From contig NZ_CP030028.1 in the NCBI RefSeq assembly GCF_003586445.1, positions 634,501-698,500 on the forward strand: a stretch of 64,000 nt of DNA, read 5' to 3'. The notes under the pieces are model-generated. The model did not search any database and was not told the origin of the DNA. It was given only the letters and a program-made list of their open reading frames with translations. Within the stretch, counting starts at the first letter, position 1. Every line of letters begins with the position of its first letter. This DNA comes from Bacillus sp. Y1. Its GTDB lineage: Bacteria; Bacillota; Bacilli; Bacillales; Cytobacillaceae. Below, in pieces: positions 1 to 64,000 of the stretch. The position numbers and the translations under genes are program-made.

Positions 1-416
1 ATGGGGGCTATATTGCTGTAACAGTGGTTGAAACTTATACTAAATTAAAAGTTGATTACGTGAATGGAAAGCCTAAATTAAAGGTGAAGATCAATGGTGA
101 AACAAGAATTGAAGCCACTCAATGTATGAAAGATATCACCAAGATTAAAACATACGGTGATTATGAAAAGAAAATCAATCGTTATGTGGCCAATGATATA
201 CAGGGAACCATCAAGAAAGTTCAAACAGAGTTTGGTGTCGATATTTTTGGTTTTGGAGATGCCTTTAATCGACAACATCATAAAGAGTATAAAAAGGTTG
301 AAAATAACTGGGATGAAGTATTCGCGCAGGCTGATGTAGAAGTAGATATCAATCTTCATTTAAGAAGATCTGGAGTTAGAGGGAAAACCTTTATTACAGA
401 AATTCCAAGAGAATAG
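1..416 (+). CDS. Ger(x)C-family spore germination lipoprotein, C-terminal part (5' partial)
   Basis: The reading frame is open from the first full codon at position 3 up to the TAG at 414-416, so the gene starts before the window. The roughly 138 visible residues match the C-terminal domain of the GerAC/GerBC/GerKC family: a beta-rich stretch, then an amphipathic helix with the FGFGDAF and NNWDEVF elements, then a final strand with a basic RRSGVRG turn. The family consists of lipoproteins of the inner spore membrane that act with GerA- and GerB-type subunits as nutrient germinant receptors. The A and B subunits would be expected upstream, outside the window. Family assignment is firm from these motifs; which receptor it belongs to cannot be told. 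Confidence 0.85.
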   Translation, partial: GGYIAVTVVETYTKLKVDYVNGKPKLKVKINGETRIEATQCMKDITKIKTYGDYEKKINRYVANDIQGTIKKVQTEFGVDIFGFGDAFNRQHHKEYKKVENNWDEVFAQADVEVDINLHLRRSGVRGKTFITEIPRE

Positions 417-501
417 ACATTGTGGGGTCTTTCAGCTAGTATTTATATAGGTTTATAAAGAGCGAGCTGAAATAGATCAGCTTTGATTAAAGGAGAAGCA
501 T

Positions 502-1644
502 ATGAGTACGACAATTGTAAACGAGCTACAGCCATTTATACAAGATGTATGGACAAAAGAAGGATTTAAGGAGTTAACGAGTGTTCAGACAAAAGCCGTT
601 CCTTTTATCGTAGAAGGGAAAGATGTGATAGCGGAGTCGCCAACAGGAACAGGAAAAACACTAGCGTATCTCCTACCGGTATTAAATAAAATTGATTCGG
701 AGAAACGAACGATTCAAGCAGTCATTCTGGCTTCCTCGCAGGAGTTAGTCATGCAAATCCTTTCTGAGATCCAAAAATGGACTGAAGGAAGCGGAATTCG
801 TTCAGCCTCTTTTATTGGAGGGGCAAATGTTAAGCGCCAGCTCGAGAAGCTAAAAAAACAGCCCCATATTATTGCTGGAACCCCTGGACGGATGATGGAA
901 CTGATCGCACAAAAGAAAATCAAAATGCATGAAGTAAAAACGATTGTCCTTGATGAAGGTGACCAGCTTTTAACAAAAGAGCATTTACAGACAGTGAAAA
1001 GTATTGTAAAGTCCTCTCAGGCCGATCGCCAAGTGGTCTTATTTTCAGCAACTTTACCGGAGCATGCCGTGACGTTAGCAAAGGAATTAACGAAGGATGC
1101 TGAGGTTATTAAAGTGACGAAAGATGAGACGATTGAGTCTGGTAGGGTTGATCATGTGTATTTTGCAGCAGAACAACGCGATAAAATCAAGCTGCTTGAA
1201 AAAATCTCACGCTTGGAAGAGGTAAGTGTCCTCGTATTCATTAAAGATATCGGAAACTTAAATGTAGTATCAGAAAAGCTTGACTTCCAAAATGTAAAAG
1301 CATCTGTTTTACATAGTGATTTAAACAAGGACAAACGTAAAAATGCTTTGAAGGATTTTCGAACGGGCAAGGTGAATATGCTGCTTGCAACGGATGTAGC
1401 AGCGAGAGGGTTAGACATAAAAGGCATCACACATGTGGTTCATTATGATTTCCCTAGAGATATAGAGCAATATGTGCACCGATCAGGACGTACGGGAAGA
1501 TTTGGGGCAGATGGTACGGTCATTTCTTTAGTAAATGAACGTGAGGAAAGAGATTTAAAGAGATTTTCACGAGAGTTAAAAAAGGATGTTGTAAAAAAGG
1601 TGTTTTTTAAAGGCCAAATGGTTGATGCGAATTCTAGAAAGTAA
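502..1644 (+). CDS. yfmL: DEAD-box ATP-dependent RNA helicase, YfmL-like
   Basis: A 380-residue single-core helicase. Motifs in order: Q motif around residues 24-34, motif I SPTGTGKT (46-53), TPGR (127-130), motif II DEGD (151-154), SAT (182-184), ATDVAARGLD (296-305) and HRSGRTGR (326-333). Length and the lack of a long C-terminal tail fit B. subtilis YfmL, a helicase linked to ribosome assembly. Motif II reads DEGD instead of DEAD and motif Ia reads SSQEL instead of PTREL. The catalytic D and E are kept, so ATPase activity is plausible. The start follows AAAGGAG at good spacing. It is a single-gene unit ended by the hairpin at 1650-1676. Confidence 0.88.
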   Translation: MSTTIVNELQPFIQDVWTKEGFKELTSVQTKAVPFIVEGKDVIAESPTGTGKTLAYLLPVLNKIDSEKRTIQAVILASSQELVMQILSEIQKWTEGSGIRSASFIGGANVKRQLEKLKKQPHIIAGTPGRMMELIAQKKIKMHEVKTIVLDEGDQLLTKEHLQTVKSIVKSSQADRQVVLFSATLPEHAVTLAKELTKDAEVIKVTKDETIESGRVDHVYFAAEQRDKIKLLEKISRLEEVSVLVFIKDIGNLNVVSEKLDFQNVKASVLHSDLNKDKRKNALKDFRTGKVNMLLATDVAARGLDIKGITHVVHYDFPRDIEQYVHRSGRTGRFGADGTVISLVNEREERDLKRFSRELKKDVVKKVFFKGQMVDANSRK

Positions 1645-1649
1645 GTTCC

Positions 1650-1680
1650 AAGGAGTGGGAGAGATTCCCACTCCTTGTTG
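1650..1680 (+). terminator. Rho-independent terminator after yfmL
   Basis: Perfect 11 bp inverted repeat (AAGGAGTGGGA / TCCCACTCCTT) with a 5-base loop, directly after the helicase stop. The following T-tract is short (TTGTTGTAT), so strength is uncertain. Confidence 0.7.
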
Positions 1681-1716
1681 TATAATAAAGGTATATTTTA
1701 AAAAGGGGTTGGAGGA

Positions 1717-3183
1717 ATGGAGAGTCCACGTTTACATAAAGCTTATGAAGAATGGCTTGAAGAAGTAACGGTCGAATTGATTCAGGAAAAGATGGATTCT
1801 GGGGAGATCACCTCAAAAGAACTTGTAACCATGTATATGCATCGCATTCGTACGGTAGATCCAAAAATCAATTCTGTTCTTGAAGTGAATCCTCAGGCCA
1901 TTCAGATTGCAGCAAGTCTTGATGCAGAACGAAAATTGACGGGACCACGCGGCCCGCTCCACGGAATTCCTGTTCTGATTAAGGATAATATCGATACAGG
2001 TGACCATATGCATACGAGTGCAGGTTCATTGGCACTTGCTGATTCCTATGCAAAAGAAGACTCAAAGGTGGCTGCTCTTTTAAGAGAAGAGGGGGCAGTC
2101 ATTTTAGGAAAAACCAATATGACCGAATGGGCTAATTTTATGGCCGAAGGGATGAAAAGCGGCTATAGTTCTCGTGGCGGACAGGTGTTAAATCCATATG
2201 GACCAGGTCAGTTCGATGTGGGAGGTTCCAGTTCGGGATCAGGTGCTTCCATTGCAGCCAACCTAGCTGTTGTAGCGGTGGGGACCGAAACCTCTGGCTC
2301 CATCTTAAGTCCAGCTAGCCAAAATTCTTTGGTGGGAATAAAACCAACGTTAGGGTTAGTGAGCCGAAAAGGGATTATACCGATCGCTCATAGCCAGGAT
2401 ACTGCCGGTCCAATGGCGAGAACCGTTACTGATGCAGTCTATTTATTAAGCGCTTTATCTGCTCGAGATGTTAATGATCCAGTGACGTTAACGAACACAG
2501 AGTTGGATCAGATGGACTTCACTTCATTTTTGGATGATCAAGGGTTAAAAGGAGCTCGAATTGGAATTGCCCGGGATGTGTACTTTGGATATTTAAATGA
2601 TGGCCAGCTTCAGGTGATGAATAAAGCCGTTGAAAAGCTAGTCGAGCTTGGTGCCGAGGTCGTAGACCATGTAGTTATCCCATCAACAGGACGAAAATGG
2701 AGCTATGATGTGCTCACGTATGAGTTTAAATCAGATGTGAATGCATACTTAAAAACTGTAGATTCCTCAGTAAAAATAAGGTCACTTTCAGATGTGATTC
2801 AGTTTAATAAAGAGAATGAAGAAACATGCTTAAAGTATGGACAAGTTGTTCTTGAGGAAGCGGAGGCTACTTCTGGTAAATTAACCGAAGCAGCGTACTT
2901 AAAAGCGCTTGAAGAAGATCTGTACTATTCAACAGAGCAAGGAATCGATTACGTTTTAAAAGAGCACCAACTGGATGCCATCGTGTTCCCAAATAATTTT
3001 GGAGCAGGAATCCCAGCGAAAGCGGGATATCCATCTATTACGGTACCCGCGGGTTACACGAGTGAAGGAGAACCGGTTGGAATCACGTTCACCGGGACCG
3101 CCTATAGTGAACCAACTCTTATTAAACTAGGTTTTGCGTTTGAACAAGCAACAAAGCATCGAAAACCTCCAATATTCGAATAA
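1717..3183 (+). CDS. Amidase, amidase-signature (AS) family
   Basis: A 488-residue AS-family hydrolase. The Ser-cisSer-Lys triad can be placed: Lys89 in VLIKDNID, cis-Ser171 in the GGSSSGSGAS signature, and nucleophile Ser195 in GTETSGSI. The 24-residue spacing between the two serines equals that in GatA. The family cleaves amide bonds of small or peptide-like substrates. Because gatA normally lies in gatCAB and no gatC or gatB is present, this is a stand-alone amidase rather than the tRNA amidotransferase subunit. The substrate is unknown. The start ATG follows GGGGTTGGAGG. Confidence 0.9.
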   Translation: MESPRLHKAYEEWLEEVTVELIQEKMDSGEITSKELVTMYMHRIRTVDPKINSVLEVNPQAIQIAASLDAERKLTGPRGPLHGIPVLIKDNIDTGDHMHTSAGSLALADSYAKEDSKVAALLREEGAVILGKTNMTEWANFMAEGMKSGYSSRGGQVLNPYGPGQFDVGGSSSGSGASIAANLAVVAVGTETSGSILSPASQNSLVGIKPTLGLVSRKGIIPIAHSQDTAGPMARTVTDAVYLLSALSARDVNDPVTLTNTELDQMDFTSFLDDQGLKGARIGIARDVYFGYLNDGQLQVMNKAVEKLVELGAEVVDHVVIPSTGRKWSYDVLTYEFKSDVNAYLKTVDSSVKIRSLSDVIQFNKENEETCLKYGQVVLEEAEATSGKLTEAAYLKALEEDLYYSTEQGIDYVLKEHQLDAIVFPNNFGAGIPAKAGYPSITVPAGYTSEGEPVGITFTGTAYSEPTLIKLGFAFEQATKHRKPPIFE

Positions 3184-3246
3184 GCTGAGGCTTTGCTTCT
3201 CATACTACCTATGTAAGTATCCTCTTTTAAAAAGGAGATGTTTTAC

Positions 3247-3384
3247 ATGGGAAGAACAAAGCTTGGAAATGCCAATGCGCAGCGTAATAATAACAGAAAG
3301 CAACAACAAACTAGCTCGGAGCTAGTTGAGTTTTCAACAACAGATAAAAAGGACATTCGCCGTAATCGTCCGACGAATCAATAA
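3247..3384 (+). CDS. Small hydrophilic protein, 45 aa, possibly spore-associated
   Basis: A short gene with AAAAAGGAGATG upstream (SD AAGGAG) and a strong terminator directly after the stop. The product starts MGRTKLGNANAQRNNNR, is rich in Asn, Gln, Arg and Lys, has no hydrophobic segment, and ends in a basic tail. That composition resembles small acid-soluble or small basic spore proteins of Bacillus, but no named family is recognised with certainty. The coding call rests on the SD, the terminator and the clean frame. Confidence 0.7.
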   Translation: MGRTKLGNANAQRNNNRKQQQTSSELVEFSTTDKKDIRRNRPTNQ

Positions 3385-3385
3385 T

Positions 3386-3418
3386 AAAATGATGCTACCT
3401 CTTTGGTAGCATCATTTT
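3386..3418 (+). terminator. Terminator after the 45-aa gene
   Basis: Perfect inverted repeat of 14 bp including the A/T flanks (AAAATGATGCTACC / GGTAGCATCATTTT) with a 5-base loop and a T-rich tail. It starts just after the stop. Confidence 0.85.
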
Positions 3419-3506
3419 ATTTTAATCAGTACCTTGCATTAATCACTACTGTGTATTAATATATAAACTGGAAGTACATGGTATTTATTTTAAGGAGGTG
3501 CCATTT

Positions 3507-3833
3507 TTGAATGTACAATTTAAAAAAGGCGTATTAGAGCTTTGTGTGTTAGTTCTTATTTCAAAAAGAGATCAATATGGATATGAATTGGCACAAAATA
3601 TATCAAATAAAATTGAGGTGGCAGAAGGGACGCTATATCCCCTTCTAAGAAGGTTAACAAAAGAAGATTATGTCACTACTTATTTAGCTGAGTCAACAGA
3701 GGGTCCCCCTAGGAAATATTATTCCATTACGCAAAAGGGATTAAATTATATGAATGAATTAGTAGTAGAATGGCAACAGTTCTCAACTGCTGTCTCACAG
3801 TTTATTGAAGAAGGGACGAAAACCATTGAGTAG
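3507..3833 (+). CDS. PadR-family transcriptional regulator
   Basis: A 108-residue PadR regulator: an N-terminal winged helix (GVLELCVLVLISKRDQYGYEL, EGTLYPLLRRL, GPPRKYYSITQKG) and a short C-terminal dimer helix. The TTG at 3507 is chosen because AAGGAGGTG (3492-3500) lies 6 bases upstream; the in-frame GTG at 3498 is inside the SD. It heads a three-gene operon with a DUF1700 and a DUF4097 gene, overlapping the next gene by 8 bp. This PadR/DUF1700/DUF4097 trio is common in Firmicutes, where PadR usually represses its own operon. The inducer is unknown. Confidence 0.9.
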   Translation: MNVQFKKGVLELCVLVLISKRDQYGYELAQNISNKIEVAEGTLYPLLRRLTKEDYVTTYLAESTEGPPRKYYSITQKGLNYMNELVVEWQQFSTAVSQFIEEGTKTIE

Positions 3834-4386
3834 AAATGAATTCTTGCAGACGCTTGAAAGTTTACTACACGCTGTTCCTGAAGTGGATCGGAGAGAAATG
3901 TTATACGACTATGAAGAGCATTTTCAAATTGGAGTGGAAAACGGAAAGAACTTAAAAGAACTAACTGAAGAACTTGGAGATCCTTATGCGATTGCACGTG
4001 ACCTGTTAGCTGATTACCATGACGGGAGATTAATTCCTGAAAAGAAAAAGAGAGGGCTAGGAAAGAAAATTTTTATAGGGTTTAGCCTGTTTCTCTTTAA
4101 TGGGATTTTTATTATTGCTCCTGTTGCAGCAATATTTAGTGTAATTGTTACGGTGTGGGTAGTTGCGCTTGCATTTACACTCTCCCCGCTTGTTCTTATT
4201 ACATCTTCTCTTCTAGGGTATAGCTACGAGAGCCTAACGGTTAATTTTTTCGCTTCACTAACTTTATTCAGTTTAGGAATGCTTATTGGAATTGGAATGT
4301 TGAATGTATCGAAATACTTTTATAGAACATTAGTAAGGTATAGTAGGTTTACTATTAGTGTGGTTCAAGGGGGGAGAACGGCATGA
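3826..4386 (+). CDS. DUF1700 (HAAS-type) membrane protein
   Basis: A 186-residue protein. Residues 1-65 form the helical HAAS-like domain (NEFLQTLESLL, VDRREMLYDYEEHF, ELGDPYAIAR); three to four membrane segments follow (about 80-165) and a basic C-terminus. The TTG at 3826 is preferred: it follows GAAGAAGGGA and overlaps the padR stop by 8 bp. It overlaps the next gene by ATGA (4383-4386), so the three genes are translationally coupled. DUF1700 proteins are regularly paired with PadR and DUF4097 genes; their biochemical role is unknown. Confidence 0.88.
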   Translation: MSRNEFLQTLESLLHAVPEVDRREMLYDYEEHFQIGVENGKNLKELTEELGDPYAIARDLLADYHDGRLIPEKKKRGLGKKIFIGFSLFLFNGIFIIAPVAAIFSVIVTVWVVALAFTLSPLVLITSSLLGYSYESLTVNFFASLTLFSLGMLIGIGMLNVSKYFYRTLVRYSRFTISVVQGGRTA

Positions 4387-5336
4387 AGAAAATTGTGAGT
4401 GCATTATTTATCATGCTAGCCATTGGAATAGTGGGAACATTGGTTTCAGTTAGTGCATCAGGTGGATTTTCATTCGAAACGTATGAGATCAAAGATAAGT
4501 TAGTGCTTGAAAATCAAAAGTTGGAAAATCTAAACTTTCACTTTGAGTCCAGTGATGTGATGGTTGTTCCAAGCAGTGAAGATAAGATCACTGTTGAATT
4601 ACACGGAAAGATAAGTAGAAAGCTAAAAAAAGAATTGTCCCTTGTAGCCGAGGAAAACGGAAATACAGTAGATGTTAAATTAATTGATCATAATCAACAA
4701 ATTATAAACATCGGTATTCTTATATACGATACGAACATTCGTATACATGTTCCAGAAAAAGAATATAAGTCGATTAATGTTGTTACATCATCAGCAGATA
4801 TTGGAGCAGAAGGTGTACTTGCAAAGAAATTACATTTTAATACAAGTTCCGGAGATATCAAGGTTGAATCAAGTGATGCTAGGGAGTCTTTTGAAGTGAA
4901 GACATCAAGTGGAGACGTCATCGTGGAGAAGACTAAGTCAAAGAAAATTAATCTTATTTCGAGTAGTGGAGACCTTTTTCTAAAAGGAAGTCAAGCAACA
5001 ACAATAAGTACAACAGCATCTTCTGGGGATGTAGTACTTACAGATGTGGAAGGAAACTTGGAGACCATTACTTCATCAGGCGATATGTCAATCTCCAGTG
5101 AACAGCTAACTGGAGATATTACTGCAAAATCATCAAGTGGCGATGTAATCATTGAGTTCAAGGACAAACCAACTTCTATGAAGCTAGACTTCAAAGGAGA
5201 GTCAGGTAGTGGCATCATAGATATTAAACAAATGAGTTATCAGGAAAAAGAAGAAGATCGTATCATCGGTCAGCTTGGTGACGGCGAATACGAATTGAAT
5301 GTAAAAACCAACTCAGGTGATTTTTACTTGAAATAG
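4383..5336 (+). CDS. DUF4097-family beta-repeat envelope protein
   Basis: A 317-residue protein with an N-terminal hydrophobic anchor or signal (about residues 4-26) followed by a repetitive beta-solenoid domain. The solenoid is built from about seven SSGD(V/I/L/M) turns, about 17-22 residues apart, between residues 135 and 300. This is the DUF4097 fold, also found in B. subtilis LiaG, and is thought to sit outside the membrane. The start overlaps the DUF1700 stop. The product may sense or bind the envelope with its membrane partner, but that is inference. The gene ends before the bidirectional hairpin at 5356-5381. Confidence 0.85.
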   Translation: MKKIVSALFIMLAIGIVGTLVSVSASGGFSFETYEIKDKLVLENQKLENLNFHFESSDVMVVPSSEDKITVELHGKISRKLKKELSLVAEENGNTVDVKLIDHNQQIINIGILIYDTNIRIHVPEKEYKSINVVTSSADIGAEGVLAKKLHFNTSSGDIKVESSDARESFEVKTSSGDVIVEKTKSKKINLISSSGDLFLKGSQATTISTTASSGDVVLTDVEGNLETITSSGDMSISSEQLTGDITAKSSSGDVIIEFKDKPTSMKLDFKGESGSGIIDIKQMSYQEKEEDRIIGQLGDGEYELNVKTNSGDFYLK

Positions 5337-5355
5337 GTTTTTTATTAGTATATGA

Positions 5356-5381
5356 CCATGCCCCTAACGAAGGGGGCATGG
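5356..5381. terminator. Terminator between convergent genes
   Basis: 9 bp perfect stem CCATGCCCC / GGGGCATGG between the DUF4097 gene (+) and the Rieske oxidoreductase gene (-). U-tracts are poor on both sides, so function is likely but not certain. Confidence 0.6.
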
Positions 5382-5395
5382 CTCGATGATATGAA

Positions 5396-6931
5396 TTAAT
5401 CCAAATTTAACTTTTTCAAAGGCTCTACCGCAGGACCCTCGACAACTGTTCCGTCGTAAGTGTATCGTGACCCGTGGCAAGGGCAGTCCCATGTACGATC
5501 TCCGTGATTCCATTCAACCTCACAGCCTAAATGAGTGCAGGTTGTGTCTACAAGATGCAGACAACCATCATGATCGCGATAGGCACCGGCGCGCTCGCCT
5601 TTCACCATCACCACTGCTCCTTCATCTACCTCGACCTCACCTGGCTCTTTTCCAACATACTCAAGCTTCCCCTTTACCAAATGCTTAGCAACGTCCGCAT
5701 TAATTTGAATGAATTTTTTGATATCCGGATCTGAATCGAAACGTTGAGGGGCATAAAAATCTCGGTATACATTCTCTTTACCAAGTATCGTATCAGAAAG
5801 CAAAATGGCTGCCTGCGTTCCATTCGTCATTCCCCATTTACGATAGCCTGTAGCAATATGAATATTGGAATTTTTCTCAGTAACCGGTCCAATATAAGGG
5901 ATTTTATCTAATGTAATCATATCCTGAGCAGACCATCGGTACTTGTACTCTTTAATACCGAATACATCATTAGCGAACTCCTCTAGCGCCATGTAATGCT
6001 TCATGGTGTCCACCCCTTGTCCGGTTTTATGACCGTCCCCACTAACAAGAACAAGGTGTTCTCCGTTTTCTAGAGGGGTAGACCTTAACGAGCGAGTAGG
6101 TGAGTCGGCACCATAAAACATACCACCAGGAAACTCTTTTTGTGTTGTTACCGCAACGATATAGGAACGTTTAACTTCAAGACGAGTAAAATAAAAGCCG
6201 TTTTTATCAACAAACGGATAATGAGACGCTGCAATCACATGCTCGCACGATACTTTTTTCCCGTTTCTTAAAACCACCTTAGGCTGTGAACCTTCCTCTA
6301 CATCTGTAGCCGTTACATTTTCGTAAACCACGCCACCAGCTTCAATAAATTTACGTAAAAGTACATTCAAGTACTTGAGTGGATGAAACTGGGCTTGGTC
6401 AGGCATCACAAGGGTAGACATCGATTTAATGTTAAAAGGGAGGGCTTCCTCTGTTAACTCCCCACGTATGCCAAGCTTTCGATAGGCATCTGCCTCTTCT
6501 TCCACTTGAAACGCATATTTGTCTGATACAGCATAAAGAATGGCCTCTTGGGTTGCAAAATCGCACTCGATGCTATGTTCTCTTACCATTCGATTGATAA
6601 ACTCCATAGCGTCAGCAGAGCCCTGATAATACATTTTCGCTCGTTCTTCGCCAAAGTTTTGGAGCAATTCATTATATATTAAACCATGCTGAGCCGTTAT
6701 TTTTGCCGTCGTATGACCGGTCGTTCCATTTAAAACCCTCCCAGCCTCAAGAATGGCGACTTTTAAGCCTTTATTAGCTAATAGATAACCAGCTGTAATG
6801 CCAGTAATGCCAGCCCCAACAATCGCCACATCCACACTGATATCCTCGATTAAAGAATTGTAAATCGGTAAATCCATGTCTCTCCAAAATGGTTCTGGAA
6901 AGCGGGGTGTTTCATAGTCCTTCATAGACAT
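5396..6931 (-). CDS. yhfW: FAD-dependent oxidoreductase with C-terminal Rieske [2Fe-2S] domain, YhfW-like
   Basis: A 511-residue fusion. Residues about 28-60 hold the Rossmann FAD motif (DVAIVGAGITGITAGYLLA), in a DAO/glycine-oxidase type fold that runs to about 400. Residues 440-511 are a Rieske domain with CTH (Cys465, His467) and CPCH (Cys483, His486) as cluster ligands, and Cys470 and Cys485 as the usual disulfide pair. B. subtilis YhfW has the same architecture. The substrate is unknown; the Rieske domain should pass electrons to or from the flavin. The start is preceded by GAGGAGG. It is divergent from the glycosylase gene. Confidence 0.92.
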   Translation of the reverse strand: MSMKDYETPRFPEPFWRDMDLPIYNSLIEDISVDVAIVGAGITGITAGYLLANKGLKVAILEAGRVLNGTTGHTTAKITAQHGLIYNELLQNFGEERAKMYYQGSADAMEFINRMVREHSIECDFATQEAILYAVSDKYAFQVEEEADAYRKLGIRGELTEEALPFNIKSMSTLVMPDQAQFHPLKYLNVLLRKFIEAGGVVYENVTATDVEEGSQPKVVLRNGKKVSCEHVIAASHYPFVDKNGFYFTRLEVKRSYIVAVTTQKEFPGGMFYGADSPTRSLRSTPLENGEHLVLVSGDGHKTGQGVDTMKHYMALEEFANDVFGIKEYKYRWSAQDMITLDKIPYIGPVTEKNSNIHIATGYRKWGMTNGTQAAILLSDTILGKENVYRDFYAPQRFDSDPDIKKFIQINADVAKHLVKGKLEYVGKEPGEVEVDEGAVVMVKGERAGAYRDHDGCLHLVDTTCTHLGCEVEWNHGDRTWDCPCHGSRYTYDGTVVEGPAVEPLKKLNLD

Positions 6932-7070
6932 AGCCGTTCCTCCTCAAATCTTCTAGATGAACATAATTTTTCCAAGTGAGAGAGAAATATGTATGGAAGA
7001 AAGGACAATTTTCCAAGCGATACATTGGGTTTTGCGCATACTAAAAGAAACCGAACGAAGGAGGTCAACT

Positions 7071-7883
7071 ATGCCTGAATTACCAGAAATGGAGACGTAT
7101 CGGAAGTTGTTAAGTGAGCGATTATCAGGGAAAGAAATCTCTAGGGTGACCATCAATCGTGAAAAGTCGATCAATATGGAGAGTGAAACGTTTATATCGA
7201 AAGTACAAGGAGCTAGGGTACAGGCCATTCATAGAAGAGCTAAGCACTTGATTTTTAAATTAAGTACTGGAGACAGCTTGCTGCTGCACTTAATGCTTGG
7301 CGGGTGGATGTATGTGGGAAGTGAAAATGACCAGCCCAAAAGAACCAAACAGGTGATTCTTTCCTTTGGGGAAATGGAGTTATATTTTATTGGTTTGCGG
7401 CTAGGGTATCTACATCTTTTATCTGAAGCGGAGCTTGAAAAGGAGCTGTCTGATTTAGGGCCTGAACCGTTGAATGGCCATTTAACCTATACAGCTTGGC
7501 TTGATTTAATCAGTGAAAAAAGAGGACGACTTAAAACCACACTTCTTGATCAACAATTTATCGCAGGAATTGGGAATTGTTATTCAGATGAAATCTGTTA
7601 TGGTGCACGGCTCATGCCTATCAAGCATGCAGATACCTTAAACGAGGGAATGCAAAAGGATCTTTATGATGCGATTCAATCAGTCCTACAGCGAGCACTT
7701 GGGTTTGGAGGCTATATGGATCAGCCTTTATATAAAGGGGACACCTTTACAGGGGGATATAATGATCATTGCTTTGTGTACGACCGAGAAGGGGGATTAT
7801 GTGGGAGATGTGGAGGAACGATTTGCTTTGAAGAAGTATCCTCAAGAAAATGTTTTTATTGTCCAGGTTGTCAAAGGGACTAA
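7071..7883 (+). CDS. Fpg/Nei-family DNA glycosylase (MutM-like paralogue)
   Basis: A 270-residue base-excision repair enzyme. The ATG at 7071 is fixed by AAGGAGG upstream and by the requirement for Pro2 as the catalytic nucleophile (MPELPEME). Other features: Lys in RRAKHLIF (beta-strand catalytic Lys), H2TH motif GIGNCYSDEI, and a C-terminal zinc finger with CGRCGG and CFYCPGC. The family removes oxidised purines or pyrimidines. The classical mutM of Bacillus sits beside polA; this copy stands alone between yhfW and lysM genes, so it is probably a second, diverged member whose base preference cannot be read from sequence. Confidence 0.9.
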   Translation: MPELPEMETYRKLLSERLSGKEISRVTINREKSINMESETFISKVQGARVQAIHRRAKHLIFKLSTGDSLLLHLMLGGWMYVGSENDQPKRTKQVILSFGEMELYFIGLRLGYLHLLSEAELEKELSDLGPEPLNGHLTYTAWLDLISEKRGRLKTTLLDQQFIAGIGNCYSDEICYGARLMPIKHADTLNEGMQKDLYDAIQSVLQRALGFGGYMDQPLYKGDTFTGGYNDHCFVYDREGGLCGRCGGTICFEEVSSRKCFYCPGCQRD

Positions 7884-7885
7884 AA

Positions 7886-7914
7886 AAGTGGCCCGAGAAA
7901 GATTCGAGCCACTT
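7886..7914. terminator. Terminator between glycosylase and small membrane gene
   Basis: 11 bp stem with one mismatch (AAGTGGCCCGA / TCGAGCCACTT). It is flanked by A-runs on the left and T-rich sequence on the right, so it can serve both converging genes. Confidence 0.75.
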
Positions 7915-7918
7915 ATTT

Positions 7919-8053
7919 CTATTCTTTTGGAGCGGGATCAATTCGATGTGCATCCTCTGAATCAAGTGCCGTTCTTAGATAATAAATAAACACACCACCA
8001 ACAATTCCTAAGCAAATAGCCAATCCAACGGTTGTTACCCACATCAAACCCAT
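7919..8053 (-). CDS. Small single-pass membrane protein, 44 aa
   Basis: The start MGLMWVTTVG is chosen because AAAGGAGGG lies 7 bases upstream on the minus strand; the longer frame to 8104 has no such site. Residues 5-27 form one hydrophobic helix, followed by a short charged tail (LDSEDAHRIDPAPKE). No family is recognised. A similarly sized single-pass protein with the same SD context lies at 44639-44758. It shares the terminator at 7886-7914. Confidence 0.7.
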   Translation of the reverse strand: MGLMWVTTVGLAICLGIVGGVFIYYLRTALDSEDAHRIDPAPKE

Positions 8054-8174
8054 GGAAATCCCTCCTTTACACACTATATGAAGGGAACAATGAATCTTTT
8101 CCAATTTGGAAACATTCTCCTTGATTTTTTTAGCTGAGGAAGATGAATTCTATTATTGTTAGGAGGTGGTAAAT

Positions 8175-8789
8175 ATGCTTAAAAAGTTATTCTTAGGAAT
8201 TGCTCTATTACTGTCATTGGTTGTTATCCCAACAAACTCGTTCGCACAACAAGTGTATACTGTTCAACCGGGAGATAGCTTATGGAAAATTGCTGTTCGC
8301 TATCAAGTGGGATTATCCGAAATTATTCAGGCAAACCCACAGTTTCGGAATCCAGCACTTATTTATCCGGGACAAAGGGTAAACATTCCAAACTATGATG
8401 CGACCAAGTCGATTGAAAATCAAGTCGTCCAATTGACAAACCAAGAGCGTGCCAAGTATGGATTAAAGCCTCTTGTTGCGGACTGGGAACTAGCACGAGT
8501 GGCGCGTTACAAATCAGCTGATATGAGAGATCGAAACTATTTTTCTCACACAAGCCCTACATACGGATCGCCATTTGATATGATGAAAAACTTTGGAATA
8601 TCGTACCGTAGTGCAGGAGAAAACATCGCAGCCGGTCAACGCACACCGCAAGAGGTAGTGACTGCATGGATGAACAGTGAAGGTCACCGCAAAAACATCC
8701 TGAGCTCAGGATACACGCATATCGGTGTTGGTTATGCACAAGGCGGATCAAAGCAGCATTACTGGACACAAATGTTTATTTCGAAGTAG
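8175..8789 (+). CDS. Secreted LysM-CAP (SCP/PR1-like) protein
   Basis: A 204-residue secreted protein. It has a signal peptide to about Ala24 (SFA/QQ), one LysM peptidoglycan-binding domain at 28-72 (YTVQPGDSLWKIA to GQRVNIP), and a CAP domain at 83-204 with the conserved HTSP and SEGHRKNIL elements. The ATG at 8175 follows AGGAGGTGG; the upstream GTG lies inside the SD. The architecture matches spore-coat or cell-wall YkwD/SafA-like CAP proteins of Bacillus; the activity of the CAP domain is not known. Confidence 0.92.
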   Translation: MLKKLFLGIALLLSLVVIPTNSFAQQVYTVQPGDSLWKIAVRYQVGLSEIIQANPQFRNPALIYPGQRVNIPNYDATKSIENQVVQLTNQERAKYGLKPLVADWELARVARYKSADMRDRNYFSHTSPTYGSPFDMMKNFGISYRSAGENIAAGQRTPQEVVTAWMNSEGHRKNILSSGYTHIGVGYAQGGSKQHYWTQMFISK

Positions 8790-8790
8790 G

Positions 8791-8819
8791 AAAAGTCGGG
8801 GGAAACTCCGGCTTTTTTC
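8791..8819 (+). terminator. Terminator after the LysM-CAP gene
   Basis: Stem AAAAGTCGGGG / CTCCGGCTTTT (two G-T pairs), small AAA-type loop, then TTTTTT. Confidence 0.85.
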
Positions 8820-8860
8820 AATTGGGGAGTTATGATGTAGTTTGCATGTGGAAACCGGGG

Positions 8861-9012
8861 ATCGCAAGTAAGAGCGTTGGATCGCAAATATAATCGGAAG
8901 ATCGCAAGTAAAGTCGGTGGATCGCAAATAAAACTTGAAGATCGCAAATAAAATCTGAGAATCGCAAATAAATTTTGAAATTCGCAAATAAAATCCGGAA
9001 ATCGCAAATAAA
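8861..9012. repeat. Tandem repeat, 8 units of exactly 20 bp (ATCGCAAATAAA-type)
   Basis: Units begin at 8861, 8881, 8901, 8921, 8941, 8961, 8981 and 9001. Each starts ATCGCAA(A/G)TA, with one TTCGCAAATA variant, followed by about 8 more variable bases. The period is exactly 20 bp, which is not a multiple of 3. The array and its flanks fill the gene-free stretch 8820-9273 between the LysM-CAP gene and the lia operon; nothing else was recognised there apart from the presumed lia promoter region. Confidence 0.9.
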
Positions 9013-9273
9013 GCAGACCCAGCTAATAGAAAATCATCCATTTTTATAAAAATAAGATCTAAAATGAACCGTAGAAAACAAAATTAACGATCATTCCCCT
9101 TCAAACCCTCATCACCCACAACTTAAATGACGATTTACCCCACTCTAACCCGCGATTTACCAACAGTCCTATCACTCTCTAAGCCTCAAGTCGTATATGA
9201 AAATCAAGCTTAAGCTCGTTATGAGAAGTATGAAATCTAGGTAAGATGATATCAAGAAGGGAGGCAACAACAA

Positions 9274-9618
9274 ATGAAAAAATTCGGGTTGCTTTTAATA
9301 GGAGGCATTGCAGCGTTAGTTTTATTAGCAAATCTTGGTCCACTGGTAGGGTTAGTAGTCAGCATGGCGATTCTGTACTTTGTGTTTAAGCAGTTTTTAA
9401 AGACAGATTCGACAGGGATGAAAATCGGGTTAGGAATCTTAGGATTCATTCTCCTGATGGCATCCATCTCTAACGCACCGGCGATCGTTGGAATTGTAGC
9501 TGCATATATTCTCTATGTTGTTTACAAAAAATTTAACGAAACAAAAGTAAAAGAAACAGTTTCAAATGACCCTTTTCAAAACTTTGAAAAGCAATGGTCT
9601 GAACTAAATAAAAACTAA
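9274..9618 (+). CDS. liaI: LiaI-like small membrane protein
   Basis: A 114-residue protein with three to four hydrophobic segments (about 4-25, 28-42, 50-65, 68-83) and a charged C-terminal tail. It is the first gene of a run that continues with a PspA/LiaH-like protein, LiaF, LiaS and LiaR, so by position and topology it corresponds to LiaI, the membrane anchor for LiaH. SD GGGAGGC lies upstream. The promoter region 9130-9270 should carry the LiaR target, but none was identified with confidence. Confidence 0.8.
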   Translation: MKKFGLLLIGGIAALVLLANLGPLVGLVVSMAILYFVFKQFLKTDSTGMKIGLGILGFILLMASISNAPAIVGIVAAYILYVVYKKFNETKVKETVSNDPFQNFEKQWSELNKN

Positions 9619-9642
9619 TTTTAAAAAAGAGGAGAGATATTT

Positions 9643-10287
9643 ATGTCAAACTTATTTACTCGATTAAAAAATACGATTGTAGCTGATTTAAATGAAGCAA
9701 TAGAAAAAAAGGAAAACAAAAATCCGATTGTGATGCTGAACCAGTATTTACGTGAATGTGAGCTAGAAACAGAAAAAGTAAGAAAGCTTGTTGAAAGACA
9801 ATATACTTTGCGTGACGGGTTTACTCGCGAGTTAAAGCAAGCACAGGAATTGGCTGAAAAAAGAAAATACCAAGCTGAAGTAGCACAAAATGCAGGTGAA
9901 ACGGAGCTTTTCACATTTGCTAGTGCTGAGCAACTTCAATACGAAGAGAGAGCAGCGCGATTAAGTGAATCCCTTCGTTACACGGAAAATCAATTGCAAG
10001 AGCTAGAGCAAAAATACGAGGAAATGAAGCATAAGTTGAAAGATATGCATATACGTCGCATGGAATTAATGGGAAGAGAAAACCTATCTCGTGCGCACTA
10101 TCAAATGAATAAAGTGCTAGACAATGACAACTACTCAAACCCATCCGTTTCGCGCTTTCAAGAAATAGAGTCATACCTTGATCAAATGGAAGAGAAGATA
10201 AATACCTCATACTACAGAAACACAATCGATGCCCGCATCGCCAAACTAGAAAAAGAAATGAAAAAAGAAGAAGCTACTACTTTGTAA
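9643..10287 (+). CDS. liaH: PspA/IM30-family envelope stress protein, LiaH-like
   Basis: A 214-residue, almost fully helical coiled-coil protein. It starts with the amphipathic PspA helix (LFTRLKNTIVADLNEAIEKKENKNP) and continues as long heptad-rich helices (residues 28-145). In B. subtilis, LiaH forms large oligomers that are recruited to the membrane by LiaI when lipid II cycle antibiotics are present. SD AAGAGGAGAG lies upstream; the gap to liaI is only 24 bp, so the two are co-transcribed. Confidence 0.9.
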   Translation: MSNLFTRLKNTIVADLNEAIEKKENKNPIVMLNQYLRECELETEKVRKLVERQYTLRDGFTRELKQAQELAEKRKYQAEVAQNAGETELFTFASAEQLQYEERAARLSESLRYTENQLQELEQKYEEMKHKLKDMHIRRMELMGRENLSRAHYQMNKVLDNDNYSNPSVSRFQEIESYLDQMEEKINTSYYRNTIDARIAKLEKEMKKEEATTL

Positions 10288-10306
10288 GAAAAACTGATAT
10301 TCTAGA

Positions 10307-10351
10307 AGAAAAGCGGAAGTGCACTAGTCGCTAGGCACTGTAGCTAGACAT
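10307..10351. repeat. Short copy of a Bacillus dispersed intergenic repeat
   Basis: Contains AAAAGCGGAAGTGCAC followed by a GCTAGGCACTGTAGCTAGACA-like end. These are the two ends of a repeat whose longer copy, in the opposite orientation, lies at 21126-21280. This copy appears to be internally deleted. It separates liaH from liaF. Confidence 0.6.
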
Positions 10352-10367
10352 AGAAGATGGAAAAACT

Positions 10368-10392
10368 AGAAGGCGTAGCACCTACGCCTTCT
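10368..10392 (+). terminator. Hairpin between liaH and liaF, possible attenuator or processing site
   Basis: Perfect 11 bp stem (AGAAGGCGTAG / CTACGCCTTCT) with a 3-base loop but no U-tract. In B. subtilis a weak terminator separates the abundant liaIH message from the less abundant downstream genes; this hairpin sits at the equivalent place. A role in partial termination or mRNA stabilisation is inference. Confidence 0.5.
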
Positions 10393-10425
10393 ATAAGTCT
10401 AGAGAACAGGAGAGGAGGAATCAAC

Positions 10426-11163
10426 ATGGTAGGAAAAAAGAAGAGTGATCTTCTCAGCTGGGCAGTTATGTTTGGAATTGTATTGTTACTACTTGAGGTC
10501 ACTTTCTTTAATCGTGGACTGATCTTCTCCCTCCTTGTTGCATCAGGAATGATTTATATCGGGAGGAAGCGCCAGCCAAAAACATCAGGCAAATTCTTAT
10601 TTTGGGCAGGAACGATCTTCTTTATTTTAAGTGTATTTAATATGATGACTATTAAAGTCTTTTTGTTTGGGATATTGGGCTATTTAATTATTCAATTTGC
10701 AAAGTCTAAGCGTTCCCCAGAAAAAATACAGCCTGAGGTAGTCGAAGCACAAACGAGTGCACCACAAACAGAAACAATCGTAAAAAAAACGCCCTTATTT
10801 GAAAATACCATTTTCGGTGAACAGAGAACGAAAGACCATGTGTATGAGTGGAATGATATTAATATACAAACGGGAATCGGTGACACGATTATCGATCTAA
10901 GCTATACCGTTTTACCAAAAGGTGAGACGATTATATTTGTACGAGGGTTAGTCGGGAATATCCAGATTCAAGTTCCTTACGATGTAGAGGTTTGTGTGAA
11001 TCACAGTGTCCTTGCTGGCTCTAGTAATATATTGAATGTTACAGGAGATAAGCTGTTCAATCAGCGACTACATGTTCAAACGAGCGAGTATGAGAAAGCG
11101 GATCAGAAGGTGAAGGTATTCACTTCGATGCTGGTGGGTGACCTCGAGGTGAAGCGAGTATGA
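10426..11163 (+). CDS. liaF: LiaF, membrane inhibitor of the LiaRS system
   Basis: A 245-residue protein. Residues 1-90 carry four predicted membrane segments; a linker follows, then a C-terminal beta-rich LiaF domain (about 125-245: NTIFGEQRTKD, TGIGDTIIDLS, VRGLVGNIQIQVP). LiaF keeps LiaS inactive without stress. The ATG at 10426 follows AGAGGAGG; the longer frame from 10357 runs through the hairpin region and lacks an SD. It overlaps liaS by ATGA. No liaG gene lies between liaH and liaF, unlike in B. subtilis. Confidence 0.92.
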   Translation: MVGKKKSDLLSWAVMFGIVLLLLEVTFFNRGLIFSLLVASGMIYIGRKRQPKTSGKFLFWAGTIFFILSVFNMMTIKVFLFGILGYLIIQFAKSKRSPEKIQPEVVEAQTSAPQTETIVKKTPLFENTIFGEQRTKDHVYEWNDINIQTGIGDTIIDLSYTVLPKGETIIFVRGLVGNIQIQVPYDVEVCVNHSVLAGSSNILNVTGDKLFNQRLHVQTSEYEKADQKVKVFTSMLVGDLEVKRV

Positions 11164-12197
11164 GTATCGTACAACGGCAAATTGTGTGGGGAATTAGTCT
11201 GTCTCTATTCGTTTTCATCTTTTTATCTGTCTCGTTTTTTATGGCTTTTCCAGTCTACAATTGGTCTGAGCTATGGGAACGTAATTTAATGGATATCCCA
11301 TTTATCTTCTTTCTTCCAAGCGTAAGTATTGCGATTGGAATTTTGTTTGGTTTGGGGTCTGGGTTTTTCTGGCGGAAACAGATGCAAACGATTGACGATA
11401 TTCTTCATGAAGTAGAGGAAGGACGCGCAAGTGAGATTGAGAACGGCATCTCCTATGAACCGATTGTCCAAAGAGTTCGTAAAATACAAAAGCAAATTGC
11501 TGACCAGGCGAAGGCTTCTCAGAAGCTTGCGAATGAAAAAGCAGAGGATCAGGAAAATCGTATTCAAGAAATCATCTCTCAAGAACGCAATCGGTTGGCT
11601 AGAGAGCTTCATGACTCGGTGAGCCAACAGCTTTTTGCGGCTTCGATGATGATGTCTGCAATCAATGAAACGAAGCAGGTTGAAAGTGAGAATCGAGAAG
11701 CAAAGCAGATGAAGATGGTAGAAGAAATGATTCATCAGTCTCAATTGGAAATGAGAGCGCTTCTTCTTCATTTACGTCCAGTGCCGTTAAAAGGAAAAAC
11801 ACTTCAAGAAGGTATTGAAGAGCTGTTAGTCGAACTATCACAAAAAGTAACGATGGAAATAGGATGGAAGGTAGAGGAGTTTCCTCTGGATAAAGGTGTG
11901 GAGGACCATCTCTTTCGAATACTTCAGGAATCTGTTTCGAACATTCTTCGTCATTCAAAGGCGAAGGAGCTGGAGGTTTTACTCATCCAGCGGGACAATT
12001 TTATCATTATGAGGGTAGTAGATGATGGAGTTGGCTTTGATGTGGAAGAATCAAAAGCTGGTTCGTATGGACTTCAAAATATGCATGAACGTGCAGTGGA
12101 AATTGGTGGAACGTGCAAAATTATTAGTGTAAAAAATAAAGGTACCCGTCTAGAAGTAAAGGTCCCGTTGATGAGGAAGGGTGAGAGCAGTGATTAG
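11160..12197 (+). CDS. liaS: LiaS, NarL-type sensor histidine kinase
   Basis: A 345-residue intramembrane-sensing kinase. Two membrane helices (about 9-32 and 45-68) flank a very short extracellular loop. A HAMP/coiled-coil region and a HisKA_3 dimerisation domain follow, with the phospho-acceptor His in [15 protein letters not shown], then a HATPase_c domain with N box [13 protein letters not shown] and G box DDGVGF. It senses envelope stress with LiaF and phosphorylates LiaR. It is coupled to liaF (4 bp overlap) and liaR (8 bp overlap). Confidence 0.94.
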
Positions 12198-12822
12198 AGT
12201 CGTGTTTGTTGATGACCATGAGATGGTAAGAATTGGAGTTTCTTCGTATTTATCTGCACAGCCAGATATTGAGGTTGTAGGTGAAGCGGATAATGGAAAA
12301 GCAGCGATTCCAATGGTCCTAGAGTTAAGGCCGGATATCGTATTAATGGATTTAGTCATGAAGGAAATGGATGGCATTGAAGCAACACGGCAAATCATTG
12401 CAGAATGGCCCGAGGCAAAAATCATCATTGTGACAAGCTTTTTAGACGATGAAAAAGTATATCCGGCACTCGAAGCGGGAGCTACGAGCTATATGTTAAA
12501 AACCTCAAAGGCTAGTGAAATAGCTAATGCTGTCCGGGCAACCTTTCACGGTCAATCGGTTCTTGAACCTGAGGTGACAGGCAAAATGATGATGAAAATG
12601 CGTCGAAAAAATGATGTAGCACTGCATGAGGAGCTTACCTCACGAGAAATGGAAATACTCTTGTTGATGGCTGAGGGAAAAAGCAATCAAGAAATTGCTG
12701 ATGATCTGTTTATTGCGCTAAAGACGGTAAAAACCCATGTGAGTAATGTTTTAAGCAAGCTTCAAGTACAAGATCGAACGCAAGCCGTTATTTACGCGTT
12801 CAAACATGAGCTAGTAAAGTAA
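12190..12822 (+). CDS. liaR: LiaR, NarL/LuxR-type response regulator
   Basis: A 210-residue regulator. The receiver domain (1-120) has acidic residues VDDHE and phospho-acceptor Asp54 in VLMDLVM. The LuxR-type helix-turn-helix is at about 145-205 ([22 protein letters not shown]). The GTG at 12190 is preferred because AGGAAGGG (12174-12180) is then at normal spacing; the GTG at 12181 is too close. It overlaps the liaS stop. It activates liaI in the family paradigm. Confidence 0.93.
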
Positions 12823-12901
12823 AATTTTACATAAATTTCTTGCTTTTCAGCTCAGGAATGAATATGATGAAAGTAACTAACTGAAACGGAGGTGGAAAGA
12901 G

Positions 12902-13027
12902 ATGAAAAATGCTGTTTTGATGCGCGGATTCTGGATGGACTATACGTATATCGTCCGTGCAATTTTTGCTGGTTTTGCGAACAACGGGAGAAGTCTGCCC
13001 TTTTTAAGCAATTCCATAGCAAACTAA
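12902..13027 (+). CDS. Possible small protein, 41 aa, downstream of liaR
   Basis: An ATG 6 bases after a strong GGAGGTGG site opens a 41-codon frame beginning MKNAVLMRGFWMDYTY and containing an aromatic/hydrophobic central part (YIVRAIFAGFA). It is followed by two intrinsic terminators. No family is recognised. The frame ends before the first terminator, which supports a real gene that is either the last of the lia operon or a unit of its own. Confidence 0.5.
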   Translation: MKNAVLMRGFWMDYTYIVRAIFAGFANNGRSLPFLSNSIAN

Positions 13028-13065
13028 ACAGTGAAACATCTCTTATCCACAAATAATGAATGGAT

Positions 13066-13093
13066 GAAAGAGGGCTTTCCGCTCTCTTTTTTT
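13066..13093 (+). terminator. First terminator after the lia region
   Basis: Stem AAAGAGGGC / GCTCTCTTT with a short loop and a run of seven T. Confidence 0.8.
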
Positions 13094-13110
13094 CGTACAC
13101 ATTTTTCGTG

Positions 13111-13137
13111 CCATGGGATTTTTCCCATGGTTTTTTT
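13111..13137 (+). terminator. Second terminator after the lia region
   Basis: Perfect 8 bp stem CCATGGGA / TCCCATGG followed by TTTTTTT. Two strong terminators in a row isolate the lia operon from the next gene. Confidence 0.85.
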
Positions 13138-13178
13138 GTGTAAAAAAACATACAAACTCCGGGAGGTTCAAATAAAAT

Positions 13179-15062
13179 ATGATTACTTTAAGCGTAAATT
13201 CCATAAGCAAAATGTTTGGTGGGAACACCATTTTTGAAAACTTATCACTAGAAATTCATGAAGGAGACCGGGTTGGACTCGTTGGTCGAAACGGGAGTGG
13301 GAAAACGACTCTTTTTAAGCTATTAGCTGGGGAAGAATTTCCGGATAGTGGTCAAATTCATTGGAGAAAAGGGACGACAATAGGTTATTTAGAACAAATT
13401 CCTGGTTTCCAAAGTGAAATAACTGCTTTAGATGTGTTAAAAACCGCATTCGCCTCATTGGTAGAGATGGAGACGCAAATGAAAGAGCTTGAATTATGGA
13501 TGGCGAATCCTAATGTTTCTGCAGAGAGTCTTGAAAGATGCGTAGAAAAATACGGACAGTTACAGGATCAATACACACTGTTAGGCGGATACGAAATGGA
13601 TGCCAATATTGATCGCATCTCCAATGGCCTTTCTATTCAACACCTCTTAGATAAATCGTTTCAGTCTCTAAGTGGAGGTGAGAAAACGAAGATAGGCTTA
13701 GCGCAACTTCTGTTAAAGCAACCGGATCTATTATTACTAGATGAACCAACGAATCATTTAGATTTGATGTCAGTGGAGTGGCTAGGACAGTTTTTAAAAG
13801 AGTATAAAGGTACGGTTGTTATTGTGTCTCATGACCGATACTTTCTCGATGATGTGGTGACAAAAATGCTTGATTTAGAGGATGGGGAGATTACTTCATA
13901 TATAGGAAATTACTCTGTCTTTGTGAAGGAGAAGGAGGAGCGCATCTTAAAGGAATTTCAGGCATATGAAGAACAGCAAAAAAAGATTAAGAAAATGAAA
14001 GAAGCCATCAAAAGACTGCGTGAGTGGGCAAATCGTGCAAATCCGCCGAATGAAGGGCTTCATAAGCGTGCGCGTAATATGGAAAGAGCGCTTGAAAGAA
14101 TGGAGAAGCTGGATCGACCACTACTGAATCGTAAAAAGATGAATCTTGAGATGGAGGTAGCAGACCGGAGTGGCAAAGATGTGGTTGTTTTGAAGGGGGT
14201 AAATAAATCCTTCGGAGAGCAATTGCTATTTAAAGATGCCAATCTCCACATTCAATTCCGCGAAAGGGTGGCTATGGTTGGTGAAAATGGGACGGGAAAA
14301 TCCACGCTTATTAAAATGCTTCTGCAGCAAGAACAGCCTGATAGCGGAGAATTAAAGCTTGGAAGTAATGTGAAAGTCGGCTATCTTTCTCAGCATATTT
14401 TTCCTGATAAAAAGGACGAATCGGTGATTGACTTATTCCGAGATGAAATAAAGGTAACAGAAGGGGAAGCAAGGCATATTCTAGCGCGCTTTTTGTTCTA
14501 TGGGCACAGTGTGTTTCGCAAGGTATCCCAGTTGAGTGGTGGGGAGAAAATGCGACTTCGCCTAGCGCAGATGATGTATCAGGACTTGAATTTTCTCATC
14601 CTAGATGAGCCTACCAATCACTTAGATATTGAATCCCGTGAAGTTCTTGAGGAAGCTTTGGAGGAATTTAACGGAACGATTTTAGCGGTATCACATGATA
14701 GGTATTTTTTAGATAAGCTATTTGATCACATTTATTGGATCAAAGACAAAAGACTTTATCATTTCGCAGGTGGGTACCAATGGGCGAGACAGAAGCTTTT
14801 AGAAATGCAGCCTCAAAAAATGGAAACACCATCAGGCTCCGCAAAAAAATCAAGGGTGACAGACACCGTTAAAAAGGCTAGTACGGTGTCGATAGAAGAA
14901 ATTGAGAGCAAGATAGAAAAAGTGGAAGCCCATTTAAAAGAATTAAACGAACAGCTTCAGTTGGAAGAGCAACTCTCTATTATTCAAGAGCTTTACAGTG
15001 AAAAAGAAGCTCTTGAGAGCCATGTGGAAGAACTTTATTCTCAGCTAGAGGAGTTAGCATAG
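13179..15062 (+). CDS. ABC-F family ATPase (translation factor type)
   Basis: A 627-residue soluble protein with two ABC domains and no membrane segments. Domain 1 has Walker A GRNGSGKTT and signature LSGGEKTKIGLA; domain 2 has Walker A GENGTGKST and signature LSGGEKMRLRLA. Both have LLLDEPTNHLD-type Walker B segments. A charged interdomain linker lies around residues 245-325, and a C-terminal coiled coil spans about 565-627, as in Uup/YfmR-type members. ABC-F proteins act on the ribosome: some are housekeeping factors, some protect against antibiotics. Which applies here cannot be decided. SD GGGAGGT lies upstream; a terminator follows. Confidence 0.92.
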   Translation: MITLSVNSISKMFGGNTIFENLSLEIHEGDRVGLVGRNGSGKTTLFKLLAGEEFPDSGQIHWRKGTTIGYLEQIPGFQSEITALDVLKTAFASLVEMETQMKELELWMANPNVSAESLERCVEKYGQLQDQYTLLGGYEMDANIDRISNGLSIQHLLDKSFQSLSGGEKTKIGLAQLLLKQPDLLLLDEPTNHLDLMSVEWLGQFLKEYKGTVVIVSHDRYFLDDVVTKMLDLEDGEITSYIGNYSVFVKEKEERILKEFQAYEEQQKKIKKMKEAIKRLREWANRANPPNEGLHKRARNMERALERMEKLDRPLLNRKKMNLEMEVADRSGKDVVVLKGVNKSFGEQLLFKDANLHIQFRERVAMVGENGTGKSTLIKMLLQQEQPDSGELKLGSNVKVGYLSQHIFPDKKDESVIDLFRDEIKVTEGEARHILARFLFYGHSVFRKVSQLSGGEKMRLRLAQMMYQDLNFLILDEPTNHLDIESREVLEEALEEFNGTILAVSHDRYFLDKLFDHIYWIKDKRLYHFAGGYQWARQKLLEMQPQKMETPSGSAKKSRVTDTVKKASTVSIEEIESKIEKVEAHLKELNEQLQLEEQLSIIQELYSEKEALESHVEELYSQLEELA

Positions 15063-15072
15063 GAAGGGGATT

Positions 15073-15106
15073 GCAGGTAATCCAAGCGATTGCCTGCTCT
15101 TTTTTT
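15073..15106 (+). terminator. Terminator after the ABC-F gene
   Basis: 10 bp stem with one mismatch (GCAGGTAATC / GATTGCCTGC), then a T-rich tail with seven T. Confidence 0.85.
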
Positions 15107-15112
15107 AGTTTT

Positions 15113-15897
15113 TGAGTGCATAAGTTGCACCCAGTTTCCAAAGGCAAACCCTTTAAGTTCTATCCGAATACCCCCAGGATTCGGACTCCCAAATGCAAAT
15201 CCCATCGAGTTCTGTCCGAATAACCTCAGGATACGGACTCCTAAGTGCAAGATCCATAGAGTTCTGTCCGAATAAGCTTAGGATTCGGACAATCAAGTGC
15301 AAGATCCATTGAGTTCTGTCCGAATAAGCTCAGGATACGGACTTCCAAGTGCAAGATCCATCCAGTTCTGTCCGAAAAACCCCAGGATTCGGACAATCAA
15401 GTGCAAGATCCATTGAGTTCTGTCCGAATAAGCTCAGGATACGGACTCCCAAGTGCGAAATCCATCAATCCCTGTCCGAATAACCTCAGGATACGGACTC
15501 CCAAGTGCTAAAAACCATCCAGTCCTGTCCGATTGCCCCAGGATTCGGACTCCTAAGTGCAAATACCACCAATCCCAGTCCGAATAACCTCAGGATACGG
15601 ACTCCCAAGTGCAAAAACCATCGAGTTCTGTCCGAATAAGCTCAGGATACGGACTCCCAAGTGCGAAATCCATCAATCCCAGTCCGAATAACCTCAGGAT
15701 ACGGACTCCCAAGTGCTAAAAACCATCCAGTCCTGTCCGATTGCCCCAGTATTCGGACTCCTAAGTGCAAATACCACCAATCCCTGTCCGAATAACCTCA
15801 GGATACGGACTCCCAAGTGCGAAATCCATCAATCCCTGTCCGAATAACCCCAGCATTCGGACTCCCGAGTACAAATTCCCTCAACACCTGTCCGAAT
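15113..15897. repeat. Tandem array of about 15 hairpin-forming 52 bp units
   Basis: TCCG starts recur at 15163, 15215, 15267, 15319, 15371, 15423, 15475, 15528, 15579, 15631, 15683, 15736, 15787, 15839 and 15891, so the period is 52 bp (51/53 in two places). Each unit has an inverted repeat GTCCGAAT...ATTCGGAC (or ATACGGAC, core GTCCG/CGGAC) around AACCTCAGG-like loops, then a conserved linker around TCCCAAGTGC. The last unit is half. Units 15423-15578 and 15631-15786 are near identical, which shows block duplication of 208 bp. No gene is seen between 15107 and 16029. Confidence 0.95.
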
Positions 15898-16029
15898 CCC
15901 TTTAACCCAAACGATAAACCTGCTTTTTTCAATCCTAAATTTCGACTTCCGAAGTAATTAATTAAAATATTCTTAGAACTTGTCTCATATAGTGTAAGGT
16001 GAAAGCTATTAAATGTAAGGAGAGACAGC

Positions 16030-17361
16030 ATGAGTGCATTTATGAAAGGAACATTATTGTTGGTTGTCGCCACCTTTATGGGTGAGTGTGTAGAGTTTAT
16101 TGCGAATATGGTACTAGCTAAGGAGTTAGGGGAGCACGGACTTGGTTTATATATGCAAATTTTGCCGACCATTTTCCTAATTATTATGCTAGCAAGCTTT
16201 GAGATGCCCGTTTCGATTTCTAAGTTTATTGCTGAAAAGGATGCCCGTTATCACCAAAGCATGCTTCAGCATGTGATTAAGCTAACAATTATTTTCACTT
16301 CCGTCCTACTTGCTGCTGTCACGATCATTCTCCCGTATATATCGACATTTGACACGTATCATCCGCTCTTACGCTGGCTTGTCATCCTATTAATCCCGAT
16401 GATTTCCTTTTCATCCATCGCTCGCGGGTATTTTATGGGAAAACAGCAAATGAGCAAGATTGCATCTACACAGCTTGTTCGAAAGCTCGTACAGCTTGGC
16501 TTGCTTGTCTTTCTTTTTCAATTGTTCGAATTCCAGACTGATACGGCAATCCTTATAGCCTTTTGTACTTTTGTAGGGAGCGAGTTTGTCATCGTCCTCT
16601 ATTTAATCCATACGTTTTTTATTCAGTATCATGAGCTAAAAAGAAGGCCGAGAGAGGCCCTTCCTAATCAAGAGGTAAGAAAGAGCTTGATGGCTGTATC
16701 CATTCCAACAACGGGACTTCGGATTTTCCATTCGCTAACTCATGCGGTTCAACCTTTTATTATTAAAATCGCTCTTGTACACGCAGGGGTGAGCGAGCAG
16801 GCGGCAACTGAACAATTTGGAATGCTCACCGGGGTAGCGATGACCATTGGATTTTTCCCAGCTTTTATTGGCCATTCTTTGTTGATCATGCTGATACCCA
16901 CTGTTTCCAAAGCGTATGCAAGCGGAGATTTTAACCGGCTACAACGTTTGTTGCAACAGGTACTTAAAGGGACGGCATTATACGGAATACCAGCAATGCT
17001 CGTCTGTTACTTTTTCGCTGAACCACTAACCAGTATGTTTTTTGAATCGTCGGTCGCTTCTGGATATTTGCAGATCCTTTGGCCGTACTTTTTGCTTCAT
17101 TTCTTTGTCATACCGATGCAGGCATACTTGATTGGGCTCGGTCTTATGAAGGATGCGTTTTACCATACCGTATGGTCATCGATTATCCAGTTTACCATTA
17201 TGTACGTGCTTGGCTCACTCCGCGAATTTCAAATGGAGGGGGTTCTAATTGGTCTGAACACAGGAGCCTTGTTACTCACACTTATGCACTATCTGACTAT
17301 TTGTAAAAAAATCGGCATCTCTCATTTTTCCCTAAAAAAATTGGCCGAAGAAAACCGTTAA
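16030..17361 (+). CDS. Polysaccharide/lipid flippase of the MOP superfamily, SpoVB/YkvU-like
   Basis: A 443-residue integral membrane protein with 12 to 14 hydrophobic segments. The N-terminus (FMKGTLLLVVATFMGECVEFIANMVLAKELGEHGLGLYMQI) is typical of the stage V sporulation protein B group. Among B. subtilis members the length and isolated position are closest to YkvU, a sporulation-associated paralogue, while SpoVB itself is longer. A likely job is flipping a lipid-linked glycan or a similar substrate across the membrane during sporulation; the substrate is unknown. The ATG follows AAGGAGAG. Confidence 0.82.
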   Translation: MSAFMKGTLLLVVATFMGECVEFIANMVLAKELGEHGLGLYMQILPTIFLIIMLASFEMPVSISKFIAEKDARYHQSMLQHVIKLTIIFTSVLLAAVTIILPYISTFDTYHPLLRWLVILLIPMISFSSIARGYFMGKQQMSKIASTQLVRKLVQLGLLVFLFQLFEFQTDTAILIAFCTFVGSEFVIVLYLIHTFFIQYHELKRRPREALPNQEVRKSLMAVSIPTTGLRIFHSLTHAVQPFIIKIALVHAGVSEQAATEQFGMLTGVAMTIGFFPAFIGHSLLIMLIPTVSKAYASGDFNRLQRLLQQVLKGTALYGIPAMLVCYFFAEPLTSMFFESSVASGYLQILWPYFLLHFFVIPMQAYLIGLGLMKDAFYHTVWSSIIQFTIMYVLGSLREFQMEGVLIGLNTGALLLTLMHYLTICKKIGISHFSLKKLAEENR

Positions 17362-17411
17362 AGGATTTTGCTTTTCTTGCTAGAATAAATGAGTGAGAGG
17401 AGGAAGGGAAA

Positions 17412-17849
17412 ATGGTAGAAGAAAAGGTGTTAAGAGGGCATCATCTCCTCTGTGTTCACGGCTTCAGAGGAATGGGGTATAGCCCAGCATTTGTTGAAAA
17501 GATGACGGAAATTGTAGCAAAAGTAAGAAATGATCATGATGACTTTATGATAAAAACGGTAGCGGCCTTTGATGACGCATGCATGGCTTGCCCCCATCGT
17601 GGCAACACAAAATGTGAGGCTAGCGCGGGATCAAATGAGCATGTTTTGTCTATGGATGAAAAAGTACTCTCTCATTTAGGACTAGAAAAAGAGAAGTCTT
17701 ACCTAAAGTCGCATTTAGTCGCCTTAACAGCTTCCAAAGTCAATCCCGACGATTTGGATCATCTATGTAAAGGATGCTCTTGGCTACCATATGGGGTTTG
17801 CAAAGAAGGGATAGAAGAGCTTCGAAAAAAAATTCTTCATCTCTATTAA
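17412..17849 (+). CDS. DUF1284 family cysteine-rich protein
   Basis: A 145-residue protein starting with the family's LRGHHLLCVHGFRGMGYS motif. Cysteines in CVHG, CMACPHRG..C and CKGCSW..C look like metal or iron-sulfur ligands. DUF1284 proteins are annotated as putative iron-sulfur-binding proteins of unknown function. SD GAGGAGGAAGGG lies upstream. It follows the flippase by 50 bp and may be co-transcribed with it. Confidence 0.85.
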   Translation: MVEEKVLRGHHLLCVHGFRGMGYSPAFVEKMTEIVAKVRNDHDDFMIKTVAAFDDACMACPHRGNTKCEASAGSNEHVLSMDEKVLSHLGLEKEKSYLKSHLVALTASKVNPDDLDHLCKGCSWLPYGVCKEGIEELRKKILHLY

Positions 17850-17931
17850 AGTTATAGTAGAAAAAAGTAGAGCTTTGCTTCAATTTGTTTAATCCTGTCA
17901 AAAGGACTCGAAAAATAAACGTTGAATGCGT

Positions 17932-17960
17932 TTGCTAAAACTAGTTATTGATGGTAAGAT
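17932..17960 (+). promoter_or_regulatory. Putative sigma-A promoter of the cold-shock gene
   Basis: TTGCTA and TAAGAT spaced by 17 bp, about 100 bases before the csp start. This implies the long 5' leader usual for cold-shock genes. It is a sequence-based guess. Confidence 0.45.
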
Positions 17961-18062
17961 GTAAGAGAATTATTTTTGTTCGGTATGTAAGAAATCACTT
18001 CTTTATATCAATGAGAGCAAGGATAGTATTATAGGTGTCAAGGCACTAGGAGGTAACTCACA

Positions 18063-18263
18063 ATGGAAAAAGGTAAAGTAAAATGGTTTAACGCAGAAAA
18101 AGGTTTTGGATTCATCGAGCGCGAAGGTGGAGACGATGTATTCGTTCACTTCTCAGCTATCCAAGGCGAAGGCTTCAAGACTTTAGAAGAAGGTCAAGAA
18201 GTTACTTTTGACGTAGAACAAGGACAACGTGGAGCACAAGCTGCTAACGTAAACAAAGCTTAA
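18063..18263 (+). CDS. Cold-shock protein of the CspA/CspB family
   Basis: A 66-residue OB-fold protein with both RNA-binding motifs intact: KGFGFIE (RNP1) and DVFVHFSAI (RNP2). Length and sequence are typical of Bacillus CspB/C/D, which bind single-stranded RNA and DNA and act as RNA chaperones. SD AGGAGGT lies 8 bases before the ATG. An untranslated leader of about 95 bases is predicted from the promoter at 17932-17960. Confidence 0.95.
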
Positions 18264-18273
18264 TTTAAGCTTG

Positions 18274-18303
18274 AAAAAAAAGACTCTATACGAGTCTTTT
18301 TTT
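18274..18303. terminator. Bidirectional terminator, csp / reductase
   Basis: Stem AAAAAAAGACTC / GAGTCTTTTTTT around a short loop. A- and T-runs flank both arms, serving csp (+) and the reductase gene (-). Confidence 0.88.
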
Positions 18304-18307
18304 GTTT

Positions 18308-19240
18308 CTATTTTTTTGCCAACTCGTTTAAGTTTTCGACAACACCTACATGATAGGGTGTTTTTGGAAGAGACCCTATGAGCGTTTCATACTTGGATCC
18401 ATCAAGGATGACAGGTGATTCATTTAAATACATCATCTCTGTCACTTCTCTCATAGAAGGATTAAATAGACCAAGAGCGGCTATCATCTGTCGTCCAATT
18501 GGTTTTACCTTCAGCGGTTTCTTAAGAAAATGAGAGGCAATTTTAGCAATTTCTTCTCCAGATATTGTGCCCGCACCAGAAATATTCCAATCCTGATTGT
18601 AACAGTCCTCTCTCAAGGCAAGTTCGACAAGTGCTTTTGCACCGTCCTTCGTATAAATAAATTCACGTTGAAGGGTAGTGTCTCCAACAAAGCCAGCAGA
18701 TTGCTTTTTTAGCATTTGCTTAAAGGTGTATTGAAGGATGGTACTCTCCGCTTTAGGTCCATAGAAATCTGGGAAGTAAGCAATAATGTAGGGAACGGTA
18801 GATGTATGAATTTGATTTTGTAGCTGTAAGCGAATGTTTCCTTTTTTCGTATGTGGTTGTCTAGAGGTATTTTCAGAAACGGGTGATGACTGTCTGCCGT
18901 AAGAATAAATATTATCAACGTAAATAAGTGGTTTTTTGTGTTTGGCACATTGAGTAAGAACAGCTTCAAGAATCTGATATAAGCCAGGATTCCATTTTTC
19001 ATAAGGAATATTGATAGAGTGAAATACGAGATCAACTTCTTTAACTGCCTCTCCTAAGTGTTGCTCATTCAACACGTCGCCAACCTTGATCTTTGCAAGC
19101 GAACCCCAATCTTGTTTGTAAAGAGCTAGTTTTTCAGAAGAACGTGCAAAGGCAATCGTTTCTATCCCTCTACTAACAAGTTCTTCTACTAAAGCAAATC
19201 CCATTCCACCAGTTGCACCTAGTACTAATGCTTTTTTCAT
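18308..19240 (-). CDS. NAD(P)-dependent epimerase/reductase (extended SDR, atypical)
   Basis: A 310-residue Rossmann protein: the N-terminal dinucleotide motif LVLGATGGMGFAL (residues 4-16) is followed by an SDR-like fold with a YSYG element at about 113. It lacks a clear YxxxK in this visible form, so the exact subfamily (NmrA-like or epimerase) is open. The gene is transcribed with, and lies downstream of, a divergently spaced TetR gene on the same strand, and has a palindrome at 19263-19283 that also occurs before the TetR gene. It is therefore the likely target of that repressor. Substrate unknown. Confidence 0.8.
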   Translation of the reverse strand: MKKALVLGATGGMGFALVEELVSRGIETIAFARSSEKLALYKQDWGSLAKIKVGDVLNEQHLGEAVKEVDLVFHSINIPYEKWNPGLYQILEAVLTQCAKHKKPLIYVDNIYSYGRQSSPVSENTSRQPHTKKGNIRLQLQNQIHTSTVPYIIAYFPDFYGPKAESTILQYTFKQMLKKQSAGFVGDTTLQREFIYTKDGAKALVELALREDCYNQDWNISGAGTISGEEIAKIASHFLKKPLKVKPIGRQMIAALGLFNPSMREVTEMMYLNESPVILDGSKYETLIGSLPKTPYHVGVVENLNELAKK

Positions 19241-19262
19241 ATCAAATCTCTCCTTTTCTTAT

Positions 19263-19283
19263 TTATTGACCACTGTTCAATAA
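19263..19283. promoter_or_regulatory. Putative TetR operator before the reductase gene
   Basis: Imperfect palindrome TTATTGACCACTGTTCAATAA, 22 bp upstream of the reductase start. It shares TTGAnCACTGnTCAA with the site at 19903-19925. Two matching sites, each before one gene of the pair, make it a good operator candidate. Confidence 0.7.
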
Positions 19284-19316
19284 AGCGTAAAAATAAAAGG
19301 CTTTTGCCCATTATTT

Positions 19317-19889
19317 TTATTTCAATGCTTTTAATAGAAACTCCACATGCGATTTGGCTAGTAGTTCCACGTCCTCAAAGGTGGTTTCGGTTCGGCAATA
19401 ATGGGTGACAAACCCATGGATCCCAATAAATAAGGACCAAATATCCTTTGGTGAAAGTGGCTTGGGAGCAAGACTAGCAACCGCATCGGCAAAGTGTAAA
19501 TAGCTTTTATTAGGAGCCTCAAGCAGATATCCTTTAACTTCTTCATCCTTGATCAGAAACATCACTTCATATTGAGGCTGGTGGGTTAAGCCGAAACGAA
19601 TGTACTCGAAAAGAATCAAATACAGTTTCTCCTCATTAGAGTTAGTTGGAGTGGAAAGCACATCCTCAAGTACTTGATCAAGAGTAAGGAAATCTTGTGT
19701 GACAATCTCATAAAACAGTTCAGCTTTATTTTTAAAATGATAGTAAATGGCCCCGTGACTACATCCAAGCTTATTAGCTAGCTTCCTCATGGAAAAGTGA
19801 GGATAGCCACTAGTAACAAATAATTCACGAGCGACATGGATGATAGCTGCCTTTGTTAGTTCGTCTTGTGCAGATTTTCTTGGAGACAA
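19317..19889 (-). CDS. TetR/AcrR-family transcriptional repressor
   Basis: About 190 residues. The N-terminal TetR helix-turn-helix (IIHVARELFVTSGYPHFSMRKLANKLGCSHGAIYYHFKNKAELF) covers residues 15-60; the rest is the helical ligand-binding part. The TTG at 19889 is preferred because GAGGTG lies 7 bases upstream; the GTG at 19898 lies within that site and would add three residues. The palindrome at 19903-19925 suggests autorepression. It is upstream of the reductase gene, on the same strand. Confidence 0.88.
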   Translation of the reverse strand: MSPRKSAQDELTKAAIIHVARELFVTSGYPHFSMRKLANKLGCSHGAIYYHFKNKAELFYEIVTQDFLTLDQVLEDVLSTPTNSNEEKLYLILFEYIRFGLTHQPQYEVMFLIKDEEVKGYLLEAPNKSYLHFADAVASLAPKPLSPKDIWSLFIGIHGFVTHYCRTETTFEDVELLAKSHVEFLLKALK

Positions 19890-19902
19890 TCGTTTCACCT
19901 CA

Positions 19903-19925
19903 TTAATTGAACACTGGTCAATTAA
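19903..19925. promoter_or_regulatory. Putative TetR operator before the tetR gene
   Basis: Palindrome with perfect 8 bp arms TTAATTGA / TCAATTAA around a 7-base centre (ACACTGG). It lies 14 bp before the TTG start, and its core matches the site at 19263-19283. Confidence 0.72.
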
Positions 19926-20031
19926 ATAATACCTCCATTTCCTAATGTTGGCAAGTGGATTTTAATGAAGGTTGAAAAAATCGTAAGAAGGGAAGATAAT
20001 GGTAGCATACTAAAGGCAAAGGAGAGACACA

Positions 20032-21024
20032 ATGATACGCTTTGGTGTAATAGGAACAAACTGGATAACAGAATCATTTTTACAGGCAGCTAATGAACTG
20101 CCAAACTTTCAATTAACGTCCGTCTATTCACGGTCAGAAGAGAAGGCGAAGGAATTCGGGGAGAAATACCAGGCTTCTCATTTATTTACAAGTTTAGAGG
20201 AAATGGCAAAAAGTGAACATCTGGATGCGGTGTATATTGCAAGTCCGAACTCTTTTCACGCAGAACAAGCGATTTTATTATTAAAGCATGGAAAGCATGT
20301 TCTTTGTGAAAAAGCGATTGCCTCGAACAAAGCTGAATTGGAGCAAATGATTAAAACTGCGAAGGAAAACAATGTTCTTTTAATGGAAGCATTAAAATCT
20401 ACCTTTGTTCCAAACTTTGCTGTGATTAAGGAGAATCTGGAGAAAATCGGTCAGGTACGCCGTGTATTTGCAAGCTATTGCCAGTATTCCTCTCGCTATG
20501 ATGCGTATCGAAGTGGAACGATCTTAAATGCATTTGATCCAACTTTTTCTAATGGGGCATTGATGGATATTGGTGTGTATTGTATTTATCCAGTCGTCGC
20601 ATTATTTGGTAAGCCATTATCCGTCAAAGCATCTGGTGTCCTATTGGAATCTGGCGTGGATGGAGAAGGAAGCATTCTTTTAACTTATAAAGATATGGAT
20701 GCTGTGTTAATGTACTCAAAGATCACGAACTCTAGCATTCCTTCTGAAATTCAAGGGGAAGACGGAAATCTAGTGATTGATAAAGTGAACACACCAGAAA
20801 AGGTCGTACTCGAATACCGAAATGGGGAAAAAGTAGACCTATCCGTTCCGCAAAAAGTAGAATCTATGTATTATGAAGCGAAGGAATTCATTGAACTGAT
20901 TGAAAAAGGCGAGATGGAATCAAGCATTAATACATACGAAAACTCCTTGGTGACGATGGAAATTATGGATGAAGTGCGCAAGCAAATTGGTGTAAGATTC
21001 CCTGCGGATAATAAGGGGTTGTAA
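20032..21024 (+). CDS. Gfo/Idh/MocA-family NAD(P)-dependent oxidoreductase
   Basis: A 330-residue protein with an N-terminal nucleotide-binding domain (FGVIGTNWITESFL, YIASPNSFHAEQAILLLKHGKHVLCEKAIA with the EKA variant of the EKP motif) and a C-terminal alpha/beta substrate domain. The family oxidises or reduces sugars, polyols and related compounds. The substrate cannot be inferred and no sugar genes lie nearby. SD AAAGGAGAG lies upstream; a terminator follows at 21042-21082. Confidence 0.9.
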   Translation: MIRFGVIGTNWITESFLQAANELPNFQLTSVYSRSEEKAKEFGEKYQASHLFTSLEEMAKSEHLDAVYIASPNSFHAEQAILLLKHGKHVLCEKAIASNKAELEQMIKTAKENNVLLMEALKSTFVPNFAVIKENLEKIGQVRRVFASYCQYSSRYDAYRSGTILNAFDPTFSNGALMDIGVYCIYPVVALFGKPLSVKASGVLLESGVDGEGSILLTYKDMDAVLMYSKITNSSIPSEIQGEDGNLVIDKVNTPEKVVLEYRNGEKVDLSVPQKVESMYYEAKEFIELIEKGEMESSINTYENSLVTMEIMDEVRKQIGVRFPADNKGL

Positions 21025-21041
21025 TTCGTTCAATAACCAAA

Positions 21042-21082
21042 AAAAAACGGGCCACTTCATATTCATGAGCTGGTCCGTTTTT
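21042..21082. terminator. Terminator after the Gfo/Idh/MocA gene
   Basis: Stem of AAAAACGGGCCA with TGGTCCGTTTTT (one G-T pair) around a long AT-rich loop. T-run on the plus side, A-run on the other side. Confidence 0.8.
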
Positions 21083-21125
21083 GATTTGAAAGAGAAGAAA
21101 TTATAAGATTTTCGACTTTGAGAAT

Positions 21126-21280
21126 TGTCTAGCTCCAGCGCCCTAGCGCCTAGTGTCCTTCGCTCTCCGCCCTATGATAAGTCAAGCACGAATGCGCCTC
21201 TGGCTCTTCGTGTTTCCTTTATCTCAGTTGGAGCGCTCCAGGCCTGTCGTGCGCTGACCAGGGCGCTTGCGCTTTTCTTG
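21126..21280. repeat. Dispersed intergenic repeat, long copy
   Basis: GC-richer element bounded by TGTCTAGCTCCAGCGCC on the left and GGCGCTTGCGCTTTTCTTG on the right, with internal inverted pieces such as GGAGCGCTCC. Repeats with these ends (AAAAGCG..AAGCGC...GCGCTGGAGCTAGACA) are scattered between genes of many Bacillus genomes. It abuts the stop codon of the DUF2680 gene. A shortened copy lies at 10307-10351. Confidence 0.75.
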
Positions 21281-21637
21281 TTACTCTTCACTTTTGTGGT
21301 GGTCATGTGGTCCGCGTTCAGATCCGCCGTGTGGCCCCCTGAAAATAAAGCCATTCTCTTCAAGCATTTTGTAATGCTCTTCGAAACGCTGAATCATTTT
21401 GTCGGCTTTTTCCTTCGGAATCACGCCATATTCTACGTATTTTTGAATCAGTTGTTTTTTCTGCTCCAAAATCCCTTTATGTAGTTTAGCGAGTTCTGCC
21501 TTTTGAGCGTCAGTTAACTTTACCTCTTGGGTGTTATTAGCATCTTCAGGCTTTTCTACTTCAGCAAAAGAAGACGCGGCACCAAAGATGGACATCGAAA
21601 GCAAGCATGCAGCCATGATTCCAACAAATTTCTTCAT
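21281..21637 (-). CDS. Secreted DUF2680 (YckD-like) protein
   Basis: A 118-residue exported protein: signal peptide to about residue 26 (SSFA/EVEK), then a helical domain (LTDAQKAELAKLHKGILEQKKQLIQKYVEYGVIPKEKAD) that fits DUF2680, and a His-rich tail ending HGGSERGPHDHHKSEE. The ATG at 21637 follows AAAGGAGGGAT; the TTG just upstream is less likely. Function unknown; the His-rich tail could bind metal. Confidence 0.82.
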   Translation of the reverse strand: MKKFVGIMAACLLSMSIFGAASSFAEVEKPEDANNTQEVKLTDAQKAELAKLHKGILEQKKQLIQKYVEYGVIPKEKADKMIQRFEEHYKMLEENGFIFRGPHGGSERGPHDHHKSEE

Positions 21638-21731
21638 CAATATCCCTCCTTTACTTAACTCGTAGGTTAATTTTTCCTAATCTTGCATGAAATATGCATC
21701 AATTGCTAAAAACAAGTGGAATAAAAAACCG

Positions 21732-21760
21732 TTGACACTTTAACAGAAATTCACTATAGT
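21732..21760 (+). promoter_or_regulatory. Sigma-A promoter of the queF riboswitch transcript
   Basis: Consensus -35 TTGACA (21732-21737) and TATAGT (21755-21760) with a 17 bp spacer, ending about 30 bases before the aptamer core. Confidence 0.85.
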
Positions 21761-21789
21761 AACGATGACATATTCATATTCCCGTGTGT

Positions 21790-21832
21790 CGGGAGAGGTT
21801 CATAGCGAACAAAACCCTCTATAAAAAACTAT
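21790..21832 (+). promoter_or_regulatory. preQ1-I riboswitch aptamer
   Basis: AGAGGTTCATAGC, then ACAAAACCCTCT and the A-rich tail ATAAAAAACTA, match the class I preQ1 aptamer: stem P1 AGAGG/CCTCT, a C-rich-type loop, and the 3' A-rich tail that forms the H-type pseudoknot. It is followed by an intrinsic terminator and then queF, the enzyme that makes preQ1. Feedback by transcription attenuation is the expected mechanism. Confidence 0.9.
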
Positions 21833-21851
21833 GGCTTTGATACTTGAAATC

Positions 21852-21885
21852 AACCATATCCAATGAGGATATGGTTTTATTTTTT
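21852..21885 (+). terminator. Riboswitch-controlled terminator before queF
   Basis: Perfect 10 bp stem AACCATATCC / GGATATGGTT and a T-rich tail, 20 bases after the preQ1 aptamer and 70 bases before the queF start. It is probably the regulated element of the riboswitch. Confidence 0.85.
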
Positions 21886-21956
21886 CAGACAAGGTTATGT
21901 TTTCTATGCCTCTGTACGTTGTTGAACACGGTTCATATTAAAAGGAGGTTCTTTTC

Positions 21957-22454
21957 ATGAGTGGAAGAAAAGATGAAGAATTAGAAGGTGTGACTTTATT
22001 AGGAAATCAAGGGACCAAGTACTTGTTCGAGTATTCTCCTAGCATTCTTGAGGCATTTGATAACAAGCATCCGAATCGCGATTATTTTGTAAAATTTAAC
22101 TGTCCGGAATTTACAAGCCTTTGTCCAAAGACAGGGCAGCCGGACTTTGCAACGATTTACATTAGCTATATTCCTGATCAGAAAATGGTAGAAAGCAAGT
22201 CATTAAAACTATACCTGTTTAGCTTTAGAAATCATGGAGATTTTCATGAGGATTGCATGAACATTATTATGAACGATTTAATTGAGTTAATGGATCCGCG
22301 CTATATTGAGGTGTGGGGGAAATTTACACCAAGAGGCGGAATTTCGATTGATCCGTACACAAATTATGGCAAGCCTGGTACGAAATACGAAGAAATGGCA
22401 CATTATCGCTTAATGAACCATGACTTGAATCCAGAGACAATTGATAATCGCTAA
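21957..22454 (+). CDS. queF: NADPH-dependent 7-cyano-7-deazaguanine reductase (preQ1 synthase) QueF
   Basis: A 165-residue T-fold enzyme of the short (YkvM) type that reduces the nitrile of preQ0 to the amine of preQ1 for queuosine. The catalytic Cys is in [14 protein letters not shown], and the QueF motif [15 protein letters not shown] carries the NADPH-contacting residues. The start follows AAAGGAGG. Unlike B. subtilis, queC, queD and queE are not adjacent. Expression is under the preQ1-I riboswitch upstream. Confidence 0.97.
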
Positions 22455-22462
22455 TCAACACG

Positions 22463-22500
22463 AAAGCAGAGATTGAATTCTCTGCTTTTTATTTTTTTTC
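22463..22500 (+). terminator. Terminator after queF
   Basis: 10 bp stem AAAGCAGAGA / TCTCTGCTTT with a long T-rich tail. Confidence 0.85.
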
Positions 22501-22576
22501 TAAAAATTCGACAAAATCCTTCAAATTTCTTTCCCCTATGACGATATAAAAGAAAAAACATCGTTGGAGTGAGGGT

Positions 22577-24583
22577 ATGTTCAAGAAAATACAAACTAAG
22601 ATTATGCTAACGGTCAGTATCCTTATAGCTATTACGTTACTAGTTGTTTCGACTGTTACGTTTTTTAAAACAAAGGATGAAATCTTGACTAGCGTGAGTT
22701 CGAGCTCAAGTGCTCAAGTAGATAGCTTAAAAAGCAATATTGACTTATACTTACATTTTTATGGAAGTTCGGTTGAGCGCTATAGTAAAGATAGCCGAAT
22801 TATTGATTACTTAAAGCAAGTGAAAGCTAACGAGCAAAATGGCTTAAGCACTTTTTGGCCTATCGTTGACAAAGACTTTCAAGAATTTATGAATCTTAAT
22901 AAAAATGCTGCCACCATCTATGTTGGAGCAGAAACGAAGCAGTTTACGACTACCCCTGTTATTGAACTCCCACCAGATTATGATCCAACGGGAAGACCTT
23001 GGTATACAGCGGCAATTCAATCATCAGGCCAAACCATCTGGACGGATCCATATGAGGATGCGAGCTCAGGAGAATATGTCGTAACTGTAGCGCAGGCGGT
23101 TGTTGACCCAGAAACGAAAGAAACTCTTGGGGTTGTTGGGATGGACCTTAGCCTAGCAGGGCTTTCAGGAATCATCAAAGAGACAAAAGTCGGTTATAGT
23201 GGGTATTCTCTATTATTGGATAAAAATGGAATGGCCTTAGTACATCCTAAGGAACAAGGAAAAGATGTTAGTAAAAAAGCCTATTTTTCTACTGTGAATA
23301 ATGGAGAAAAAGGAGCAACTTCGTATACAGAAAGTAAAACAGATTACGAACTCTACTACCAGACACTTGATCAAACAGGCTGGAAGGTCGGAATGGTATA
23401 TGAGACGAAAAACGTATTAGAAAGTGCAAAAAGCCTTCAAGATGCGATTCTAATCATTGCAGCGATCGCCATTATTGTTGGTCTTGTGATTACCTATTTC
23501 TTGTCAAAAAGTATTGCAAAACCAATCTCTCTATTAAACAAGCAAGTTCAAGAGGTAGCAGCAGGTGATTTGACCATTCATGTGGAGAGCAAATCAAAGG
23601 ATGAAACAGGGCAATTGACCGATCATTTTAACATCATGGTTGAAAACATGCGTGAGCTTATAGCCTCTGTAGAAAAATCTGTAGACAGTGTAAACGACTC
23701 AGCTTCTAACTTAACAGCCGTATCAGAGGAAACCATTGCTGCAAGTGAAGAGGTGGCTAGAGCAACAGGAGAGATTGCCACAGGCGCGTATCAGCAAGCA
23801 CAGGATGCTGAGGGAGCGAACCAAAAGGCAATCGGACTATCTACACAAATCGAAAAAGTAAAAGATAATGTCGATGAAATGACTGGGTTGTCCAAGCTAG
23901 CCGAAGTCACGAATGCAAAAGGCTTGGAGCAAATGAACTTCTTAAGACAACGAGCCGTAGAAAGCGATGAAGTCATTAAGAATGTTGGAGCAGTTATTAA
24001 TAACCTAGATTCAAAGGTGAAGGAAATTGAAAAGGTCATTCACTCGATTACAGAGATTTCAGATCAAACGAATCTTCTAGCCTTGAATGCAAGTATTGAA
24101 GCAGCTAGAGCGGGTGAAAGTGGAAAAGGGTTTGCCGTTGTTGCTGATGAGGTGAGAAAGCTGGCTGAGCAATCAGCAAAAGCAGCACATCAAGTAAAAC
24201 AAACGATCTCAAGTATTGAAAAAGAAACCAAACATGTCGTAAAGGAAATGGAGCAAACAGTAGCCATTTCAGAACTGCAAAGCATGGCTGTTGGTCAAAC
24301 AGAGGTAGCGTTTAATGATATTTCACAAACGATTAATGCGATTGTCTCTTCCATCGGATCGATCAGAATGGATATCGACCATATCAATGATCTAAAGGAT
24401 GATGTGGTAGCTTCTATTCAAAGCATCGCTTCCGTTGCTGAGCACTCAGCAGTCGCTTCAGACAAGGTAAGTGAATCGACAGAAGAGCAGGTCCGTGCAC
24501 TCGATTTGGTCACACAATCAGCCATTGAGTTGAATGAAGCAAGTGCAAAGCTTGCCGAAATGATTAAGAAATTTAAAATATAG
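22577..24583 (+). CDS. Methyl-accepting chemotaxis protein with dCACHE sensor
   Basis: A 668-residue chemoreceptor: TM1 at about 9-29, an extracellular double-CACHE domain at 38-280 ([12 protein letters not shown] and DLSLAGLS elements), TM2 at about 290-312, HAMP at 313-365, and a cytoplasmic MA domain whose hairpin tip contains the conserved [41 protein letters not shown]. The dCACHE fold usually binds amino acids or related small ligands; the ligand here is unknown. Single gene with its own terminator. Confidence 0.95.
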
Positions 24584-24589
24584 CAATAG

Positions 24590-24619
24590 ACCGGTGGGAT
24601 GAGTTCCTGCCGGTTTTTT
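24590..24619 (+). terminator. Terminator after the chemoreceptor gene
   Basis: 10 bp imperfect stem ACCGGTGGGA / TCCTGCCGGT followed by TTTTT. Confidence 0.8.
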
Positions 24620-24684
24620 CTGTATTGAGGGTGGTATTGGTTTTCTTTCATCTGCCCATTATGATAAAAGAAAAGAGGGATTTC

Positions 24685-25488
24685 ATGAAGGAGCATATAA
24701 TAGAGGTTCTTCAGCAAATTGAGCGAGAATATGATGTTAAAGTATTGTACGCTTGTGAATCGGGAAGTCGGGCATGGGGATTTTCTTCCATGGAAAGTGA
24801 TTATGATGTGAGATTTCTGTATGTACATACAAAGGAATGGTATCTGTCCATTGATCAAGGAAGAGATGTTCTTGAAGTACCATCGCAAGACTCTCTTTCG
24901 ATCCCGGTTCATTCGCAATTAGACATAAGTGGATGGGAACTAACGAAAGCATTAAGATTGTTCCGAAAGTCTAACCCGCCATTTTTTGAGTGGCTTCATT
25001 CTGACCTTGTTTACTATGAAAAATATTCTACTCTTGAAAAGTTGTTAGCCACCGAACCTAAGGTGTTTTCACCTGTAACCTGTCTATACCATTATGTTAG
25101 TATGGCAAAAAGAAACTTCCGTTCATACCTTTTAGAAGAAGAGGTACATCATAAAAAGTACTTTACTGTTCTTCGTCCTCTCTTAGCAGGAAAATGGATT
25201 ATTTTGAATCATACCTTTCCACCCATTGAGTTTGAAATCCTTGTACAGGAACTGGTATCCGTAGGTCCGGTAAGGAAATCCATTGAAGAACTTATCTCTC
25301 GTAAAAGAGCGAGATTGGAGCAATCATCAAAGTTAGATCCCTCCATTCGAGTCCTTAACGACTACCTACAACAAGAGATAGAATACATGGAAAGCATGAT
25401 GAAGGACCTGAAGGCAAGTGATAAAAACACATCAACACATTTACTTAATGACATATTTAGAGAGTTATTAGAACAAGCTTGGCTGTAA
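24685..25488 (+). CDS. Nucleotidyltransferase-fold protein, YcgL-like (COG3541)
   Basis: A 267-residue protein with the minimal nucleotidyltransferase signature GSRAWGFSSMESDYDVRF at about residues 27-44 (GS motif and DxD pair) and a long helical C-terminal part. It resembles B. subtilis YcgL and the COG3541 family, whose substrates are not established. The ATG at 24685 follows AAGAGGGA; the longer frame from 24625 lacks an SD and runs into the preceding terminator. Confidence 0.82.
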   Translation: MKEHIIEVLQQIEREYDVKVLYACESGSRAWGFSSMESDYDVRFLYVHTKEWYLSIDQGRDVLEVPSQDSLSIPVHSQLDISGWELTKALRLFRKSNPPFFEWLHSDLVYYEKYSTLEKLLATEPKVFSPVTCLYHYVSMAKRNFRSYLLEEEVHHKKYFTVLRPLLAGKWIILNHTFPPIEFEILVQELVSVGPVRKSIEELISRKRARLEQSSKLDPSIRVLNDYLQQEIEYMESMMKDLKASDKNTSTHLLNDIFRELLEQAWL

Positions 25489-25585
25489 TTTAGTCCACTC
25501 TAATTTTGAAATCTCAGCATATCATCCTCCAATATGATAAAACTAGTCTATAATATAAGATAGAATAGCAATGGAGTGATTAGAA

Positions 25586-25768
25586 TTGGCTAAAGTAAAG
25601 GCAAAGAGTAAGAGTGGAATAGGTAAAGGTACGGGAAAAAAAGGCTGGACGCGTTGGCAGGCTGGAGCAAAAAAAGCTAAGAATGCAAAGCCATATAAAA
25701 GCAAAGGTGTGAAGCATGGCCCTAGTTCAGGTGTGGAGAAAGGAACTTCGGACCAAGCAGATAAATAA
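25586..25768 (+). CDS. Small basic protein, 60 aa (DUF3934-like)
   Basis: A Lys/Gly-rich protein (MAKVKAKSKSGIGKGTGKKG, then WTRWQAGAKKAKNAKPYKSKG) with no membrane segment. The TTG start follows TGGAGTGAT. The KGWTRWQ..AKKAK..KPYKSKG pattern fits the small DUF3934 proteins of Bacillus as remembered; function unknown, with nucleic-acid or ribosome association possible from charge alone. It is 24 bp upstream of bstA and likely co-transcribed with it. Confidence 0.75.
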   Translation: MAKVKAKSKSGIGKGTGKKGWTRWQAGAKKAKNAKPYKSKGVKHGPSSGVEKGTSDQADK

Positions 25769-25792
25769 ATAGGTGATGGGGAGAGGTTGAAG

Positions 25793-26299
25793 ATGGATGA
25801 GAGATACCCGATTGGGACGTTTCAGGTAGAGGGAGACATCAATAGAACGTTAACACATCTCTGGATAGAGGAAATGGCTAGCTTGCCTAAAAAGCTAAGA
25901 GGAGTTGTTTCAGGCTTAAGCAATGAACAGCTTGATACACCTTACCGTGACGGAGGTTGGACGATTCGACAGGTGGTTCATCACATTGCAGATAGCCATA
26001 TGAACGCTTATATTCGTTTTAAGCTTGCCTTAACAGAAGAAAGCCCAGTTATCAAGCCTTACGAGGAAGCGAGATGGGCTGAGTTAGAAGATTCGAAGCT
26101 ACCGGTTGAGGTGTCTTTAACACTTATTGAGTCAGTTCACTCAAGATTGATCACACTTTTAAAAGGTGTAAGTGATGACGATTTGAAACGCACCTTTGTA
26201 CATCCAGATTCAGGTATCGTGACAGTAGAGAAAAATATTGGTTTGTACGCATGGCATGGGAATCATCATCTTGCCCATATTACAAATGCAAAGCTGTAG
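25793..26299 (+). CDS. bstA: Bacillithiol S-transferase BstA (YfiT), DinB/YfiT fold
   Basis: A 168-residue four-helix-bundle metal enzyme. The three His metal ligands lie in VVHHIADSH and AWHGNHHLAHI. The N-terminus (ERYPIGTF, RDGGWTIRQ) matches YfiT. It conjugates bacillithiol to electrophiles, which fits a bacillithiol-using Bacillaceae. The ATG at 25793 is chosen because GGAGAGG lies 7 bases before it; the TTG two codons earlier is too close. Confidence 0.93.
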   Translation: MDERYPIGTFQVEGDINRTLTHLWIEEMASLPKKLRGVVSGLSNEQLDTPYRDGGWTIRQVVHHIADSHMNAYIRFKLALTEESPVIKPYEEARWAELEDSKLPVEVSLTLIESVHSRLITLLKGVSDDDLKRTFVHPDSGIVTVEKNIGLYAWHGNHHLAHITNAKL

Positions 26300-26318
26300 T
26301 TCTTTTACATAAACAAAA

Positions 26319-26351
26319 ACGGGCACTAATCCTGCTTGGATCAGTACCCGT
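26319..26351. terminator. Terminator between bstA and hrtA
   Basis: Imperfect 14 bp stem ACGGGCACTAATCC / GGATCAGTACCCGT. The left flank is A-rich, which suits the minus-strand hrt transcript. Confidence 0.7.
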
Positions 26352-26367
26352 TCTCCTCAATATTCAT

Positions 26368-27054
26368 TTAGTTTTTACTCTGTAAAACCTGTCCATCGCT
26401 CATTTTAATGATATGATCAGCATAAGAAAGCATTTCCTCGTCATGGGTAACCATTAAGGTGGTAATGTTCAGCGTTTTGGTTAAATCTCGGATTAACGAC
26501 AAAACATCTTTAGATCTTTTTGAATCTAGACTTGCAGTGGGTTCATCTGCGAAGAGAACTTTAGGTTTATGGATGATTGCACGAGCAATTGCAACCCTTT
26601 GTTTTTCCCCGCCAGACAATGAAGACGGATAAGCATTTCTCCGATGTTCCATTCCAACTAACTTTAGAATATTGTCAATTTCTCTTCTTTGTTCATATTT
26701 CTTTAATTTTGAATTTGAAACCTCCAGCATAAGTATCAGTTGTTCTTCAATTGTGAGAAAAGGAACGAGATGTGCAAATTGAAAAACAAAACCAAATTTA
26801 CTTGCTCGTATTTTCCGGACTTGCTCTGAATTCATGGTAGTCATATTTTTGCCTTCAAATAGTATTCGTCCATCTGATGCAGTTTGAAGTCCTGCTGCTA
26901 TTGTAAGGAGTGTACTTTTACCAGATCCTGATGCACCTACTAATGCGGTTATTTCACCTTCTCTAAGAGATAGGTTTATTCCTTTTAGTATTTCTTCCTG
27001 CACTTCACCATTAGTAAAAGTTTTTCTAACTTCATCTATAGTAAATATCTCCAT
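26368..27054 (-). CDS. hrtA: HrtA-like ATP-binding protein of a haem efflux ABC transporter
   Basis: A 228-residue MacB/LolD-type ATPase: Walker A GASGSGKST (about 39-47), signature LSGGEKQRVAIARAI and Walker B VLFADEPTASLD. It directly follows the FtsX-type permease (1 bp gap) on the same strand. Sequence details agree with HrtA of S. aureus as remembered (GASGSGK, FIFQ/FVFQ..HLVP, DEPTASLD). With HrtB it should export excess haem or protect the membrane from it. Confidence 0.85.
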   Translation of the reverse strand: MEIFTIDEVRKTFTNGEVQEEILKGINLSLREGEITALVGASGSGKSTLLTIAAGLQTASDGRILFEGKNMTTMNSEQVRKIRASKFGFVFQFAHLVPFLTIEEQLILMLEVSNSKLKKYEQRREIDNILKLVGMEHRRNAYPSSLSGGEKQRVAIARAIIHKPKVLFADEPTASLDSKRSKDVLSLIRDLTKTLNITTLMVTHDEEMLSYADHIIKMSDGQVLQSKN

Positions 27055-27055
27055 A

Positions 27056-28090
27056 TTAATTCTCTCCTTGTTGAATCGCTTGTAATGGTGCTACTTTATT
27101 AATTTGTATACCTGATAGCGTAGCTCCCATAAATCCAATAATTAAGAAGACAAATGACAATTGAAGAGTTGTTTCAGGGGTTAAACTAAAAGGCATTCCC
27201 TTTGGTGCAACCAGATTAAAGACTTGACTAAGCGTAACAGATAGAACAAGTGCAATTATGGTAATAACCAACATTTGTGTCCACATCATGTTAAACAAGG
27301 TGCTCGTTTTTACACCTATCGCTTTTAAAATACCGTATAGACCCATTTTTTGAACGTTCATCATGTAGAAAAAGATAGCAAACAGCATTCCACTAATCAC
27401 CACTAAGAACCATATAATCATATTTAAAGACGTTTGTTCTGCACTGTAACTCGGAATGGTTTTGAGGAATTCCTTATTTGAAAAAGATTGTAATCCAGTG
27501 AATTCCTGTGTTGTATCTCCTTCTGGTATGAAAACCAACTGCATTTCTTCAACTCGGTACATTTCTTTGTAATCCTCCATATTTATATAAGCAACAGGGG
27601 CATGGCTATATTTCTTTTGGTCCACAAAACCTTTAATCACAAACTTGCCACTATATTGATTATGGGTTAAGGTATCTCCCACCTTGAAACCTTCTTCCTC
27701 TAATGAGCGATCAAGTACGATTTCCCCGCGATTCACATGTTCAAACAACTTTGAGTCGGTAGATGTAACAAAGGCAACACTGTGTTGCTTATCCTTCTCG
27801 TCATTTAAAAAGCCCATTTGTATGGATAGTGCAGCAGCATCCTTTTGTTCATGTAACATTTGATCTTGAATACTACGATCGATTCTCGATAAATTATAAG
27901 TTTCCTCTGCATCTCTATTCATATAAAATTGTCCGTTTGGCAAGTCTTTAATTAATGCAGCATTATCTTGTGATAATCCATTTGCCAAACCAGAAATAAT
28001 AAAAGTTAACAAACTAATTAGAAAAACGATGGAACCTAATATGAAAAACCTTACTTTATTTTTTTTAATTTCTTTCCATGCCATGTTCAT
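27056..28090 (-). CDS. hrtB: HrtB-like FtsX-family permease of a haem efflux ABC transporter
   Basis: A 344-residue permease: TM1 at about 17-37, a large extracellular domain (40-215), then three TM helices (about 225-250, 270-295, 310-330). Segments such as FIISGLANGL, SYSAEQTSLNMII and FFYMMNVQKMGLYGILKAIGVKT line up with HrtB. The ATG at 28090 follows GGGAGGAG; the frame further upstream to 28180 is not needed. It is transcribed from the 28091-28208 gap, presumably under HssR control. Confidence 0.87.
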   Translation of the reverse strand: MNMAWKEIKKNKVRFFILGSIVFLISLLTFIISGLANGLSQDNAALIKDLPNGQFYMNRDAEETYNLSRIDRSIQDQMLHEQKDAAALSIQMGFLNDEKDKQHSVAFVTSTDSKLFEHVNRGEIVLDRSLEEEGFKVGDTLTHNQYSGKFVIKGFVDQKKYSHAPVAYINMEDYKEMYRVEEMQLVFIPEGDTTQEFTGLQSFSNKEFLKTIPSYSAEQTSLNMIIWFLVVISGMLFAIFFYMMNVQKMGLYGILKAIGVKTSTLFNMMWTQMLVITIIALVLSVTLSQVFNLVAPKGMPFSLTPETTLQLSFVFLIIGFMGATLSGIQINKVAPLQAIQQGEN

Positions 28091-28208
28091 GTGATCTCCT
28101 CCCATCTCTTTTGACATTCTTAGTCTATAGTTTTTATGTGAACGGAGGATGAATAACAAGTTACAAATGGGGGGGAGCAAGGAGAAATTTTAACTTTTAA
28201 AAAAAAAA

Positions 28209-28254
28209 TGTCAGGCATCACCAGTGGATATTTTTCCACTGGAAATGCCTGACA
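28209..28254 (-). terminator. Terminator after hssS
   Basis: 20 bp stem with two mismatches (starts TGTCAGGCAT, ends ATGCCTGACA) and a small T-rich loop. A run of ten A on the plus strand gives the U-tract for minus-strand transcription. It separates hssRS from hrtBA, which then needs its own promoter. Confidence 0.88.
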
Positions 28255-28270
28255 CAATCGAAAGACGTTA

Positions 28271-29653
28271 CTAACATATAGGTAACTCAACAACAAAAGT
28301 AGTTCCTTCATTTTCTTTACTATTCACATGAATATAACCACCATGCAGTTGAACAATTGTTGCAACTATTGATAAGCCAAGTCCTGTCCCATCAACAGAA
28401 CGTGTGCGTGCGACATCTGCCCGATAAAAGCGATCGAATATCCTCTCTAATTCCTTATGATTCAATCCTATTCCCGTATCTTCAAAGGTGACCAATATTG
28501 ATTCTTCTCTTTCTTCAATTGATATCTCAATGCTACCATCAGCTTTATTGTACTTAATGGCATTGGTCAACAGATTATCCCATACTGTATTCAATAAAGA
28601 TGGGTCACCGATCATTTCTATATCTGGTAATGAATAGCCAAGCATAATCCCTTTTTCATTTACTACCCATTGATAATTTCGGATTAATTCCTTCATTTGT
28701 TGTGCCACATTGAATGGTCTTTTTTTCAAAATATCTTCATCGCGATCTAAGGAGGCAAGAAGTAATAATTGTTTAGTTAATGTAGAAAGCCTACTAATTT
28801 CACCATTTATGACAGAAATATATTGTGTTTTATCTTTAATACTCAGGGATTCATTTTCCAATAGATTTGTATACCCTTTTATATTAGATAGTGGTGATTG
28901 TATATCGTGAGAAATGTTTGATATGAATTCTTTTCTCATCTCATCCAATTGTTCTAATTTACGCGACATTTGTAAAAAACTATGAGAGAGTTCTCCTAAT
29001 TCATCATTACGATCAATATCAAGTTCAACATTAAAGTTTCCTGTTGATAATGACTTTGTGGCAACTGTTAATTTAGATATCGGCTTCACTAAATATTTCG
29101 TACTGACCACTACCATCATGATGCTTAAAAAAATCATTAATGCAAGAAGCCAGCCGAATAAAATATGCATCTCATTAAAAAGAAGCTTAATATCAGGTCT
29201 AATAAAAAGAGCATAGTTTATTCCATTATGCGTAACTGGGACACCAATCGTATTCTTTAATTCGTTTGCAAAAAAACCTGTCACAAAGGTTTTTTTGGGG
29301 AAATGAAGCATACCATGATAAATATCACCATGAAATACTTGCTCTTTAGTGGAAGCAGAAAGAGTTTGATCCCTGAATGGTGCTCCATAATAGGATTCCC
29401 TTCCAGAAGTATCTACTAAGTAAATTTGATATCCAATGGTAGAAAGGTTTTCTAAGTACTCCTTGAAATTGATATTCGCATGTTCTTCAACAAATGCAGC
29501 TATCTCTAGGGCGATTTTTGTGTTTTTTTGATCATTAGAAGGTTTTAATTTTTGCTGATAATAGGTATTAGAGATTAAAAAAGCTAATATTCCACTTAAA
29601 ATCATGATTCCAATTGTAATCACAACAAATTTCACATAAAGAGATTTCATCAC
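28271..29653 (-). CDS. hssS: HssS-like haem-responsive sensor histidine kinase
   Basis: A 460-residue kinase: TM1 at about 8-28, an extracellular sensor of about 130 residues (NTYYQQKLKPSND, GYQIYLVDTSGRESYYG, YHGMLHFPKKTFVTGFF), TM2 at about 163-185, HAMP, HisKA with His in ISHDIQSPLSN, and HATPase_c with N and G boxes. The extracellular segment and total length match HssS of S. aureus. The start overlaps the hssR stop by 4 bp, so translation is coupled. Confidence 0.87.
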   Translation of the reverse strand: MMKSLYVKFVVITIGIMILSGILAFLISNTYYQQKLKPSNDQKNTKIALEIAAFVEEHANINFKEYLENLSTIGYQIYLVDTSGRESYYGAPFRDQTLSASTKEQVFHGDIYHGMLHFPKKTFVTGFFANELKNTIGVPVTHNGINYALFIRPDIKLLFNEMHILFGWLLALMIFLSIMMVVVSTKYLVKPISKLTVATKSLSTGNFNVELDIDRNDELGELSHSFLQMSRKLEQLDEMRKEFISNISHDIQSPLSNIKGYTNLLENESLSIKDKTQYISVINGEISRLSTLTKQLLLLASLDRDEDILKKRPFNVAQQMKELIRNYQWVVNEKGIMLGYSLPDIEMIGDPSLLNTVWDNLLTNAIKYNKADGSIEISIEEREESILVTFEDTGIGLNHKELERIFDRFYRADVARTRSVDGTGLGLSIVATIVQLHGGYIHVNSKENEGTTFVVELPIC

Positions 29654-30327
29654 CGTTTTGTCTCCAATAAATATCCAATCCCACGTACGGTCTTGATTTG
29701 AAAATCCTCTGTCAATTTTGAAAAACGTTCCCTTAATCTTTTTATATGAACATCTACCGTTCGTTCATCTCCTTCATAATCCAAACCCCAAATATGTTCT
29801 ATTAGATGATCTCGGGAAAAGACTTGCCTAGGACTTGAAATTAAAAAATACAAAAGCTCGAACTCCTTTAAGGGTAGTAGTATTGTGCGACTTCCAATTT
29901 GAACTTCATAGCTTTTTTTATTTATGATCGTATCTCCTACACGAACAATCGATCCATCCGGTTGTATGTCATATCGTCGAAGCAAAGCTTTGATTCGAAA
30001 GAGTAGTTCTTTCGGTTCAAACGGCTTGACAAGATAATCATCGGTCCCAGAATGAAAACCTTGTTCCTTATCCTCAATTTGATTTTTAGCAGTTAAAAGG
30101 ATGATAGGAATGTCGTGCTTATTTCGGATCTCTTTCGTTAAGGCATAACCATCCATATATGGCATCATCACATCTACAACGGCTAAATCACATTTTATAT
30201 TACTTAAGATACTTAAAGCTTTTATACCATCCTGAGCTTCGAATACCTGATACCCAGCTTCTGATAAATGAACATCTAGAAGCTTTAAAATATTGATGTC
30301 ATCATCGACAATTAGAATGTTGGTCAT
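29650..30327 (-). CDS. hssR: HssR-like OmpR-family response regulator
   Basis: A 225-residue regulator with receiver domain (phospho-acceptor Asp52 in VVDVMMPYMDG, KPFEPKELLFR at the end) and a winged helix ending in the DYEGDERTVDVHIKRLRER and TVRGIGYLLE elements that HssR shares. Its likely targets are hrtBA just downstream and possibly itself. It is divergent from the petrobactin-type uptake operon; SD TAGGAGT lies before the ATG. Confidence 0.88.
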   Translation of the reverse strand: MTNILIVDDDINILKLLDVHLSEAGYQVFEAQDGIKALSILSNIKCDLAVVDVMMPYMDGYALTKEIRNKHDIPIILLTAKNQIEDKEQGFHSGTDDYLVKPFEPKELLFRIKALLRRYDIQPDGSIVRVGDTIINKKSYEVQIGSRTILLPLKEFELLYFLISSPRQVFSRDHLIEHIWGLDYEGDERTVDVHIKRLRERFSKLTEDFQIKTVRGIGYLLETKR

Positions 30328-30456
30328 ATTAGATACTCCTATGCAATTAATAGTCTTCTTTTAACCTTAGGGTACCTTACTTGTCTAAAATTTTACAGAG
30401 TAGGATGAGGATTTGGGTAAATTTTCAATTTTAGATGAAAAACATTCTCAATAAGG

Positions 30457-30485
30457 TTGACACTATTTGTATATAAATATATGAT
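30457..30485 (+). promoter_or_regulatory. Sigma-A promoter of the siderophore uptake operon
   Basis: Consensus TTGACA (30457-30462) and TATGAT (30480-30485) with a 17 bp spacer. The Fur box starts 8 bases after the -10, so Fur binding would cover the start point. Confidence 0.85.
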
Positions 30486-30493
30486 AGAGCTTG

Positions 30494-30508
30494 TGATAAT
30501 GATTCTCA
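30494..30508 (+). promoter_or_regulatory. Fur box
   Basis: TGATAATGATTCTCA fits the 7-1-7 Fur consensus TGATAATNATTATCA with one mismatch; the wider GATAATGATTCTCATTATT is also near palindromic. It lies between the promoter and the first permease gene. Confidence 0.88.
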
Positions 30509-30538
30509 TTATTAGATATTTGATAAAGAGGAGAGCCG

Positions 30539-31489
30539 ATGAAGAAACGATATTTACTACTCACGTTACTTATTCTTTCAGTTCTATCTCTTTTTGTAGG
30601 GGTAAGCAGCATTTCTCCAAAGATGTTACTTGACTTTCAATCAGAAGAAACTGAGATCTTTTTAATTAGTCGTGTTCCAAGGTTAATTGCTATTTTGCTA
30701 GCAGGAGCAGGGATGAGTATTGCTGGTTTGATTATGCAGCAATTAAGCAGAAACAAATTTGTTTCTCCGACAACCGCTGGAACCTTAGATGCCACAAGGC
30801 TAGGAATTCTCGTATCGATGTTATTTTTTGCGAATGCAACGATGCTTCAAAAGATGGGAATCGCATTTGCCTTCGCTCTAGCAGGAACTTTTCTTTTTAT
30901 GCAAATCCTGGACAGAATCAAGTTCAAGGATGCTATATTTATCCCACTGGTCGGACTCATGTTCGGAAATATTTTATCATCGGTCGCTACGTTCTTTGCG
31001 TATCGTGCGGATGTTATTCAGAACATGTCAGCTTGGCTTCAGGGAGATTTTTCAATGATTATGAAAGGCCGCTACGAACTGTTGTACATAAGTATACCGG
31101 TGTTATTAGTAGCTTACTTGTATGCTAATCGGTTCACAGTTGCTGGGATGGGTGAGGATTTTTCCAAAAACCTCGGTCTTGCCTATAAGCGAGTCGTGAA
31201 TATAGGGTTGGTATTAGTTGCTCTCATTACGGTGACGGTGGTTCTTACAGTCGGAGTTATTCCTTTTTTAGGCTTGATTATTCCGAATATTATTTCTATT
31301 TTTAAAGGGGACCATCTACAAAAGACCCTACCACATACGGCGTTGCTAGGTGCAAACTTTCTTTTAGTAACCGATATTCTTGGCCGAGTCATTATTTATC
31401 CATATGAGATATCTATCTCTTTAATGGTCGGTGTGATTGGTAGTGGAATCTTCCTATTCTTGTTGTTCCGGAGGAAGGCGTATGCGTAA
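30539..31489 (+). CDS. yclN: Iron-siderophore ABC permease, YclN-like
   Basis: A 316-residue FecCD-type permease with about nine to ten membrane helices and the family's cytoplasmic coupling loop near GEDFSKNLGLAYK. Order and sizes of this and the next three genes (316, 316, 253 and 319 residues) match B. subtilis yclNOPQ, the petrobactin transporter. That substrate is inferred from the family; catecholate siderophores in general are possible. First gene of a Fur-boxed operon. Confidence 0.9.
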   Translation: MKKRYLLLTLLILSVLSLFVGVSSISPKMLLDFQSEETEIFLISRVPRLIAILLAGAGMSIAGLIMQQLSRNKFVSPTTAGTLDATRLGILVSMLFFANATMLQKMGIAFAFALAGTFLFMQILDRIKFKDAIFIPLVGLMFGNILSSVATFFAYRADVIQNMSAWLQGDFSMIMKGRYELLYISIPVLLVAYLYANRFTVAGMGEDFSKNLGLAYKRVVNIGLVLVALITVTVVLTVGVIPFLGLIIPNIISIFKGDHLQKTLPHTALLGANFLLVTDILGRVIIYPYEISISLMVGVIGSGIFLFLLFRRKAYA

Positions 31490-32432
31490 CTCAACCAAGA
31501 ATATATTACTGACTGTGGCTGCAATAGCCGTTTGTGCTCTATATTTATTTCATGATTTGAATGGAAGCTATGATTATGCTCTTCCAAGAAGAGGATTCAA
31601 GGTAGTTGCCATGATTTTAACAGGGGTGGCTATCGCTTATTCCACTGTGGTATTTCAAACGATTACCCACAACCGAATCCTAACTCCGAGTATTATGGGT
31701 CTAGACTCCCTTTACATGCTCATTCAAACCGTGATTATTTTCTTCTTGGGTTCCACCCATTTTACGGTTACGAACAAGCAAGTGAATTTCGGCATTTCAG
31801 TCTTCGCGATGATTGTTTTCGCGCTATTACTCTATCGATTTCTTTTTAAGAAAGGAAATCAACCAATCTACTTCTTATTGTTGATTGGAATTATCGTAGG
31901 GACATTTTTCTCAAGCATCTCGACATTCTTACAGGTATTGATTGATCCGAATGAATTCCAAATTGTACAAGATCGAATGTTTGCAAGCTTTAATAATATC
32001 AATACCGATATTTTATGGATTGCGATTGGGATCATAGGATTGTTAATGCTTTATGCTTGGCGATATACAACCTATTTAGATGTGCTGTCACTAGGAAGGG
32101 ATAACGCCGTAAATCTAGGTGTTAATTACGATTCAATAGTAAAAAAAATGCTCATACTTGTTGCGGTGTTTATTTCCGTCTCAACGGCACTTGTAGGACC
32201 AATTACGTTTTTTGGATTGATTGTCGCTAACCTGTCTTATCAGTTGTTTGGAACATATAAACACAAGATTCTGATCAGCGGAGCTGGTTTAATTAGTATC
32301 ATTGCCCTCGTTGGTGGCCAATGGGTGGTAGAAAGAGTCTTTACTTTTTCAACGACACTTAGCGTTATTATTAACTTCATTGGTGGCGTGTACTTCATTT
32401 ATTTACTGCTAAAGGAGAGTCGATCATCTTGA
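31482..32432 (+). CDS. yclO: Iron-siderophore ABC permease, YclO-like
   Basis: A 316-residue second permease subunit of the FecCD type. The ATG at 31482 follows GGAGGAAGGCG and overlaps the yclN stop by 8 bp; the longer open frame from 31437 overlaps yclN too far. About nine hydrophobic segments, with the coupling-loop element LGRDNAVNLGVNYD. It pairs with yclN to form the membrane channel. Confidence 0.9.
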   Translation: MRNSTKNILLTVAAIAVCALYLFHDLNGSYDYALPRRGFKVVAMILTGVAIAYSTVVFQTITHNRILTPSIMGLDSLYMLIQTVIIFFLGSTHFTVTNKQVNFGISVFAMIVFALLLYRFLFKKGNQPIYFLLLIGIIVGTFFSSISTFLQVLIDPNEFQIVQDRMFASFNNINTDILWIAIGIIGLLMLYAWRYTTYLDVLSLGRDNAVNLGVNYDSIVKKMLILVAVFISVSTALVGPITFFGLIVANLSYQLFGTYKHKILISGAGLISIIALVGGQWVVERVFTFSTTLSVIINFIGGVYFIYLLLKESRSS

Positions 32433-33190
32433 TCCAAGTTCAAGCACTTTCGAAGTTTTATGGAAAAAAGAAAGTCGTAGAAGATGTAACTGTCTCCATT
32501 CAAAGAGGAAAGATTACTTCTTTTATCGGCCCGAACGGAGCAGGAAAGTCCACTCTGTTATCGATGGTCAGTCGTCTTTTGGATGCAGATACAGGTGAGG
32601 TGCTCATTGATCAATCGAATATAAAAAAGATGAAGTCCAATGACTTTTCAAAAATTGTATCGATCTTAAAGCAATCGAATTATATGAATGTTCGTTTAAC
32701 CATTCGTGAGCTCGTTTCATTCGGTCGCTTCCCATATTCAAAAGGTCGATTAACGGCTGAGGATGAGAAAATGGTTGATCAAGCGATTGAATACATGGCG
32801 TTGAAGGACATGGAGGACAGATACTTAGATGAGTTGTCAGGGGGGCAAAAGCAGCGAGCTTTTATCGCAATGGTTATTGCTCAAGACACCGAGTATATTT
32901 TACTGGATGAGCCATTAAATAATCTGGATATGAAGCATTCTGTACAGATTATGAAAATTTTACGCCGTCTGGTGGATGAGCTTGGAAAAACGGTGGTTAT
33001 CGTTCTTCATGATATTAATTTTGCTTCTGTCTACTCGGACCGTATCGTTGCTCTAAAGGATGGTAAGGTCGTAAAGGATGGACCAACGAATGAGATTATT
33101 CAATCAAAAGCTTTGAAGGAAATTTATGATATGGATATTCCGATTCAAGAAATGAACAATTGCAGAATCTGCGTGTACTTTAATTCATAA
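32429..33190 (+). CDS. yclP: Iron-siderophore ABC ATPase, YclP-like
   Basis: A 253-residue ATPase of the FepC type: Walker A GPNGAGKST, signature LSGGQKQRAFIAMVIAQ, Walker B YILLDEPLNNLD, H-loop VLHDINFA. The TTG start overlaps the yclO stop as TTGA and follows AAAGGAGAG. It energises siderophore uptake through YclN/O. Confidence 0.92.
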   Translation: MIQVQALSKFYGKKKVVEDVTVSIQRGKITSFIGPNGAGKSTLLSMVSRLLDADTGEVLIDQSNIKKMKSNDFSKIVSILKQSNYMNVRLTIRELVSFGRFPYSKGRLTAEDEKMVDQAIEYMALKDMEDRYLDELSGGQKQRAFIAMVIAQDTEYILLDEPLNNLDMKHSVQIMKILRRLVDELGKTVVIVLHDINFASVYSDRIVALKDGKVVKDGPTNEIIQSKALKEIYDMDIPIQEMNNCRICVYFNS

Positions 33191-33206
33191 AAAAGGGGAT
33201 AAAAAG

Positions 33207-34166
33207 ATGAAGAAGTTAGGTTTATTTTCTCTTATTTTCACAATGCTTTTCTTATTAGCTGCGTGTGGTGGCAAAGAGGAAGCGAGCACGACTGCTAGCA
33301 CCGAAGGAGAAAAAACAGAAGAAGAGTCAAAAGAAGTAACGATTACACACGAATATGGTGAAGTTACTGTAGAGAAGAACCCTCAAAAGGTCGTTGTATT
33401 TGATTTTGGTGTTCTTGATACATTAGATGCATTTGGTGTAGAAGTGGCTGGAGTTCCACAAGCGGTTGTTCCAAAAAGCTTAGAAAAATATGCTGGTTCT
33501 GAATATACCAATGTAGGTGGTTTAAAAGAGCCTGATTTTGAAGCGATTCATCACTTAGAGCCAGATGTGATCTTTATTTCTGCAAGACAAGCAGAACTAT
33601 ATGATCAATTTGCAGAGATCGCACCAACCGTATTTATCGATGTTGACTATGCAAACTACATGTCTTCTCTTGAAAAGAACTTTGGGCTTTTAGCTGAAAT
33701 TTTTGAAAAGGAAGATGTACTTGCTTCGAAAATGGAAGAGTTAAAAGCAAGCATCGATGAGCTTAACAAGGAAGCTTCAGCTTCTGAAAACAAAGCATTA
33801 ATTTTATTAGCAAATGAAGGAAAAGTAAGTGCATACGGACCAAGCTCACGCTACGGATTTGTACATGATGTGTTTGGCTTTAAAGCGGTAGATGAAAATA
33901 TTGAAGTATCTCAACACGGTCAAAGCATTACATTTGAATACATTCTAGAGAAAAATCCAGATGTTATTTTTGTTATCGATCGTTCTGCTGCCGTTGGTGG
34001 AGAGGTTGGTGCAAAAGAAACCATTGAAAATGAGTTAGTGAAGAAAACAAACGCATATAAGGATGGAAAGATTATTTACCTAGATGCAGTTAACTGGTAC
34101 ATCGCTGGAAATGGTGTTCAATCAACGCAATCAATGGTAGAAGAAGTAAAAGCAGCACTTAAATAA
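33207..34166 (+). CDS. yclQ: Siderophore-binding lipoprotein, YclQ-like
   Basis: A 319-residue solute-binding protein: lipobox LLAAC at about residues 16-20, a Glu/Thr/Ser-rich linker, then a FecB/PeriplasmicBP_2 fold with a single long helix between the two lobes (VVVFDFGVLDTLDAFGV, PDVIFISAR, NPDVIFVIDR). It delivers the ferric siderophore to YclNO. Last gene of the operon, followed by a strong terminator. Confidence 0.93.
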   Translation: MKKLGLFSLIFTMLFLLAACGGKEEASTTASTEGEKTEEESKEVTITHEYGEVTVEKNPQKVVVFDFGVLDTLDAFGVEVAGVPQAVVPKSLEKYAGSEYTNVGGLKEPDFEAIHHLEPDVIFISARQAELYDQFAEIAPTVFIDVDYANYMSSLEKNFGLLAEIFEKEDVLASKMEELKASIDELNKEASASENKALILLANEGKVSAYGPSSRYGFVHDVFGFKAVDENIEVSQHGQSITFEYILEKNPDVIFVIDRSAAVGGEVGAKETIENELVKKTNAYKDGKIIYLDAVNWYIAGNGVQSTQSMVEEVKAALK

Positions 34167-34174
34167 ATGATGAT

Positions 34175-34198
34175 AGCCGGACTTCGTTCCGGCTTTTT
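34175..34198 (+). terminator. Terminator after yclQ
   Basis: 7 bp GC-rich stem AGCCGGA / TCCGGCT with a TTTTT tail. Readthrough into hmoA 20 bp further on is possible. Confidence 0.85.
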
Positions 34199-34218
34199 AC
34201 AAAAAGGAGACCATCTCA

Positions 34219-34524
34219 ATGTTTTATCAAATGAAAAAAATCGTTGTCGAAGAAGGACACTCTTCAAAGGTAATCGAGCGCTTTTCCAAGCAAGGCGGAT
34301 TGATTTCAGAGCAGCCAGGTTTTATTGATAAGCAAGTGCTATTGAAGAAAAGTCGTCGTGGTAATGAAGAAGTCATCGTTATGATTCGCTGGGAATCAGA
34401 AATTGATTGGAAAAATTGGGAGAAGCACCCCGATCATATTGCTGGGCATAAAGCTAATGCTGGAAAACCAAAGCCAGAGTATGTGGTAGAATCAAGTCAG
34501 GATGTATACGAGTCACAGATATAA
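34219..34524 (+). CDS. hmoA: Haem-degrading monooxygenase, HmoA/IsdG-like (ABM fold)
   Basis: A 101-residue dimeric ferredoxin-like ABM protein. The FSKQGGLISEQPGFIDKQVLLKKSRRGNEEV strand-helix pattern and IRWESEIDWKNWEKHPDHIAGHK with a candidate axial His fit HmoA of B. subtilis. The enzyme opens the haem ring to free iron. It lies 52 bp after yclQ behind its own SD AAAAGGAGA, so iron uptake genes and haem iron recovery are physically linked here. Confidence 0.85.
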   Translation: MFYQMKKIVVEEGHSSKVIERFSKQGGLISEQPGFIDKQVLLKKSRRGNEEVIVMIRWESEIDWKNWEKHPDHIAGHKANAGKPKPEYVVESSQDVYESQI

Positions 34525-34525
34525 T

Positions 34526-34556
34526 GGGAGGCGCCTTAGAAGGTGTCTTTTGTTTT
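34526..34556. terminator. Weak terminator after hmoA
   Basis: Short stem GGCGCCTT / AAGGTGTC with two G-T pairs and a T-rich tail containing seven T. Confidence 0.55.
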
Positions 34557-35225
34557 TTTATCTAAAAACACGGTGCCTAGTTCATCAATTTGAGCCACAG
34601 CGATGTCAGAAGGGCTTTGGATTCCATTTGCTTGTAACATGTTACTCACCCAATTCTCATCCTTTCCAGTACCCTTTAAGTGATCCATCACGAGCTTACC
34701 ATCAATAATAAAGGTTCTTGGTATACCACGAAAAGGAGTGGAAATCTTCAAATCTTGATTTTTAGTGGATTGATGAGCGACTTTTTTCTGTGCTGATAGT
34801 GATCCATCGGTTTCTAAAAAAGCATACTCCACTTCATCTAAATAGTAGATATCCTTTTTCCTTAATAATAATAACAAATCGTCCATCGTAAGCCTTGCTT
34901 TGGACATTCTATCTTCTAAAATTCTTCCTTCTTTTATGATAAGCAGAGGCTCACTGTTAAGAAATTTGCGAGCATGGTGAGACTTAATGGAGATAATATC
35001 AGAGAATAGAGCCAGAGTGGTAAAGATCGCCATTCCAAAAAGGCCGATATGAATGGGGATTTTATCGGCAAAAATAAATGAACCTCCCATGGAACCAATG
35101 GTAATACCTGATATGAAGTCAAAGAGTGTTAAATGAGAAATCAATTTTTTTCCAAGAATTCGGCATAACACATACAAGGCAATAAAGGTGATGCTAACTC
35201 TAGCTGCAGTATCTAAATAACTCAT
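34536..35225 (-). CDS. DUF421 (YetF/YdfS-type) membrane protein
   Basis: A 229-residue protein: three TM helices in the first 80 residues, the second containing ISGITIGSMGGSFIF, then a soluble alpha/beta part with SEPLLIIKEGRILEDRMSKARLTMDDLLLLLRKKDI, the hallmark of DUF421. Several paralogues occur in Bacillus; some affect spore or membrane properties, but no precise function is known. Confidence 0.88.
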   Translation of the reverse strand: MSYLDTAARVSITFIALYVLCRILGKKLISHLTLFDFISGITIGSMGGSFIFADKIPIHIGLFGMAIFTTLALFSDIISIKSHHARKFLNSEPLLIIKEGRILEDRMSKARLTMDDLLLLLRKKDIYYLDEVEYAFLETDGSLSAQKKVAHQSTKNQDLKISTPFRGIPRTFIIDGKLVMDHLKGTGKDENWVSNMLQANGIQSPSDIAVAQIDELGTVFLDKKTKDTF

Positions 35226-35320
35226 ACACTCTTTTCCTCCAAAGACTTTTCATAATTGTACAAATCTAATATGTCCCAAAAAAGGTAAAGAACAACTGGT
35301 TATTTATTGGAAAAACAAAA

Positions 35321-35339
35321 AGACCTTCGAATAAGGTCT
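35321..35339 (-). terminator. Terminator after acyP
   Basis: Perfect 7 bp stem AGACCTT / AAGGTCT, with an A-rich stretch on the plus strand left of it providing the U-tract for the minus-strand transcript. Confidence 0.75.
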
Positions 35340-35350
35340 CTTTACTGATA

Positions 35351-35623
35351 CTAATATTTAATTTTAAAGGAAGGATATGGATCGGTTTTCTCCCTTGTAT
35401 GTATTTCCATGTTGTTGACCTTAGAGAAAGGATTTCCTTCTCGTATGGACTCTATAAAAAGCTGGAGGTCCTCAGGCTGACCAACAGCAATTATTTCTAC
35501 GCTGCCATCATCCATATTTTTTACCCAGCCGGTGACTCCATATTGTGCTGCTCTCATTTGCGTATAGTATCGAAAGCCAACTCCTTGCACTTTACCAGAA
35601 ACGATAATATGTAACTGGTCCAC
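35351..35623 (-). CDS. acyP: Acylphosphatase
   Basis: A 90-residue enzyme that hydrolyses acyl phosphates. The signature GKVQGVGFRYYTQ carries the catalytic Arg, and GWVKNMDDGSVEI carries the catalytic Asn. The GTG at 35623 is chosen because TAGGAGTG lies at normal distance and gives the usual family length; the longer frame adds residues with no homology. Confidence 0.93.
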   Translation of the reverse strand: MDQLHIIVSGKVQGVGFRYYTQMRAAQYGVTGWVKNMDDGSVEIIAVGQPEDLQLFIESIREGNPFSKVNNMEIHTREKTDPYPSFKIKY

Positions 35624-35848
35624 GTTATTCACTCCTAAATTCATCTTAGCAACTTAATATATGTAGTTTCATCCTCCCATAATTCGAATTTCTTTGCAAT
35701 AGCCACTTTTGGATATCCAACTTGTCGAGGTTTGCTATTTTACCACGTTCCGGCTGGGTTTGTTTGTAAAATACAAGATGATTACATAAGTTGTAGGTGT
35801 TCCTGAAATGATATAAAGGTAGTTATCCTGAGTAAAGGAGCATCTGAA

Positions 35849-35980
35849 ATGACCAAATCAAAGAGTCAACAAGAACGTCAGTGGAGACAGAGAAAAGAAG
35901 AGCAGCATCCTCACGGGAAAGTAAAAAGCTTTGAGGAATTAGGTGCTGGAGTGGAAGGGAAAAATAACGACAATAAGTAA
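35849..35980 (+). CDS. Small hydrophilic protein, 43 aa
   Basis: An ATG 9 bases after AAAGGAG, with a perfect terminator directly after the stop. The product starts MTKSKSQQERQWRQRKEEQH and continues PHGKVKSFEELGAG; it is charged, without membrane segments. Short proteins with the PHGKVKSFEEL element are recurrent in Bacillus (DUF6254-like, from memory). Function unknown. The stretch 35645-35848 upstream holds no other gene. Confidence 0.7.
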   Translation: MTKSKSQQERQWRQRKEEQHPHGKVKSFEELGAGVEGKNNDNK

Positions 35981-36009
35981 AGCATGAGGAATTTCCTCAT
36001 GCTTTTTTT
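35981..36009. terminator. Bidirectional terminator
   Basis: Perfect 10 bp stem AGCATGAGGA / TCCTCATGCT then TTTTTTT. It overlaps the 3' end of the minus-strand gene at 36008. Confidence 0.88.
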
Positions 36010-36229
36010 ATCGCTTTTTCTTTTTGGAGTTATCTACTACTGCAAGTTTATTTTTATTAACTGCTTCAAGAGCAACATATACATGAACATACTTTTCATC
36101 GATGGGTGATACGGCCGTAATCTTTCCTTTTCGCCCCTTGATCTTAACATTTTCCCCTTCTGCAGGGAGATTTTTGAGTAACTGAGTTAATAAAACATTT
36201 CTATGATCATAATAAGTTACAACAAACAT
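36008..36229 (-). CDS. Hypothetical protein, 73 aa
   Basis: Starts MFVVTYYDHRNVLLTQLL behind AGGTGAGG. A central KIKGRKGKITAV segment resembles a KOW-like beta turn, and the tail is very basic (NSKKKKR). No family recognised; binding to RNA or ribosomes is a guess from charge alone. Confidence 0.65.
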   Translation of the reverse strand: MFVVTYYDHRNVLLTQLLKNLPAEGENVKIKGRKGKITAVSPIDEKYVHVYVALEAVNKNKLAVVDNSKKKKR

Positions 36230-36332
36230 CTAGACCTCACCTATTCCTTTGAAGTGTGTGGAATCATCCATGTTATAAAATATAGGAAAGTCGGAGGGTT
36301 TAGACCATGTGAGGGAAAAATTTTTCTTATAG

Positions 36333-36364
36333 AAAAAGGCTTGGTTTGGGAACCAAGCCTTTTT
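36333..36364 (-). terminator. Terminator after ampS
   Basis: Perfect 14 bp stem AAAAAGGCTTGGTT / AACCAAGCCTTTTT with a 4-base loop. It lies just beyond the ampS stop. Confidence 0.88.
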
Positions 36365-36373
36365 AGTATCGAA

Positions 36374-37603
36374 TTAGAAAGCCCAATTTCCGTTTCGGAA
36401 TACGGGTTCTGTTTGGTCATCATTTGTAATACCATCGATGTTCATTTCAGCTGAGCCGATCATGAAATCGACATGTGTGATGCTTTCGTTGAGACCATTC
36501 TTCTCAAGATCTTCAGCAGACATTGTTTTTCCACCTTCGATACAGAATGCGTAGGCACTTCCAATCGCTAAGTGGTTGGATGCATTTTCGTCGAAAAGGG
36601 TGTTGTAGAAAAGCATATTTGATTGAGAAATGGGAGATTGGAACGGCACCAATGCGACTTCTCCTAAATAATGTGATCCTTCATCCGTATCAACAAGGCG
36701 TTTTAAAATGTCTTCACCTTGTTCGGCCTTTACATCAACAATGCGCCCATTTTCAAAAGTGATGGTAAAGTTATCAATGATATTTCCACCGTAGCTAAGC
36801 GGTTTGGTGCTTGCTACATATCCGTTTACTCCTGTTCTGTGTGGAACAGTAAACACTTCTTCCGTAGGCATATTGGCCATAAAGCTGTTTCCTTGTTCGT
36901 TAATGCTGCCAGCACCCACCCAGATATGTTTTTCTGGAAGTTCAATCGTTAAATCTGTTCCAGGAGCCGTATAGTGTAGCTTTTTGTAGCGACGTTCATT
37001 TAAGTAAGCAACTTTCTCATGAAGTGTTTCGTCATGCTTTTTCCATGCTTCCACTGGATTGTCTAGGTCTGCACGAGTCGCTTTAAAAATGGCATCCCAA
37101 AGGAGACTCACTTGTTTTTCAGGTGCTGCGTCTGGGAATACTTTAGCAGCCCAATCAGCAGAAGGAGTGGCAATAACAGTCCAACTCACTTTATCCGACT
37201 GAATTTTTTTACGGTAATTGCTTAATGCTGTACCCGCAGCTTTTTGAAAGTTTGCGATACGATCAGGGTTGACACCTTTTAATAGATCAGGACTTGAAGA
37301 AACGATGGACATGAAGGCAGCGCCTTTGTCGGCAAGCTCTTCCATTTCACGAGCCCGCCATTCAGGGTACTCAGTAAAAGCAGCATCTGGTGCCAGCTCA
37401 TATTTTGCGCGAGTGACCATGTCATCTGCCCAGTTTACAATTACGTTATGAGCCCCCACCTCATAAGCTTTGCGTACAACAAGGCGAACAAACTCAGCTG
37501 AGTCGAGTGATGTATTGATAACGAGTGTCTGGTTAGGCTGGACGTTCACGCCCACTTTAACTGCCAGCTCTGCGTATTTTTCTAAATTAGCTTGAAAGCT
37601 CAT
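36374..37603 (-). CDS. ampS: Aminopeptidase, M29 family, AmpS-like
   Basis: A 409-residue metallo-aminopeptidase; B. subtilis AmpS has nearly the same length. The ATG at 37603 follows AAGGAGA; the longer frame to 37702 has no SD. Segments with the two-metal ligands are present: ELPEKHIWVGAGS, MPTEEVFTVPHRTGVNG, DEGSHYLGEVALVP and NHLAIGSAY. It removes N-terminal residues from peptides in the cytoplasm. Confidence 0.92.
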   Translation of the reverse strand: MSFQANLEKYAELAVKVGVNVQPNQTLVINTSLDSAEFVRLVVRKAYEVGAHNVIVNWADDMVTRAKYELAPDAAFTEYPEWRAREMEELADKGAAFMSIVSSSPDLLKGVNPDRIANFQKAAGTALSNYRKKIQSDKVSWTVIATPSADWAAKVFPDAAPEKQVSLLWDAIFKATRADLDNPVEAWKKHDETLHEKVAYLNERRYKKLHYTAPGTDLTIELPEKHIWVGAGSINEQGNSFMANMPTEEVFTVPHRTGVNGYVASTKPLSYGGNIIDNFTITFENGRIVDVKAEQGEDILKRLVDTDEGSHYLGEVALVPFQSPISQSNMLFYNTLFDENASNHLAIGSAYAFCIEGGKTMSAEDLEKNGLNESITHVDFMIGSAEMNIDGITNDDQTEPVFRNGNWAF

Positions 37604-37675
37604 ATGTATAGTCTCCTTTTTTATGGATTCTTCTTTCTTATTGTATTCGTTTTTTCTAGAAAAAGAAAACAAATT

Positions 37676-37714
37676 CGCCACCCGAAAGGTTTTTTTATAC
37701 ATGATTGGGTGGCG
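37676..37714 (-). terminator. Likely terminator after the MFS gene
   Basis: 8 bp stem CGCCACCC / GGGTGGCG around a 23-base AT-rich loop, 12 bp after the MFS stop. The U-tract on the minus strand is weak. Confidence 0.55.
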
Positions 37715-37725
37715 ACTTTAGGACC

Positions 37726-39009
37726 TTATGCAGAGTCTTTTGCATCTGTTAAAGGTTGTTGCTTATGATCCAGCCTTGAAAACATGATCCAATAGATAAT
37801 GGCACTACCGATAGCAAGAACGGCAATGGTAAAGAAGGTCCATTCATAGCCGATCCACACGGTCAAAGGAATGGAGATAGGTGCAATGGTTCGACCAATG
37901 GTGTATCGTAGACTGGCTGCAGCGAAGTATTGTCCTCTCATATGCTCAGGGGCTATTTTTGAAATAAAGCTTTGCTGTAATCCAGCAACAAGGAGTTCTG
38001 CTAGAGTGAAAATAGCCATTGCGAATACAAGTCCCCATATCCATTCGGTTTGGCCAAATGCGATAATGGCGATTGCATATAGTAGGGAAGAGATGATAAA
38101 TACATTTCTTTCCTGAAAACCAATGACCCATTTAGTAATAGCTACGGTTAAAAGAGCAACAAGCAACCCGTTCTCTGCAAGGATGAACCCAAAGGCTTGT
38201 TCACCACCGACGGTTAATGACCAATTTCCGATGGCTAGGAGAGATTGATTATGAACGACTTCCTTTGTATAGACTGGGATGAGCAAGTCGAGCTGCATAA
38301 ATGTTTGTGCGGCTAGTATCCCTGCGGTGATAAATAAAAGGAAAGTTCGATCCTTGATAATGACTTTGTAGTCTCGAAGCTGATTACCAACGAACGAATA
38401 CCATTTCGTTGTGGTGCTTTCCTTGTGCTCGTAAGTTGGTGCTGTTTCACGTGTCCATTTTTGTAGGACGGCTGCTAGACCAACACATACAATCCCAGCG
38501 ATGAGAAGAAGCTCAAAACGGTGATTCACATAGAAAATCGCTCCGAGTAGAGGACCGATTACGACTGCGATGTTAATTGATGTGTAAAAGACGGCAAACA
38601 CGCTGCTTCGGTTTTTCTCGTCGACCACATCAGCGACCATAGCCTGACTAGCTGGCCAGTAGATGGATCCGAAAAATCCAACAAATGAGAAACATAGGAA
38701 GCCAATCCAAGGAGACTGAAGCCACGGTGAATCTGCCAGTCCGAACAAGATAAAACAAATGCCTTGGCCAAAAGCAGAAAGAACCATCATTCGTTTACGA
38801 CCGTATCGATCTGCACAATAACCGCCAATAAGATTGGCAAAAACCGAAAGAACCTGTGAAAGAATTAATAACAAACCAGCGAGGCTTTTACCGAATTCAT
38901 CGGCAAAATATATCGTTAAAAAAGGAAAAAACATCCAAAAGGTAATGTTCATTAACGCCTCACCAAACAAACGAACCTTCAAATTGGAATCCCAATCGCG
39001 TATTCTCAT
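37726..39009 (-). CDS. MFS transporter (12 TM drug-efflux type)
   Basis: A 427-residue major facilitator with 12 predicted TM helices. The loop 2-3 motif reads GYCADRYGRKRMMV, the classic MFS motif A. The start MRIRDWDSNLK at 39009 follows GGAGGTT; the longer frame runs into the upstream repeat. It resembles multidrug or small-molecule exporters; no substrate can be assigned. Confidence 0.85.
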   Translation of the reverse strand: MRIRDWDSNLKVRLFGEALMNITFWMFFPFLTIYFADEFGKSLAGLLLILSQVLSVFANLIGGYCADRYGRKRMMVLSAFGQGICFILFGLADSPWLQSPWIGFLCFSFVGFFGSIYWPASQAMVADVVDEKNRSSVFAVFYTSINIAVVIGPLLGAIFYVNHRFELLLIAGIVCVGLAAVLQKWTRETAPTYEHKESTTTKWYSFVGNQLRDYKVIIKDRTFLLFITAGILAAQTFMQLDLLIPVYTKEVVHNQSLLAIGNWSLTVGGEQAFGFILAENGLLVALLTVAITKWVIGFQERNVFIISSLLYAIAIIAFGQTEWIWGLVFAMAIFTLAELLVAGLQQSFISKIAPEHMRGQYFAAASLRYTIGRTIAPISIPLTVWIGYEWTFFTIAVLAIGSAIIYWIMFSRLDHKQQPLTDAKDSA

Positions 39010-39040
39010 GCTGAAAACCTCCATATAGTGGTGACCATTG

Positions 39041-39190
39041 TGGTGACAGACACCGCCCGTGGACAAACCCACATGATTTGTCTTTTTAGGGTGTCTGTCA
39101 CCGTCCGTGGACAAACCCCCCCAATCTGTCTTTTTGTGGTGTCTGTCACCGCTCGTGGACAGATTGGTCCGTTTTGTCCGTGTGGAGCGG
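39041..39190. repeat. 48 bp tandem repeat, 3 units (GTGTCTGTCACC...GTGGACA family)
   Basis: CGTGGACA recurs at 39058, 39106 and 39154, a 48 bp period. Each unit contains GGTG(T/A)C(T/A)G(T/A)CACCG, CGTGGACAAAC and TTTGTC/CTGTCTTTTT blocks, so inverted GACA/TGTC elements alternate. A related, reverse-oriented copy lies at 48767-48873. The repeat sits between the MFS gene start and the topB terminator. Confidence 0.85.
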
Positions 39191-39208
39191 ACACTTTTGC
39201 TCCTGAAA

Positions 39209-39242
39209 AAACGCTTAGGTGCCTGAGGGCGCCTAAGCGTTC
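39209..39242 (-). terminator. Terminator after topB
   Basis: 14 bp stem with one mismatch (AACGCTTAGGTGCC / GGCGCCTAAGCGTT) and an AAAAAA run on the plus strand side giving the minus-strand U-tract. Confidence 0.85.
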
Positions 39243-39244
39243 CG

Positions 39245-41335
39245 TTAATCCTTCTTTTCTAGTGCTGCTTTTAACAAGTCTCCGAGGCTGTTTCCGAAGT
39301 TGTCATCCTTTTGTGAGTACTTTTGGACAAGCTTTCTTTCCTCGCGTTTATTGACTGCTTTCTTTCGTTCCTCTGCTTTCTCGACCACATTACACTTCCG
39401 ACATTGGAAGTACAAGCCAGCTTTTCCTTCGTGCATTTCCATTTTCTTTTTACACTGAGGACAGCGGCGATTAGAAAGCTTTGGATCCTTTCGCTTTCGG
39501 TAGTTACAATCCGAGCTTGAGCAAACGAGAATCTTGCCTTCTTTGGTGTTTCTCTCTTTCAACAGGGATTGACACTCTGGGCATTTGGATCCGGTTAAGT
39601 TATGAGCACGATAAGATTTATCGCTCGTCTTAATTTCAGAGATCAATTGCTCGGTTTGCTTACGAATTCGTTTTAAGAATTGCTTTGGATCTCCTTTGCC
39701 ACGTGAAATGGCTTCAAGCTCTTTTTCCCATTGGGCGGTAAGCTCTGGAGAGGTAAGCTCCTCATTCACGAGATCCATCAATTGCTTTCCTTTAGGAGTC
39801 GGATGTAAACGTCCGGTTTTCCGTTCAACGACCTCAGTTTCAATGATTCTTTCGATAATCTCTGCGCGAGTCGCAGGGGTTCCGAGTCCGTATTTCTCCA
39901 TTTGACCTAAAATATCAGACTCAGAAAATCTTGCAGGAGGTTCTGTTAGCTTTTTCTCCGCTTGAACTTGGCCTATCGAGAAGGACTGACTTTTCGTGAT
40001 CTGTCCGAGCTTTTGACCACTTATCTCCTCGTCTTTTCCTGTAATAGCTTTAAAACCTGCATCAATCACGACCGTTTCCTTAGCAGAAAATGACTCCCCG
40101 TTTACGTCAAATACGGCACGCACGGTTTCGTACTGATAGGCAGGGTAAAAAAGTGCAAGGAACCGCTTCACAATTAAATCGTAGAGCTTTCGTTCATCTG
40201 ACTCTAAATCACGAAGGAATAATCGCTCTTCTGTAGGGATAATGGCATGATGGTCTGTTACTTTTTCATTATTAAACACACGTTTTGCGACTACCTTACC
40301 TTTGTTAGCAAGTATGCTACGTACTTCTTCCTTATAGCCTCCAGCAATCGCTTCGACTCGGTCGAGCATAGTTGCTTCCATATCGGTCGTAAGGTAACGA
40401 GAATCCGTACGAGGGTAAGTTACTAGCTTGTGCTGCTCATACAATTTTTGCAGAACGCTCGATGTCTTTTTCGCTGAAAAGCCAAAGCGCTTATTGGCAT
40501 CACGTTGAAGCTCCGTTAAATCATAGGGCAGAGGCTGTTGTTCAGACTTTGCGGTACGATTGATCGACTGAACGACCGCTTTTTGTCCTTTGCCTTTTGC
40601 TAAAATATGATCTACTTGGTCCTTGGAGAAAATTCTCTTTTCACCATTTTCCTCCCAATCTGCCTTTAAAGGTCCGATTTGGGCGGAAATCGTCCAGTAT
40701 TCCTGTGGCTTAAACGTCTGAATCGTTTTTTCTCGCTCCATCACTAACGCAAGTGTTGGAGTTTGGACTCGACCTGCAGAGAGAGGGTCCTTATATTTTG
40801 TGGTTAAAGCACGAGTTACATTAAGTCCAATTAACCAATCGGCTTCCGCTCGACAAACCGCCGATGCATATAAATTTTCATACTCACTTCCAGGACGGAG
40901 CTTAGTAAATCCTTCTTTAATCGAACGATCCGTATGGGATGAGATCCACAAACGTTTGATCGGTTTATTCCAGCGGATTTTTTCTAGAATCCAGCGCGCA
41001 ACAAGCTCCCCTTCACGTCCCGCGTCGGTGGCAATAATGCATTCCTTCACGTCTTTACGTTTGGCAAGAGACTCAATCGCTTTATACTGGTGAGAGGTTT
41101 GTTTCATAACCTTAAGCCCCATCTTATCAGGGATGATCGGCAGGTCTTCTAAATTCCATTGCTTGTATTTCGTATCATAGTGCTCAGGCATTTTCAACTC
41201 AATTAAATGTCCAAGTGCCCAAGTGACAATATACTTTGGCCCTTCAATATAACTTTTATGTGTTTGCGTACAACCAAGAACACGCGCAATTTCTCTAGCT
41301 ACGCTTGGCTTTTCAGCAAGTACGAGTGATTTCAT
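39245..41335 (-). CDS. topB: DNA topoisomerase III (type IA)
   Basis: A 696-residue type IA topoisomerase. An N-terminal TOPRIM domain is present (LAEKPSVAREIA with the catalytic Glu, and the ATDAGREGEL DxD-type motif), followed by the active-site Tyr in LVTYPRTDSRYL at about residue 310. C-terminal zinc-ribbon repeats begin with CPECQS, CSSSDC, CPQC and CRKC. It decatenates DNA and relaxes negative supercoils. Length is close to B. subtilis TopB. Single gene with its own terminator. Confidence 0.95.
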   Translation of the reverse strand: MKSLVLAEKPSVAREIARVLGCTQTHKSYIEGPKYIVTWALGHLIELKMPEHYDTKYKQWNLEDLPIIPDKMGLKVMKQTSHQYKAIESLAKRKDVKECIIATDAGREGELVARWILEKIRWNKPIKRLWISSHTDRSIKEGFTKLRPGSEYENLYASAVCRAEADWLIGLNVTRALTTKYKDPLSAGRVQTPTLALVMEREKTIQTFKPQEYWTISAQIGPLKADWEENGEKRIFSKDQVDHILAKGKGQKAVVQSINRTAKSEQQPLPYDLTELQRDANKRFGFSAKKTSSVLQKLYEQHKLVTYPRTDSRYLTTDMEATMLDRVEAIAGGYKEEVRSILANKGKVVAKRVFNNEKVTDHHAIIPTEERLFLRDLESDERKLYDLIVKRFLALFYPAYQYETVRAVFDVNGESFSAKETVVIDAGFKAITGKDEEISGQKLGQITKSQSFSIGQVQAEKKLTEPPARFSESDILGQMEKYGLGTPATRAEIIERIIETEVVERKTGRLHPTPKGKQLMDLVNEELTSPELTAQWEKELEAISRGKGDPKQFLKRIRKQTEQLISEIKTSDKSYRAHNLTGSKCPECQSLLKERNTKEGKILVCSSSDCNYRKRKDPKLSNRRCPQCKKKMEMHEGKAGLYFQCRKCNVVEKAEERKKAVNKREERKLVQKYSQKDDNFGNSLGDLLKAALEKKD

Positions 41336-41430
41336 TATTTATCCTCCGAATTTCCATTTGCTCGGGATAAGTATACAGGAAAACGAAAGAAAAAGGGAAT
41401 AAGAAAAGCCAAGCGCTGGACAAATAAGAA

Positions 41431-41452
41431 AGACCTTGCGATTGCAAGGTCT
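41431..41452 (-). terminator. Terminator at the end of the 54-aa gene
   Basis: Perfect 9 bp stem AGACCTTGC / GCAAGGTCT with a 4-base loop; it overlaps the stop codon of the minus-strand gene by 2 bases. A-rich plus-strand sequence to the left. Confidence 0.78.
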
Positions 41453-41615
41453 ATTCGATGTCTCGAGTTTCCACTCGGTTTTTAAACGCTTCACGTACGA
41501 CGAGAAATTCCTCATCGCCAATTGCGTCCTTCGTATGTTTTTCAACAAGAGTTCCCTCAGGAAACTTCCCAGGATGTCCCTTTTTCTTATGCTCAAAATC
41601 TTTTCCGCGACCCAT
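41451..41615 (-). CDS. Small charged protein, 54 aa
   Basis: Starts MGRGKDFEHKKKGHPGKFPE behind GAGGAAAGGAG, and ends in a negatively and positively charged mix (EEFLVVREAFKNRVETRDIE). No membrane segment, no Cys. No family recognised. The SD and the immediate terminator support a real gene; longer frames on either strand across this stretch are shadows. Confidence 0.72.
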   Translation of the reverse strand: MGRGKDFEHKKKGHPGKFPEGTLVEKHTKDAIGDEEFLVVREAFKNRVETRDIE

Positions 41616-41757
41616 TTTTCCACACTCCTTTCCTCAAAATTAGCTTTTCCGGAAAAATTCCCTTCTATGTAGAAAAGAAACAGGACAGTTCAGAAGGTTC
41701 ACGCATATTTATAGAAAGTAATGGGTTGTAAATTTTTAAAAAGGGAGGGGGATCCAA

Positions 41758-42318
41758 GTGACTATTGAATCTCAAAATGAACAACAGCCATTTTACGCGA
41801 CTCGAGACGATCAAGCTCCAACATTCTCGACAAGTGGATTTGTAAATGGAGAAATCAAAACATTTGAACTTGAGCAATATAAAGGGAAATGGCTTCTATT
41901 ATTTTTCTATCCAAGTGACTTTACACCCGTCTGAGAGACAGAACTAGCAGCGGTCGCTGCTGTTTACCCATATTTTCAGGCGATGAATGTGGAGATTTTG
42001 GCTATCAGCACAGATAGCATCTATTCACATAAAGTGTTTCGAGAAACCACTCCCTCTTTACAAAATGTCTACTACCCTATGTTGAGTGATAGAACTCATG
42101 CGATCTCCAAATCGTATCGAGTATTAGATGAGAAAACAGGAGCTGCTTTTAGAGCCTCTCTTTTTATAAATCCTGAACAGATCATCGTAGGTAAGCTCGT
42201 CTATCCGAGGGAAGTCGGACGAAACCTTTATGAACATGTAAGGCTTATGCAGGCACTTCAGCACGCAAAGAACACAGGTAAAGGTGTCCCAGCAAACTGG
42301 ATGCCTGATCAAAGTTAA
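41758..42318 (+). CDS. Candidate selenocysteine-containing peroxiredoxin (AhpC/TSA family), TGA read as Sec59
   Basis: A GTG start behind GGGAGGGGG opens a 186-residue frame interrupted only by TGA at 41932-41934. Upstream reads YKGKWLLLFFYPSDFTPV and downstream ETELAAVAAVYPYFQ, so the TGA stands exactly at the peroxidatic Cys of the PxxxTxxC motif (Pro52, Thr56, residue 59). The rest of the Prx1/AhpC fold is intact (ILAISTDS, YPMLSDRTHAISKSYRV, FRASLFINPEQ) up to GVPANWMPDQ, where the usual resolving Cys is Val. There is no Cys codon anywhere in the gene. A hairpin with a GGTC loop follows the TGA at SECIS distance. Selenocysteine is the best reading; a nonsense mutation of a Cys codon is the alternative. 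Confidence 0.8.
41941..41965 (+). promoter_or_regulatory. Putative bacterial SECIS element
   Basis: Stem AGCAGC / GCTGCT closing a GGTC apical loop (41952-41955), extended by a T-G pair and, past a bulged C, A-T pairs. 18 bases lie between the TGA and the second G of the loop. E. coli fdhF has a GGUC-type loop at nearly the same distance from its UGA. Loop sequence, bulge and spacing all fit SelB recognition. Confidence 0.7.
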
Positions 42319-42386
42319 AAAGCAAATGATGGAAAACTCCCTTGCTTTCCACTATACAAGGTATAATAAGGGAAGGAGGGATGTTC

Positions 42387-42761
42387 ATGGATTTTTCTCA
42401 AAGTATTTCAGAGGAACGCATTCGTAAGGCGATTGAAAATGGAGAATTCGATCATTTACCTGGCTACGGGAAACCGTTAAAGCTCGATGATTTATCTGCC
42501 ATTCCAGAGGAACTTCGTATGGCATATACCGTTCTGAAAAATGCGGGATATTCTCCAGAAGAACATGCACTCAGGCAGGAAATGATGTCTATAGAATCTC
42601 TTTTAAAAGCCTGTGATGACGATGATCAAAGACTTGGTCTTCAGAAAAAATTAAATGAAAAGATGTTGCGTTATAACAGTATGCTATCCAAACGCCGAGT
42701 GAATACAAACTCCTCTATTTTTAAAAATTATGAGCAAAAAATAAATAATAAGTTATTTTAA
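42387..42761 (+). CDS. DUF1992 (DnaJ-homologue C28-like) domain protein, YflB-like
   Basis: A 124-residue soluble protein. The GEFDHLPGYGKPLKLDD motif at about 19-35 is the DUF1992 signature, followed by PEELRMAYTVLKNAGYSPEE and a helical, charged C-terminus. The ATG at 42387 follows GGAAGGAGGG; the ATG two codons earlier is too close to the SD. Function unknown. Confidence 0.85.
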   Translation: MDFSQSISEERIRKAIENGEFDHLPGYGKPLKLDDLSAIPEELRMAYTVLKNAGYSPEEHALRQEMMSIESLLKACDDDDQRLGLQKKLNEKMLRYNSMLSKRRVNTNSSIFKNYEQKINNKLF

Positions 42762-42790
42762 TGCCTAAGAAACCTCTTAGGCATTTTTTT
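42760..42790 (+). terminator. Terminator after the DUF1992 gene
   Basis: Perfect 10 bp stem AATGCCTAAG / CTTAGGCATT then TTTTT. Confidence 0.88.
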
Positions 42791-42827
42791 GTCACATCTT
42801 CCAACATAATTTTTTACATATTCCCCT

Positions 42828-42853
42828 TAAAAAATGACATAATTAGCCGAAAT
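42828..42853 (+). promoter_or_regulatory. Sigma-D (SigD, FliA-type) promoter of motAB
   Basis: TAAA (42828-42831), 14 bp spacer, GCCGAAAT (42846-42853). This matches the sigma-D consensus TAAA-N14-16-GCCGATAT except for one base, and lies 73 bp before motA, a typical SigD target. Confidence 0.88.
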
Positions 42854-42925
42854 AAAAAGTAGTAGGTTGATAGAAAGAGGACTTCTATCATAAAAGATAC
42901 TCAGGAAAAGACAGGAGAATGAAGT

Positions 42926-43720
42926 ATGGATAAAACGTCGGTAATAGGTGTTGTCATAGGGGTTGTGGCTGTACTAGTAGGGATGTTCTTTAAAGGCGTT
43001 AGCCCAGTGCAGCTAGTGAATCCAGCGGCAATTTTAATTATCTTGTTAGGAACGGCTGGGGCCGTGACAATCGCATTCCCAACAAGTGAAATCAAAAGAG
43101 TACCAAAGCTTTTCGGAAAGCTATTTAAAGAAGACAAGCTACCAAACCCAGCTGACTTAATTAAAATGTTTTCTGATTGGGCGCAGCTAGCTCGTAAAGA
43201 GGGGCTATTAGCTCTAGAGTCAAAAACGAATGAAATCGACGATGATTTCTTGAAAAATGGATTATCACTTGCTGTTGACGGACAAAGTGCCGACTATATT
43301 CGCGACGTGCTATCGGAAGAAATTGAAGCGATGGAAGAAAGACATCAATCTGGTGCACTTATCTTTACACAAGCAGGTACGTACGCTCCGACCCTTGGGG
43401 TACTTGGTGCGGTAGTAGGTTTGATTGCTGCCCTTGGATACATGAATGATATCGAGGGTCTAGGTCACGCGATCAGTGCTGCATTCATTGCCACCTTATT
43501 AGGTATTTTCACCGGTTATGTATTATGGCATCCATTTGCAAACAAATTGAAGCGTAAGTCTAAGCAAGAAGTAAAGATTAAACAAATGATGGTAGAGGGG
43601 ATTCTATCCATTCTAGAAGGGGAAGCTCCTCGAGTTATTGAAACAAAACTAGCTTCTTACCTACCAGGTAGTGAAAAGAAGAAGTTCTTAGCTGCGACAG
43701 GAGAACCGGCAAATGAGTAA
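42926..43720 (+). CDS. motA: Flagellar motor stator protein MotA
   Basis: A 264-residue stator protein with four TM helices (about 4-22, 30-50, 150-172, 183-205). The TM3-4 region LIFTQAGTYAPTLGVLGAVVGLIAALGYM and ATLLGIFTGYVLWHPFANKLKRKS is nearly identical to B. subtilis MotA, and closer to MotA than to the sodium-type MotP. It couples proton flow to flagellar rotation with MotB. SD ACAGGAGAA; 8 bp overlap with motB. Confidence 0.96.
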   Translation: MDKTSVIGVVIGVVAVLVGMFFKGVSPVQLVNPAAILIILLGTAGAVTIAFPTSEIKRVPKLFGKLFKEDKLPNPADLIKMFSDWAQLARKEGLLALESKTNEIDDDFLKNGLSLAVDGQSADYIRDVLSEEIEAMEERHQSGALIFTQAGTYAPTLGVLGAVVGLIAALGYMNDIEGLGHAISAAFIATLLGIFTGYVLWHPFANKLKRKSKQEVKIKQMMVEGILSILEGEAPRVIETKLASYLPGSEKKKFLAATGEPANE

Positions 43721-44513
43721 GCGCCATAAGAAGCATCATCATGAGGAGCATGTTGACGAATCTTGGTTAATTCCTTACGCTGACCTTTTAACTCTCCTGC
43801 TAGCTTTGTTTATCGTATTATTTTCAATGAGTTCATTGGATGCGAAAAAGTTTCAAGCGATGGCAGAAGTGTTTAATGCTCAATTTACGAGTGGAACGGG
43901 AATATTTGAGTTTCCAAGCCCGGTTCCTGAAGAAGGGGCAACTGCACCAGACGAGCAGCAAAATGACTCTGAAAATACCGAAAAATCCCAAGCTCAATCT
44001 CAAGGGATGACAGAAGAGCAAAAGCAGCAGCTAGCAGAACAAGCGGAACAGGTTGAGCTCCAAGCCATTCAAGCAAAGGTAAACGAGTATATAACGAGCA
44101 AAGGGTTAGAAGATAAACTTGAAACAACTCTCGAAGATGATGGATTACACGTAACGATACGAGACAATGTTTTATTTGAATCGGGCAGTGACTCAGTGAG
44201 AACCCAAGATTTAACCATTGTTAGGGAGATCTCAGATTTACTCGTTATGGATCCAGCGCGAAGTGTTATTATCAGTGGACATACAGATAATGTTCCGATT
44301 AAAAATGCAAGGTTCTCTTCTAACTGGGAGCTAAGCGTCATGCGTGCTATTAACTTTATGAAAATCTTACTCGAAAACGACAAGCTCGATCCTAGTTGGT
44401 TTAGTGCAAAGGGATACGGAGAATTCCAACCTATTGCTTCAAATGAAGATGCCGCTGGAAAAGCGAAAAATCGTCGTGTAGAAATATTAATCTTACCAAG
44501 AACTGCAGACTGA
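43713..44513 (+). CDS. motB: Flagellar motor stator protein MotB
   Basis: A 266-residue protein: a basic His/Lys-rich N-terminus, one TM helix at about 22-44 with the proton-binding Asp24 in PYADLLT, a Glu/Gln-rich linker, and an OmpA-type peptidoglycan-binding domain at about 145-262 (SGHTDNVPIKNARFSSNWELSVMRA, NRRVEILI). It forms the stator with MotA. Overlaps motA; followed by a terminator. Confidence 0.96.
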   Translation: MSKRHKKHHHEEHVDESWLIPYADLLTLLLALFIVLFSMSSLDAKKFQAMAEVFNAQFTSGTGIFEFPSPVPEEGATAPDEQQNDSENTEKSQAQSQGMTEEQKQQLAEQAEQVELQAIQAKVNEYITSKGLEDKLETTLEDDGLHVTIRDNVLFESGSDSVRTQDLTIVREISDLLVMDPARSVIISGHTDNVPIKNARFSSNWELSVMRAINFMKILLENDKLDPSWFSAKGYGEFQPIASNEDAAGKAKNRRVEILILPRTAD

Positions 44514-44538
44514 GCCTATGATAGGTTCAGTCTTTTTC
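44508..44538 (+). terminator. Terminator after motB
   Basis: 12 bp stem with one mismatch (GACTGAGCCTAT / ATAGGTTCAGTC) overlapping the motB stop, then TTTTT. Confidence 0.85.
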
Positions 44539-44557
44539 TATTTTAAAAAATAAAAAA

Positions 44558-44578
44558 GGACCACTCCAAAGAGTGGCC
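44558..44578 (-). terminator. Terminator after the 39-aa membrane gene
   Basis: Stem CCACTC / GAGTGG extended by GG/CC past a bulged A. A run of A on the plus strand (TAAAAAAGG) gives the U-tract on the minus strand. Confidence 0.65.
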
Positions 44579-44638
44579 AAAAAGAGATACAAGGGATTAT
44601 TCATTAGGAAGCGCTTACAAGAAACGCAAAACAAAAAA

Positions 44639-44758
44639 CTAATCGTTGTTATTATCAGGTTGTGGTACTTCCGGTTTACACATTCGATCCATTAAAATCC
44701 CAGCAAAGAGTATGCATGCAATTGGAATGGTGAAATTCAAGATGTGAACAACGGTCAT
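44639..44758 (-). CDS. Small single-pass membrane protein, 39 aa
   Basis: ATG behind GAAGGAGGTAT on the minus strand. One hydrophobic segment at residues 4-23 (VHILNFTIPIACILFAGILM), then a short acidic tail ending PDNNND. No family recognised. It has its own hairpin terminator, and lies between motAB and psuKG, divergent from psuK. Like the 44-aa protein at 7919-8053 it looks like an independent small membrane gene. Confidence 0.65.
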   Translation of the reverse strand: MTVVHILNFTIPIACILFAGILMDRMCKPEVPQPDNNND

Positions 44759-44999
44759 GGAAATACCTCCTTCACACATGGTTGAATCTACTTTAATTAT
44801 AGTGTTTATTCATAAAAATGGCAAATAAAATTCAATAAATATACAAATTTAACAATTGACAACATTCAATATAAAGGTTAGTTCGATTTTAGTTAAAAGT
44901 ATGAAATATTTTTCCAGTTAATGAGAATAATAAGGGTGGTAAATGAGTAAACAAAAGTTTATAATAAAGACAAATGTCTATATTGTCATGAGGTGAATT

Positions 45000-46097
45000 A
45001 TGAGTGATAAGGAAGCAACGATTCTTGGACTGATTAAAAGAGATCCATTTATATCTCAAAATGAGTTGGCAGAAAGGACAGGCTTGTCTCGTTCAGCTGT
45101 TGCTGGTTATATTTCTTCTCTTACAAAGCAAGGAAAACTATTAGGTCGGGCATATGTATTACCTAATAAAAAACAGGTGATCTGTATAGGCGGAGCCAAT
45201 GTTGATAGGAAAATGCAAGCGATCGATAAGCTTCAGTTAGGAACATCCAATCCTGCTAGTACTAGTAATTCTTGCGGAGGGGTTGCAAGGAACATTGCTG
45301 AAAACTTGGGAAGACTAGGATTAGATGTTTCTCTTATGACTGTTGTTGGTGATGATCATGAAGGAAAATGGCTACTAGACTACACAAGGTCTTACGTTGA
45401 TATAGAGCCTTCAAAAATTCTTCCTAATGAAGCAACGGGAACGTATACGGCTGTTTTGGATGTGGATGGGGAAATGGTGGTTGCTTTAGCAGATATGGGC
45501 ATTTATGATCGTGTCGATTTAGAGTTTGTTGAAAAGCGCTGGGGTTTTCTTGCATCAACAGAGCTTGTCATGATTGATACAAACTTCCCTTCAGACGTAC
45601 TAGCAAAAGTGATTGATCGCTGTAGAGAAGAAGCGATTCCCCTCGTGATCACCCCTGTTTCAGCTCCAAAAATTAAGAAGTTGCCACAAAATCTTGATGG
45701 TGTGGCTTGGCTTATAGCAAATAAGGACGAAGCAGAGGCGTTAGCTGGGAAACCAATTAAAGACGAAGGTGACTTTTTTAAAGCTGCAGAAGCAATTATG
45801 AAAAAAGGCGTGGAAAGAGTTGTTATTTCTCGCGGAGACAAAGGACTTATTTACTTTACAAAGGCGAATGAAGCGGGTGTATTGTTACCGCCGAAGGTTG
45901 ATGTTGTTGATGTAACGGGTGCAGGAGATGCACTGGTTGCAGGAATTGTTTATGCCTACTTACGCGAGTTAAAAACGGAAGATGCCTGCAAAATTGGAAT
46001 GGCATGTTCGATGCTTACTTTAGCAACGGAGGAAACGGTTAACCCGTCATTGAATCATCTACAACTACAAGAAGCTTTTCAACATAATTTCCACTAA
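45000..46097 (+). CDS. psuK: Pseudouridine kinase with N-terminal helix-turn-helix, PfkB family
   Basis: A 365-residue protein: residues 1-55 are a winged helix ([31 protein letters not shown]) and the rest is a PfkB-type kinase with the GGANVDRK start and the [13 protein letters not shown] anion-hole/catalytic motif near residue 305. It phosphorylates pseudouridine; the next gene, psuG, splits the product. The fused HTH suggests it may also regulate transcription, which is inference. 13 bp gap to psuG. Confidence 0.9.
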
Positions 46098-46110
46098 GGA
46101 GAAAACAAAC

Positions 46111-47025
46111 ATGGAAAAATACTTAGAATACTCACAAGAAGTTTTAGAAGCGAAAAAAAATAATGTACCAGTAGTAGCATTAGAGTCAACTATCATCTCT
46201 CACGGAATGCCGTACCCACAAAATGTACAAACGGCAAAGGAAGTAGAAGACATTATTCGTAAAAATGGTGCTGTACCGGCTACGATTGCTATTTTAGATG
46301 GGAAAATAAAAATAGGCTTATCAGACGAAGAGTTAGAAATGCTTGCTACACGAAAGGACATTGAAAAGGCGAGCCGTAGGGATTTACCTTACCTAGTGGC
46401 GACGAAGAAAAATGGAGCAACAACGGTAGCGGCAACGATGATCTGTGCAGAGCTTGCTGGCATTGAAGTGTTCGTAACCGGTGGGATTGGTGGAGTTCAC
46501 CGTGAAGCTGAAGTAACGATGGATGTTTCAGCTGATCTTCAAGAACTCGCTCAAACCAATGTTGCTGTTGTGTGCGCAGGGGCAAAATCTATTCTTGATA
46601 TTGGTTTAACACTAGAGTATTTAGAAACTCATGGGGTGCCAGTCGTTGGCTTTGGTACCGAGGTACTTCCGGCTTTTTATACAAGAACAAGTCCCTTCCA
46701 AGTGAATGTTCAAGTGGAAAATGAAAAGGAAGCAGCAAGCATGATTCGTACAAAGTGGGAGTTAGGATTGAAGGGTGGAGTGGTTATTGCTAACCCAATC
46801 CCAGAAACAGATGCTCTTGATGAGCAATTTATCAACAGCGTGATTGAAGCGGCTTTAAAGGAAGCAAAGGAAAATGAGATTGCGGGTAAAAATGTTACTC
46901 CATTCCTTTTATCAAAGGTAAAAGAATTAACAGAAGGAAGAAGCTTGGAAGCAAATATTGCCTTGGTTAAGAATAATGCTGAGGTTGGATCAAAAATAGC
47001 TGTTCAACTTAACACTCTATCTTAA
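46111..47025 (+). CDS. psuG: Pseudouridine-5'-phosphate glycosidase
   Basis: A 304-residue enzyme. Conserved segments: [40 protein letters not shown] and the glycine-rich [11 protein letters not shown] with the manganese-site region. It breaks the C-C glycosidic bond of pseudouridine 5'-phosphate to give uracil and ribose 5-phosphate. SD AAGGAGAA; co-transcribed with psuK; terminator follows. Confidence 0.96.
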
Positions 47026-47037
47026 AAAATATTTTTG

Positions 47038-47075
47038 AGGAGTCAGTCTCATAAGGACTGATTCCTTTTTTTTTT
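47038..47075 (+). terminator. Terminator after psuG
   Basis: Imperfect 11 bp stem GGAGTCAGTCT / GGACTGATTCC and a run of ten T. Confidence 0.85.
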
Positions 47076-47337
47076 GCATAAAAATAGTACTAGATTTACA
47101 AACTCTGAATATGTACACCACAACGAACGAATTGTTCTTAAAAAAACTATAAAAGTAAGAAATAGGGAGAAAGGAGATGAAAACGGAAGAAAACTGTTCA
47201 TTATAACGAAAAAACGGTTCGTTTAGGGTGTTTAGTTTACCAGCACTACCGTCTAAAATAAAAGTAAATTATTCTTTATATAGAACAAAATTTAATAGAA
47301 TAAGAAACGAAAACTATTAGAATAGTAGGTGGCGGGA

Positions 47338-47544
47338 ATGTACCGAAAGAACTGTGACAAATGTTATCGCCCTTCATACAGCAGCTCGGAAGCAGGGGAA
47401 TGGATCTGTCCTATATGTGGACATAATCTAACAAAGTTACCTTTTTTTGATGCAGTTACACTGGAAAGGGTACATGTAAATATCATTCCTATCCAAAGAA
47501 AATTAAAAGCATATGAGAATCAAAAACTAGGAATAAAGACTTGA
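47338..47544 (+). CDS. Small zinc-ribbon protein, 68 aa
   Basis: Starts MYRKNCDKCYRPSYSSSE with a CDKC pair, then EWICPICGHN with a CPIC pair 17-20 residues later, forming a four-Cys zinc ribbon. The basic C-terminus has no motif. The ATG at 47338 follows GTAGGTGGCGGG. No named family is recognised. The 262 bp upstream (47076-47337) hold no gene, but contain GTTCTTA-like elements. Confidence 0.65.
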   Translation: MYRKNCDKCYRPSYSSSEAGEWICPICGHNLTKLPFFDAVTLERVHVNIIPIQRKLKAYENQKLGIKT

Positions 47545-47577
47545 TTGTTGAAAAGTCAGAAAATTTTAAAAATGCTT

Positions 47578-47607
47578 TCGACAGTGGGCGACATGAAGAC
47601 TTATGAT
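47578..47607 (+). promoter_or_regulatory. Possible promoter of the riboswitch-sinI transcript
   Basis: TCGACA and TATGAT spaced by 18 bp. Downstream lie GTTCTTA (47618) and GTTCTTT (47664); the latter fits the SinR-binding consensus GTTCTYT. This would give a leader of about 190 bases before the riboswitch. Weak evidence. Confidence 0.35.
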
Positions 47608-47805
47608 TTTTGTGCTTGTTCTTACAAATGTAAAAAAATGTATGTATCCTTTGGTGCTCAATTGTTCTTTATGGAAGTCTTTGTCGAATAGTGTAACTAA
47701 AAAGTTGGGAAAGTTTTAAAGTATATGACAAATTTTTACACAATTTACTAAAAACGAGTAGTAAAATGATTGATAAGTGAATCACATGGGGTACGAGAAT
47801 ACAGA

Positions 47806-47894
47806 AAAAGGCAAACCTTCTGAAAAGGGGGGACGCAAAGTCGCAGGTCTAAGGTAGTTAGAAGTTTTTTTGCTAAGACGGCTGGACTGCCTGG
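47806..47894 (+). promoter_or_regulatory. Cyclic di-GMP-I (GEMM) riboswitch
   Basis: Consensus blocks appear in order: GGCAAACC, a GAAA-type tetraloop (CTTCTGAAAAGGGG), GGGACGCAAAG, GGTCTAAGG, a second variable stem, GCTAAGAC, and a receptor-like GGCTGGACTGCC whose TGCC pairs back to the first GGCA. This is the class I c-di-GMP aptamer. It ends 32 bases before the SinI-like start. A short palindrome (AATACGATCGTATT) follows and may be part of the expression platform. Confidence 0.9.
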
Positions 47895-47926
47895 AATACG
47901 ATCGTATTTTAGGGGGAGATTGAGGG

Positions 47927-48061
47927 ATGTTGGAAACGAGTGAAGTGACATTAGAAGAGCTAGACTATGAGTGGATGATGTTGATCATTGAGGCAAAAAA
48001 GTTAGGCCTAGAGAAAGAAGAGATTAGAAGATTTTTAGGTGAGAATGAAATTAGAGGATAA
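47927..48061 (+). CDS. sinI: SinI-like antirepressor, 44 aa
   Basis: A 44-residue protein. Residues 10-39 (EELDYEWMMLIIEAKKLGLEK, then EEIRRFLGE) match the SinI dimerisation/SinR-binding helices. SinI titrates SinR and so releases biofilm matrix genes. The ATG follows AGGGGGAG, at 8 bases. The gene is too short for most ORF lists. It is preceded by a c-di-GMP riboswitch and converges with sinR, whereas B. subtilis has sinI-sinR in tandem. Confidence 0.85.
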   Translation: MLETSEVTLEELDYEWMMLIIEAKKLGLEKEEIRRFLGENEIRG

Positions 48062-48153
48062 AAAGAAACTAGCTTACTTAGCATGTTGTTTCATACATAG
48101 AATGAAAGTATTTCTGTTAGGGTCGGGCCGTATGGGAATGCTTTTTATTTTGG

Positions 48154-48188
48154 AAAAAAAGACAAAATCACCTAGATTTTGTCTTTTT
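48154..48188. terminator. Bidirectional terminator between sinI and sinR
   Basis: Perfect 14 bp stem AAAAAGACAAAATC / GATTTTGTCTTTTT with a 5-base loop, A- and T-runs on both sides. Confidence 0.9.
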
Positions 48189-48191
48189 GCA

Positions 48192-48521
48192 TTAGTTATT
48201 ATTTGATTGATTACTTCTCCATTTATTAAACTCAAGAAATTCTTTAAACTGGTCCTTCGAAACCCCGGAGTTCATAGCCTCTTTCACAAGCTTCATCCAG
48301 TCAGAGTCTAGTTCGTCTTTATTTGGGTGCTCATGTATAAGATGGTCAACTGGTACATGAAGGACAGCTGAAATTTTCTCAAGAAATTGGATAGACGGAT
48401 TCGTTTGTAAATTTCTTTCTAATGAACTTAAGTATGATTTCGCGACACCAGCTTGTTCAGCTAGCTCAGACATGGACATTTTCTTTTCAAGACGAAGTTT
48501 CTTAACACGATCTCCAATCAT
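48192..48521 (-). CDS. sinR: SinR, master regulator of biofilm formation
   Basis: A 109-residue protein very close to B. subtilis SinR: the N-terminal XRE-type DNA-binding domain (about 1-65: MSMSELAEQAGVAKSYLSSLER, NLQTNPSIQFLEKISAVL) and the C-terminal dimerisation/SinI-binding domain (DSDWMKLVKEAMNSGVSKDQFKEFLEF). It represses matrix operons. Upstream at 48589-48614 is a perfect inverted repeat containing GTTCT, the core of the SinR site. Confidence 0.94.
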   Translation of the reverse strand: MIGDRVKKLRLEKKMSMSELAEQAGVAKSYLSSLERNLQTNPSIQFLEKISAVLHVPVDHLIHEHPNKDELDSDWMKLVKEAMNSGVSKDQFKEFLEFNKWRSNQSNNN

Positions 48522-48588
48522 CTAGATCACTCACCTATCTCTCTGTATGAATTCATAATAGCAAAAAAAATTGGTTAGTTCCATATTC

Positions 48589-48614
48589 AGAACGAAAATA
48601 GTAGGTTTCGTTCT
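48589..48614. promoter_or_regulatory. Candidate SinR operator upstream of sinR
   Basis: Perfect 9 bp inverted repeat AGAACGAAA / TTTCGTTCT with an 8-base centre, 68 bp before the sinR start. Each arm contains GTTCT, the core of the SinR heptamer GTTCTYT. Autoregulation is inferred. Confidence 0.5.
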
Positions 48615-48766
48615 TAAAATTTCTTTAGTTAGTCACAAATGCATGGTTATTACGGTTCTAGTGATTAAAAGCTGATTAACAACTTTTAATGCTTCTATGT
48701 AGCATTATACACAATACCATTCGTATTGAAAGTGATAATTATGGGCGTAACTAAAAAAAATCCACT

Positions 48767-48873
48767 GTCCACCCCATATGGACAAAACCACCCAATCTGT
48801 CCACGAACGGTGACAGACACCACAAAAAGACAGAATGGCCCTTTTTGTCCACGAAGGGTGTCTGACACCCTTT
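48767..48873. repeat. Reverse-oriented copy of the 48 bp repeat family
   Basis: Contains CTGTCCACGAACGGTGACAGACACC and CAAAAAGACAG blocks, then TTTGTCCACGAAGGGTGTCTGACACC; these are the reverse complement of the 39041-39190 units. It lies in the 575 bp gene-free stretch 48522-49096, which otherwise holds the sinR upstream region and the presumed map promoter. Confidence 0.8.
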
Positions 48874-49096
48874 TATACCCGGGATTGGGGTGGGTGAAAC
48901 CTATTTTTTTTGTTCGACAAATTCTTTTTTTTGTGGTTGTTGATTTTAAAGGGGTGAAGGGAATTCAATCAAACGTTTGATTGACTATTGTTTGAGGTTA
49001 TCTAACAAAATTAGACATAGGAATGCTTTGCTAATATAGACCGTTAGAGAGTACAATAAAGACTATACATTATTGGGATTTGGGGAAGTGAGATAA

Positions 49097-49849
49097 ATGA
49101 TTGTTTTAAAATCACCTCGTGAAATTGAGGCAATGAAAAAAGCAGGAGAGCTTCTGGCTGCTTGTCATAAAGAAATTAAAAAAATGATCAAACCAGGAAT
49201 AACAACTTGGGAAATTGACCAGTTTGTTGATAAATATTTAGCGCAGCATGGGGCAATTGCTCAGCAAAAGGGTTACAGAGGTTACGAGTACGCAACATGT
49301 GCTAGTATTAATGATGAGATTTGTCACGGCTTTCCAAGAAAAGAACCTCTAAATACAGGGGACATTGTCACAATCGATATGGTTGTCAATGTGAATAGCG
49401 CCTTAGCAGACTCTGCGTGGACGTATATCGTTGGAGAAGCTTCTGAAGAAACAAACCGTCTTGTAGAGGTAACAAAAACGAGCTTATACAAAGGAATTGA
49501 AGCAGCCGTCGTAGGAAATCGAATCGGAGATATCGGATATGCGATTCAAACCTACGTGGAAGGAGAGGGATTCTCGGTCGTAAGAAACTTTATTGGCCAT
49601 GGAATTGGCCCCTCCATTCATGAAAAGCCGGATGTTCCGCACTTTGGACTACCAGGAAAAGGTCCTCGCATAAAAGAGGGAATGGTATTTACGATCGAAC
49701 CGATGGTTAATGTCGGAAGCTACGAAACAAAGATGGATTCCAATGGTTGGACCGCTCGTACCGTGGATGGAAAAAACTCTGCTCAATTTGAGCACACCAT
49801 TGCCATCACGAAGAATGGTCCGATCATTCTAACAGATCAAGGTGAATAA
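49097..49849 (+). CDS. map: Methionine aminopeptidase type I (YflG/MapB-like)
   Basis: A 250-residue pita-bread enzyme. Metal ligands can be placed in IDMVVNVNSALADSAWTY (two Asp), NFIGHGIGPSIHEKP (His), TIEPMVN (Glu) and AQFEHTIAIT (Glu). It removes the initiator Met. Its neighbourhood (yfk/yfl genes) and length point to the second Bacillus enzyme YflG rather than the one in the ribosomal protein operon. SD TGGGGAAGTGAG. Confidence 0.93.
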   Translation: MIVLKSPREIEAMKKAGELLAACHKEIKKMIKPGITTWEIDQFVDKYLAQHGAIAQQKGYRGYEYATCASINDEICHGFPRKEPLNTGDIVTIDMVVNVNSALADSAWTYIVGEASEETNRLVEVTKTSLYKGIEAAVVGNRIGDIGYAIQTYVEGEGFSVVRNFIGHGIGPSIHEKPDVPHFGLPGKGPRIKEGMVFTIEPMVNVGSYETKMDSNGWTARTVDGKNSAQFEHTIAITKNGPIILTDQGE

Positions 49850-49898
49850 TCAATCCATATCAACACAAAACTATATGAAGCAAGATGGAGGAAGACAC

Positions 49899-50087
49899 AT
49901 GACAGAAAACCATGAAACAGAAAAAAAGAAAATAAGCTTACAAGAAGCCATTAAGCAACAACTAGAAAAAAAGAAAAATCAGCAAGCAGGAGGAAAAGCT
50001 AGCGCCAACGGTCCTGCGACAACAAAGAAAATGAAAAGCCAGCAAACCAAAAAGGTGAGCAATCAACGTCGTAAGATGGGTGTGTAA
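49899..50087 (+). CDS. Small basic protein, 62 aa
   Basis: Starts MTENHETEKKKISLQEAIKQ behind TGGAGGAAG and consists of a charged helix followed by a Gln/Lys/Ala-rich basic tail (KSQQTKKVSNQRRKMGV). 49 bp after map and before a terminator, so probably the second gene of the map transcript. No family recognised. Confidence 0.7.
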   Translation: MTENHETEKKKISLQEAIKQQLEKKKNQQAGGKASANGPATTKKMKSQQTKKVSNQRRKMGV

Positions 50088-50102
50088 TTATTAAGAACTA
50101 AA

Positions 50103-50142
50103 ACAGGGAACAACACGTAACTAGTGCTGTTCCCTTATTGTT
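50103..50142. terminator. Terminator after the map transcript
   Basis: Stem AGGGAACAACAC / GTGCTGTTCCCT with one mismatch, T-rich tail. It also lies downstream of the minus-strand lipoprotein gene. Confidence 0.8.
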
Positions 50143-50152
50143 TTAAAAACCT

Positions 50153-50272
50153 TTATTCTTCATCTTGTACTTCGCCATCGCCAATCTCATCTTCTCCTGG
50201 TGCGTCGTCACAAGCAACAACAGACGTCACTAGAAAACCAGCAAGCAATATCATAAGAAGTTTACGTACCAC
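50153..50272 (-). CDS. Small acidic lipoprotein, 39 aa
   Basis: GTG start behind AAAGGAGGGA on the minus strand. Residues 1-20 form a lipoprotein-type signal (VRKLLMILLAGFLVTSVVA) with Cys21 as the likely lipidated residue; the mature part is 18 acidic residues (DDAPGEDEIGDGEVQDEE). No family recognised. It is divergent from the HD-GYP-like gene. Confidence 0.65.
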   Translation of the reverse strand: MVRKLLMILLAGFLVTSVVACDDAPGEDEIGDGEVQDEE

Positions 50273-50447
50273 TCAAACATCCCTCCTTTCGATGTCTATA
50301 TAACTCAAACATATTATTTGGAGATTCCATCCAAACTATTCCCCTACCAATCCTATAGAAGAAGCGAAACATAGGAGTAAAGGACAATAGTAATGGAGAC
50401 GAACAATTTGTATACTAAGGGTAATAATGAGTGTAGAGGGAGTAACC

Positions 50448-51428
50448 ATGAGATTAATTCGAATTGATGAATATGAGCCACGCACTATGCAGTTGGCGAA
50501 ACCGATTTTTGATCGGCAGAAAAGGGTGCTTCTTGCAGCAGGACGTTCGATCCATCCAACATACTTGCAAAAGTTAATCGATCTTGATATTCGATATTTA
50601 TTTATAGAGGACGCAGAGTCATTCGGAATTTCCATGGAGGAGATGCTCGATGTTCCGACATGGGTGGATGCAGTAGATGTACTACAAACTGTTTATAAAG
50701 CGGTTGAAAAAAAGGAAGAACTTCCGATTAGACCGATTCAACAGCTCGCTATTAAGCTGGTTGAGGAAGTTAATAAAAGAAAGGCCATTCTTTTAATTCC
50801 TGCCTCTTCATTAGCGGAAGATCTACGAGAGTATGCCCACTCGGTTAATGTCACACTTCTTGCGTTGCAAATCGCGAAAAAATTTCAAATTTCTCAAATG
50901 CAAATTCGTGATTTAGCAGTCGGTACATTACTTCATGACATAGGAAAAGTTCTAACCCCTTTGGAGGATGATCATCCGAGGGTTGGGTTCGAATATTTAC
51001 GAAAAACAAGAGAAGTGAGTTTGCTTTCTGCACATGTTGCCTATCAGCACCACGAAGCCTTTGATGGTAGTGGAGTACCTAGAGGGTTACGTGAAAAAGA
51101 GATACATGAATTTGCCCAAATCTGCAGCATTGCAAATCTTTACGAGAATGCATTATCGAAAAAGGGGATTCCTCCCCATGAGGTGATGGAGTACGTAATG
51201 ACAAAGAGTGGAACACTTTTTAGCACGGATCTTGTTAAACGATTCGTCCAAGAGGTACCACACTTTATTCCTGGCACGAAGGTCATTCTAAATAATGGGC
51301 GAAAAGCTATTGTCACGAAAGTAAAAGGGAATCTTCAAAGACCGTTCGTACGTTACCTAGATTCAAATGAAGAAGTTTCGTTAGGGGAAAATCACACATT
51401 ATTAATTACAGAAGTGTTGGACCAGTAA
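50448..51428 (+). CDS. HD-GYP-like phosphodiesterase domain protein with altered motif
   Basis: A 326-residue protein: an N-terminal DUF3391-like part (about 1-60), then an HD domain with VGTLLHDIGK, a YQHHEAFDGSGVPRG loop and a C-terminal small beta domain (about 280-326). In active c-di-GMP phosphodiesterases the loop reads HHExxDGxGYP and is followed by a VAD metal-ligand motif; here GYP is GVP and VAD is IAN. The HD pair and HH are kept. Activity is therefore uncertain. The ATG at 50448 follows AGAGGGAG; an in-frame ATG at 50427 has a weaker site. Confidence 0.82.
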   Translation: MRLIRIDEYEPRTMQLAKPIFDRQKRVLLAAGRSIHPTYLQKLIDLDIRYLFIEDAESFGISMEEMLDVPTWVDAVDVLQTVYKAVEKKEELPIRPIQQLAIKLVEEVNKRKAILLIPASSLAEDLREYAHSVNVTLLALQIAKKFQISQMQIRDLAVGTLLHDIGKVLTPLEDDHPRVGFEYLRKTREVSLLSAHVAYQHHEAFDGSGVPRGLREKEIHEFAQICSIANLYENALSKKGIPPHEVMEYVMTKSGTLFSTDLVKRFVQEVPHFIPGTKVILNNGRKAIVTKVKGNLQRPFVRYLDSNEEVSLGENHTLLITEVLDQ

Positions 51429-51440
51429 AAAAGAGCAACA

Positions 51441-51487
51441 AAAAGAAACTGCACTCCAGAGTAATAGAAGGGGTGCAGTTTCTTTTT
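51441..51487. terminator. Terminator between HD-GYP-like gene and yfkK
   Basis: Long stem AAAGAAACTGCACTCC / GGGGTGCAGTTTCTTT with a 12-base loop, A-run left and T-run right. Confidence 0.88.
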
Positions 51488-51490
51488 GAT

Positions 51491-51715
51491 TTATTGTTTT
51501 CTTAGATTCCCTAACTCTTCCGCTAATGCTTGTGTTTCACTTGGGCTAAACGAATCTCTTTTCATCACTAGGTCATAAATTTCTTTTAGCTCTTCATACA
51601 TATTTTCATCAAAGTGCGATGGTTTGATGGCACCTAAATTCAATACCTTTAACTTTTCTTTTATCTTTTCAATCATATATTCCACGTTTTCTACTGATTT
51701 CTCAGATAAGTTCAT
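51491..51715 (-). CDS. yfkK: DUF1128 family protein, YfkK-like
   Basis: A 74-residue helical protein. Segments [17 protein letters not shown] and [18 protein letters not shown] match DUF1128/YfkK. The ATG at 51715 follows GGGGAGAA; the frame continues upstream without SD. In B. subtilis yfkK is next to yfkJ-I-H, as here. Function unknown. Confidence 0.85.
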
Positions 51716-51861
51716 CGTTCGTTCTCCCCTTTTTCTGCAAGCTTGTAAAATAATCTTTCCATGTTCCCCTATAAAAGTCAAATGAATTTCGGCAACTTCT
51801 TTCCTGAAAGGTTGAAATGCCGTTCCTTTTCCTACAAAATGTAGAAAGGAGGGAAATAGTT

Positions 51862-52347
51862 ATGGTTAAAGTTTTATTTGTGTGCCTCGGGAATATTTGC
51901 CGTTCACCAATGGCAGAGGCGATGTTTCGTGATTTAGTGAAAAGGGAAGGATTAGAACATAAAATAACGGTTGACTCTGCGGGTACGGGAGATTGGCATC
52001 TCGGGAAGCCTCCTCATCAGGGAACACAAGATATATTAAGTCAGCATCAAATTAGTTTCGAAGGTCAGGTGGCGAGACAAATCATTGCCGCTGATCTGAA
52101 TGAGTTTGATTATATTGTGGCAATGGACTCTCAAAATGAAAAAAATATACATAAGCTGAAATCTCTTCATACGAGTGCCAAAATTGTAAAACTACTTGAT
52201 TATGTTCCGGAGGGAGAAAAAGTGGATGTTCCTGACCCGTACTTTACCGGGAACTTTCAAGAAGTGTTTGATTTATTAAAGATAGGCTGTGAACGTTTAT
52301 TACAAGAAATTCAAACGAATGAGAATGCAAGCTGGGAGGGAAAATGA
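51862..52347 (+). CDS. yfkJ: Low-molecular-weight protein-tyrosine phosphatase, YfkJ-like
   Basis: A 161-residue LMW-PTP. The P-loop VCLGNICRSP holds nucleophile Cys8 and Arg14, and the general acid Asp is in the DPYFTG loop near residue 120. It dephosphorylates Tyr (and in B. subtilis Arg-P is handled by the relative YwlE). First gene of a yfkJ-I-H operon: yfkI follows after 1 base. The ATG at 51862 follows AAAGGAGGG. Confidence 0.94.
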   Translation: MVKVLFVCLGNICRSPMAEAMFRDLVKREGLEHKITVDSAGTGDWHLGKPPHQGTQDILSQHQISFEGQVARQIIAADLNEFDYIVAMDSQNEKNIHKLKSLHTSAKIVKLLDYVPEGEKVDVPDPYFTGNFQEVFDLLKIGCERLLQEIQTNENASWEGK

Positions 52348-52348
52348 G

Positions 52349-52675
52349 ATGAGTGGAACAAAAAAGTTTTGGACAGGTGTTCTTTGGGGAGCTCTTGCCG
52401 GAGGAGCAATCAGTTTACTCGATCGTGACACCAGACAGGCTGTTGTACAAAGCTGTAAAAAGACAAGTGGGGAGCTATCTTATTATATCAAGCATCCAGA
52501 TGAAGTAGTCGAACAGGTGAAGGATGCAACAACCAAAATTCGTTCAACCGTTGAGCAAGTGAGTGGAGATATTTCTTTTATCGCAGACAAGGTAGAGGAA
52601 CTTCGCGAAGTCACACCAGCGGTAACGGGGATCGTAAAGGAAACGAAAGAGGCATTTCAAAAGGAAGAGGAATAG
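52349..52675 (+). CDS. yfkI: YfkI-like membrane-associated protein
   Basis: A 108-residue protein with a glycine/alanine-rich hydrophobic N-terminus (KFWTGVLWGALAGGAISLLD) like YtxH-type stress proteins, then a helical charged part. The ATG at 52349 follows GGGAGGG and sits one base after the yfkJ stop. By position between yfkJ and yfkH it corresponds to B. subtilis YfkI, whose function is not known. Confidence 0.8.
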   Translation: MSGTKKFWTGVLWGALAGGAISLLDRDTRQAVVQSCKKTSGELSYYIKHPDEVVEQVKDATTKIRSTVEQVSGDISFIADKVEELREVTPAVTGIVKETKEAFQKEEE

Positions 52676-52700
52676 TTCATAGTAAAGAAGGGGGAATGGA

Positions 52701-53525
52701 ATGGTTATTAATCTGAGATTTCTTACCTTACTTACAAAAAGAGTATTGCAGGATGATGTATTTGGACTGGCTGCACAGCTAGCCTACTTCTTTCTGCTTT
52801 CTTTATTTCCATTGCTAATATTTTTAGCGACGCTGATTTCGTTTTTACCCATTTCACAACCAGAGCTCTTAGGGTTTGTGGAAGACTTTGCTCCGACAGA
52901 AACCTTTACACTTATTGAGACCAACTTAAACGACCTTATGGAAAAAAGGAACGGGGGCTTGCTCTCTTTCGGGATCATTGCCACTATTTGGTCAGCATCA
53001 AATGGCATTAATGCCATTGTTCGAGCATTTAACCATGCGTATGATGTCAAAGAGAGCCGTTCTTTTTTTGTCGCAAGGGGCATGTCTATCTTATTAACCT
53101 TTGCGATGATTTTTGTCTTTATTGTCGCTTTGTTGCTGCCTGTTTTCGGAAAGCAAATCGGCATATTCTTATTTTCTGCATTTGGTTTATCAGATGAATT
53201 TTTGTCGATTTGGAATGCGCTCCGATGGGTGGTTAGTTCTCTCATTTTGTTTACGGTATTTGTTGGTCTGTATTGGATCGCACCAAATAAAAAATTTAAG
53301 TGTGTCCGTGCTGTACCAGGTGCTATTTTTGCAACCATCGGTTGGGCGCTCGTTTCGCTTGCTTTTTCGTACTATGTAAGTAATTTCGGTAATTACTCGG
53401 CAACCTATGGAAGCATCGGTGCCATCATCGTATTGATGATTTGGTTTTATATGTCCGGAATTATAATGATTATTGGTGGAGAGATTAACGCACTTTATAG
53501 CAAAATGAAGGACGAAGCATGCTAA
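52701..53525 (+). CDS. yfkH: YihY/BrkB-family membrane protein, YfkH-like
   Basis: A 274-residue membrane protein with about six TM helices. It has the AAQLAYFFLLSLFPLLIFL start, SASNGINAIVRAFNHAYD, and the family's C-terminal YGSIGAIIVLMIWFYMSGIIMIIGGEINAL. Once labelled RNase BN by mistake; its true role is unclear, possibly lipid or solute transport. Last gene of the yfkJIH operon, followed by a strong terminator. Confidence 0.9.
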   Translation: MVINLRFLTLLTKRVLQDDVFGLAAQLAYFFLLSLFPLLIFLATLISFLPISQPELLGFVEDFAPTETFTLIETNLNDLMEKRNGGLLSFGIIATIWSASNGINAIVRAFNHAYDVKESRSFFVARGMSILLTFAMIFVFIVALLLPVFGKQIGIFLFSAFGLSDEFLSIWNALRWVVSSLILFTVFVGLYWIAPNKKFKCVRAVPGAIFATIGWALVSLAFSYYVSNFGNYSATYGSIGAIIVLMIWFYMSGIIMIIGGEINALYSKMKDEAC

Positions 53526-53552
53526 AAAGCCGGGGATGATCCCCGGCTCTTT
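53525..53552. terminator. Terminator between yfkH and the P-type ATPase gene
   Basis: Perfect 9 bp GC-rich stem AGCCGGGGA / TCCCCGGCT with a 3-base loop, placed between converging genes. Confidence 0.85.
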
Positions 53553-55472
53553 CTATGACTTTAATAATCGTAAGCTGTTTAAAATAACAAGAATCGTACT
53601 ACCTTCATGTCCAATGACCCCAAAAGGAAGGTCTAAAAATTGGAGGAAGTTTGAAGCAATTAATAACATGATGACTGAGATGGAAAAAATCACATTTTGT
53701 TTGATAATTCGATTCATTTTTTCAGAAAGTGTAATGGCCTCGGCAATACGAGGAAGGTCGTTCTTCATTAACACAATATCAGCTGTTTCAAGTGCGACAT
53801 CTGAACCCTCGCCCATGGCAATCCCCACATTGGCGGTTGCTAAGGCAGGAGCATCATTGATTCCATCTCCAACCATTGCAACGGTACCAAAACGTTCGCG
53901 AATTTCTTTTAATTTTTCCACCTTTGTTTCTGGCAGGCATTCAGCTACGTATTCATTTACGTGACTTTCACCAGCGATGGCTTCAGCCGTTTTTTCACTA
54001 TCACCTGTTAGCATGATGGTGTAGATCCCTTTTGCTTTTAACAAATCAATGGCCGCTTTTGTTTCCTCACGTACCACATCCTTTAAGGCAATAAGGGCAA
54101 CAAGTTTCTCATTTTGCTTCACAAAAACAATGGTTTTCCCTTCAGATGCGAGCTGTTTGGCTACCCCATTAGAAAAGTTTTCTGCCTCTATCTTGCCAAC
54201 AAAATCAGCTTTACCAATTTTCCAATCCATTCCGTCAAGACTTGCTCTCACACCATATCCCGATACATCTTCAATGCTATCAGGATGATTGAGCGTAGCC
54301 CCTGTTTCTTTTTTAACAAAAGTTACAATCGCCTGAGCTAGTGGATGATTCGAATGATTCTCAATGGATGCGACTGTTTTTAAAAGGGGCTGTCTTTCCA
54401 TACCTTCGACGACAATGATATCTGTTACCTCAGGCTTACCTTTTGTAAGTGTACCTGTTTTATCAAAAGCAATGGCCTGTAAGTGGCTAAGATTTTCTAA
54501 ATGAACCCCGCCTTTAAAAAGGATGCCGTGCTTCGCCCCATTAGAAATGGCGGATAAGGTTGCCGGCATGATCGACGCAACTAACGCACATGGGGAGGCA
54601 ACTACAAGTAAGATCATGGCCCGATAAAAGGTTTCCGTCCAACTCCAGCCAAGGGCATAATGTGGCACAAACATCATGAGTACAACGAAGGCAAGAACGA
54701 CTTTTACATAAGTTCCTTCAAATTTTTCAATGAAAAGTTGAGAAGGTGATTTTTCACTTTGTGCGGATTGAACCAATTGAATGATCTTTTGAAATAAGGT
54801 TTCGCTGCTTGGTTTAGTGATTTCAACAGTAAGAGATCCATTTACATTCACCGTACCAGCAAACACTTCTTCGCCGATTCCTTTACTTACTGGGATCGAT
54901 TCCCCTGTAATAGCAGCTTCATCTAAGTTTGATTGGCCTTTAATAATTTTTCCATCTGAAGGGACGCGTTCACCAGGCTTTACTAAAATATGATCGCCGA
55001 TACGAAGCTCGCTTACATGAACAGTTGCCTCATGACCACCGCGAATGAGAAGTGCCTCTTCAGGCTGAAGCTCCATTAATGCGGAGATCTCCTTATGGCT
55101 CTTGTTCATGGTGTACGTCTCAAGTGCACCACTCATCGCAAAAATAAAGATAAGAATGGCACCCTCTGTCCAATAACCGATAATCGCCGAACCGATCGCA
55201 GCAAAGATCATCAGCATTTCTACGTTCAATTCCTTGTCGGCAATCGTATCTTCTATTCCTTCCTTGGCCTTAGCAAATCCACCGATAACAAAAGCGAACA
55301 GAAAGGCAACAATAGAAGCTGTCGACCAATCGATTTTTTCTAATGTCCAACCAACCGCAATGAGAACCCCACTAGTAATGGCAGCAATTAATTCAGCATG
55401 CGGCTTGATTTTTTCAAAAAAGCTTTCATTTGCTTCAATAGGTCTCTCTAAAGCTTTTAATTCTGTATTCAT
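53553..55472 (-). CDS. pfeT: P1B-type metal-transporting ATPase, PfeT/ZosA-like
   Basis: A 639-residue cation pump. It has no N-terminal metal-binding domain. TM helices carry VVASPCALV (the SPC motif of P1B4 pumps), the phosphorylation site is DKTGTLTKGKP, the hinge MVGDGINDAPALA, and the last TM segment has GHEGSTILVILNSLRLL (HEGxT motif). SPC plus HEGxT defines the P1B4 group, which in B. subtilis is PfeT (YkvW/ZosA), an Fe(II) efflux pump linked to peroxide stress. Iron or cobalt/zinc export is likely; a PerR or Fur site was not identified. Confidence 0.9.
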   Translation of the reverse strand: MNTELKALERPIEANESFFEKIKPHAELIAAITSGVLIAVGWTLEKIDWSTASIVAFLFAFVIGGFAKAKEGIEDTIADKELNVEMLMIFAAIGSAIIGYWTEGAILIFIFAMSGALETYTMNKSHKEISALMELQPEEALLIRGGHEATVHVSELRIGDHILVKPGERVPSDGKIIKGQSNLDEAAITGESIPVSKGIGEEVFAGTVNVNGSLTVEITKPSSETLFQKIIQLVQSAQSEKSPSQLFIEKFEGTYVKVVLAFVVLMMFVPHYALGWSWTETFYRAMILLVVASPCALVASIMPATLSAISNGAKHGILFKGGVHLENLSHLQAIAFDKTGTLTKGKPEVTDIIVVEGMERQPLLKTVASIENHSNHPLAQAIVTFVKKETGATLNHPDSIEDVSGYGVRASLDGMDWKIGKADFVGKIEAENFSNGVAKQLASEGKTIVFVKQNEKLVALIALKDVVREETKAAIDLLKAKGIYTIMLTGDSEKTAEAIAGESHVNEYVAECLPETKVEKLKEIRERFGTVAMVGDGINDAPALATANVGIAMGEGSDVALETADIVLMKNDLPRIAEAITLSEKMNRIIKQNVIFSISVIMLLIASNFLQFLDLPFGVIGHEGSTILVILNSLRLLKS

Positions 55473-55537
55473 ATTCTCTCCTCCATTCGTCTAATTGAGA
55501 AAAATAATCAAAGTCATTACCCCTAAAAAACACGAAA

Positions 55538-55559
55538 GCTGTCATCTAATGATGACAGC
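55538..55559 (-). terminator. Hairpin in the pfeT leader, possible attenuator
   Basis: Perfect 9 bp stem GCTGTCATC / GATGACAGC with a 4-base loop, 66 bp upstream of the pfeT start. On the minus strand it is followed by TTTCGTGTTTTTT. It could be a leader attenuator or a leftover terminator. Confidence 0.4.
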
Positions 55560-55698
55560 AGAATTGCTTGGGTTATATTTTATTACGTTCATCATACCAT
55601 ATATTTTACGAGTTCAGAAGGGATTTGCTCATAATAATTTCTCTTCTTTTAGAATCAGTACAATACTTACATTATAATGTTTTCAATTTTAAAATAAG

Positions 55699-55732
55699 TA
55701 AAAAGTCCGAGAATCAGTTCCCGGACTTTTTT
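55699..55732 (-). terminator. Terminator after the MFS gene
   Basis: 10 bp stem AAAAAGTCCG / CGGACTTTTT, with A-run and T-run, directly after the MFS stop at 55734. Confidence 0.85.
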
Positions 55733-55733
55733 G

Positions 55734-56915
55734 TTACGCACTTTTCTCACTGGCTAAGTTTACCTTCATCCGTTTTCCAAACACAACAATCACAAGGAAG
55801 ATAGAAAAGAGAAGAGTGCTGACGATATGGAAAAAACTGATTTGTTTAAAGGCTTGAATGATGACCCCACCAATAGATGGTCCTGTTAAGCTTCCAAGGC
55901 TAAAGGCGATTCCGCAAAGTAAATTTCCTGTAGGTAATAGATTTTTCGGCATAATATCAGTCATAAACGCTATTCCAAGCGAGAATGTCGATCCTACCAC
56001 CATACCGGCTGATAGGAAACAAATAAATAAACCAAAAAATGATTCTTCTAGGAAGCTCGCTGCAGAGAAGCTCGTAAATCCAAGAAATAAAATAACTATT
56101 AACACTTTCCGACGACCAAAGCGGTCACTAAGGATTCCAAGCGGTAGCTGTGTAATAATCCCACCAACTGCGAAGGAAGTAAGCAAGATAGACACCTCTG
56201 ACACTTCAATACCAGACCTGAGGGCATATACCGGGAAAATTCCATTCAATGATGATTCCAAAAAGCCGTACGCAAGGGGTGGCAAAAATGCAACCCAACC
56301 GTACTTTAGTGCTTGCCCAAATCGTTTTCCCGTGTCTTTTAGTCCGCCGATCCCCTCGTCGTTCTCAGGGTACTCATTTTTCAATGCAAAAATAAAGACC
56401 CATCCGACAAGACACATGGCTGATGAGATGATAAAGGGAAGTGACAGACTGATATTTACTAGCGGTGTCATCAGTGGTCCTACCGCAAATCCTATTCCAA
56501 AAAACAATCCGTACAAAGAAAGATTTCTTCCTCTAGTTGCTTCTGGTGAAGAAGAAGTAATCCAGGTTTGTGTCGCAAAGTGAAGGGCGTGGTCACCTAT
56601 ACCTATAAAAAAGCGAAGCAAAAGCCAAAACCAAAAGTTTTGCCACAAAGGAAAAAGAGCAAGGGCAACGACGACCAATAATCCCCCAATTAGGATGATG
56701 TTTTTATATCCGAACTTTCGAAGCGGCTGCTCCATAAAAGGAGAGGCTAGAAGGATTCCTATATATAATGCAGTAGCATTCATTCCGTTCATTCCAGAAC
56801 TAATCCCGCTTTTTTCAAAAATAACCGCGACTAATGGCAGCAGCATCCCTTGGCTAAAGCCTGAAATCGCTACAATGCTGACAAGTATCCAGAAAGCATG
56901 TTTACTATTTTTCAT
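55734..56915 (-). CDS. MFS transporter (drug:H+ antiporter type)
   Basis: A 393-residue protein with 12 predicted TM helices; the N-half is rich in Gly/Ser-containing helices, and the C-half loop has GILSDRFGRRKVLIV (motif A-like). SD GGAGGAGA before the ATG. No substrate can be assigned. It lies between pfeT and an OsmC gene and has its own terminator. Confidence 0.85.
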   Translation of the reverse strand: MKNSKHAFWILVSIVAISGFSQGMLLPLVAVIFEKSGISSGMNGMNATALYIGILLASPFMEQPLRKFGYKNIILIGGLLVVVALALFPLWQNFWFWLLLRFFIGIGDHALHFATQTWITSSSPEATRGRNLSLYGLFFGIGFAVGPLMTPLVNISLSLPFIISSAMCLVGWVFIFALKNEYPENDEGIGGLKDTGKRFGQALKYGWVAFLPPLAYGFLESSLNGIFPVYALRSGIEVSEVSILLTSFAVGGIITQLPLGILSDRFGRRKVLIVILFLGFTSFSAASFLEESFFGLFICFLSAGMVVGSTFSLGIAFMTDIMPKNLLPTGNLLCGIAFSLGSLTGPSIGGVIIQAFKQISFFHIVSTLLFSIFLVIVVFGKRMKVNLASEKSA

Positions 56916-57054
56916 GATTGTTTCTCCTCCATATTTCTTCTCCCATCATACAAGAATATTTCGGAGGGTGAAACAAATTTTTACGATGAAGTTCTTTTTA
57001 AAAATGGAAAAATAGTGTAATCTCATCTGTATGAAATCATATCGAGGTGAGAAA

Positions 57055-57447
57055 ATGGAATTTCATATGAAGGATGTCGGGTTTTACACAGAAACACCAT
57101 ACGGAAGATTAGATGTGGCAGGTGATGAAGCTTACGGATTCCGTCCTTATCAGCTTTTAGTTGCTTCAGTTGCCGTATGTAGCGGGGGAGTTCTTCGCAA
57201 AGTGCTTGAAAAGATGCGCATGACGATTGAAGATATACACATTGCTACAGATGTTGAAAGAAACAAAGAGGAAGCGGATCGAGTCGAGTTGATTAAAGTT
57301 CACTTTACGATTAAAGGTGTGAACCTAGACGAAAAGAAAATCCATAAGGCAATGGAATTAACACGGAAAAACTGCTCGATGGTTCAATCCGTGATTGGAA
57401 AAATTGATATCGTTGAAACGTTTGAAATTGCTTCAAATGGATCATAA
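57055..57447 (+). CDS. OsmC/Ohr-family protein
   Basis: A 130-residue protein with the two family Cys residues: one in ASVAVCSGGVLRKVLEKM, one in RKNCSMVQSVIG. Members with both Cys reduce organic hydroperoxides with dithiols. This one belongs to the general OsmC branch, so substrate choice is open. The ATG at 57055 follows GAGGTGA; the upstream ATG has no SD. Terminator follows. Confidence 0.87.
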   Translation: MEFHMKDVGFYTETPYGRLDVAGDEAYGFRPYQLLVASVAVCSGGVLRKVLEKMRMTIEDIHIATDVERNKEEADRVELIKVHFTIKGVNLDEKKIHKAMELTRKNCSMVQSVIGKIDIVETFEIASNGS

Positions 57448-57451
57448 AAGG

Positions 57452-57480
57452 GAGGGGCAGAGTTTTCTGCCCCTCGTTTT
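57452..57480. terminator. Terminator between the OsmC and stress-protein genes
   Basis: Perfect 9 bp stem GAGGGGCAG / CTGCCCCTC, T-run on the right. Confidence 0.85.
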
Positions 57481-57892
57481 AAATGGTTAGTTCTTCTGGC
57501 TCACTGCCTGCTTTTTCAAAATAAAGTATTCTTTTTGGCTTGAAAGCTAATAATACGTAATTCGGATCATCCGAGCCAGACATCCATTCAGCTAACGAGT
57601 CGTCCCAAAATCTTTTCCGAAGGTCCGGTGAATCCTCAACGGAGGAGGTCGCTTCTATTTCGCAATAATGACTGGTAAAGTTTCCTGCTTCGAGACCGAG
57701 TAAAATATGAACATTTGGATTGGTATTCATGTCATCCAGTTTATGTGTATCTTTGTGAGTGGCAGCATATAAAGTTAATCCATCGTGAAAAAAGAGCATA
57801 AATCGGCTAAACGGTTTCCCATCTTGAATCGTTGCCAGCGTTCCAATCGCGTGTTTATCAAACATATGTAGTACTTTATCTTTTACATTCAT
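57479..57892 (-). CDS. Pyridoxamine 5'-phosphate oxidase-like protein (general stress protein 26 type)
   Basis: A 137-residue split-barrel flavin-binding-like protein. Segments IGTLATIQDGKPFSRFM, LYAATHKDTHKLDDM and NPNVHILLG are typical of the YdaG/GSP26 group. The ATG at 57892 follows AAAAGGAGAG; the frame continues upstream over the divergent antiporter start. Function not established. Confidence 0.87.
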   Translation of the reverse strand: MNVKDKVLHMFDKHAIGTLATIQDGKPFSRFMLFFHDGLTLYAATHKDTHKLDDMNTNPNVHILLGLEAGNFTSHYCEIEATSSVEDSPDLRKRFWDDSLAEWMSGSDDPNYVLLAFKPKRILYFEKAGSEPEELTI

Positions 57893-57983
57893 GACGATCT
57901 CTCCTTTTAAGAAGCTATCTATAATCTGTCTCGTTACCGAGTTTTTATGACTGATAAATTTTACATGGAAGAAGGAAGACATT

Positions 57984-59042
57984 ATGGCAAATAAAGTGTT
58001 CTTGATATTAGTCCTTATTGGTGTGCCGTTATCTGTGATCGGAACAATGATGCACTGGTCTAGTATTATCATGTTTATCATCTACTGTTTAACGATTATT
58101 GCGTTATCTAGTTTTATGGGGAGAGCGACCGAGAGCTTGGCTATTGTTACGGGACCTCGTGTTGGGGGATTGTTGAATGCGACCTTTGGCAATGCGGTGG
58201 AGTTAATTATTTCTGTATTTGCGTTAAAAGCAGGATTAACGGGTGTCGTGCTTGCCTCATTAACCGGTTCTGTACTAGGAAATCTTTTGTTGGTAGCAGG
58301 ACTTTCGTTTTTTGTCGGCGGACTAAAATATAAAAGACAAACCTTTAATGTGTTTGATGCAAGGCATAATTCCGGATTATTAATGTTTGCCGTGATTGTT
58401 GCATTTGTGATACCCGAAGTATTTTCGATGACCATGGAACCAACGGAAAAAATGTCTTTAAGCGTTGGAATCTCCGTGATTTTAATTCTTTTATACTTAG
58501 CGGCTTTATTTTTTAAGCTGGTTACTCACCGTGGGGTATATCAATCCTCTGAAGAAGGTGGAGAACATGAAGAAGAGGTTCCGGAGTGGGGAAAAAACAA
58601 AGCGATTGGAGTGTTATTTATTGCCACACTTGCTGTCGCTTATGTTTCTGAAAATCTTGTTCATACGTTTGAAGTCGTGGGAGAAACCTTTGGATGGACC
58701 GAGCTTTTCATCGGAGTCATTATCGTGGCCATTGTTGGAAATGCTGCCGAGCACGCATCAGCGGTGATTATGGCTTATAAAAACAAGATGGATATAGCGG
58801 TAGAAATTGCGGTGGGTTCGACACTGCAAATTGCGATGTTCGTTGCACCTGCGCTCGTGTTAGTTTCTTTATTTTTCCCAACACCGATGCCATTAGTGTT
58901 CACTATACAGGAGCTGATTGCGATGGCATCGGCTGTGTTATTGTCGATTATCATCGCAAACGATGGAGAATCCAACTGGTTTGAAGGGGCGACCTTGCTT
59001 GCTGCCTATTTTATTATGGGGATTGGATTTTACTTATTATAA
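57984..59042 (+). CDS. yfkE: Ca2+/cation:H+ antiporter of the CaCA/CAX family, YfkE-like
   Basis: A 352-residue antiporter with about 11 TM helices. The two CAX alpha-repeats are clear: GNAVELIISVFALKAG and GNAAEHASAVIMAYKNKMD, each with the ion-binding Glu. An acidic loop (EEGGEHEEEVPEWG) lies between the halves. B. subtilis YfkE has nearly the same length and is in the same chromosomal neighbourhood. It exports Ca2+ in exchange for protons. Confidence 0.93.
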   Translation: MANKVFLILVLIGVPLSVIGTMMHWSSIIMFIIYCLTIIALSSFMGRATESLAIVTGPRVGGLLNATFGNAVELIISVFALKAGLTGVVLASLTGSVLGNLLLVAGLSFFVGGLKYKRQTFNVFDARHNSGLLMFAVIVAFVIPEVFSMTMEPTEKMSLSVGISVILILLYLAALFFKLVTHRGVYQSSEEGGEHEEEVPEWGKNKAIGVLFIATLAVAYVSENLVHTFEVVGETFGWTELFIGVIIVAIVGNAAEHASAVIMAYKNKMDIAVEIAVGSTLQIAMFVAPALVLVSLFFPTPMPLVFTIQELIAMASAVLLSIIIANDGESNWFEGATLLAAYFIMGIGFYLL

Positions 59043-59068
59043 AGGCTCTTCTCTTAAGAAAAGAGCCT
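59043..59068 (+). terminator. Hairpin after the antiporter gene
   Basis: 8 bp stem AGGCTCTT / AAGAGCCT directly after the stop; no U-tract. Confidence 0.55.
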
Positions 59069-59164
59069 GCAAACTAAATTCTAAAGTGCAAAATAGCTAT
59101 TGCCACGTTAAAATCGGCCTTAAGATTTTAACAACAATCTTTACGAAAACAGCCATAATAAATA

Positions 59165-59411
59165 CCAAAAAAGACTCTGTATCAAGAAACGATACAGAGT
59201 CTTTTCTTATTTTTTTAAGTAATATTTACGTTTCCAAGAATATGTTGGACAAGGTCGGAATAAAAAGATACAGACGCTTGTTTTCTAGTTTATCAACTCC
59301 CTCTCTATTAAGATGGTTTCGTTAAAGAAGAGAAAAATAACAAGATAAACTACAAACCTCCTTTTAAAAGTGTTAAGCGTATGTTCTGCTATCCTCCTTT
59401 GTTAAGAATGT
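59165..59411 (-). ncRNA. Candidate short transcript of about 245 nt without a clear ORF
   Basis: On the minus strand a consensus promoter (TTTACA, 17 bp, TATAAT; 59418-59446) points into this stretch, and a perfect 14 bp hairpin at 59169-59205 with a U-tract ends it. Inside are two strong SD-like boxes (AAAGGAGG at 59393-59400 and AAAAGGAGGT at 59356-59365), but no ATG, GTG or TTG at usable distance starts a frame longer than 11 codons. It may be a small RNA or a decayed small gene. Nothing else was seen in 59069-59501. Confidence 0.4.
59169..59205. terminator. Strong terminator hairpin
   Basis: Perfect 14 bp stem AAAGACTCTGTATC / GATACAGAGTCTTT with an A-run left and TTTT right. It can end transcripts from both sides. 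Confidence 0.85.
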
Positions 59412-59417
59412 AAGCTA

Positions 59418-59446
59418 ATTATAGCTCACAAAGTTATTTATGTAAA
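59418..59446 (-). promoter_or_regulatory. Sigma-A promoter reading leftward
   Basis: On the minus strand: TTTACA (59441-59446) and TATAAT (59418-59423) with a 17 bp spacer. It is divergent from the yczE gene and reads into the ORF-poor stretch before the hairpin at 59169. Confidence 0.7.
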
Positions 59447-59501
59447 TATTCAGAACATTACAATATTGTTACAATTTGGCGAAAGGGGGCTTATTTACTC
59501 G

Positions 59502-60104
59502 TTGTTTATACATCGCTTATTGTTCTATGTAGGTGGACTGGCAATTTTGACTTTAGGTGCGTCTCTGACCATAAAAGCTGATCTTGGTGCTGGCCCTTGG
59601 GACTCACTGAATGTTGGATTGACCCATTTACTAGGGCTAACGGTAGGTGGGTGGTCCATCATTATTGGTCTACTGTTAATATTCTTGAATGCTTTGATCA
59701 AGAAGACGATGCCCGAAGTGTCCTGTGCAATCACGGTAGCTATAAGTGGGATTTTTATTGATGGGTGGCTATTATTTGTGTTTGATGGATTTCACCCAGT
59801 AGGGTTCTATCCTAAGTTAATAAGCCTTACCACGGGAATCCTACTCATTTCATTAGGCATAGCTACGTATATACAGGCAAGATGGCCACTTAGCCCAATT
59901 GATGACTTTATGATTGCCTTGAAGGAGAGATACAAGATTACTCTCGGAACAGCCAAAACGATTGGTGAGGTGCTAGCACTATGCTTTGCCGTACTCCTTC
60001 ATGGGCCGATTGGTTTGGGGACATTTGCTGTAGCACTTGGTCTTGGACCATTTATTGCATTTTTTAATTTGATGTGGGAAAGAGTTTTGATTAAGAAATG
60101 GTAG
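59502..60104 (+). CDS. yczE: YczE/YitT-type membrane protein
   Basis: A 200-residue membrane protein with five to six TM helices. The ILTLGASLTIKADLGAGPWDSLNVGL segment near the N-terminus is the family signature. The TTG at 59502 is preferred because it gives the usual short N-terminus and follows GAAAGGGGG; the frame from 59466 has no SD. In B. subtilis YczE lies by the surfactin locus and affects antibiotic production there; a transporter role is unproven. Confidence 0.8.
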   Translation: MFIHRLLFYVGGLAILTLGASLTIKADLGAGPWDSLNVGLTHLLGLTVGGWSIIIGLLLIFLNALIKKTMPEVSCAITVAISGIFIDGWLLFVFDGFHPVGFYPKLISLTTGILLISLGIATYIQARWPLSPIDDFMIALKERYKITLGTAKTIGEVLALCFAVLLHGPIGLGTFAVALGLGPFIAFFNLMWERVLIKKW

Positions 60105-60188
60105 AAGTTTTTGGCAAATGGATAATTTGATGGAACTCCGAAAAAACTAATATCAAATCTATGAGTTAGCTGAAAGGAGTTCCACTAC

Positions 60189-61013
60189 ATGAGAAAGTTA
60201 TTGTATGCGCTAGTCGTTGGCTTTCTTTTCTCGCTCTTATCTTTTTCCACCATACACGCTGAAAAACCAGCTGCACCTGAAGCAAAAAAGGAAAAGCAAC
60301 AACAGGTACAAGTTCCAAATTCGGTACTAAACATAACAAAAGAAAATACATATCCAAACCCAACGCAGGATATGCCGACCTTGCAACCTAGTGAACTGAC
60401 TAAGGATTTAATTGAATCTTCTAAAGTGAAAATTGAAAACCCAGAATTGATTCGCATGTTAAATGAAACGACTGTGAACAGTACACCATTTGCTGTCGGT
60501 TACCGTGCGATCATTTACTTAGGGCAGTGGCCACTAAATTATGAATCAAGTGAAACGGCACCGAACTGGGAATATCAAAAAATTAATACGAATTACGTAG
60601 ACAATCGTGGTGGAAACGCAAACTACCAAATGCATTATGTACAAGAAATGCAGAAAATTGTACGCGGTGGCTTAACATCAAAGGTGGCTAATGCAGAGGA
60701 TGTTAAGAAAATGATGCTGTTAAAGGCTGCTGAAAAAACAGGTCTTCCTCTCGCATTTGAAACTGTCGTAGGCGGGGGAACGAAGAAGGATCAAGTATAC
60801 AATGTACCGCCGAAACGCCTTGGCTATCTGTACGGATACGCACCAGCTGTAAACGAAAAAGGAAAGGTCACTTACGGTGAAGTGTATATTATGCTTAAAG
60901 GCAGCAAAAAAATGATTGTGGTGAAAAACGTGACGTCACAAGGAATTGGCGCTTGGATTCCCGTTCAGGACCATGTTTCATTTGGATTCATCGCACCAGA
61001 TAAGCCGAGATAA
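60189..61013 (+). CDS. yfkD: Secreted YfkD-like protein
   Basis: A 274-residue exported protein: signal peptide to about residue 24 (IHA/EKPA), a Lys/Glu/Gln-rich linker, then a domain with PSELTKDLIESSKVKIENPELIRMLNE, NSTPFAVGYRAIIYLGQWPLNYES and a C-terminal beta part. This matches YfkD of B. subtilis, which also lies next to yfkAB. Function unknown. SD AAAGGAG; terminator follows. Confidence 0.85.
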   Translation: MRKLLYALVVGFLFSLLSFSTIHAEKPAAPEAKKEKQQQVQVPNSVLNITKENTYPNPTQDMPTLQPSELTKDLIESSKVKIENPELIRMLNETTVNSTPFAVGYRAIIYLGQWPLNYESSETAPNWEYQKINTNYVDNRGGNANYQMHYVQEMQKIVRGGLTSKVANAEDVKKMMLLKAAEKTGLPLAFETVVGGGTKKDQVYNVPPKRLGYLYGYAPAVNEKGKVTYGEVYIMLKGSKKMIVVKNVTSQGIGAWIPVQDHVSFGFIAPDKPR

Positions 61014-61027
61014 GTAGGAGAATGAAG

Positions 61028-61063
61028 AAAGGGTCGATCACTAAAATAGGTGATCGACCCTTT
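61028..61063. terminator. Terminator between yfkD and yfkAB
   Basis: Perfect stem AAAGGGTCGATCAC / GTGATCGACCCTTT (14 bp) around an 8-base loop, with a T-rich tail. Confidence 0.88.
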
Positions 61064-61069
61064 CTATTT

Positions 61070-62188
61070 TTAAATATGAGCTTTACGTGTAGAGAAATCA
61101 ATGCCTTTATAATAACTGTTTTTCACTAGCACATTTGGCCCAAGGCAGCGAGCGGCTGGGCAGTGGCAGCTTAAGCTTTTTGCTAAGTCCGTCTCAAGCC
61201 ATTTATTAAAAATGCCTGGTAACTCATCGGTTTGGATATTTCCAAGTGGTGGAGTATCACCGAAGTCCGTTACGATGACCTCACCAGTAAAAATATTAAT
61301 ATTGAGTCGTGAGCGTCCATCGGGATCATTGCGGACAGTAACATTTTTTGCATGATAAAGCTTTTGTAAAAGAGCTTGATCTTCTTCACTTGTGTTACAC
61401 GCATAAAAAGGTAAAGTTCCAAACAGCATCCAGACATTTTCGTTACGGAAGTCAAGTAATCGATGAACTGCTTGGCGAATTTCGTCTAGCCCAAGAACTT
61501 CCAGATTTGATGCAAAGTCAGAAGGATACATCGGGTGTATCTCATGACGTTGGCACTTCATCTCCTCAACGATTTGCTCGTGAATACTATCTAAGTATGG
61601 AAGAGTTCTCTTATTCAGCATCGTCTCCGCAGAAACCATCACTCCTGCATCGACCAATGCACGGCTGTTTTCAATCATTCGATTGAAAAGTGCGGCACGT
61701 TGCTCGCGAGTTGGTTTCTTCTCCATCATCGCAAAACCACCGTCGATAAAATCATCTACCGTTCCCCAATTATGCGAAATATGAAGAACATCTAGATAGG
61801 GGCTGATTTTATAATAGCGTTCAATATCTAACGTAAGATTTGAGTTTATCTGAGTACGAACACCCCGTGAATGGGCATACTCAAACAAAGGAAGCACATA
61901 GTTCTCAACAGACTTGAGTGATAGCATAGGTTCTCCACCTGTAATACTAAGTGAGCGAAGATGTGGTATTTCATCAAGTCTTTTAATTAATAAGTCGATT
62001 GGCAAGCCCTTAGGGTCCTTTGGCTGCAAAGTATAACCAACTGCACAATGCTCACAGCGCATGTTGCAAAGTGTGGTCGTTGTAAATTCTATATTTGACA
62101 GGGTCATTTGCCCGTGTTGTTCCACATCCATATAAGCTTCCCAAGGATCATATTGGGGAGTGATGGCAGGTTTGTTAATTGTCTTCAT
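61070..62188 (-). CDS. yfkAB: Radical SAM/CxCxxxxC-type protein YfkAB
   Basis: A 372-residue radical SAM enzyme with the [4Fe-4S] motif CNMRCEHC (CxxxCxxC) at about residue 44-51, SITGGEPMLS for SAM binding, and a C-terminal Cys cluster SLSCHCPAARCLG for further iron-sulfur sites. The ATG at 62188 follows AAAAGGAGAG. The reaction is unknown; the C-terminal Cys cluster resembles SPASM-like domains. Confidence 0.92.
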   Translation of the reverse strand: MKTINKPAITPQYDPWEAYMDVEQHGQMTLSNIEFTTTTLCNMRCEHCAVGYTLQPKDPKGLPIDLLIKRLDEIPHLRSLSITGGEPMLSLKSVENYVLPLFEYAHSRGVRTQINSNLTLDIERYYKISPYLDVLHISHNWGTVDDFIDGGFAMMEKKPTREQRAALFNRMIENSRALVDAGVMVSAETMLNKRTLPYLDSIHEQIVEEMKCQRHEIHPMYPSDFASNLEVLGLDEIRQAVHRLLDFRNENVWMLFGTLPFYACNTSEEDQALLQKLYHAKNVTVRNDPDGRSRLNINIFTGEVIVTDFGDTPPLGNIQTDELPGIFNKWLETDLAKSLSCHCPAARCLGPNVLVKNSYYKGIDFSTRKAHI

Positions 62189-62354
62189 CGATTCTCTCCT
62201 TTTCAAGATCATCCTTTGCTATTATCAATTTGTATGATGAATCTGTCAATCCATGTTCAAGTTCTTCGAAAAATGGGGAAAATAGAAACAAACAGCCTTG
62301 AAAGTTGGAAGGAATTTCTGTAGGATGAAAAACGAGTGAAAGGAGCGAGTCGAA

Positions 62355-62540
62355 TTGGGTAACAAAGTTAGCGATAAAAATTCACAGGTTACATTTTTAA
62401 AACAGCGATTAAATATGTTTATTGAAGTATTGGATGCCATTGAACCAGAAAATACAGAGCTTGAAGATATCGATCGTCTGATTGAAATGATTGATGATTT
62501 AGAATCAAAATGCCGAGAATTTAATAACCGTGATCAATAA
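62355..62540 (+). CDS. SE1561-family small protein
   Basis: A 61-residue acidic helical protein (FLKQRLNMFIEVLDAIEPEN, then EDIDRLIEMIDDLESKC). The TTG start follows AAAGGAGCGAG. The sequence fits the SE1561 family of Bacillales, which has no known function. It is divergent from yfkAB. Confidence 0.8.
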   Translation: MGNKVSDKNSQVTFLKQRLNMFIEVLDAIEPENTELEDIDRLIEMIDDLESKCREFNNRDQ

Positions 62541-62633
62541 ATGACAAAGTGTAGCTTAGTTTAGCTGCACTTTTTTCTATGATGAAACTTATGATTGATG
62601 AATTCGTACATATATATAGAAAGGATGTGGAGA

Positions 62634-62819
62634 ATGTTGAATATGGGAGATTTGTTATTTCAGATTTTATCGATGCTATTAATGGTCGGGTTTGTTACTG
62701 TGTTTATTTACATACTTGTGAGCTATTTAAATCGCTCGAAGAAACCTTCATCTACAGCGATTGAAGAAAAACTTGACCGTATTATTGAATTGCTCGAACA
62801 GGAGAGAAAGAGGGAATAA
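62634..62819 (+). CDS. Small membrane protein, DUF4083-like
   Basis: About 61 residues: one TM helix (LLFQILSMLLMVGFVTVFIYILV), then a charged tail IEEKLDRIIELLEQERKRE typical of DUF4083. Start is either the ATG at 62634 (AAGGA at 8 bases) or the one at 62643. It is followed after 5 bp by the next gene, so both are co-transcribed. Confidence 0.75.
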   Translation: MLNMGDLLFQILSMLLMVGFVTVFIYILVSYLNRSKKPSSTAIEEKLDRIIELLEQERKRE

Positions 62820-62824
62820 CTTTT

Positions 62825-63454
62825 ATGTTAAGTAGAAGTCAGTTTTCGATTATATTAGGATTTGCCATCGTTCTTGGTGTCATTGCGGCATTGGTTGACA
62901 TTCCATTTTGGATATTAATCGTGGTAATATTATTAATTACTGCGGCAGTGAGCTATTTGCCAATCATGATGAACCTCTATATAACGGACGATATGAAAAA
63001 GGTTGAGAGGTTTTTAGAAGATAGACTGAATCAGCCTATCTTTCATTTTTATTATGCATTAGCAAACGAGGATGACTTTCAGGTAGAAAAAGCACTTCGT
63101 GACGTACGTGAAAAATATAAAAAAGCTCATTATTATATGATTTATTCTATTACATATGTTGCGTATAAAGGAAAGTTAGTGGAGGAAAGAGACTTAATTG
63201 CTCAGATCAAGCAGCCAGCGTTGAGATTGTATTACGAGGGGCTATTGGCGATTGAGGAGGAAGAGCTGGAGCGTGCCTCACAACTAGCTAGTGAGCAGAA
63301 GAAACCGTGGATGAAGCAAGCGATATTAGCGGAGGTTGCAGGCAAACGAGGGGAGAGGGATCTCGAAATCAAGCACCAGCAGGAAGCGATTCGCTTGACG
63401 CATGGGCTACAGAGGTATTTGTTGGTGAAGAAGTATAAAGTAGGGCGGCCGTGA
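62825..63454 (+). CDS. Membrane-anchored hypothetical protein, 209 aa
   Basis: Two TM helices in the first 55 residues (IILGFAIVLGVIAALVDI and FWILIVVILLITAAVSYLPI), then a cytoplasmic helical region with alternating aromatic and acidic residues (FHFYYALANEDDFQVEKALRDV, LRLYYEGLLAIEEEELERA) that looks TPR-like. No named family. It is co-transcribed with the DUF4083-like gene and ends in a clear terminator. Confidence 0.75.
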   Translation: MLSRSQFSIILGFAIVLGVIAALVDIPFWILIVVILLITAAVSYLPIMMNLYITDDMKKVERFLEDRLNQPIFHFYYALANEDDFQVEKALRDVREKYKKAHYYMIYSITYVAYKGKLVEERDLIAQIKQPALRLYYEGLLAIEEEELERASQLASEQKKPWMKQAILAEVAGKRGERDLEIKHQQEAIRLTHGLQRYLLVKKYKVGRP

Positions 63455-63469
63455 ATGTCACGGCCTTTT
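63446..63469 (+). terminator. Terminator before the fumarase gene
   Basis: Perfect 8 bp GC-rich stem GGCCGTGA / TCACGGCC with TTTTT; it overlaps the stop of the preceding gene. Confidence 0.85.
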
Positions 63470-63605
63470 TCTATATTCCAAGGAGCGGATGGAACAAATG
63501 GGCTAAACCCTTTCCATCAAATCGTGATAGGAGTATAATATGTGATGGGGAAATGTTGAAAAATTCATACTTATTTTTTAGATACATGGGGAAGGGGAAC
63601 CAGTC

Positions 63606-64000
63606 ATGAATATCGAGAAGTTTCAGGAAAGTATGTATCAACTCATCGTAGAAACATCAACAAAGCTACCAAAGGATGTTCGACGTGCCATTCGTGCGGC
63701 GAAGGAAAAAGAGAGCTCAGGTACACGCTCAGCGATGAGCTTAGCAACGATTACAAATAATATTAAGATGGCAGACGACAATGTGTCGCCAATCTGTCAG
63801 GATACAGGGCTACCAACGTTTAAAATTAAAACGCCTGTTGGAGCCAACCAAATCGTGATGAAAAAAGCGATTAAAGAAGCGATTGCTCAAGCAACTAAAG
63901 ATGGAAAACTTCGTCCAAACTCAGTTGACTCTCTTACGGGTGATAACAGTGGAGACAATCTAGGAGAAGGTACCCCTGTTATTAAGTTCGAACAATGGGA
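63606..64000 (+). CDS. Class I (iron-sulfur) fumarate hydratase, N-terminal part (3' partial)
   Basis: An ATG behind GGGGAAGGGGAA opens a frame that runs past the end of the window (about 131 residues seen). Segments RRAIRAAKEKESSGTRSAMSL, VSPICQDTGLPTFKIK (first cluster Cys) and DNSGDNLGEGTPVI match the alpha part of class I fumarases, which use an oxygen-sensitive [4Fe-4S] cluster to interconvert fumarate and malate. The remaining catalytic and beta domains lie outside. A tartrate dehydratase of the same fold is less likely. Confidence 0.88.
   Translation, partial: MNIEKFQESMYQLIVETSTKLPKDVRRAIRAAKEKESSGTRSAMSLATITNNIKMADDNVSPICQDTGLPTFKIKTPVGANQIVMKKAIKEAIAQATKDGKLRPNSVDSLTGDNSGDNLGEGTPVIKFEQW

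Follow-up and report, generated by a model that had tools for sequence, protein, structure and literature searches.

Peroxiredoxins act through a catalytic cysteine, yet one peroxiredoxin-like frame in a 64,000-nucleotide stretch of Bacillus sp. Y1 DNA (the window) has an in-frame TGA where that cysteine is expected. Is this locus a decayed gene, or does it encode a complete selenoprotein? Positions 41758-42318 are very probably one complete gene for an AhpC/Prx1-type peroxiredoxin of 186 residues, whose catalytic selenocysteine (Sec) is encoded by the TGA at codon 59. This sequence-based reading draws on the frame itself, the peroxidatic location of the TGA, the Sec machinery of the host, the presence of the TGA in every close orthologue found, purifying selection both before and after that codon, and a hairpin that is conserved 3′ of it. 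An earlier note on the window had proposed a candidate selenoprotein, and the Sec machinery, the TGA in 99 of 99 orthologues, the two-sided selection and the retained hairpin all support that proposal.

The reading frame and its database fragments

Re-reading of the locus bore out the earlier description of a 186-codon frame with a lone TGA at codon 59, the peroxidatic position. Direct translation gave this one TGA and neither a further stop nor any Cys codon. The frame begins with GTG and is terminated by TAA; the open frame upstream of the GTG (kgrgiq) contains no other start codon. The TGA stands in the context PSDFTPV-TGA-ETE, and the product matches the Pfam AhpC-TSA model (PF00578) with 118.7 bits over residues 18-144. 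A scan of positions 41600-42420 for sigma-70-type promoters found none, with 1.5 expected by chance. The features of the locus are collected in Table 1.

Table 1. Features of the predicted selenocysteine peroxiredoxin locus, in window coordinates
Feature	Position	Strand	Remark
Shine-Dalgarno-like stretch GGGAGGGGG	41743..41751	+	6 nt 5′ of start codon; direct sequence reading
Full-length selenocysteine peroxiredoxin gene (predicted)	41758..42318	+	186 residues, then TAA
In-frame TGA (codon 59) at peroxidatic position, predicted selenocysteine	41932..41934	+	TGA in 99/99 orthologues
Predicted bacterial SECIS hairpin	41941..41965	+	GGUC apical loop (41952-41955); 17 nt from UGA
Arg132 codon	42151..42153	+	invariant 99/99
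Val177 codon, place of usual C-terminal resolving Cys	42286..42288	+	in VPANW

ORF callers had been said to report only a fragment that starts in the second half of the gene, and a mechanical ORF listing indeed splits it, giving 41983-42318 (111 aa) and also 41758-41934 (58 aa). Public collections hold similar pieces. Cluster P0008 (37 member sequences) is a 111-aa piece that is 95% identical to the gene product, and all 15 NCBI-sourced entries of the subfamily that were found (56% identity or more) are C-terminal pieces of 111-137 aa. In other catalogues, at least 21 of 113 homologues have Trp at the catalytic position, as do two more picked up with a looser pattern; this Trp presumably stems from gene callers that use a code in which UGA is Trp. 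Because the identical stop codon is present in 99 of 99 close relatives, the short database fragments are likely to be wrong annotation. Correcting this error uncovers a likely Sec antioxidant enzyme in half of the family (96 of 193 genomes), which was overlooked because the NCBI-sourced entries are fragments and the other catalogues print Trp.

Judged by this gene, the named records closest to the host come from Robertmurraya korlensis (strains at 94 and 89% identity) and from one Bacillus MAG (92%), so that the genus of the host is likely Robertmurraya. Its genome is a single contig of 5.03 Mb. A search of a phage collection with the gene gave no match.

Conservation of the TGA codon and of the hairpin 3′ of it

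When 193 genomes of the same family were searched with the protein, 192 had a match at E 1e-20, and the matches fell into two tiers. The orthologue set consists of the 99 loci at E 1e-57 or better, which come from 96 genomes and 18 of 25 genera. The second tier consists of peroxiredoxins at 113 bits or less; among the matches listed, these had 32-45% identity and all but one had no stop. A divergent TGA peroxiredoxin of this tier (L139) was kept out of all counts on the 99 orthologues.

The earlier note had suggested aligning homologues to see whether residue 59 is U or Cys, and had reasoned that extra stops in close relatives would speak against a selenoprotein. In the alignment of close orthologues, codon 59 was TGA in 99 of 99 and Cys or any other codon in none, and a second stop was found in none of the 99. 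In a sample of 398 genomes of the class Bacilli, matches with an E of 1e-38 or below occurred in 15, and all 15 carried one TGA; three of these 15 genomes also belong to the 193-genome family set. The TGA codon aligned with the Cys of the host's own paralogue (L140, VCPTE) and, in two alignments, with that of peroxiredoxins in the PDB. Reading the interrupted frame as two genes was rejected on the relatives.

Across 294 pairs at moderate distance, pN/pS was 0.110 upstream of the TGA (residues 18-57) and 0.104 downstream of it (residues 72-185). The similar value downstream indicates that selection also maintains the protein sequence encoded 3′ of the stop. Thirty-two positions were invariant in all 99 orthologues, including T56, V58, position 59, T61, E62, LAAVA, STDS, R132 and GRN.

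A hairpin with a GGTC loop at SECIS distance had been described before, and it is present 3′ of the UGA, with a minimum free energy (MFE) of -12.2 kcal/mol. Compared by hand with the limits for bacterial SECIS (bSECIS) elements in the legend of Figure 2 of PMC13188914, it falls within them: a loop of 3-9 nt and a stem of 4-16 bp, G in the first two loop positions, a distance of 16-37 nt from the UGA, and an MFE at or under -7.5 kcal/mol. Folding of the host-gene hairpin by itself was not significant (z = -1.68, with 13 of 200 shuffles as good), and 150 of 1000 synonymous resamples of the host gene were as stable as the native hairpin. Although folding alone is weak evidence, comparative data carry the reading of this hairpin as a putative SECIS element.

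The five inner stem pairs were formed in 99 of 99 orthologues, and the stem pair at third codon positions was A-T in 33, G-C in 57 and G-T in 9, without a single mismatch. Codon 65 was GCG and codon 66 was GTC in 98 of 99 orthologues each, the sole exception at both being L099, in which both were changed; the background in the same open frames was 416 GCG among 1914 Ala codons and 495 GTC among 1693 Val codons. In codons 60-69, pS was 0.143, about one third of the values outside (0.410 and 0.428). All 99 orthologues had a hairpin MFE at or under -7.5, the mean being -12.5 as compared with -8.9 in synonymous resamples, and the exact stem was part of the minimum-energy fold in 81 of 99. A tree-based analysis of pair covariation, small and underpowered, gave at least 11 pair changes, with no pair pointing in the opposite direction (sign test, median p = 0.25). 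An Rfam scan of positions 41700-42400 returned two chance-level matches under the gathering scores and no SECIS family.

Selenocysteine machinery and the reading of the UGA

According to the earlier note, a host genome that lacked selA, selB, selC and selD would argue against Sec. The host genome contains selA (489.7 bits for PF03841 and 560.4 bits for TIGR00474), selB (382.7 bits; cut-off 242.25), selD (407.9 bits; cut-off 125) and a tRNA-Sec (58.9 bits; Rfam gathering score 47), whose anticodon was read by ARAGORN as TCA (UCA). The host selD gene has an in-frame TGA of its own (AGUGCKIG; L003:6221-7261, G000:C1:2744220-2745260, minus strand), at a place that we take to be the known Sec/Cys site of SelD, and the stem-loop 3′ of it had a z of -1.93. 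On account of this TGA, the selenophosphate synthetase of the host is also predicted to be a selenoprotein.

Within the family, SelA (TIGR00474 over its cut-off) was present in 172 of 193 genomes. The TGA peroxiredoxin was found in 96 of the 172 SelA-positive genomes and in 0 of the 21 SelA-negative ones (Fisher p = 2.8e-7, a value that ignores kinship, 13 of the 21 SelA-negative genomes being of one genus). In that genus (g21, G166-G178), both SelA and the TGA peroxiredoxin were absent from all 13 sampled genomes, a pattern that suggests that Sec decoding was lost throughout the genus. The Bacilli sample gave the gene in 15 of 86 SelA-positive and 0 of 312 SelA-negative genomes. This restricted distribution indicates that the gene tracks the Sec machinery, and that the machinery also occurs without the gene. 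A close orthologue was absent from 76 of the 172 SelA-positive family genomes, so one or more other Sec users must exist there. In the host genome, a search for a Sec formate dehydrogenase gave five Fdh-alpha model matches, none over the cut-off and none with an internal stop.

These results bear on two rival readings of the interrupted frame. If the locus were a pseudogene, a Cys peroxiredoxin would have been inactivated by one nonsense mutation from TGC or TGT to TGA. Such a history would explain a stop-interrupted frame that ORF calling breaks into fragments, and the intact Cys paralogue L140 could have rendered the gene dispensable. However, the same stop in all 99 orthologues of 96 genomes, none of them with a second stop, and a pN/pS of about 0.10 on either side of the TGA make this reading extremely improbable. 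Alternatively, the product could be full-length, the UGA being decoded not as Sec but as Trp or through leaky, near-cognate readthrough, as the Trp printed by the catalogues in at least 21 of 113 homologues would have it. Trp at the peroxidatic position would abolish peroxiredoxin chemistry. The gene is, moreover, confined to SelA genomes both in the family and in the Bacilli sample, and the SECIS-like hairpin is kept, which leaves little room for Trp or readthrough. Insertion of Sec at codon 59 is the reading that we prefer.

Selenoproteins are rarely kept by aerobic bacteria according to the portions of the review PMC13188914 that we drew on, and the corresponding portions of PMC5029168 report Sec users among aerobes too (40.4%). 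In the family studied here, SelA was present in 172 of 193 genomes.

Active site, reductant and relation to known peroxiredoxins

The host protein has the PxxxTxxU motif with an Arg: P52, T56, predicted U59 and R132, the last of which is presumably the active-site Arg, from peroxiredoxin chemistry. Thr56, position 59, Glu62 and Arg132 were invariant in 99 of 99 orthologues. The Pro of the motif (column 52) was kept in 73 of 99, and 26 of 99, the host protein not among them, had A, S or G. The structure model suggests that the AhpC fold is kept in the gene product; its mean pLDDT was 53 for residues 1-10 and 80 for residues 11-20.

Two earlier statements on the cysteines fared differently. Val at the usual place of the resolving Cys was confirmed as Val177; column 177 held V in 84, T in 7, I in 4, L in 2 and A in 2 of the 99 orthologues and Cys in none, and the host's own Cys paralogue (L140) reads LCPANW there. 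That the protein has no Cys at all holds for the host gene and 13 others, but it does not hold for the subfamily, since aligned position 13, close to the N-terminus, is Cys in 74 of 99 orthologues. The count of 14 Cys-free orthologues in 99, host gene included, is the stricter one; with a start guessed from the Shine-Dalgarno sequence it becomes 20, a figure that depends on the start (the open frame of L027 has a Cys). The Cys at position 13 could serve as a resolving thiol in those 74 relatives. The N-terminal Cys was present in one of five genomes of the same genus, and its presence and absence within one genus offer a ready natural comparison. With a natural Sec-only, Cys-free peroxiredoxin, one could ask directly whether a single chalcogen is enough and which external thiol completes the cycle.

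In the catalytic scheme that we propose, SelB and Sec-tRNA would bind the hairpin and insert Sec at the UGA, and the selenolate would attack hydrogen peroxide or an alkyl hydroperoxide, yielding a selenenic acid. The selenenic acid would then be reduced by an external thiol, a step that is proposed because the chain has no resolving Cys of its own. The likeliest reductant, tentatively, is bacillithiol, maybe acting through a bacilliredoxin, and thioredoxin is a possible second. BshC, for bacillithiol synthesis, was found in the host genome (579.7 against a cut-off of 265.8), and no frame exceeded the cut-off for AhpF; the best, of 318 aa, reached 249.6 against 502.9 and covered model positions 207-511 only. 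Bacillithiol is our first guess because BshC is present and no AhpF is over the cut-off, a pattern that fits an external thiol and is no proof of it.

The partner and the function each have a rival reading that leaves Sec insertion in place. The partner could be thioredoxin, as for PrxU, or another flavoprotein-fed redoxin, and not bacillithiol. We give this alternative a chance only a little short of even: the nearest NCBIfam model, PrxU, is named thioredoxin-dependent, and the 318-aa frame and a second one of 337 aa align with the AhpF model in its C-terminal part alone, which is what one would expect of a thioredoxin reductase. Nevertheless, the protein lacks a resolving Cys with which to form an internal disulfide reducible by thioredoxin, and BshC is present, although neither point is decisive. 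As to function, the selenoprotein might be chiefly a peroxide sensor, a chaperone-like decamer or a selenium store, given that the Pro of PxxxTxxU is missing in 26 of 99 relatives and that no operon names a pathway, each of the four neighbours tested lying near the gene in at most 47 of 99 loci. This we consider improbable, though less so than the pseudogene or Trp readings, in view of the invariance of Thr56, position 59, Glu62 and Arg132 and of a modelled fold that is that of AhpC. A selenocysteine peroxidase remains the preferred reading.

The neighbourhood survey covered the four window neighbours at 99 loci, with flanks of ~1.5 kb, shorter at some contig ends. Near the peroxiredoxin gene, the upstream 54-aa gene was seen at 47 of 99 loci, the downstream DJC28-domain gene (PF09350) at 40, motA at 11 and topB at 7. 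An operon partner among these four was rejected, none going beyond 47 loci. The two largest other clusters of flanking frames (97 and 81 loci) were frames that overlap the gene or lie close to it. A redox partner may stand beside the gene in some genera.

PrxU (NF040737) was the best NCBIfam match of the host protein, with 154.2 bits over residues 7-184. Its curated cut-off of 270 bits lies above this score and above those of ten other homologues (155 to 247), so the host protein is not a PrxU by the NF040737 test. Like PrxU, it is a peroxiredoxin whose peroxidatic residue is (as predicted) Sec, but some members of the Bacilli branch, unlike PrxU, are without any Cys. PrxU is said to have been described in 2001, by Sohling et al., as a selenocysteine peroxiredoxin of Eubacterium acidaminophilum, which we take to be a strict anaerobe, as Robertmurraya presumably is not. 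The host protein also differs from AhpC, the typical 2-Cys peroxiredoxin (TIGR03137; 138.8 bits against a cut-off of 272), in having a predicted Sec for the peroxidatic Cys and Val177 for the resolving Cys (Cys in 0 of 99). If our mechanism holds, it is like the GPx4-like Sec peroxidases in that one Sec is reduced by a small thiol, as is generally known of them; they are a different protein family, and we do not claim membership.

Peroxiredoxins with Sec are a well-established family of bacterial selenoproteins, defined by PF00578 with TxxU in the tables consulted in PMC9312934 and PMC13188914, and the TxxU form also appears in the consulted text of the selenoprotein survey PMC1088965. The host locus shares PF00578, T56-P-V-U59 and a bSECIS-like hairpin with it. 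Sec peroxiredoxin was counted in 78 organisms in the relevant part of PMC5029168, and three selenoproteins were counted for Bacillales in that of PMC1794560. PMC7409299 lists, by name, a PrxU said to contain selenocysteine in Sulfobacillus thermotolerans, which belongs to another Bacillota group. The survey passages of PMC9312934, PMC13188914, PMC5029168 and PMC1088965 name no Bacillaceae case. Sec peroxiredoxins may already have been noted in this group, since the counts in PMC1794560 and PMC5029168 come without names in the passages concerned. Among the papers listed from a largely open-access literature, none dealt with a Sec peroxiredoxin from Robertmurraya, Neobacillus, Mesobacillus or their relatives.

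Phylogenetic placement was taken from a quick tree of 77 rows, which sampled 32 of the 99 orthologues and, from outside the family, 9 of 12 relatives in the class, along with selected catalogue proteins and Cys paralogues; long branches were flagged among the Cys rows. The Bacilli Sec rows clustered in a single starred group of 41, next to a group of 9 metagenomic rows; together with one further row, the two gave a group of 51 (support 89, unstarred) that was Sec throughout and included no Cys row. We infer that the metagenomic rows with Trp at the catalytic place have TGA in their DNA. The Sec/Cys state changed at least three times over the tree. The most far-reaching reading is that of a Bacilli-wide, Sec-only peroxiredoxin lineage with no Cys version, in which the 14 Cys-free members of the 99 would be one-selenium, zero-thiol peroxidases that close their cycle with bacillithiol, a Bacillaceae counterpart of the GPx4 type. 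Taken as a whole, this reading is speculative and rather unlikely. If it were true, the lineage would give aerobic spore-formers a lasting reason to retain Sec decoding.

L139, the divergent TGA peroxiredoxin of another family genome (G007:C16:682507-683025; FTFVUATE, 39% identity), fell together with three metagenomic Sec rows into a mixed Sec/Cys group of the tree. Two TGA peroxiredoxin copies each were present in three family genomes, G051 (L031/L134), G095 (L099/L118) and G191 (L100/L133).
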